Below, piece after piece: positions 1 to 64,000 of a stretch of 64,000 nt of DNA (its first letter is position 1; each line of letters starts with the position of its first letter). The position numbers were made by a program, and so were the translations under genes. The notes below the pieces were generated by a model. That model was not told the DNA's origin. It did no database searches and saw only the letters and a program-made list of their open reading frames with translations. This stretch comes from Bolinopsis microptera (taxonomy: Eukaryota > Ctenophora > Tentaculata > Lobata > Bolinopsidae), in the NCBI RefSeq assembly GCF_026151205.1, contig NC_087083.1, forward strand, positions 3,760,460 through 3,824,459. The letters run 5' to 3'.

Positions 1-403
1 TCGAGACATGTTTAAGTACTAAGTTGGCTTTTTTGTATGTTGCTTCTCTAGATGGTCCTGATATGAAGATATTAGTGTCATCAGCATAAAGTACAAATTT
101 CACCTCGCTGTCTGAAAAGCAGTTTACTATATCGTTCATATACAATAGGAAGAGTAACGGCCCTAGAATTGACCCTTGTGGTACTCCAAATTTCACGTCC
201 ATTGTTTCTGATGGTACATCGTTATACATAACATACTGCTTTCTGTTAGTCAAATAGCTTTTTAGTAAGGTAAGTGCTGTGCCCCTAATACCGTAGGAAT
301 TTAATTTGCATAAAAGAATATCATGATCAAGGGTGTCGAAGGCTTTGCTCAAGTCAATGAATATCCCTAGGACATGTTTATTGCTTGCCAGAGACTTAGT
401 AAT
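1..403 (-). pseudogene. LINE reverse transcriptase fragment (fingers/palm)
   Basis: The minus-strand translation reads as a non-LTR retrotransposon reverse transcriptase: GIFIDLSKAFDTLDHDILL near 300-370, then GVPQGSILGPLLFLLYMND near 140-200, then the catalytic FVLYADDT near 85-110. These are RT motifs A, B and C in their normal spacing, uninterrupted to the window edge. The fragment is truncated at its 5' side where the 32-bp tandem array starts at about 404, and it continues beyond base 1. The exact clade (CR1/Jockey/I-like) cannot be settled without alignment. It lies in an intron of the ARID4-like gene, in antisense orientation. Confidence 0.85.
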
Positions 404-1107
404 GGTTATGGTTACTATACACATATTTGCTATGTTACTATGGTTACTATACACATATTTGCTATGTTACTATGGTTACTATACACATATTTGCTATGTT
501 ACTATGGTTACTATACACATATTTGCTATGTTACTATAGTTACTATACATATATTTGATATGTTACTATGGTTACTATACACATGTTTGCTATGTTACTA
601 TGGTTACTATACACATATTTGCTATGTTACTATGGTTACTATACACATATTTGCTATGTTACTATGGTTACTATACACATATTTGCTATGTTACTATGGT
701 TACTATACACATATTTGCTATGTTACTATGGTTACTATACACATGTTTGCTATGTTACTATGGTTACTATACACATATTTGCTATGTTACTATGGTTACT
801 ATACACATATTTGTTATGTTACTATAGTTACTATACACATATTTTATGTTACTATAGTTACTATACACATATTTGCTATGTTACTATGGTTACTATACAC
901 ATATTTGCTATGTTACTATGGTTACTATACACATATTTGCTATGTTACTATGGTTACTATACACATATTTGCTATGTTACTATGGTTACTATACACATAT
1001 TTGCTATGTTACTATGCATATGGTTACTATACACATATTTGCTATGTTACTATGGTTACTATACACATATTTACTATGTTACTATGGTTACTATACACAT
1101 GTTTGCA
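404..1107. repeat. 32-bp minisatellite, about 22 copies, running up to a splice acceptor
   Basis: Tandem units of about 32 bp built on GGTTACTATACACATATTTG followed by CTATGTTACTAT, with a few single-base variants and one short insertion near 1014. The last unit runs directly into the acceptor TTTGCAG at 1102-1108 of the first visible ARID4 exon, so the acceptor is a variant of the repeat's TTTGCTA segment. Long open frames rich in Tyr/Thr/Leu here are translations of the repeat, not genes. Confidence 0.95.
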
Positions 1108-1108
1108 G

Positions 1109-28340
<27,232 letters not shown>

Positions 28341-29100
28341 CCGGAAACGTGGTAACTGTAGTGTAACTATGGTAACTGTAGTGTAATTATGGTAACTAGC
28401 AGTGTTACTATGGTAACTGTAAAATCAGGGGACTATTAGCTAATTCCGATCAGGATAACAGGGAATTATTTTATTGTGCATCTTGTACAGTATCTGACTG
28501 GTATATTGTAAATAACTGGTCCAATCTTGTGGAGGAAACTATTTGCCATTCATTCCGGAACTTAGTTGTTTCGTATTTGAAAGATCACAAAAAATGGAGA
28601 ACAATTCTAGTTATTTTTGAATGGCGAAAGTGAGTTGCCATAATACTGAAATTTTAGTCTTTTTCGGATGGCAAAAAGTCAGAAAAATATCGTTTTCTCG
28701 CAATTTCTCAATTTATTCCGGAATTAACTTAGGAGTCGTTAACATATTACGTAATTACTGAGGGGGGGGGAGGGGGTGGGACAATAGCTATGTGTCAAAC
28801 TAAACACGGAGGTGGGAAGGGTGGTGGGGTTAAAATTGGCCAAAAAGTGATTACGTAATATGTGAACGGTCCCTTGTGGTGAATGACTATGACCCCCCAC
28901 CCCATCTTGTACAACGTCTGTCCACTTTACCTCATTATTGGTCCAATATTGGTTACTCGTTCGGACGTTCGCAGTCACCTGCCTTAGTTACCAGGTAACC
29001 TACTTAGTTACCTGTACATTTTGATATGTTTTGTGGAATTCTTGTTTTGGGAAATTACTAACAAATAAATGAAATTGATTATGAAAAGTTTGTAATCTGC
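28341..29100 (+). other. probable 3' UTR of the ARID4-like gene
   Basis: The sequence after the stop contains GTAACTATGGTAACTGTAGT repeats (28351-28425), a small MITE (28737-28868) and AATAAA at 29064-29069, the first convincing polyadenylation signal downstream. The true 3' end is inferred. Confidence 0.5.
28737..28868. mobile_element. small MITE with ATATTACGTAAT terminal repeats
   Basis: CGTTAACATATTACGTAATT at the left pairs with GATTACGTAATATGTGAACG at the right across ~130 bp, with a poly-G stretch just inside the left end. A compact inverted-repeat element within the putative 3' UTR. Confidence 0.8.
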
Positions 29101-29824
29101 AGATAGTTATTGTTTATTTACACATAGTAACAGTCGAGCTTAAATTGTATCTTAGCTTTTAGTTTTATGTTTAAGATTTTGTTTTCCCTGTTGTTGTACT
29201 GAATGTCAGGACTATTTATACATCATGATTTAAGGCAATACTTACTTGGCATTTTCTATGTTTTCAACATTTTCGTTTTTTGCTCTCTTGAGTGGGTCAA
29301 TCATGATAGATTACTGGGGACACTTTTTGCAACTCTTCGTAGCAGAAACATACAATTGTTAAACTAAATCTTTTCAAATATTAAAATAGAAGTTGCAATT
29401 AAACGTGAAAAACCTGCAAATTTTCGAAACAGTTTTTCGCCAATATCTCGTCAGGGGAGCATTTTTAACCCTATGTTATAGGGGTGATTTGGAATCAGCG
29501 TCCGAAAATACATCGATTGAAGTTGGTTTCAACTGTCGGGGGCTTTTGTCTTCTCTGTGTGGTGGCTTTTAGCGTGTAGAGTTATCAATCATCTTAATTA
29601 TTTCAGTGCTCAACAGTACAATTCAGAGATACCGCTTCATCACCCGAACGATGGTGCTCGTGCTGATTGATTAAGGTTCAAAATGTATTAAAATTAAAAA
29701 CCGAACCGTTAAAATTATATACATGCTAGACCCACCAAACTTCCCAGGGACACTTTTGATATGAAATAAAAATACTTATAAATATATGATATGTATATTA
29801 TAATACCTTATTAAGTTTTATAGG
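29101..29824. other. intergenic, no gene seen
   Basis: AT-rich sequence with no supported ORF, RNA or clear repeat. Confidence 0.55.
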
Positions 29825-31215
29825 TACTTTAGGTTGGTTTGGCAGGGATTGCTTCTGGACAACAGTAACTAGTACGTCCTTCATTCATTCCTGGTTCAGA
29901 TCTTTCTGTAGATTCCATTCCAAGAGTGAGTTGTTGGTGATGGCGGTGTATCCTTAGGTTGGCGGGGTATCGGGGAACGTCTCCAAAAATCAAGCAAGTG
30001 ATATCTTGAAGGGTCCTAGAGCAGTTAAACTGTTCACTTGTCGTGGGAGGAGGTTCCATAGTCTCGCTGCATTCACTCCAAAGGAATTCTCGTAATGAGT
30101 GGCCACTGATCGTTGCGATTTGTTGTTCAGCTAGTGGTGGGAATATGGCTTTTATGCCGTGTCGAGTGTTTTCCTTGAATACAATGTTGATGTCATTTGG
30201 AGCAAGGTCGTTTGCCATTTTCCATGTATGGATCAGGATGTATCGCTCTCAGTCTCTCCGCCTCTGTAGGGAGAGCAGGTCCAGCTTCTTAAGACGGTCC
30301 CAATAATCCAATGCAATTGCTGACAGTGACAACCTAAGATACGGCGAGTGTAGTTCCTCTGAACTATTGCTTCTATATCGGTGATTTTGCTGGTGTTCCA
30401 GACCGGGCCACAGTATTCTAGCCTGCTCCTCTCCATTGTTTGAAAAGGGTGAGCATCACGAAAGGCGATCTGTCACTAAAGACCCACGATGCCATTTTTT
30501 TAGCAGTTGTCAGCATCTGGTGGATATGGTGCGTCCATGAGCAGTAATTTGAGTAAACTCCAAGGTCTCTGGCTGTTTGCGTTAGTTCGATAGTTTCCCC
30601 GTTTGTTGAGCTGTAGCTGTAGTCTTCGTTGGAGAAGGGGAGTTCTCTCAATAGCAGGGATTTATTCATTTTGTAGTTGATAACTTCAAATTTGGTTTCG
30701 TTTAGCTGCATGTTATTTTGCACCTTAGTTGTAGTGAACGTACGGAACGTTCACTAAAAATAGTTTGTGAACGCGTTCGCTAAAATATTTTAACGTTCGG
30801 AACATAAGGAACGTTAGTTGCTATTATGAAATTAAAATGCCGGACATAGCCCAATTATTCGGCAAATTAAAGTACTAGCGTTTCCATTACCATTCTCATG
30901 TCAATTTGCTAAAACCAGGGGAAACTCTTTTTGCTACCCAGTTTATTATATTATCTTTTTTTATAGAGAGACTGAAGGGTTCCAAGGATACTTTGATTAA
31001 GACTTATGCTAACACAGTTCCCTGTGGGACACCACTTATCACAATCTAGAAGGACGACTTTTCTCCTTCGACGACCACTCTGCAGGCGATTCTTTAAGAA
31101 CTCAGCAAGCCACTGTAGTGTTTTGATGCTGTAGCGTTTGGCTTTAGCTAGAACTAGAAGAATGTTGTGATCTATACTTTGTCAAACGCTTTGGCGTAAT
31201 CCAGGTATATAACAA
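29825..31215 (-). pseudogene. decayed LINE, RT and C-terminal region
   Basis: Minus strand, in pieces: VIYLDYAKAFDKV near 31170-31210 (motif A, then a stop), ISGVPQGTVLA near 31015-31050 (motif B), ETKFEVINYKMNK near 30650-30690, RDLGVYSNYCSWTHHIHQML near 30500-30560, SRLEYCGPVWN near 30400-30435 and the C-terminal ENTRHGIKAIFPPLAEQQ near 30120-30180. Order and spacing fit a CR1-type LINE 3' half, but several frameshifts, stops and a deletion (about 30720-30960, catalytic YADD not found) make it dead. Confidence 0.85.
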
Positions 31216-32690
31216 ATACCAATCGATTCCAGCTCAATTCGTGGGAATTTAGGATAATGTTGATTATTTTTCGCACTTCTAAGTGAATGAAAACAAGTTA
31301 ACATATCGCCTCATATTCAGAACTTGTGTTCTTCAACATTGAACATGACTTAAAAACAAGTTATATATATATTATACTGATATTCTGAACTTGTGTTTAG
31401 GAAATTGAAAGTTTGAGATATTCATCATCTCATTATTTCTATTACCCCAAAAGTAGAGCGAAGGACGCATAATTTGAGGCTAACTTGAAGAGCTAGATTT
31501 CTTAACACGTACCTCTGCTACATTTCTATTGTAGTTTAGTGACCACATCTGCAAATACCCTGACCTCACCAGTCACCACCCTAATCCTTCATAATTGAGT
31601 TTGAATCCGAGTATCAATTGTGATACCCGGTATAACACACAGCTCACTCATTATGATGTAATATTGTTCCAAACATGCTAAAACATAAAATTAGAAGCTG
31701 CCTCTAAAATGGATATTATGTTAAAAGTTGGATAATAACGGAGTTCCAGAGCACGTGTTTAGTGACCTTTTCCACGATGCACGAACCACCCCACATTAAC
31801 TATTGACTTTGAGTGAACTCTGCATATTTTACACCTCCAGTGTTTCTATTATCGCTCGCTCTATCACACTTCTTACTGGGCCGCGCTCAGCCTGTCATTC
31901 CGCCGAATCTCTATGTCATATGTTTATGAACATAATAGCCTGAGGTCCCCAGCTAGGTAAGCACACTTCAAGCACTAGACATGAAATGTGAGTTGGCCCA
32001 GGATATTCTATTACTTGGTTCTAATTAGAATAAGACCTCTTCAAGGAAACCCAGTATTCGAAGTTCTTGATTTCAATCAATTCCAGTATATTTGATTTTA
32101 GTTCCTGGCATCCAATAATTTAATTTAATTCGCCTAGATGGTTCTAATTAGAATAACTTTTGATGTTTAAATTGTGCAACTGCCAATATGATCATACAAC
32201 ACCACCTATTTGTTATATATATACTTCAGGCTTCACATAGCCATGTGTATACGCGTACTGCGTGACGCGCTACTGCAAGCGAGAGCAGAGAGGGCAACTT
32301 CAGGCTATAAAAAATGATAACCAGTTCCTTCAGGCGCTGATAACATTAAGTTAAGTAATATAACACTGCAGCTTCATCTAATGAAATGTCACGTTACTCG
32401 TCACGTTACTTAGCCTGCCATTCAGAACGATCTCTGGCGGGTCATGTGAAGCGCACGTGACTCATAAGAATATCATGTCCCTACAGGAATAATGTGCAAT
32501 CAGAGAGAGTGACTCTTGAATCGTGTTTAGTTCACTCTGACCCATTTCTTTTTCTTGAGACCTAGTAAGCTTACACTAAACCCAACCTGATTTGTTAACT
32601 TATTTATATCTTGACTTTTGAAACAAGCGCGCCCGAAGTGGCGCGAAAGCACATGGTTAGGTAAATCGCCAGCCAGTAAGGTCTGCTAGC
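31216..32690. other. intergenic, no gene seen
   Basis: No supported coding sequence. Contains one copy (31875-31960) of the TACTGGGCCGCGCTCAGCCT repeat found again at 32825 and inverted at 33065-33100. Confidence 0.55.
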
Positions 32691-32694
32691 TGGG

Positions 32695-33445
32695 TATGTG
32701 GTATGGGGTATGAACCGCCGCGCACGACTGCGCGCAGCGCGGCTCCCCCTGTATCGTGTATAGTGAAACGACCGTGGGGGTCACGATATGGTAGAATGTT
32801 TTCTAGAGACTGTGAGAATTTTCATTACTGGGCCGCGCTCAGCCTGTCATTCCGCCGAATCTCTATGTTAATGAACATAATAGCCTCAGGTCCCCAGGTA
32901 AAATTTTTACAGTACCAAATCTGTCATACCTTTTTGGAATGATCAGTGGGTTTCGTCTATGTGCCATATTTGATGGTGCGCGGCTTTTGGAGCAAAAGTG
33001 AAATGTAGGTGTAAACTTTATCTGAGGACCCCAGGCTTTAATGTTGATAAACAACCGAAAAGAGATTAGGCGGAATGACAGGCTGAGCGCGGCCCAGTAA
33101 CAAGTAAGTGTAAACTATTAAAGGCGCGTAATTTGACGAAATTCGTTGATTTTTGTCGTATCATTTTGTTACATCTTCAGTTCCTTAAATCAGATCATGC
33201 TGAAAATTTGTCAGAACCTTCTAATCATACTTAACTACAGAACCTAAATTAAATGGGAGAGATTGGTCTTGATTAAGAGGTCTAAAAATGACAAAATAAG
33301 TATAAATTCGTTGTCATACGTTGTATGACCCGCCGCGCACGAAGTGCACGGCTCCCCTTGTATCGTCGAAGACGATACTTGATACTATAGTGAAGCGACA
33401 GTGGGGGTCACCACGTGATACAATAAATTCGTTGATAACTCAAAT
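32695..33445. repeat. cluster of dispersed inverted repeats
   Basis: Two copies of a CCGCCGCGCACGA...GGCTCCCCCTGTATCG unit (32705-32790 and 33320-33415; a third is inverted at 60405-60485). Between them is an inverted pair TACTGGGCCGCGCTCAGCCT (32825) and AGGCTGAGCGCGGCCCAGTA (33082). Inside the pair is a segment TCTGTCATACCTTTTTGGAA that recurs at 63860 and inverted at 33900. Nested non-autonomous elements are likely. Confidence 0.75.
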
Positions 33446-33960
33446 TCTGAGCATCGAAATTGCTCAAACTAATTTAAGTTTAATAAAACGTAAGTGTTTA
33501 CATAAGCTGACCAAATTTCAACAAAATTTTTATATGGGAAGTATTTGATACATGTTTCGTATCCGATACATGTTTCGTATCTGATACATGTTTCGTATCC
33601 GCGGCGGCGCGCGCTTCGCGCGCGAAAAGTGGCATGCAACGTATGTCAAGGAAGTATTATAACTTTTTGATTGTTTCCGAAATAATGTGCTGGCCGAAAA
33701 AAACATTCAATGTGCAATGGTCAGCGCGCGCGTCTTACGGTCGATGGCGCACGGCCTAATACATAATATCAGGAATTTGAGAAATGATAAAATAATACGA
33801 CAAAAATCAACTAATTTTGTCAAATTACACGATTTTTACATTTACTGAAGTTCCAATTATAGCCGCGAATCATCAAATATGGTATCCAGGCGAAATTCAT
33901 TCATTATTCCAAAAAGGTATGACAAGGTATTGGTCACAGCATGCAGGAGAAAAGTCCAAA
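33446..33960. other. AT-rich repeat-derived spacer
   Basis: Short tandem GATACATGTTTCGTATC units at 33547-33600, a GCGCGCGC palindrome near 33603-33622, and an inverted copy of the TCATACCTTTTTGGAAT segment near 33895-33925. No gene. Confidence 0.6.
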
Positions 33961-33964
33961 GACC

Positions 33965-34305
33965 AAAGTGCAAAGAAACTGCCACTAACTGCTACTATAG
34001 TTATAACTGCCACTAACTGCCACTAAGTCTAACTCATTAATTGACGATGTCAATTCATGGCAGCTCGGCGCGGCACAGTAGCGCATCGCGCTACAATCTA
34101 ACTCATAACTGCTACTAACTGCTGCTTGTAGCGCGATGCGTTACTGTGCCGCGCCGCGCACTCGATGAGGCTTCTCACAGGCTAGATCGGCGAGATACGC
34201 TACTGTGCCGCGCCGAGCTGCCATGAATTGACATCGTCAATTAAACTGCTGCAATCGCAAGCCGTTTGCAGCAGTTTGTGGCAGTTTCTTTGCACTAAGT
34301 CTATG
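33965..34305. repeat. complex palindrome (nested inverted repeats)
   Basis: AGTGCAAAGAAACTGCCACT near 33968 pairs with GTGGCAGTTTCTTTGCACT near 34280. Within it, GACGATGTCAATTCATGGCA near 34042 pairs with TGCCATGAATTGACATCGTC near 34220. A further central pair is CGCGATGCGTTACTGTGCCG / CGGCACAGTAGCGCATCGCG. A cruciform-capable MITE of unknown type. Confidence 0.85.
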
Positions 34306-34354
34306 AGTAAGCTGACCAATTTTTGTTAAAATTGGATTAAGGGAAGGTTACTAC

Positions 34355-34562
34355 AGTGTACGAGAAGGGGCCTTACGAAGAAAATATATGCTTTTTTAAA
34401 AACATATATACTTTAAAAAAAACATATATACTTTTAAAAAAAACATATATACTTTTTCAAAAAACATATATACTTTTTCAAAGAACATATGTTTTTTGGA
34501 ACGTATATACAATATATTTGCGGAAAAACATACATTTTTCGTAAGGCACCTTCTCGTACACG
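34355..34562. mobile_element. 207-bp MITE with GTACGAGAAGGGGCCTTACG termini
   Basis: Left GTGTACGAGAAGGGGCCTTA pairs with right TAAGGCACCTTCTCGTACAC (one mismatch). The interior is a run of AAAACATATATACTTTTT units. A partial relative of the edge motif (GAGAAGGGGCCTTATAGTAG) follows at 34569, and related sequence (CGTAAGAGCCTCTACTATTA) is at 53214. Confidence 0.8.
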
Positions 34563-34689
34563 TGATGTTCGAGAAGGGGCCTTATAGTAGAGGCTCTTAC
34601 GGGCAAAAAGACGTGTTTTCTGCTACGAGTTTAGAAACCTAACCGCTAATTGGACACAATAGTATGATGTCTAAGGATCGATAATATGT

Positions 34690-35130
34690 TAACACCCTAC
34701 GCGCGTGGGGTGGACTCCTGGGGTGGACCTTAATTCAGCGCGTATTTTGTAGCCTGTTCAACTTGACGTTTTGAATCGTTACTATCTCACTGTCACAGAT
34801 ACACGTAATGTGAGGTGATCATCTTAAAGAGAAACGTCTCAGCTTTCACCTGGTGTAAAGTTTATATTTGTACTCAAAATATAGCTCGCTCAGTGTGACT
34901 GTGCAATAGAAGTTGACAATACAATAACCACGTCCGCGACCAGTCGTCAGATACCGGAGTGTTGCACAAAATTGGGTCCCTAAATTAAAATTCTATGACA
35001 CAGTTACCATGCAGAAATGTCTGGAGTAACATTTGGTGAAAATTTGAAGGGTCTACTGTTAATATTGCAAAAGTTATTGAAAACAAACTAGCTTATTCAG
35101 AAGTTTTTGGGAAAATTTCAAATTTGTACG
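34690..35130. repeat. dispersed ~430-bp repeat, copy 1
   Basis: Starts near CCTACGCGCGTGGGGTGGAC and extends to about GGAGTAACATTTGGTGAAAA. Nearly the whole segment recurs inverted at about 52100-52480. Not coding. Confidence 0.85.
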
Positions 35131-35381
35131 TAGTGGGGTCTACTGGGGTGGACTCTCGTGACGCGCATCTGATGGCGTGGCTTTTTCAACAGCAGTCAGT
35201 ACGGCCAATATCAGAGCACAAATTATTGTGAGTAAGACCTTAATGGTCAGCTATGAACCCCTCACTAGAATAGTAACCGTATCTAAAAACAAGGAAATGT
35301 TATTCCGTCAAAGCTCAAATTTTTTACTCTTCTCAGTGCAGTTACTATGAATGTACTAGCTAAGTATCGTTGATCGTAGCT
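35131..35381. other. spacer, no gene seen
   Basis: No ORF or repeat recognised beyond a second TGGGGTGGACTC motif near 35140. Confidence 0.5.
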
Positions 35382-36751
35382 GTTTGTTTGTTTGGGGACC
35401 AGCTTTTGGTACACTGGTTAATGTTTACTATAATATTGAAATATTACATTAGAATTAGATAAATAAATAGAAAGATAGAACATACCACTATAATCAAAAA
35501 ATTGAAACACTGTACCGTAGCACACAACACAAAAAGTTAAACTACTGGCAAAGTGTCCTCAGAAAAATAAAAAACCCTAAATATACCTAGCCTTGGTGAG
35601 ACCTGCTTCGCGATTGCTATTCAGCGATGTGTGCTCCACAAGTCATCACATACCTGAGTTACAATCACGGTTGCAGTTTTTTAACTCACAATTAAAAGTT
35701 CCTCGTTATTAGCCGTAATCAACAAATACACGCAACAGCCATAAATAAGAGCCATACACACATTTAAATCAAAGTAATTATGTAGATATCCAAAACACCG
35801 AATGTTACAACTTAACCTTATCTACACTGAAAATCTTGCCGTCTCTAATATAATGATACTTTGTTGGCTCATCAGTGATCATTTCCTTTACTTTGACAAC
35901 AAGTTTCTGATGAGCTGCTCTCTCCTCCCTGCTTCTGTCATGGTGATGTACCATGTGTGGTACGCTGTACATTTAGATTTCTTCAGATTTCTTGCTCGAG
36001 CAAGAACCATTTTTACTGATTCCGCGCAAGCCAATGTCACTTTTATTGGTCTCGGTTTACCACTGCCTGAAGTTGTTTTAGTCCCGATAGAATTTGCTGC
36101 CACAACTTTAGGATCACACCCTGAGGATTCCCAAATCAATTCGATCACTTCTTCTGCCACTAAGTGTGGATCAGGGGAATAATTCTCCGGTACATCGTAG
36201 AACTAGATAATGAAATTCTTACTACGGATGTCGTCTTCAACTACGGTTTTCACAGCTGTTTTTATACTGTTGATCGACGGAGTACTTGTAGTTGTCTCGC
36301 AGTTCTTCTTCACGATATCGCTCCACGCTGTCTTCATCTCGGTATGAACAGTTGTTTTAAAAGAGTCGAGTTGCTCCTGTTGCTGTTTAATCTGGTCTTT
36401 CTGATAGTTCAGCTGATCTGATTTCAGTTTGTCTATCGTACTGGCTGCACATTTACAAAGTTCAAGATTACTAGTCATTAGCTTAGAAAGATTTTCAACT
36501 GCAGTAGCCAAGGGATCTTTATTTACAGCCATTAATCTCGCATGATTCAGTTCTGTAACGCTTTGTGCTTTTGACATCTTCAAAATCTCATTCATCGCTG
36601 ACGATAGCTCCTTTTCAAATCTGTTCAGATGTTCGACGGAAAAATCCATTTTACAAAAGCCAAGGCGTACAGCACGACGTGTCGGTGTAACATCAAGTTG
36701 AGATAACACTACCGATAAGAGAGCAATTAAAATGTTGCAAAAGCTAGAATA
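35382..36751 (-). mobile_element. HAL1-like ORF1-only element (copy 2, decayed)
   Basis: Collinear with 4478-5854 from the 3' end (AGCTGGTCCCCA, here followed by an AAAC tail) to the 5' end (AAGCTAGAATA). Possible diverged target duplication: GATCGTAGCTG at 35372-35382 versus GATTGTAACTG at 36755-36765 (two mismatches). No RT is present, as in copy 1. Confidence 0.82.
35820..36652 (-). pseudogene. ORF1-type RNA-binding protein, broken copy
   Basis: Starts MDFSVEHLNRFEKELSSAMN at about 36652 and is open to RSKNFII at 36203, where an in-frame stop follows. The remainder (VAEEVIELIWESSGCDPKVV ... SGKPRPIKVTLACAESVKMV) is in another frame at 35888-36160. Same coiled-coil plus RRM layout as the intact copy at 4919-5759. 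Most differences from that copy are conservative or synonymous-looking. Confidence 0.85.
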
Positions 36752-37009
36752 AAAGATTGTAACTGAGAATAAAAGATTGTAACTGGAGCTGCATTACACA
36801 GTAGAAGGTAACCAAGGAAGACTGCTGATTAACGAAGCAATTTCAACGTGAACAGTTCCAAAATACATAATCATGGCGACGATAGTTCAACTTGAACCTT
36901 TATAGTTTTTACAGTCTAAGATCACAATAAAATCACGTGAACTGCGAATCACAAAATCAAATCACTCAAATCTGATACAGTCCCGTTACAGTACGCTTTC
37001 GTGACAACC

Positions 37010-40047
<3,038 letters not shown>

Positions 40048-40680
40048 TTCACCATAACTATCTGCTGTAACAGCAAAAATTAGAATTATGTCGGACATAA
40101 TTCTAAAAAATTGGAACATTGTAGTTAATCAGTGTGGTGCTAACAACAGAGAGCGATTTGAACGGTAGGCAATTTCATAAATTTCATTAACTCGATATAA
40201 GGATGATTGGAACAGGCTAAAATCTACAATGTGGCATTAATAACTGGCTATATCGCTGCATTAAACGATTAAAGTATTGCTAACTATGGATATTCTAAGT
40301 GATCTAGGCAGAGGGGAACCGGCACAGCCAGATTGCGTTGTCTTCACTTTCAGTGACTAAGTTTCACGATAGAAAAATTGACCTTATGTATTTAAAAAAA
40401 AGGATGCACAGTTCAAGCAATAAATCGATCGGCTGCTCATATGATATTTGCATTTATCAAGAGTTTAAATTCCCAAATAGTCAGACTGAGCAGGTTGAGC
40501 TGTAGTAAAACACAGTACTGAGGTGTTAAAACATTTTCATTACTATCTTCAGTAACATCCTGAATCAGAAACTCGGTTAATATCAGTTCCTACAAAGTGT
40601 AACATTGGAATTGAAATGACACAACTAAAAACGATATGAATATTTTTAAAAACATAACTCTTGTGCCCCAATGCAATGGA
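40048..40680. other. region upstream of the ankyrin gene, no gene seen
   Basis: AT-rich, no supported ORF. It would contain the ankyrin gene promoter and possibly a 5' untranslated exon, but no motif stands out. Confidence 0.5.
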
Positions 40681-40686
40681 AAACCT

Positions 40687-41670
40687 TTAAGATAAATCCA
40701 ATAATGGAATCCCAAACGGGTCCACGGCATTGAGCCCCAATGGACGTATAGTTCTCAGTTTCTGAATATAACGGTGTTCATCCACTTCGAGAGTTCTTGG
40801 GCTACTATTACTGAGAATTGACACTTTATAAGCCTGGTTGAAATTGTCACGTTGTTTCATGTTATGAACTTCTACAAGGTGTTTACCCAAGCTGAATCCG
40901 TCGTCGTTTTCTTCAGGGACAAACGTATTGTCCGAAATGAGTTTGTAGTAATGGGCGCGATGTTCGTTTACTCGTGCCCTTAGGGGCTGCACCGTTCTTC
41001 CTACATAACACATATTACAAAGTTGGCAACTGAAGATGTATACAACATTGTAGCTGACACATGTACCAGACACTGCTTTGGCTCGCTGTCCGTTGACTGT
41101 TATTGATGGATGTGGAGATATGATGTTACAGGTACCGCAGTGTCTGCCCCCACATGGTCTTGTGTGAGGTTGGGTTAAGTCATCCGCAAACTGTTTTGCT
41201 TTGACTAACTTCCTTCTAAATGATGTTCCAGTACGTCTGACGAATTTGAAGATAGGGCGTGATGTACCGGCTCTAGATGATATTGGGGAGCCTGGGGTGT
41301 TTCCACTTGTATGGGAACCAGATAATCCTGAGAAGCTCCTGGTTCTACTGAGCTCTGGTTCCAATCTTTTTACCGATTCTACTAACTCTTGATCGCTACC
41401 AAATGTTGAAATAACGCGGACTGCTGGTTCTGGAGACTTTGGGACCAGGACATTGCTGTTTGAGTTGTCCAGTGGTTTGAGGCATCTTTCAAAGCCTTTG
41501 ACTTTTTCACTGATGTTATCTACCATAGTTTTAGGGTAGTTGGATTGGAAGAAAAAGGTTTTTAATTCATCAATTTTTAATTCATCAATTTGTTTTCGGA
41601 GTCTGTCGTTATCATTTAAAGGAGGGTCCAGTGCAGTGACCAGTAAGTCTGTTAAAGGATGACGTAATGC
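40687..41670 (-). pseudogene. Penelope-like element, C-terminal GIY-YIG endonuclease (5' truncated)
   Basis: Minus-strand frame from about 41670 to the stop at 40687. The linker is TFFFQSNYPKTMVDNISEKV. A CxxC-type zinc motif PCGGRHCGTCNII is followed by the GIY-YIG nuclease: VVYIFSCQLCNMCYVGRTVQ (YI...YVG signature), then PLRARVNEHR (catalytic Arg) and KHLVEVHNM, with DEHRYIQKLRTIRPLGLNAV at the end carrying the catalytic Glu region. CxxC followed by GIY-YIG is diagnostic of Penelope-like retroelements. The reverse transcriptase is missing upstream, so the copy is truncated although this part is still open. The start codon is not meaningful. Confidence 0.9.
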
Positions 41671-41924
41671 TACCTTGTACTATGTATCTAAGGCATGCTT
41701 GTATTGCGCTATGTCATATGTAATCGCTCTGTGAAAGTTTGGAATCCCTATCTACTTCCTACGCCACGCTACAGCTAAATTAAGAAAGTGATGCGTTACG
41801 TAGAACGTTCCTATCCTCAAAGGGACTGTCCTCTCAGTACTGTGTAAACACACTATTTAGCATATGTAATCGTCCAAGTAGTTCCATTTTTATACCGTTT
41901 GGTTCGGCTTCCAAATTGATTTTT
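41671..41924. other. spacer between the Penelope fragment and the poly-G element
   Basis: No ORF or repeat recognised. Confidence 0.5.
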
Positions 41925-42056
41925 GTTGGGGGGGGGGGGGGGGGGGGGAGGAACTCATGTTCATGTTTTGTGTCCGTTTTTGTCCGTTCGGTACCCTATA
42001 TTTTCAAAACGGACAAAAAGTAGGGCGGTGTCATAGACATTGGGGGTGTGAATCAG
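41925..42056. mobile_element. left end of a second poly-G/TCC element
   Basis: A poly-G run at 41929-41949 is followed by GTTTTTGTCCGTTCGGTACC CTATATTTTCAAAACGGACA, matching the subterminal segment of the element at 18636-20814 (18838-18880). No matching right end with poly-C was found before 51350, so the element is truncated or rearranged. Confidence 0.7.
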
Positions 42057-42612
42057 TGACATATGGTGAGGCTGCCGCCGCCGCCCGCAGTCCGACCCTG
42101 CTCCGCCTCTCCCCCAGGTCTCCGACGTCACGCCGCTGGGCGGCTGCTGCAGCCGCAGCCTGTGGCCGTCCTCGCACTCCAGTCCTACGCCTGATTTCCT
42201 CCATCCGTCCGCACATCGTGTACTCGCGGCCGCGGCGCCGCAGCCCCCGGCGCCGGTCGCCGATCAGGTCCGCTCCGCATGCTGGCCGCCCCCCGCCGCC
42301 TCCGGCCGCCCAAGTACGACCTCCCTCCGGGCCCTACGCGGGGCTCATCCGCCCTAGTTCTCCTCGCTCTGCTGGTCGCCGCCTCAGGGCGGCCTCCGGT
42401 GGGCGTCCGCCGCCTGAGTCGGGCTCTGCGACTGAGGCAGCTGAGCCGCTGTCCGCCGACGGTAGCCGCACCGCACTCCGGTATCCTCCGGGCGCCGAAC
42501 GCACGCGACGACGCACCGCCGGAAGCCGCATCGACGCCGCCGACGCACGTCCGACGCCGAAGACCGCCACGAATACTACCGAGCAGCAGCCCTTACCCTG
42601 TCCCGTCTTCAT
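42057..42612. other. GC-rich island of unknown origin
   Basis: About 550 bp markedly richer in G+C than all surroundings, with many CpG and imperfect CCGCCG runs. Several overlapping frames are open on both strands (Arg/Ala/Pro/Ser-rich), which is expected from base composition. I recognise no protein. It could be a CpG island/first exon, captured foreign DNA or a degraded GC satellite. Confidence 0.6.
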
Positions 42613-43010
42613 CCTCCTCCTCCTCCTCCTCCTCCTACCCCTCCTCCTCCTCCTCCTCCTCCTCCTCCTCCTCCGCCTCCTCCTCCTCCTCCTCCTCCTC
42701 CTCCTCCTCCTCCTCCTCCTCCTCCTCCTCCTCCTCCTCTTCCTCAGTCCTCCTCCTCCTCAGTTCTCCTCCTCAGTTCTCCTCCTCCTCCTCCTCCTCC
42801 TCCTCCTCAGTTCTCCTGAGTCGTCCTCCTCCTCCTCCTCCTCCATCTCATCCCCCTCCTCCTGAGTCCTCCTCCCCCTCCTGAGTCCCCCCTCCTCCTG
42901 AGTCCTCCTCTTCCTCTTCAGTCCTGTTCCTCCTCAGTCTTCCTCCTCCTCCTCTTCCTCCTCCTCCTTCTCCTTCTCAGTCCTCAGTCCTCCTCCTCTA
43001 CAGGGTGTTT
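42613..43010. repeat. TCC-repeat tract
   Basis: (TCC)n with TCCTCAGT and TCCTGAGT interruptions, ending CTCTACAGGGTG, the junction sequence that recurs at the start of every module of the downstream array. Confidence 0.95.
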
Positions 43011-43743
43011 CGAGACTCGTGTCCAAATTTAAAATTTTAATTTTTAATTTAATGAAGGAGCAAGATGTCAAGAGTAACGTTGACGAGGGTTTACGATACA
43101 CTGCCTACACAAAGTGCCTACACAACCTTCTTTCAAAAGTGCTCTTTAAGGTCCTCCTCCTCCTGAGTGATCCTCCTCCTCCTCAGCCCTCCTCCTCCTC
43201 CTCCTCCTGTGTCCTCCTCCTCCTCCTGAGTCCTCCTCCTCCTCCTCCTGAGTCCTCCTCCTCCTCCTCCTCAATTCTCCTCCTCAGTTCTCCTCCTCCT
43301 CCTCCTCCTGGGTCCTCCTCCTGGGTCCTCCTGAGTCCTCCTCCTCCTCATCAGTCCTCCTCCTCCTGAGTGCTCCTCCTCCCCCTCCTCATTCTCCGCC
43401 TCATCAATCCTCCTCCTCCTCCTCCTCCTCCTCCTCCTCCTCCTCCTCCTCCTCCTCCTCCTCCTCCTCCTCCTCCTCCTCCTCCTCCTCCTCCTCCTCC
43501 TCCTCCTCCTCCTCCTCCTCCTCCTCCTCCTCCTCCTCAGTTCTCCTCCTCCTCCTGGGTCCTCCTCCTCAGTCCTCCTCAGTCCTCCTCCTCCTCTTGA
43601 GTCCTCCTCGTCCTCTTGAGTCCTCTTCCTCCCCTCCTCTTCCTCCTCCTTCTCAGTCCTCAGTCCTCCTCCTCCTCTACAGGGTGTTTCGAGACTCGTG
43701 TACAAATTTAAAATTTTAATTTTTAATTTTATGAAGGAGCAAG

Positions 43744-43971
43744 ATGTCAAGAGAAACGTTGACGGCACCATTCGGCCCGAGGGTTTACGATACACTGCCT
43801 ACACAAAGTGCCTACACAACCTTCTTACAAATGTGCTCTTTAAGGTTTTGTGGCAAGGGGAGGAAATATGTTTTGCCATCATGTGTAGTGAAACGAATCA
43901 GAAATCTCTACACATCTCCAGCCGGAAAATACAAAGACTTCTTACCGGGAACAATTAACTCGCAGATTTAG
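43744..43971 (+). CDS. P2X7 C-terminal-domain-like ORF, full copy 1
   Basis: 75 codons starting MSRETLTAPFGPRVYDTLPT. The second half reads FCGKGRKYVLPSCVVKRIRN then LYTSPAGKYKDFLPG. The pattern RxVLPSCxVxxIRxxxPxPxGxYxGF is that of the P2RX7 cytoplasmic C-terminal-like domain, widely duplicated outside P2X receptors in invertebrates and fishes. By that comparison the ORF would be a small, probably cytoplasmic, single-domain protein or a terminal exon. The pyrimidine tract plus CTACAG upstream looks like a splice acceptor, so it may be the last exon of a longer transcript. An overlapping frame (MYKFKILIFNFMKEQDVK...) is open but shows no family resemblance. Family call from memory, not searched. 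Confidence 0.6.
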   Translation: MSRETLTAPFGPRVYDTLPTQSAYTTFLQMCSLRFCGKGRKYVLPSCVVKRIRNLYTSPAGKYKDFLPGTINSQI

Positions 43972-44888
43972 TGCGTTTTAGTGGATGTTTTATGGTTTTA
44001 AAGTCTGTTTTTGTCAAATACCGATGTAAAACTTTCTCATACAGACCAGGGGGTAACCAGGGGAAGCGATCCATAAATGGCATCCGTACGGCAAATATAA
44101 AGTGGTGTGTAGCGTTTATACACACGTTCGTAAAATTATTCTGTTACACACAATTTTAAGCTTCTTTGTTAACAAAAGTCTCGTGATGTTAAGGAGAATA
44201 TTTCAACTAATGTTAATGTTCGCTGAGACCTATTGACGGGACAAATTTTCTTATTGTCTTGCTGGTTTGTAGACCAGCCTCATTATAGAGCTAGCTCCGT
44301 GAGGCTGTTCACCGCACGTACCAACAATTTATTGCATATTTTTTACACGCTAACCTAACCAGCTGATGGGCATATTGATTATCATGACATTAACGTTATT
44401 TATAATGAATCTGGTTACTACATTAAACCCCAACTTAACGTGGAATTTGGACTGTCACAGTTCAAATTTGAATGAGCCGCCCTGTCAGGCTGTCAATACC
44501 TATCTAGGAGCTAGTCGGTTCGTAAATGTAAAAACCGCCGGATATATGACTGGTGCCGGGTTCTAATAATGATCATAGTTCCATACCTCTGTAGCTATTC
44601 CCACGATAGAAATCCTATCTTCATTCACGGCCGTGATGAATGGATTTCATTCGAAGTCGAATCAATTCGGGCTAATTGTGATAGCATTAGCTTTGAGCTA
44701 TTGTAAACCAATTGCTTCTCTTCACAATAACTATCGGACGATTTACGTACTAAAGTTCGACAACTGAAGTTCGTGGTCATGTTTCTATACTACTATACCA
44801 ATGAACGTTATAAATTCGAGATCCTGGTGGAACCTACAGGTGGACATGACAAGGATTAAGTTTGACCCATTTCCCCGAGCTAACTGTC

Positions 44889-44894
44889 AATAAA
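44889..44894 (+). terminator. AATAAA polyadenylation signal, module 1
   Basis: AATAAA in CTGTCAATAAACTCAT at the end of the shared ~0.9-kb 3' region. Identical signals stand at 46606 and 49340 in the other full-length modules. Confidence 0.55.
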
Positions 44895-45460
44895 CTCATC
44901 CCCCTCCTCCTGAGTCGGGAGTCCTCCTCCTCCTCCTGAGTCCTCCCCCTCCTCCTGAGTCCTCCTCTTCCTCTTCAGTCCTCTTCCTCCTCAGTCTTCC
45001 TCCTCCTCTTCCTCCTCCTCCTTCTCCTTATCAGTCCTCAGTCCTCTCCTCTACAGGGTGTTTCGAGACTCGTGTCCAAATTTAAAATTTTAATTTTTAA
45101 TTTAATGAAGGAGCAAGATGTCAAGAGTAACGTTGACGGCACCATTCGGCCCAAGGGTTACGATACACTGCCTACACAAAGTGCCTACACTCCTCCTCCT
45201 CCGCCTGAGTGCTCCTCCTCCTCCTCCTCAATTCTCCTCCTCCTCCTCCTGGGTCCTCCTCCTCAGTCCTCCTCAGTCCTCCTCAGTCCTCCTCAGTGCT
45301 CCTCCTCCTCCTGAGTCCTCCTCGTCCTCTTCAGTCCTCTTCCTCCCCTCCTCCTCCTCCTTCTCCTTCTCAGTCCTCAGTCCTCCTCCTCCTCTACAGG
45401 GTGTTTCGAGACTCGTGTACAAATTTAAAATTTTAATTTTTAATCTTATGAAGGAGCAAG

Positions 45461-45688
45461 ATGTCAAAAGAAACGTTGACGGCACCATTCGGCCCGAGGG
45501 TTTACGATACACTGCCTACACAAAGTGCCTACAAAACCTTCTTACAAATGTGCTCTTTAAGGTTTTGTGGAAAGGGGAGGAAATATGTTTTGCCATCATG
45601 TGTAGTGAAACGAATCAGAAATCTTTACACATCTCCAAGCGGAAAATACAAAGACTTCTTACCGGGAACAATTAACTCGCAGATTTAG
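45461..45688 (+). CDS. P2X7 C-terminal-domain-like ORF, full copy 2
   Basis: Starts MSKETLTAPFGPRVYDTLPT and carries the same YVLPSCVVKRIRNLY core with SPSGKYKDF. It differs from copy 1 by a handful of substitutions and keeps the frame. Its 3' region runs to AATAAA at 46606-46611. A truncated ORF head lies just upstream at 45118 in its own short module. Coding status as for copy 1. Confidence 0.58.
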   Translation: MSKETLTAPFGPRVYDTLPTQSAYKTFLQMCSLRFCGKGRKYVLPSCVVKRIRNLYTSPSGKYKDFLPGTINSQI

Positions 45689-48194
45689 TGCGTTTTAATG
45701 GATGTTTAATGGTTTTAAAGTCTGTTTTTGTCAAACACCGATGTAAAACTTTCTCATACAGACCAGGGGGTAACCAGGGGAAGCGATCCATAAATGGCAT
45801 CCGTACGGCAAATATAAAGTGGTGTGTAGCGTTTATACACACGTTCGTAAAGTTATTCTGTTACACACAATTTTAAGCTTCTTTGTTAACAAAAGTCTCG
45901 TGATGTTAAGGAGAATATTTCAACTAATGTTAATGTTCGCTGAGACCTATTGACGGGACAAATTTTCTGATTGTCTTGCTGGTTTGTAGACCAGCCTCAT
46001 TATAGAGCTAGCTCCGTGAGGCTGTTCACCGCACGTACCAACAATTTATTGCATATTTTTTACACGCTAACCTAACCAGCTGATGGTCAAATTGATTATC
46101 ATGACATTAACGTTATTTATAATGAATCTGGTTACTACATTAAACCCCAACTTAACGTGGAATTTGGACTGTCACAGTTCAAATTTGAATGAGCCGCCCT
46201 GTCAGGCTGTCAATACCTATCTAGGAGCTAGTCGGTTCGTAAATGTAAAAACCGCCGGATATATGACTGGTGCCGGGTTCTAATAATGATCATAGTTCCA
46301 TACCTCTGTAGCTATTCCCACGATAGAAATCCTATCTTCATTCACGGCCGTGATGAATGGATTTCATTCGAAGTCGAATCAATTCGGGCTAATTGTGATA
46401 GCATTAGCTTTGAGCTATTGTAAACCAATTGCTTCTCTTCACAATAACTATCGGACGATTTACGTACTAAAGTTCGACAACTGAAGTTCGTGGTCATGTT
46501 TCTATACTACTATACCAATGAACGTTATAAATTCGAGATCCTGGTGGAACCTACAGGTGGACATGACAAGGATTAAGTTTGACCCATTTCCCCGAGCTAA
46601 CTGTCAATAAACTCATGAGTCGGGAGTCCTCCTCCTCCTCCTGAGTCCTCCCCCTCCTCCTGAGTCCTCCTCTTCCTCTTCAGTCCTCTTCCTCCTCAGT
46701 CTTCCTCCTCCTCTTCCTCCTCCTCCTTCTCCTTATCAGTCCTCAGTCCTCCTCCTCTACAGGGTGTTTCGAGACTCGTGTCCAAATTTAAAATTTTAAT
46801 TTTTAATTTAATGAAGGAGCAAGATGTCAAGAGTAACGTTGACGACACCATTCGGCCCAAGGGTTACGATACACTGCCTACACAAAGTGCCTACACTCCT
46901 CCTCCTCCGCCTGAGTGCTCCTCCTCCTCCTCCTCAATTCTCCTCCTCCTCCTCCTGGGTCCTCCTCCTCAGTCCTCCTCAGTCCTCCTCAGTCCTCCTC
47001 AGTGCTCCTCCTCCTCCTGAGTCCTCCTCCTCCTCTTCAGTCCTCTTCCTCCCCTCCTCCTCCTCCTTCTCCTTCTCAGTCCTCAGTCCTCCTCCTCCTC
47101 TACAGGGTGTTTCGAGACTCGTGTACAAATTTAAAATTTTAATTTTTAATCTTATGAAGGAGCGAGATGTCAAAAGAAACGTTGACGGCACCATTCGGCC
47201 CGAGGGTTTACGATACACTGCCTACACAAAGTCCTCCTCCTCCTCCTCCTCCTCAATTCTCCTCCTCAGTTCTCCTCCTCCTCCTCCTGGGTCCTCCTCC
47301 TCAGTCCTCCTGAGTCCTCCTCCTCCTCATCAGTCCTCCTCCTCCTGAGTGCTCCTCCTCCTCCTCCTCATTCTCCTCCTCATCAGTCCTCCTCCTCCTC
47401 CTCCTCCACCTCCTCCTCCTCCTCCTCCTCCTCCTCCTCCTCCTCCTCCTCAGTTCTCCTCCTCCTCCTGGGTCCTCCTCCTCAGTCCTCCTCAGTCCTC
47501 CTCAGTCCTCCTCAGTCCTCCTCGTCCTCCTCCTCCTCCTCAGTCCTCCTCGTCCTCTTCAGTCCTCTTCCTCCCCTCCTCCTCCTCCTTCTCCTTCTCA
47601 GTCCTCAGTCCTCCTCCTCCTCTACAGGGTGTTTCGAGACTCGTGTAAAAATTTAAAATTTAAATTTTTAATCTTATGAAGGAGCAAGATGTCAAAAGAA
47701 ACGTTGACGGCACCATTCGGCCCAAGGGTTTACGATACACTGCCTACACAAAGTGCCTACACTCCTCCTCCTCCGCCTGAGTCCTCCTCCTCCTCCTCCT
47801 CAATTCTCCTCCTCAGTTCTCCTCCTCCTCCTCCTGGGTCCTCCTCCTCAGTCCTCCTGAGTCCTCCTCCTCCTCATCAGTCCTCCTCATTCTCCTCCTC
47901 ATCAGTCCTCCTCCTCCTCCTCCTCCTCCTCCTCCTCCTCCTCCTCCTCCTCTTCCTCCTCCTCCTCCTCAGTCCTCCTCCTCCTCAGTTCTCCTCCTCC
48001 TCCTGGGTCCTCCTCCTCAGTCCTCCTCAGTCCTCCTCCTCCTCCTGAGTCCTCCTCGTCCTCTTCAGTCCTCTTCCTCCCATCCTCCTCCTCCTTCTCC
48101 TTCTCAGTCCTCAGTCCTCCTCCTCCTCTACAGGGTGTTTCGAGACTCGTGTACAAATTTAAAATTTTAATTTTTAATCTTATGAAGGAGCAAG

Positions 48195-48422
48195 ATGTCA
48201 AGAGAAACGTTGACGGCACCATTCGGCCCGAGGGTTTACGATACACTGCCTACACAAATTGCCTACACAACCTTCTTACAAATGTGCTCTTTAAGGTTTT
48301 GTGGAAAGGGGAGGAAATATGTTTTGCCATCATGTGTAGTGAAACGAATCAGAAATCTTTACACATCTCCAAGCGGAAAATACAAAGACTTCTTACCGGG
48401 AACAATTAACTCGCAGATTTAG
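48195..48422 (+). CDS. P2X7 C-terminal-domain-like ORF, full copy 3
   Basis: Starts MSRETLTAPFGPRVYDTLPT; core YVLPSCVVKRIRNLY followed by TSPSGKYKDF. Preceded by CTACAG at about 48128-48133 and followed by the long 3' region to AATAAA at 49340-49345. Together with copies 1, 2 and 4, frame preservation in all four full copies suggests either recent duplication or selection. Confidence 0.58.
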   Translation: MSRETLTAPFGPRVYDTLPTQIAYTTFLQMCSLRFCGKGRKYVLPSCVVKRIRNLYTSPSGKYKDFLPGTINSQI

Positions 48423-49554
48423 TGCGTTTTAATGGATGTTTAATGGTTTTAAAGTCTGTTTTTGTCAAATACCGATGTAAAACTTTCTCATACAGACCAG
48501 GGGGTAACCAGGGGAAGCGATCCATAAATGGCATCCGTACGGCAAATATAAAGTGGTGTGTAGCGTTTATACACACGTTCGTAAAGTTATTCTGTTACAC
48601 ACAATTTTAAGCTTCTTTGTTAACAAAAGTCTCGTGATGTTAAGGAGAATATTTCAACTAATGTTAATGTTCGCTGAGACCTATTGACGGGACAAATTTT
48701 CTTATTGTCTTGCTGGTTTGTAGACCAGCCTCATTATAGAGCTAGCTCCGTGAGGCTGTTCACCGCACGTACCAACAATTTATTGCATATTTTTTACACG
48801 CTAACCTAACCAGCTGATGGTCAAATTGATTATCATGACATTAACGTTATTTATAATGAATCTGGTTACTACATTAAACCCCAACTTAACGTGGAATTTG
48901 GACTGTCACAGTTCAAATTTGAATGAGCCGCCCTGTCAGGCTGTCAATACCTATCTAGGAGCTAGTCGGTTCGTAAATGTAAAAACCGCCGGATATATGA
49001 CTGGTGCCGGGTTCTAATAATGATCATAGTTCCATACCTCTGTAGCTATTCCCACGATAGAAATCCTATCTTCATTCACGGCCGTGATGAATGGATTTCA
49101 TTCGAAGTCGAATCAATTCGGGCTAATTGTGATAGCATTAGCTTTGAGCTATTGTAAACCAATTGCTTCTCTTCACAATAACTATCGGACGATTTACGTA
49201 CTAAAGTTCGACAACTGAAGTTCGTGGTCATGTTTCTATACTACTATACCAATGAACGTTATAAATTCGAGATCCTGGTGGAACCTACAGGTGGACATGA
49301 CAAGGATTAAGTTTGACCCATTTCCCCGAGCTAACTGTCAATAAACTCATCCCCCTCCTCCTGAGTCGGGAGTCCTCCTCCTCCTCCTGAGTCCTCCCCC
49401 TCCTCCTGAGTCCTCCTCTTCCTCTTCAGTCCTCTTCCTCCTCAGTCTTCCTCCTCCTCTTCCTCCTCCTCCTTCTCCTTATCAGTCCTCAGTCCTCCTC
49501 CTCTACAGGGTGTTTCGAGACTCGTGTCCAAATTTAAAATTTTAATTTTTTACA

Positions 49555-50480
49555 TCAACTGTTTTTTCTTTAAAATAGGCATTAGATGTATAGGAGTGGA
49601 AGGAATTTAGAATGGGTATAGTAGGTAAATAAGTTTTTCGTACGGTGTCAGGTGTCAGGTGTCAGGTGTCACAAAGCAAAACATGCATAACCCTCCGCAC
49701 ACGTTATTTCAATGCATATTCTCCGTGCGCGCAGAGCAGTGATGGTCTCGTCGCCATGGTTACCCTCCGCATACGTTTGCACGATTTGACGATCGATCAA
49801 ATTACACTTTCAAATGCGCGGCGCCAAGCAAACAATTTGAATTTTATGTTAATTGATTTAGATAACAAGCAATTTCCCGGATCTTATACATGTGTTAAGT
49901 AACTCAAGCTTTTCTTTACTTGATCATTGATCATGTCCATGATGCGGTACAATACATACTAACTTCCCGTTTTGTTGTGAGTGCTTGGTGTAACCACCGA
50001 CTTGGCTCCCGATAATGTCAATGATATAACTATAAGTAATCCGTTATATTGTTGAACAAACATGATTGTCGAGATATTGATTTGTTATACGAGATGGACC
50101 ATTAATGTTATTATGAGTTGCATTACCTACTACGGATTTCACGACTACCATTTTATTTAATCTAACAACTTATGTAAACTTGTAAACAACTATTCCTAAT
50201 TCACATGGCTTTTGTTCTTCAAACTTTTAACTGTGTATCACCACACAGGCGCAGGCTATGGTGTCCGGTCATTTAACTCTTTAAATTTGAATAATTGACA
50301 ATGGCAACCCTTCCATTATGTGTTGCGTAGCGCCCCAAGAATTGTGAAAAAATGACCATTATTTAGTATTTTGACCAACATGAAACTATCGTTAATTGTA
50401 ATTTAAAATTTTAAAAGGCATGGCAATCACTACGGTTGATGGAAATCTAGCGTCCGCTAACCGGCGCAATTCTTGTTAAT
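49555..50480. other. unique insert inside the module array
   Basis: About 0.9 kb unlike the modules. It has a GGTGTCA micro-repeat near 49648-49672 and no convincing gene. It replaces the ORF of the module starting at about 49506 and ends where a truncated ORF head begins at 50483. Confidence 0.6.
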
Positions 50481-51032
50481 TTAATGAAGGAGCAAGATGT
50501 CAAGAGTAACGTTGACGGCACCATTCGGCCCGAGGGTTTACGATACACTGCCTACACAAAGTGCCTACACTCCTCCTCCTCCGCCTGAGTCCTCCTCCTC
50601 CTCCTCCTCAATTCTCCTCCTCAGTTCTCCTCCTCCTCCTCATGGGTCCTCCTCCTCAGTCCTCCTGAGTCCTCCTCCTCCTGAGTCCTCCTCCTCCTGA
50701 GTGCTCCTCCTCCTCCTCCTCCTCCTCCTCCTCCTCCTCCTCCTCCTCCTCCTCCTCCTCCTCCTCCTCCTCCTCCTCCTCCTCCTCCTCCTCCTCCTCC
50801 TCCTCCTCCTCCTCCTCCTCCTCCTCCTCCTCCTCCTCCTCCTCCTCCTCCTCAGTTCTCCTCCTCCTCCTGGGTCCTCCTCCTCAGTCCTCCTCAGTCC
50901 TCCTCAGTCCTCCTCAGTCCTCCTCCTCCTCCTTCTCCTTCTCAGTCCTCAGTCCTCCTCTTCCTCTAGAGGGTGTTTCGAGACTCGTGTACAAATTTAA
51001 AATTTTAATTTTTAATTTTATGAAGGAGCAAG

Positions 51033-51260
51033 ATGTCAAGAGAAACGTTGACGGCACCATTCGGCCCGAGGGTTTACGATACACTGCCTACACAAAGTGC
51101 CTACAAAACCTTCTTACAAATGTGCTCTTTAAGGTTTTGTGGAAAGGGGAGGAAATATGTTTTGCCATCATGTGTAGTGAAACGAATCAGAAATCTCTAC
51201 ACATCTCCAGCCGGAAAATACAAAGACTTCTTACCGGGAACAATTAACTCGCAGATTTAG
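51033..51260 (+). CDS. P2X7 C-terminal-domain-like ORF, full copy 4 (array end)
   Basis: Same ORF as copy 1 including SPAGKYKDF. The junction upstream is CTAGAG instead of CTACAG, which would destroy a splice acceptor. The shared 3' region stops after about 80 bp (51345), where unrelated sequence begins, so this module is truncated at its 3' side. Confidence 0.55.
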   Translation: MSRETLTAPFGPRVYDTLPTQSAYKTFLQMCSLRFCGKGRKYVLPSCVVKRIRNLYTSPAGKYKDFLPGTINSQI

Positions 51261-51345
51261 TGCGTTTTAATGGATGTTTAATGGTTTTAAAGTCTGTTTT
51301 TTGTCAAATACCGATGTAAAACTTTCTCATACAATTGTTCAATAA

Positions 51346-52095
51346 TAATTTAACGATCCAAACGTTACAAAAATGAAATATTGAGCCTTCTAACAAACGG
51401 AAAGACGAAGGCAAACAACACATAACCACTGTACTGAGAGGGAACAACATTCCAAACTAGGAACGTTCTGCGTGCAGCGATAAATTTAGTGCGTGTGATA
51501 TCTCCATTTATGTGGAAGCTAGAAATTCCGTTCTTTGATCATATTAGAGTATACGAGGCCTAGGTTAACGTAAGTGGCAACACAAAATCTTTGCCAAAAG
51601 TGAAAAACTCATTTACGTCATCCTTTAAGGCAACATTTAGATCTGAGATAAGCTGAGTCTTGACAAAGATAAGTGAGTTTCGAGAAAGTGCACTCGGATA
51701 AAGTTATCAAGTGACAATGATAAGACTAAGTTAGGGTCAAGTCAACAGAATGGCAGCTGTAACAGAAACAGTTCATTGGATAGGGGAGTAGGGGATTATG
51801 ACGGAGTGAAATTTATTTAGCAGGGCAAACAAAAAACAACTGACAGCACTGAGCAAGTGAACTGGAAAATTGAGGAACAAAAATAACAGTGGTTGTCAGC
51901 CCTTTCCGTAGCAATCAGGATTTCCCAGGAGATCGATCAGGCAATCAGGATTTCCCACGAGAATGCTCGAGCCAACGCGCGCACTTGTGTCACGTGACGG
52001 CCACGTGACGCTCTAATCGTTGTCACGTGGAACAGAAGGGAGGTTCCTAGAGCGTCGATCTCGACAAGAGGGAGTTTCTCACGGTTTATCTTCAA
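51346..52095. other. intergenic, no gene seen
   Basis: No supported ORF. A short direct duplication AATCAGGATTTCCCAGGAGA / AATCAGGATTTCCCACGAGA lies near 51914-51963. Confidence 0.5.
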
Positions 52096-52480
52096 TAACT
52101 ATCGCTATTTTTATAGTAGAGAGTTGAAACTTTCACCAAATGTTTCCCTAGACATTTCTGCATGGTAACTGTGTCATAGAATTTTAATTTGGGGACCCAA
52201 TTTTGTGCAACACTCCGGTATCTGACGACCGGTCGCGGACGTGGTTATTGTAATGTCAACTTCTGTTGCACACTGAGCGAGCTATATTTTGAGAACAAAG
52301 ATAAACTTTACACCAGGTGAAAGCTGAGACGTTTCTTTTTAAGATGATCACCTCACATTCTATGTATCTGTGACATTGAGATAGTAACGATTCAAAACGT
52401 CAAGTTGAACAGGCTACAAAATACGCGCTGAATAAAAGTCCACCCCAGGAGTCCACCCCACGCGCGTAGGGTGGTTAAGA
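52096..52480. repeat. dispersed repeat, copy 2 (inverted relative to 34690-35130)
   Basis: Runs from about TTCACCAAATGTTTCCCTAG to TCCACCCCACGCGCGTAGGG, the reverse complement of the 34.7-35.1 kb segment with roughly 90% or better visible identity. Confidence 0.85.
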
Positions 52481-54574
52481 AGTATAAATTTGGCCTTATT
52501 AGTCACGTGCTATACCAATGCGCGTTTTAAACTTTGACAGTCTATTACTCTAAGGCAAATAGAGTAATTATATTCATATTTTGTCAGCAATAAGATCACA
52601 TTATTTTCTATTTAGTGTGAAAATATGAGCTAGAACGGACATAATCTCGCTGAGTTATAGCTGTTTGAAATTTATGATGAACGCGCGGGTGCCAATTGAT
52701 AACAACTAAATGCTTTTGCGCGTAGTGCGCGTCGAAAATTTGGCAAAAACGCTTGCGGAGTGACAATATTCAAACTTCGATAAAGTATATGAAGTGGGTA
52801 CTTCTCGGAAAGGAAAAATTTAGGCAAACACGATGTGACTATTTCTGGGTTGATTTAATACAACTGCAAAAAATTATTCAAACTTCAAGCAAAAAAGTCA
52901 AAATTTTTACCACTTTTTTGGATTTTTACCTCAGAACAAATAGAGGGATTTGTTTTATTTTTATACAATCTTGTGCGGCTGTCTTTTAGCTATCTTTATG
53001 CAAGTTTTGCCGACATGCCAACAAAATTAACTTGCTCAAAATATCAAAAAACATGGTTTTTTGGCCTATTTTTGGCCCAAAAATCGGTTTTTTGCGATTT
53101 TACCCCAGAACAATCAGTCCAATCATCATGAAACTACTTTCAATCGATTCTACGGTCAAAAATACGTCTAGTAAGGTGTATCTGGGGTCCCTAACGTATC
53201 GAGCAGACAATGCCCGTAAGAGCCTCTACTATTACGAAAAATATATGTTTTTCCGCAGATGTTCAGGTAGAACCACCTCTACTACTTGTGGATGGGTTAC
53301 AGCTACCTAGATGCAACATTGCTTGGGATCATTCCCCAGCTGTTCCCAGTTTTTCAGAGTGAATCATCACATACAGGCTGAATAAAATGTTTGTTGTATC
53401 ACGTTGTGACACCCACGGTCGTTTCACTAGGTGGGTGTCAAGTAATTTGCGAGCATCGCGAGAAATCTCAGGTGCAACTGTACGAGAAGAACTCGCGTGC
53501 GCGAGGCGATAATTGCAGTACTAAATAGTTACTGCGTGCACGGTAAAGTCACATTCAGAAAGTTCTAGACTATTTGATGTTGTATGTTAACTTCTTTGAT
53601 GATGTGATCGCTATTTTAAAAAAACTAGTAAACTCTTACTTTTTACAATTTTTAACTTGTAGCACTTTCTCAATCAATTATTCTTACTTGCTTACATGGG
53701 GACCCTGGGCTTTACTGTACAAATAGTAAATACTTAAGTTTCGGTATTGAGACTATTAAATCAGTTAAAAGCCATCATTTTAGTCACAATATTTACAGAA
53801 TGGAGCTTCTAAACTAACCACATATAATCCAAATTTGTATTATTGGTATCCTAAGAATAATGTAACAAACTAAAGTCATCTGTATAATAATGAATAAACT
53901 AACAATATTACATACGTCAGTGCTTCAAAGAACTATGTTTTTGAAGAAGTTCAAAAGCTAATATTTTGTTCCATATCCAACATTGGGTATGAACTATTAA
54001 AGGGCACGATAACAGGAAAATAGACTGATATCAGACTGTTTCCGGTCCAGTAGCCAAATCTCTAGACGGGTACTCTGTTAATTTTCGTTTGTGATAACAT
54101 AAAAAGGTGGTATGTGGTAGATATTTATACAGCATACTCTACAATATATATCTTTAAAACGAAGTAAGAGTTACCACGTTTATATTAGTCGTTTATCTAC
54201 AATTCTAACATCATTGGACAGCATAAAACAAGCGGAAAAGAAACATACGAATAGATTTCAGAGAACGGAGATTTCAAAACTAAAGTTCGACAGTCGAAGT
54301 TCTTCTGTCGAATTTAAGTCCAGGTAGAGCACTTTCGTTTGACAAAGTCCAACCTTAGGGTTCGTCGAACTACAGTTGCACGAACTTGAGTATGTGTACC
54401 GAATTTGCCGTGCAAAAAACTACAAAAGGTTCGCCAAACATTCTCTACAGCGGGCAATATCTTTTATTTCTTTCGATTCTTCTAAAGTATTCATAACCAA
54501 ATTACGATCTTTAAGATCGTCTATCAATAATTTAACGTCAAGGAGGCTTTTGCCGAGACAACCTATACGCCCTT
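52481..54574. other. intergenic, repeat-derived, no gene seen
   Basis: Contains TCTACTATTACGAAAAATAT near 53226, related to the 34.4-34.6 kb MITE, and GACACCCACGGTCGTTTCAC near 53409. Small open frames (52753-52989, 53032-53310, 54376-54603) show no family resemblance and are not called. Confidence 0.5.
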
Positions 54575-57065
54575 TCAATTTTGACAGGGCAGCCCAAAAG
54601 TAAATGGTCCAAGATTCTTCTCCAAGAGGGCTATAATCCCATTGTGACGTCCGGTGTTGACGTTAGTCACGTCACAGCCACAAGATCTAATTGACGGTGT
54701 GTCGATCCCCAGCTCCTCACAATGCTGCATTGCGTTCAAAGTGGCAGCAGCTGAAAGTGGAAAACTGAGCAAACATTTGAAATAGTTTTTTAGAGTTAAG
54801 TAGAATTTTTACGAGCAATTTTACAAATTATTTTGATTTAATTGACTTTAAGGGGGGGGGGGGGGGGGGGGGGGGGGGTTCACCCTGATTTTTTTGTGAA
54901 ACTTGTTTTCGAGATAGCAGTTGACCAACAAACTAGGACCGGTGACCGAACTTTTGAGGGGGTCCCGGACCCCAACCGCCAAACGGTTCCCGCGGGGCAG
55001 CCACGCCCATATTTGGTCCAAATTAGGCCCAATTTAGCCAAATACCCTGAACATGCCCAAAACCCAGATTTTAGATGCTCTACTTGTAGCTAGTGGTCCC
55101 CTGAACCCGTATATGAATTTTCATCAAGATTGGACAAAAATTGGCTGAGTTATGAGCCAAAAACCATATGACCATATTTGGGCATACGCACCAATTTTGA
55201 TCGATTTTGGCCCATAAATTGATCAAATATCAATATTTTTGAATATAACCAACTTTATATGGAAGGTAAGCCTACATTACACCTTCTCTATGATTATTAG
55301 CTCAATATCTACCTAACTGTGGATTTTGTGTTCATAATAATCGCAAAAAATGAACAAAATTGCCCATATCTCAGTTCGCGATATTTGCAAAACTGACTTC
55401 GCTCAAAACAATAGAACTCAATAGGGTTTCAATATTTTTACATGAAATTTTCAGAATCAACGTAGAATCGCATTTCGACCTTAAGTTTTGGGACAGAATT
55501 TTGAGTTAGGCCTTTAAAAAAATTTGGCGGCCAAATTCTGAAAAATGCCCGGCAAATTTTGAAATTTGGCCGCCAAATTTTTTAAAAGGCCTAACTCAAA
55601 ATTCTGTCCCAAAACTTAAGGTCGAAGTGCGATTGAGTTCTACTGTTTTGAGCGAAGTCAGTTTTGCAAATATCGCGAACTGAGATATGGGCAATTTTGT
55701 TCATTTTTTGCGATTATTTGAACACAAAATCCACAGTTAGGTAGATATTGAGCTAATAATCATAGAGAAGGTGTAATGTAGGCTTACCTTCCATATAAAG
55801 TTGATTATATTCAAAAATATTGATATTTGATCAATTTATGGGCCAAAATCGATCAAAATTGGTGCGTATGCCCAAATATGGTCATATGGTTTTTGGCTCA
55901 TAACTTAGCCAATTTTTGTCCAATCTTGATGAAAATTCATATACGGGTTCAGGGGACCACTAGCTACAAGTAGAGCATCTAAAATCTGGGTTTTGGGCAT
56001 GTTCAGGGTATTTGGCTAAATTGGGCCTAATTTGGACAAAATATGGGCGTGGCTGCCCCGCGGGCACCGTTTGGCGGTTGGGGTCCGGGACCCCCTCAAA
56101 AGTTCGGTCACCGGTCTTAGTTTGTTGGTCAACTGCTATCTCGAAAACAAGTTTCACAAAAAAATCAGGGTGAACCCCCCCCCTTAATGTTGATGAAAAA
56201 CTTACCGGTTCCATTATCCGTGGCTGCAAATCCAAGGTAACGACCAGATGGCTGCGTTACAAGGGTCGTGTGTTACTCAGTAACCTTCTGTCTAATCTTG
56301 TGTTGATCCAAGGCTAACGTATCTGGTTAGATAAACATTTTTACCTCATTTACCTTTTTATATCAAGCAACAACAAAAAAAAGTAATGAGTTATCAAAAT
56401 CTTATACCTTAAATCCCATTTGATCGATAGGTTTGGATATTCGACTTGAAATCCCATATTTATTTTGAAGGCGTTTAGTTGCCAAAAAGAAAAATCTATG
56501 AAATCAATAAAAAAGAAGCATTATTATACCTTTTTCCTTTCTCCCGTCAAAGTAGAGCGACTCCACTTTCAGATTCCAAAGCTATTCTAACGCATTCTCT
56601 TTAGATCGCTGCACAATTCCTCTCACCTTCTTTACTGTAAAATGCTTGTCACACCCCATAAACTCGTTAAATTTACAGGTTAGTCTAGCGCATACTTTGT
56701 TATTTACCCTGTGCACAGCTATCAAGATTGTCTATATTGTATCTTCTCTTCTTAGCAGGAGGTGTTCTAAAAGGAGTTTTTACAGTCGCTGTCATTAGAA
56801 TCTGTATCTTCTTCCCAATCTAACAGCAAACTTGTCCTTCTTCTTCGTTTCCATCTACTTATCCGAGACTGAGAAGCGAGTTCCAGGCAAGCAGTAGGTT
56901 CTGATTCAGAAGAGGTTGCATGTTCGGATGGGCTAGCCGGCTCGTATTCTAATTGTTCTGCGGGAGTTGGAGGTTCAAACGAGGGTTGAGGTTCTGCTGA
57001 AGGATCGAATGGGAATACTTTTAAGGAGTAAGGTCCAGGAAACAATCTTTGGATTTCTTCAGTCT
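54575..57065 (-). pseudogene. transposase-like gene in pieces (GCDxTxVNTGxxxGIIxLLE family)
   Basis: Minus-strand pieces with splice-like borders: about 57065-56767 (LFPGPYSLKVFPFD... acidic, ends in a stop or splices), 56581-56530 (LWNLKVESLYFDGRKEK), 56251-56206 (PSGRYLGFAATDNGT) and 54750-54575 (AAATLNAMQHCEELGIDTPS then GCDVTNVNTGRHNGIIALLE). The order LYFDGRK ... SGRYLG ... GCDxTNVNTGxxxGIIxLLE is that of a transposase-derived protein family common in cnidarian and arthropod genomes. The last two pieces join in phase. The link between the second and third does not, so an exon is missing or the gene is decayed. The usual continuation (RPLQW-type motif) is lost after KNLG. A TTAA-flanked foldback sits between the last two pieces. 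Confidence 0.55.
54852..56183. mobile_element. 1.33-kb near-perfect palindrome with poly-G ends and TTAA target duplication
   Basis: The left arm begins with 27 G then TTCACCCTGATTTTTTTGTG; the right arm ends CACAAAAAAATCAGGGTGAA then poly-C. The arms pair over about 650 bp each, meeting near 55530 in GGCGGCCAAATT/AATTTGGCCGCC. TTAA flanks both ends (54848-54851 and 56184-56187). TTAA targeting is typical of piggyBac-like and some other cut-and-paste elements. No transposase inside; any ORF is accidental. Confidence 0.9.
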
Positions 57066-58780
57066 CTGAAATATATTATGTCACATTAGATGATAGTACG
57101 GAGAGACACGATAAGACACTGTAACGGGCAATCCATGTTTTGTTTAAGGATACCCAAAAGGATTTCTTTAAAATTAATAGCTTATTAAAAACCCAACATT
57201 AAGATTTATTTTAAAATCAACCTAAAACCAAATGGCTCAGCAATAATTTTACCAAGTGCAGATCGACCAACATAGCATGTGATGATGTGACAATTAGTCA
57301 CCAGATCAGGACTGTAAATCACAAGGCTTCGACAAGGCTAGTAAATAAAAGGTAATGCTTTGACGATGATAGAAAGTCAAAATTTTGAAACAGTACCAAG
57401 GATTTGTAAGATAAATCACACAAATTTACCTCGGTTGCTAGGGGAATCATTGTGGTTGCTATGGAGTATGGTGGTCAATGGTAATGTAAAAACTTTAAAC
57501 CTTAGAAGTTAGAACTACCAATAACTTTTTACAGAATGAAGTTTAGACAAATCGATAAAAAGTTATCCACAAAGAACATCGGCCTCGCCATAATTCAAAT
57601 TATTGTCGACAAATGTAAATGTAACGTACGCGCACAGATTGAGATTATAGTGCTAACGAAAGGTACACTTTGTACAAATTCACTTCGAATTTTACGCGGG
57701 AATCCGCCCACGTGTAAGCCTCAACTGCACCCTATGCCTATCGAGTGTAAAGGAATGTGTGTCGAATAAGATAATGTATAGATTTGAAGTAGTGACCTAA
57801 TAAGCGATCATGTGTACATCATATCTTGTGATAACATAGTTTTTAGTTTTACTAAGAGCGTTGTCAGCTGATGAGATTGCGAATAACTTATTGAATTCAC
57901 TTACATGGTAGATTGCAGAGTGCAGACCAATTAGAACTAGAATATGGACTGGATGCGCGAAGTCTTTGTTTTCATTATGGTCAGATATGGAGACTGATAG
58001 GAAGATATTGTCGAAGTATCCCCTCACTAAGTGAGGCTCACTTGACTCATTGCAGTACTACCGATACCGAACTGTACAAACGTTTGTCTGTCAATGCAGT
58101 TACAGTCAACTCTACTTTTTTAGAATGCTTGAACCGTAGATTTCCCTAGGGGTTTGAAAAAAAAGAAGATTGTTGAAAGGCTATATTTTAAGTGTTGGCT
58201 GCTGCTCTGCAGCTCTCGGGAGGGTCCCCCCCCCCCTTCTTTCCCCTTATTCTCGGCTCACTATTACTGAGCCAAGAGTCAAGACGTTACCGGAGTATTG
58301 AATTAAATAAGCGCATTGTACTGATTGTAATTCAAGTGATAACTTGTGATAACATACAATATTACCCTAGAAATGCAAACATTCGACCGTCTACGACCTT
58401 GAACATCCCCTATAAGTCAATTTAAATCGACACTTGAAGTCAAATAACTTGCCTGTATATACTGTTTAGAGAATACTGATGTTGTCTTGTTGCATCTTCC
58501 ACTTGATTAATCCTTGCTATGGAAAAATATAATTAAAAGCAACATTACTTATTGGGTTTAAAAATACCTAATCCAAAAACTTAAAAAAAAACTATTCTAC
58601 CAATCACTATAATGAGCACTATAATCTGAGTAAAATAAACAGTCAAAATAACGTGATGTCGGCCGGAATTGATTTATTGCTATTAAGCAAAACATTTAGT
58701 AGGCACTGAGATTAATACATGAGACACATTAAAAAACCCTCACATTCTGTCAGATTTAAGCACCAACCAGAGTGTAAAGC
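57066..58780. other. intergenic, no gene assigned
   Basis: A possible minus-strand exon lies at about 58000-57915 (ISDHNENKDFAHPVHILVLI then donor GTAAGT), but nothing supports it beyond one donor. A poly-C tract is at 58227-58240. Otherwise AT-rich. Confidence 0.45.
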
Positions 58781-58785
58781 CCGGA

Positions 58786-59030
58786 GCCCCCGACAATTGA
58801 CCCCCCCCCCCCCCCGACAATATAATTTAATACAGTTAACCCTGACCCTAACCCTAACCCGATCAATTGATCCCAGTTTAATTACATGGGGGGGGGGGGG
58901 GGGGGGGGGGGGTCAATTGTCGGTGAGTCAATTGTCGGGGGTCAATTGTCGTACTAAGTCCTAGGTTTCGCGACAATTGTCCCCAGTGTAACTACATAGG
59001 GGGTCAATTGTCGGGGGTCAATTGTCGCGG
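58786..59030. mobile_element. short GACAATTGACCCC / poly-G element
   Basis: CCGACAATTGACCCCCCC at the left, CCCTAACCCTAACCC telomere-like units at 58846-58860, then poly-G (58889-58912) with three inverse copies GGGGGTCAATTGTCG. Inverted poly-G/poly-C ends make it a miniature relative in style, not sequence, of the other poly-G elements here. Confidence 0.7.
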
Positions 59031-60400
59031 TACCACACAGGGTGTAAACAAATATATGAGACATATTATAGAAACACTTAATAACTGGTTTTCTAGCAGC
59101 GATGTGATGTACAATAACCGATCTGTATAAATAACCCCTTACATTATGTCGGGCCTTTTACTATGGCAATTCGTCCGGGAGTGGTTAAACAATTTAAAAA
59201 ATAGCTGGAATAGTGAATACTATATTTGGAATATTCGTTGCGTGTACGGGGTAGATTTATGCACCAACCAGAGTGTACAGAACTTAAAACTGGACATAAT
59301 TTCAGATTACCGTATCTGAAAGGTCTGACCTGCTGTGATCGCTGAACATGACCTTATCATAAACCTGGGAACAGGGCATGGATTTGCGCCAAACTGAAGT
59401 GTTTAAAAAAATGTACATAATATGACACACCTTTTCACCTTAGAAGAGCGAACTGCTTGTACAGCGTTTTGTTAACGATACCCCTCGTAAGTCTGTTGCT
59501 ATGGCAACAGGAAGGGGCCAAGGGGAGAGGTTAGGTTGGGGTTTGGAGTGGGTCACAGTTTTACCTTATAAGCTTGTTACACTCTTACCAGCTGCAGCTA
59601 AATTTTTAACTGCTGGGTACACAAGATTTTCCTGATGTAATTGCATAACAATACTCAAAGTTTCACACCGCAAAGATCGGTAGTTAAACGATGGGTTTAT
59701 TGTTTAAGGGAATCAATCCCGTCAAGACGCCAGGTATGAATTTTTATCAATCATTGGGCGAGGAGATTATGCAGGTTAAACCAGTCACAGTTGTCGATTT
59801 TGGATTTCTAAAACGTCTGACCTGTTGAACATACTGATATAATAAAACTGATAATAATTCTGGGATCAGGATAGGCATGAGTAGGTTACAGTAATTTTAC
59901 GTCTACACAAACCGAACACTGTGTTTTAATATCAAAGTTTGAAATATTACGTGCCTTTTAAACTTTTACAAAAACAGGTTCGACCAGTATACCTTTCAAT
60001 TAACTGATATGAAATACTGAAACAAGACCAAATCTCCTTAAATATACATTCATTCAACGTGCATTAACTATACTAGTATACTGCAGTGCAAAAGCGAAAT
60101 CTATCCTGATCCTATAAATATAATTCATACCTAAACAGCAGCAATCAAGGATCGAAATGACTAACGGTAGATCGAGTAGATAAACTAGAACAATTCAAGC
60201 TCAAAACCATTTCGAATAATTTAGTGATAAAGGTCGATCGAATTCAGAAGTAAGGCTGGATCCAAATTAAAGCCACGGACATGTTCTCCGCAAACATTTT
60301 GTATTAGCGACACACAAATATTCTGTACAAATACGAACGGCGCGGCGCCTTATTATGGAGGGAGAATTTTTTCTCCCTCTGGTTTGTTATTGTTTGCAAA
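59031..60400. other. intergenic, no gene seen
   Basis: A GTTGCTATGGCAAC palindrome (X-box-like) is at 59495-59508. No ORF or repeat of note otherwise. Confidence 0.5.
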
Positions 60401-60404
60401 TTGA

Positions 60405-60485
60405 CTATGACCCCCTTTATCGTCCTGACGATACAGGGGGAGCTGCGCACTTCGTGCGCGGCGGGTCATACAACGTATGACAAAA
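60405..60485 (-). repeat. third copy of the GCCGCGCACGAAGTGCGCGG family
   Basis: Reverse complement of the 33316-33420 segment, including the flanking CATACGTTGTATGACCCGCC, indicating that the element boundary includes the CATACGTTGTATGAC palindrome. Confidence 0.8.
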
Positions 60486-60799
60486 TGTTTGTAGGTTTAC
60501 AACCTACCAGGACGCGCGCCGAGTATGGAACAGATATTTTACGAGTATCACCCGTTAATAAAATTTGTGCAATTACAAAGCGATGTATAAGACTGCTTTT
60601 TGGTAACATAGCGATTTTTATCACGGAGAACTGAAAAAATCGCGATTTGTCGCGGAGAATGGGAAAAATTGCGATTTCCTTTTGACCTCGACACACGTAG
60701 TAGCAAATTTAGCAACGACTCTCGTGAGGTGGACTTGACTTTCGTTCGTGATTAATTGAATGATTTCAATGTTGTAACTGATGAGTTTGAAGACGTTTG

Positions 60800-61120
60800 C
60801 TCCAGGGATGACAGTCATGTGTGAGTGTGAAGAGGATAAAATGTCGCAGATTTGTCGCGTTTGGATTTGATATGATTAACTGGATCTTGTTTAGGACTTT
60901 TCGCCTCGATGCAGCGTTAAGATTACAATGGTCAAGGAAGTGATCTTCATTCTCAATAATACCAGAACCTAAGACTAAATTGCACCAGGAGCATATTTGC
61001 TCATCACGAGGAGTTTGATTGTATCGGCCAAGTTCAATTTCGAGTCGATGTGCACTGATCCGTAGTCTCGTGATACGGTCTGCATATTTAATGAAATTAT
61101 CTAAGTATCATTCTTTGTTG
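60800..61120 (-). pseudogene. LINE 3'-terminal fragment (C-terminal Cys/His motif)
   Basis: Minus-strand reading RISAHRLEIELGRYNQTPRD, then EQICSWCNLVLGSGIIENED and HFLDHCNL. The CxxC...HxxxxC motif after a RxxxGRY element is typical of LINE ORF2 C-termini. No RT is present, so this is a fragment left by truncation on both sides. Confidence 0.8.
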
Positions 61121-61770
61121 AATTTTATCAATGACGTGGGGTGTGAATATTTTACTTCCAATGGATTGGGTTGATTGCGGAGGAATTTGTTTCTTGAAAT
61201 CGTTGTGAATAAGAAAGTCCTCTTTTGGTGGTTTTGCGAAATTATGCGGTACCGCACCCGACTATAAAGGTAAAATGTGCGGTAAGGTGCGGTAAATTTT
61301 TACCAATTATGCGGCAAATGTGCGACGATTTTTTTGAAATTGGTGCGGGAATTGTGCGGTTTTCTTTTGCATTTTCTGAAGGACTTTGGAAATTCTAAAC
61401 GTATAACCGCCGCTCTTATCAAAAATAGGTCTGTTTATGTGTTACTGAGGGTGTAGTTCTTTACTAAGACCATGATTGAACCTATATTGAGATTCAGTTA
61501 TCTGAGAACAGTGACTTGATCTGGTAGAGATCAGGAGACAGTTATTTGAAGACGCCTCTTGATAGAGTCGATCAGATCCCATGCGTGATCGCAAATATGT
61601 GACACGCTTGTTAGCATTGATCGTCAGTACTTGTAAACCATTTGATCCAAGATCCATTAACAATTAAGCTCACTATAAAGCCAACGCTACAACGAATAGA
61701 GCTCATTACCCGATAAAAAGGGCTGCAGGTATGATCGAAGTACGGTAACGACGAGAGTTCCATAACGGCC
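61121..61770. other. intergenic with degenerate TGCGG motif
   Basis: 61240-61360 is dense in ATGTGCGGTAA-type words. The same style returns at 62290-62430, on the other side of the 23-bp minisatellite. No gene. Confidence 0.55.
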
Positions 61771-62246
61771 TGGGTCACGGTCCCGAAAGGGCATGGGTTA
61801 CGGTCCCGAAAGGGCCTGGGTCACGGTCCCGAAAAGGCCTGGGTAACGGTCCCGAAAGGGCCTGGGTCATGGTCCCGAAAGGGCCTGGGTCACGTGGTAA
61901 CCGGGTCACGTGGCCTAGGCATGAGTTCCAAAAGGGCCTGGGTCACGGTCCCGAAAGGGCCTGGGTCCCGAAAGGGCCTGGGTCACGTGGTAACTGGGTC
62001 ACGTGGCCTAGGTATGAGTTCCAAAAGGGCCTGGGTCACGGTCCCGAAAGCGCCTGGGTCAGGGTCCCGAAAGGGCCTGGGTCACGGTCCCGAAAGGGCC
62101 TGGGTCAGGGTCCTGAAAGGGCCTGGGTCACGTGGTAACTGGGTCACGTGGCCTAAGTATGAGTTCCAAAAGGGCCTGGGTCACGGTCCCGAAAGGGCCT
62201 GAGTCACGGTCCTAAAAGGGCCTGAGTCACGGTCCTAAAAGGGCCG
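61768..62246. repeat. 23-bp minisatellite (GGGCCTGGGTCACGGTCCCG AAA) with higher-order blocks
   Basis: About 16 units. Three longer blocks add GGGTCACGTGGTAACTGGGT CACGTGGCCTAGG-type inserts, at about 61885, 61980 and 62125, giving a ~95-145 bp higher-order repeat. Lys/Gly/Val/Pro-rich open frames are repeat translations. Confidence 0.93.
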
Positions 62247-62286
62247 ACTTTTAACATATTTTGATTATTACACTCGAAAATCTTAA

Positions 62287-62440
62287 CGCGAAAATTACAA
62301 AATTATGCGAAATTACGCGGAAAATGCTAGATTATGCAGAAATATGCAGAAAATTACAAAATGTGCGGAAAACAATAGATTATGCGGAAATGTGCGGAAA
62401 ACGGTAAATTGTGCGATACCGCAGCCATCGCACCTAATAT
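62287..62440. repeat. degenerate ATTATGCGGAAA repeats
   Basis: Words such as AAATTATGCGAAATTACGCG and AATGTGCGGAAAAC recur irregularly. Possibly the other flank of the region interrupted by the 23-bp minisatellite. Confidence 0.65.
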
Positions 62441-63010
62441 GTGCCTCTGGTACCAACCAGGCAACGTACCCAGTCTCTCAGTCTCTCAGTCTCTCCCTTT
62501 GTATAATGAGTGAGTTGAAATAATTAATTTTAGAACCTCACCAGATTGATCAAGGCAAGGGATTCAAGTTAGAGGATTAACAAATACACAACGTTTGATG
62601 AGGGTTTCAAGAATGAGCTTTCTAATAATTATTATCATTATTCATATTATTTCCCGCTGTGAGCTGCTCGTAGCCGTAGAGCACAATTTCGAGTAGATTA
62701 ATTTTCACTGTGGCAATGTTTAATAATTTCGATTTTTAGTTCGAATTATAAGTATAAATGCTGATGCTCTAGTCACTGGTGGCTAAAAGTATGTACATTT
62801 TACAGTTTGCCCTCTTAAATCTTAATACAGGGTGGTCCATAAGTTAGTGTCCGATCCTCTATAATATATAATCTATATAAATTGGTACAATTATAGGTAC
62901 AATACCAATCAGCTCTTGACCGGTAACACTAACAGCCAGCGCTTACTGGTGTTTTGTTATGGCTATTAGTATTAGCCGGCTGATTTCCTTCCCTCGGTAA
63001 CACGACTCCT
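62441..63010. other. intergenic, no gene seen
   Basis: CAGTCTCTCAGTCTCTCAGT microsatellite near 62470. CAGGGTGGTCCATAAGTTAG at 62828 resembles the end of a cut-and-paste element, but no partner end was found. Confidence 0.45.
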
Positions 63011-63105
63011 GTCCGACAGCGACATCTGTCCGACAGCGACATCTGTCCGACAGCGACATCTGTCCGAATCAGGGTACCAGAAAAAAACGACATCTGTCCG
63101 AAATT
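63011..63105. repeat. 17-bp tandem repeat GACAGCGACATCTGTCC
   Basis: Four to five copies, the last separated by a short insert. Same word family as the hairpin in ARID4 intron 5 (10755-10830). Confidence 0.85.
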
Positions 63106-63540
63106 GTGACCTGATTTCAATACGACACACTTCCAATTAGAGACATGATTTAAACTGTTACTTGCTAAATTGTATACGTAACATGTCCAATTTGAGATAT
63201 GATCTGAGCCATAGTTTACTACCACTCCAGAGCCGGAGCTCTCTACCTGTCGTTACCGTGACTATTTGTATGGTAGGTTCCCCAATCCCCAATATGGCAT
63301 TAAATTGTAATTAAACTAAACGTTACTGTGCACCTACTGTGTACTATAATACAATAATACTATAATACCTTGGCTGTTGAGCGCTACGGCACGATACTAA
63401 GCCAAGGTGCTATTTGTTATAATTATTTCTGGGCTATAATTTGTAAAGTTCGTAGATTCCTCTACAGGGTCATCGAATAGTTCGACCGCCCTTGTTTTAC
63501 AGTACACTACATTGTAGATGTTCTGAAGGAGTGTCATAAG
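63106..63540. other. intergenic, no gene seen
   Basis: No supported ORF or repeat. Confidence 0.5.
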
Positions 63541-63544
63541 ATTC

Positions 63545-63665
63545 ATGATCTTTTGGCACAGGCACCCCTCCTCATTTAACCCTCAATCAAGTTTCCTATC
63601 ATTCGGCTGAGTCGACCGAGGAGATTGCATAAATAGAACTCTAACCACTAGGCCACCCAGCAAGT
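63545..63665 (-). mobile_element. tRNA-derived SINE fragment (second copy)
   Basis: Minus strand: GCTGGGTGGCCTAGTGGTTA (A box/D arm), then the body word CGGTCGACTCAGCCGAATG, matching the SINE at 26870-27110. The B-box segment is deleted. Confidence 0.75.
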
Positions 63666-64000
63666 TTGTTATGATTAATTTCCCGCACTGCTCATCAACT
63701 CATCAAGGCGACTGGCACTGGCAGTTTGTGTCGATTATTGATAGTTAGATGATATTAAAGTATTAACACTAAAAGGTGCACGATAAAATAAACTTGCTCG
63801 AATGCTCGGATTTAAAATTTTTTTGAACCATTGTTTTCTAGAGAGTGTGAGCCTTTTCACAATATTAAATTTGTCATACCTTTCTGGAATAATCGCCTAG
63901 GTGCCATATGTGATGATGCGCGGCTTTTGGAGCTTCAGTAAATGTAAAATTTGTAAAGACCTTCCAATTGGACCATGTTTCCGAAAAATTTGGTGGATGT
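63666..64000. repeat. right-edge spacer with dispersed repeat copy
   Basis: 63845-63945 (TTTGTCATACCTTTCTGGAA ... GATGCGCGGCTTTTGGAGC) matches 32905-33000 and, inverted, 33840-33925. The rest is unassigned. Confidence 0.7.

Follow-up and report, generated by a model that had tools for sequence, protein, structure and literature searches.

Layout of the array and its enclosing element

In the window, the whole 64,000-nucleotide stretch of Bolinopsis microptera DNA that was analysed, a tandem array of ten modules is enclosed by one TTAA-flanked element with Kolobok-type ends (Table 1). The element is wider than the feature described in the first-pass annotation. The sequence CAGGGTGTTTCGAGACTCGTGT was found ten times within 43001-50990, nine times exactly and once, in the last copy, beginning with GAGGG (0 expected from 100 shuffles), which bears out the annotated module starts with a common junction, given there as at least ten. 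A long pyrimidine tract lies upstream of CTACAG in nine of the ten modules. Four 75-codon ORFs (starting at 43744, 45461, 48195 and 51033), all ending in GKYKDFLPGTINSQI, were recovered as annotated, but the frame regarded as kept is that of a hybrid shifted by a 13-bp insertion. The other six modules are indeed cut by TCC tracts, though at three distinct points only: 43152, 47232 and one point common to modules 3, 5, 7 and 9 (45191=46897=47763=50571). Since this common cut is also present in the arrays of C1, C4, C4b, C10 and C6, it was inherited.

Table 1. Features of the window element in window coordinates
Feature	Position	Strand	Remarks
Whole element, non-autonomous, Kolobok-like	41652..51628	+	TTAA both sides; termini AGGATGACGTAA.../...TTACGTCATCCT
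Kolobok left end, ~270 bp	41652..41925	+	identity: C1 99.3%, C10 98.9%, C6 98.5%, C7 92.7%
Fragment of sequence leading into the TCC tract of the TCC-core repeat	41976..42028	+	94% over 53 bp to window 18838-18890
First TCC tract	42612..42998	+	sequence
Further TCC tracts	~43152-43677, 44900-45050, 45191-45394, 46617-46757, 46897-47100, 47232-47622, 47763-48128, 49351-49503, 50571-50966	+	sequence
Mariner-type left end (CAGGG...), module 1	43001..43057	+	TA at 42999-43000
Mariner-type left end, other module starts	43680, 45054, 45397, 46760, 47103, 47625, 48131, 49506, 50969	+	
Module 1 KolX fragment	43061..43151	+	15-bp deletion; TCC cut at 43152
Module 2 full-length KolX 3' fragment	43740..44043	+	frameshifted by 13-bp insertion
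Element C, first copy	44055..44899	+	contains AATAAA; internal piece of another dispersed repeat
Module 3 KolX fragment	45114..45190	+	cut CCTACAC/TCC
Module 4 full-length KolX 3' fragment	45457..45760	+	
Element C, second copy	45772..46616	+	99.5%
Module 5 KolX fragment	46820..46896	+	cut as in module 3
Module 6 KolX fragment	47165..47232	+	cut CACAAAG/TCC
Module 7 KolX fragment	47685..47762	+	cut as in module 3
Module 8 full-length KolX 3' fragment	48191..48494	+	
Element C, third copy	48506..49350	+	99.6%
Insertion I inside mariner piece of module 9	49552..50470	+	also in C10, C4b, C224 copies
Module 9 KolX fragment	50493..50570	+	cut as in module 3
Module 10 KolX 3' fragment	51029..51333	+	continues into the KolX gene's own 3' flank
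Kolobok right end, ~295 bp	51334..51628	+	identity 98.0% to C1 and C3 copies

Kolobok-type ends

TTAA was found on both sides of the elements of C12 (the window's), C1 and the two paired short C6 copies that were read. The termini, AGGATGAC...GTCATCCT (5'-AG...CT-3'), form matching inverted ends at 41652 and 51628 and agree with the 5'-RR/YY-3' rule given for Kolobok in the part of Kojima & Bao 2022 consulted. Exact TTAAAGGATGACGTAA occurs 17 times genome-wide, partly in facing pairs. Facing end pairs were seen at C6:13184/15187, C6:2789356/2791086, C6:2793025/2794750 and C1:15039062/15044810; the left end of the last has 1 mismatch, yet is 99.3% identical over 274 bp. The T2-MITE terminal motif is TTAA followed by AGGRR, as stated in the consulted part of PMC6004289, whereas the terminus of the window element reads AGGAT, with T as base 5. 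Once the TTAA ends had been found, Helitrons were no longer considered as the source of the tandem copies.

In the copies compared, homology ends at about TTAA and the flanks differ between copies. On its left, the window element is flanked by a repeated Penelope-like element, which is truncated at 41617; for the 35 bp adjoining the left TTAA, the other copies of this flank gave no match. An empty site was sought for the C12 element and none was shown, the other listed flank copies diverging 35 bp short of TTAA. Inspection by eye of the ORFs listed for four further stretches with such elements revealed no Kolobok transposase; mobilisation would have been in trans.

The module parts match dispersed repeats

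The first-pass annotation took each module for a ready-made terminal exon, with a polypyrimidine tract, a CAG acceptor, a domain and a poly-A signal, that could supply alternative 3' ends. The long pyrimidine tract in nine modules and the P2RX7_C match over the cut-off agree with this, but the origin of the parts does not. The CTACAG 'acceptor' consists of a TA target and the first bases of a Tc1/mariner-type transposon that is found elsewhere in the genome. Of the 16 loci listed, 13 have this end but no TCC tract beside it; the listing omits four array loci (L014, L015, L016 and L023), all with TCC. Full mariner-type elements with facing ends exist elsewhere. One of them, L012, combines the TA target, the inverted ends and a transposase ORF, in which DDE_3 scored over and a Tc3-type helix-turn-helix under the cut-off, whereas the array pieces hold one end of about 60 bp only. 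A hAT end at the junction was dropped given the TA target and the DDE_3 transposase.

The three near-identical 0.9-kb regions annotated as ending in AATAAA were recovered as 845-bp blocks, which begin at 44055, 45772 and 48506 and share 99.5-100% identity with the first, but the repeat does not stop at this motif: 11 of 11 genomic copies examined run on beyond it. AATAAA is present in three of the ten modules only. Element C, the name given to these blocks, has at least 75 genomic matches, many of them 81-88% identical across much of query 318-1159.

The leader of the TCC tract was found in 753 copies in the genome, against 0 for the reversed control. Among the first 100 exact places listed, 28 lie in same-strand clusters of less than 2.5 kb, where 0.7% was expected, and opposite-strand pairs were absent. 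The TCC tracts probably derive from this abundant TCC-core repeat.

The P2X7-like ORF is a fragment of KolX

The annotated likeness to the P2X7 C-terminal domain was upheld in all four array ORFs, with P2RX7_C (PF20478) scores of 23.7-25.4 bits that barely pass the cut-off of 23.5. Of the 192 profile positions, the match takes in only the last 44-57 (from 135 or 148 to 191), not the complete domain and its seven zinc-binding cysteines. WCxCxxC and CC are both missing and, judged by eye, one of the seven conserved cysteines is kept. The sequence corresponds to the final ~70 codons of KolX, which the consulted part of Kojima & Bao 2022 describes as the P2X7-ballast gene of Kol0 Kolobok transposons; the N-terminal two thirds are absent. 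Because of the 13-bp insertion relative to longer gene copies, the first ~23 residues of the ORF are out of the natural KolX frame; the remainder is in frame.

In the C7 copy, a longer KolX ORF matches PF20478 positions 54-191 of 192 with 61 bits (1.6e-16), so that a second gene with a P2X7 ballast domain, as in Kol0, is present there. Compared with PDB sequences, all four of its matches at E <= 0.01 are P2X7 (best 2.1e-5; P2X7 residues 457-591). The TTAA target and the fact that no transposase was seen would also fit a piggyBac element. We regard that assignment as improbable, since the termini follow the Kolobok rule and the C7 KolX shows by eye the seven-cysteine pattern, which is mostly missing from piggyBac versions in the consulted part of Kojima & Bao 2022. 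P2RX7_C matches also occur in three further repeat families whose ends are of the TTAA type; for one of these families, the end was seen on one side only. Of 84 P2RX7_C matches, nine are no more than 5 kb away from one of the 40 family-2 left ends listed, against 0.13 expected.

The dN/dS check suggested in the annotation was made against the C7 copy, and 15 of the 21 KolX copies gave a comparable stretch of 123 bases. The values scatter from ~0.6 to 1.6 on very few sites and are suggestive at most; they do not clearly indicate that the 5'-truncated, frameshifted array ORF is constrained. Six copies were omitted: C4_2, C4b_last, C5, C4src and C4src2 had another length, and for C4b_2 no start of the stretch could be located. 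With most of the ORF also missing in six of the ten modules, we abandon the terminal exon reading as very improbable. Incidental splicing or polyadenylation may occur at the modules, as far as their sequence allows a judgement, and the array likely has no role for the host.

Related copies on other chromosomes

Arrays with the same backbone order were found on C1, C4, C6, C10 and C12; another C4 locus, C4b, has a portion of one. The backbone starts with the left end, a TCC tract, a mariner piece, KolX with the 15-bp deletion, TCC and a mariner piece, and continues with full KolX with C, TCC, a mariner piece and cut KolX; the comparison of the five arrays has gaps where copies are damaged or unread. 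The same module order is seen again on C1, C4, C6 and C10. As to the other suggestion of the first-pass annotation, an amplifying element, the array does look like part of one. Both Kolobok ends were found in the C12 and C1 arrays, the left end in C6 and C10 and a partial right end in C10 and C4b; none was seen in the part of the C4 array that was read. Right ends are truncated at C10 and C4b, diverged at C7 and interrupted at C5.

What was read of the C3 and C5 copies contains one module each, in which the mariner piece and the 13-bp insertion are already present, and shows no left end. The C7 relative has a matching left end, the longer KolX, a TCC tract, a partial second copy of the gene end and the diverged right end. 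When KolX and C were compared together, W4 and W8 were mutually closest (99.6%). On KolX alone, C4_4 and C4_6 were identical, and W8 was nearer to the last module of C1 (99.3%) than to W4 (98.7%), so that a local copying step does not come out cleanly.

TCC repeats are difficult to assemble, and their collapse or mis-joining could have produced such an array. We consider this highly improbable, because the same backbone, with SNP differences, is found at several loci having different flanks; the ten modules of the window also differ in SNPs and cuts. The arrays could instead have spread between chromosomes by segmental duplication or TCC-mediated ectopic exchange, without transposition. Compatible with such a spread are the abundance of the TCC-leader repeats and the lack of a Kolobok end in what was read of the array on C4. 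Some short copies are segmental duplicates rather than separate insertions, as they have flanks in common (L060, L061 and L065, and likewise the C4 copies L055/L056). However, homology stops at TTAA on the right in C12, C1 and C3 and on the left in C12, C1, C6 and C10, with different flanks, and we regard a spread without transposition as an unlikely account of the arrays.

Discussion

We conclude, with a probability of roughly 0.87, that the array is the interior of one non-autonomous DNA transposon of the Kolobok type, with TTAA as its target. The most likely course is that a KolX fragment, already dead, underwent tandem duplication between TCC tracts and was moved as Kolobok cargo. In a lineage separate from that of the C7 relative, the KolX fragment lacks its 5' part and is shifted in frame by the 13-bp insertion. 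A few bases in common mark the place where it adjoins a mariner-type transposon, of which the first ~60 bp are present, following a TCC tract. This TCC-mariner-KolX unit occurs in tandem repeats, and piece C or insertion I has been added to some copies. Slippage, template switching or unequal exchange at the TCC tracts may have produced the duplications; the tracts point to this by association, the junctions sharing only short stretches of bases. The element bearing the array would have been moved by a Kolobok transposase supplied in trans, and some modules were possibly copied again locally. A more speculative idea, which we think doubtful, is that the TCC-core repeat is a mobile element in its own right, which multiplies itself and amplifies in tandem any sequence joined to it; inside Kolobok ends it would make a mobile array, a transposon that moves and re-expands its own satellite, assembled from parts captured from other transposons.

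The likely steps from a gene fragment to a mobile tandem array coexist in one genome, from a longer gene copy that has a TCC tract and is duplicated in part, through copies holding a single module, to others holding many. The finding is in line, for this genome, with published work that regards the P2X7 ballast domain as carried by transposons, and it calls for caution, as invertebrate 'P2X7-like' gene models may be parts of transposons. The clustered copies of the TCC-core repeat make the question of transposons seeding satellites testable here.

Several known systems resemble the window element, as far as the consulted parts of their descriptions go. The Kol0 Kolobok transposons (Kojima & Bao 2022) have the TTAA target, RR...YY termini and a KolX with the P2X7 cytoplasmic ballast fold. 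In the window element, by comparison, no transposase was found, the array KolX is a frameshifted fragment, and an internal tandem array, a foreign mariner end, the TCC repeat and other inserts are present. Xmix/Xstir, a Xenopus T2-MITE of the Kolobok type (Hikosaka & Konishi 2018, PMC6004289), is likewise a non-autonomous element with an amplified internal segment, whereas the unit of the window element combines parts of several repeats with a KolX fragment and is present in few copies. Tandem multimers are also found in the Kolobok-type KolobokP elements (Kojima & Bao 2022), which have the structure (LTDR-INT)n and a His-Me nuclease; nothing alike caught the eye in the window element. The foldback transposon Tetris of Drosophila virilis (Dias 2014, PMC4079207) contains tandem repeats as well, but has them in its inverted ends and has built longer satellite arrays. 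The literature searches made listed no composite of this kind. Every ingredient is known, and it is their nested combination that is unusual.

Boundaries of the Kolobok-like element

The ten-module array lies inside a TTAA-flanked Kolobok-like element that begins with TTAAAGGATGACGTAA and ends with its inverted copy. TTAAAGGATGACGTAA has 17 exact occurrences genome-wide, some in facing pairs. With one mismatch ten further places were found; since a reversed control also gave ten, these places carry little weight taken alone. One of them, on contig C1, is a true left end because of its 99.3% identity over 274 bp. Three pairs on C6 enclose 1.7-2.0 kb, and the two that were read contain a TCC tract and, from the gene region, no more than its final ~131-155 bp with the adjoining flank. 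Some C6 copies have flanks in common and are segmental duplicates. The mutual homology of the larger copies ends at about the TTAA. From these boundaries and the stop in homology we therefore regard the feature as one element of 9977 bp. No Kolobok transposase was found by eye in the ORF lists of four other element stretches. The element lies 35 bp past the truncated end of a putative Penelope-like element; this flank has 41 genome matches, itself counted, and its ORF contains a stretch that we take to be GIY-YIG-like.

Features in the window, and genomic copies with the ends seen in them (C numbers, contigs or copies; L numbers, loci)
Feature or copy	Position	Observation
Long ORFs	3389-7900 (-)	by eye, resemble a LINE endonuclease and a reverse transcriptase
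TCC-core element	~18636-20815	complete-looking, inverted ends
Candidate Penelope-like element	40687-41651	reverse-strand ORF; probable assignment
Kolobok-like element	41652-51628	
Sequence leading into TCC-core tract	41976-42028	
Element C	44055-44899	
Insertion I	49552-50470	~920 bp, interrupts the mariner piece in module 9; shared with C10, C4b and C224 copies
Array, C12 (window)		both ends
Array, C1	15039062-15044810	both ends; six modules
Array, C6		left end seen; stretch read is left side
Array, C10		left end; right end cut after 130 bp
Array, C4b		right end truncated after 136 bp; left side outside stretch read
Array, C4		no end within 9.5 kb read
Copy, C5		interrupted right end; no left end in stretch read
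Copy, C3		right end; no left end in stretch read
L025	C5:11775506-11775886 (reverse)	one module in stretch read; KolX match inside 538-aa open frame
Longer KolX copy	C7:16203954	
L067	C6:2190439-2192674	

Composition of the modules

The first-pass annotation had inferred that the modules look like ready-made terminal exons. Its ten junctions of one type are present (chance would give 0 copies of the 22-base junction), as are four 75-codon ORFs in the window sequence and three near-identical 3' blocks, each of 0.85 kb. Six cut ORFs were also found, not all cut differently as had been described: there are three distinct cut points, one common to four of the six.

The reading of the CTACAG junction as a splice acceptor is not supported. 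Elsewhere CAGGGTGTTTCGAGACTCGTGT, preceded by TA, is the end of a full mariner-type transposon, which at locus L012 is ~1.4 kb long and encodes a 365-aa protein matching DDE_3. Among 16 loci listed, leaving out the four array loci L014, L015, L016 and L023, facing ends were observed in eight, of which three carry one or two mismatches in one of the ends. At 13 of the 16 no TCC tract precedes the junction. The array modules keep only the first ~60 bp of the transposon, and the mariner sequence overlaps that of KolX, the P2X7-ballast gene, by a few bases common to both around GGAGCAAGATG. Nor is the region ending in AATAAA a 3' UTR; judged by sequence comparison, this element C is a fragment of another repeat. 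It has at least 75 matches to dispersed repeats, many with 81-88% identity across much of query 318-1159. The repeat extends past AATAAACT in all 11 copies examined and on the left side in ten of the 11, the exception being L033.

The longer KolX copy on C7 contains a 205-aa open frame with the cysteine pattern WCxCxxC...CC...C...LPSC (by eye) and matches P2RX7_C over 54-191 of 192. When it was searched against the PDB, each of the four hits with E no higher than 0.01 was P2X7 (best E 2.1e-5). The array copies start about two thirds into this protein. Aligned copies having the mariner piece contain 13 extra bases, absent from the five that lack this piece (C7, C2, two on C4, C2b). These bases shift the frame in the 13 array copies whose start is readable, so that the 75-codon ORF, said to keep its frame, begins in the wrong frame and corresponds to KolX only further on. 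In the C6 array the KolX start is lost, the C5 copy has a further 5-base difference with the frame staying open, and the C3 copy has a further change beyond the insertion. Among the five longer copies, C4src2 has a stop, and C2b and C4src have frame or codon changes. Against C7, the array copies gave dN of 0.04-0.07 and dS of 0.035-0.11, similar to each other, and on these few sites they appear to be without clear constraint.

The TCC leader AACATTTAGATGCTTCCTCC occurs 753 times in the genome when up to 2 mismatches are allowed, and its reversed control 0 times. The first 100 places listed are all exact matches and come from C1, C2 and the start of C3; of these, 28 fall into same-strand clusters of <2.5 kb, known from positions alone, versus 0.7% by chance, and no opposite-strand pair was found among them. 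The TCC-core element in the window sits inserted in a 28-31-bp tandem repeat, with ends of a G-run plus TGTCACGTCCGTCTATGTCCG and an apparent TAAAAT duplication. The sequence leading into its tract is also found between the left end and the TCC of Kolobok copies L060, L061, L063, L048 and the window element. Because of this recurrence the array tracts are likely, if not proven, to come from the TCC-core repeat.

Order of events

Three stages can be drawn from shared derived features. In the first, represented by C7 and C2, a Kolobok element would have carried a longer KolX together with a TCC tract and a partly duplicated gene end. The 13-bp insertion and the mariner piece would have followed, in copies that show a single module within the stretch read (C3, C5), and then tandem modules with element C, some also with insertion I (C1, C4, C4b, C6, C10, C12). 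Since the array backbone is common to several chromosomes, it took shape before spreading. Local array growth is supported by comparison of the copies: when KolX and C are taken together, window modules 4 and 8 are each other's closest match (99.6%), and two of the KolX pieces at C4 are identical. KolX alone disagrees, module 8 being nearer to the last module of C1 (99.3%) than to module 4 (98.7%). The tree on a 304-bp piece is weakly resolved. The TCC tracts would drive duplication and a Kolobok transposase would mobilise the element in trans; a host function is presumably absent.

Relation to other P2RX7_C-bearing repeat families

Matches to P2RX7_C were also found in three further repeat families whose ends are of TTAA type (L067, L068, L070/L071). 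The L067 family, a second and more numerous TTAA-ended family with such a match, has perfect 24-bp ends; for L070/L071 the right end only was read. Of the 84 P2RX7_C matches, nine have one of the 40 listed L067-end copies within 5 kb, where 0.13 are expected. For the L067 left end, 40 copies were scored of 117 candidates, and because several are 98-100% identical, the family has probably been recently active. The matches in TTAA-ended families agree with Kojima & Bao 2022, who recognised the P2X7 ballast fold in KolX of Kol0 Kolobok and proposed that this part of P2X7 derives from it. A connection of the domain with transposons is therefore already in print, and the composite array is the new part here, as far as the literature searched shows.
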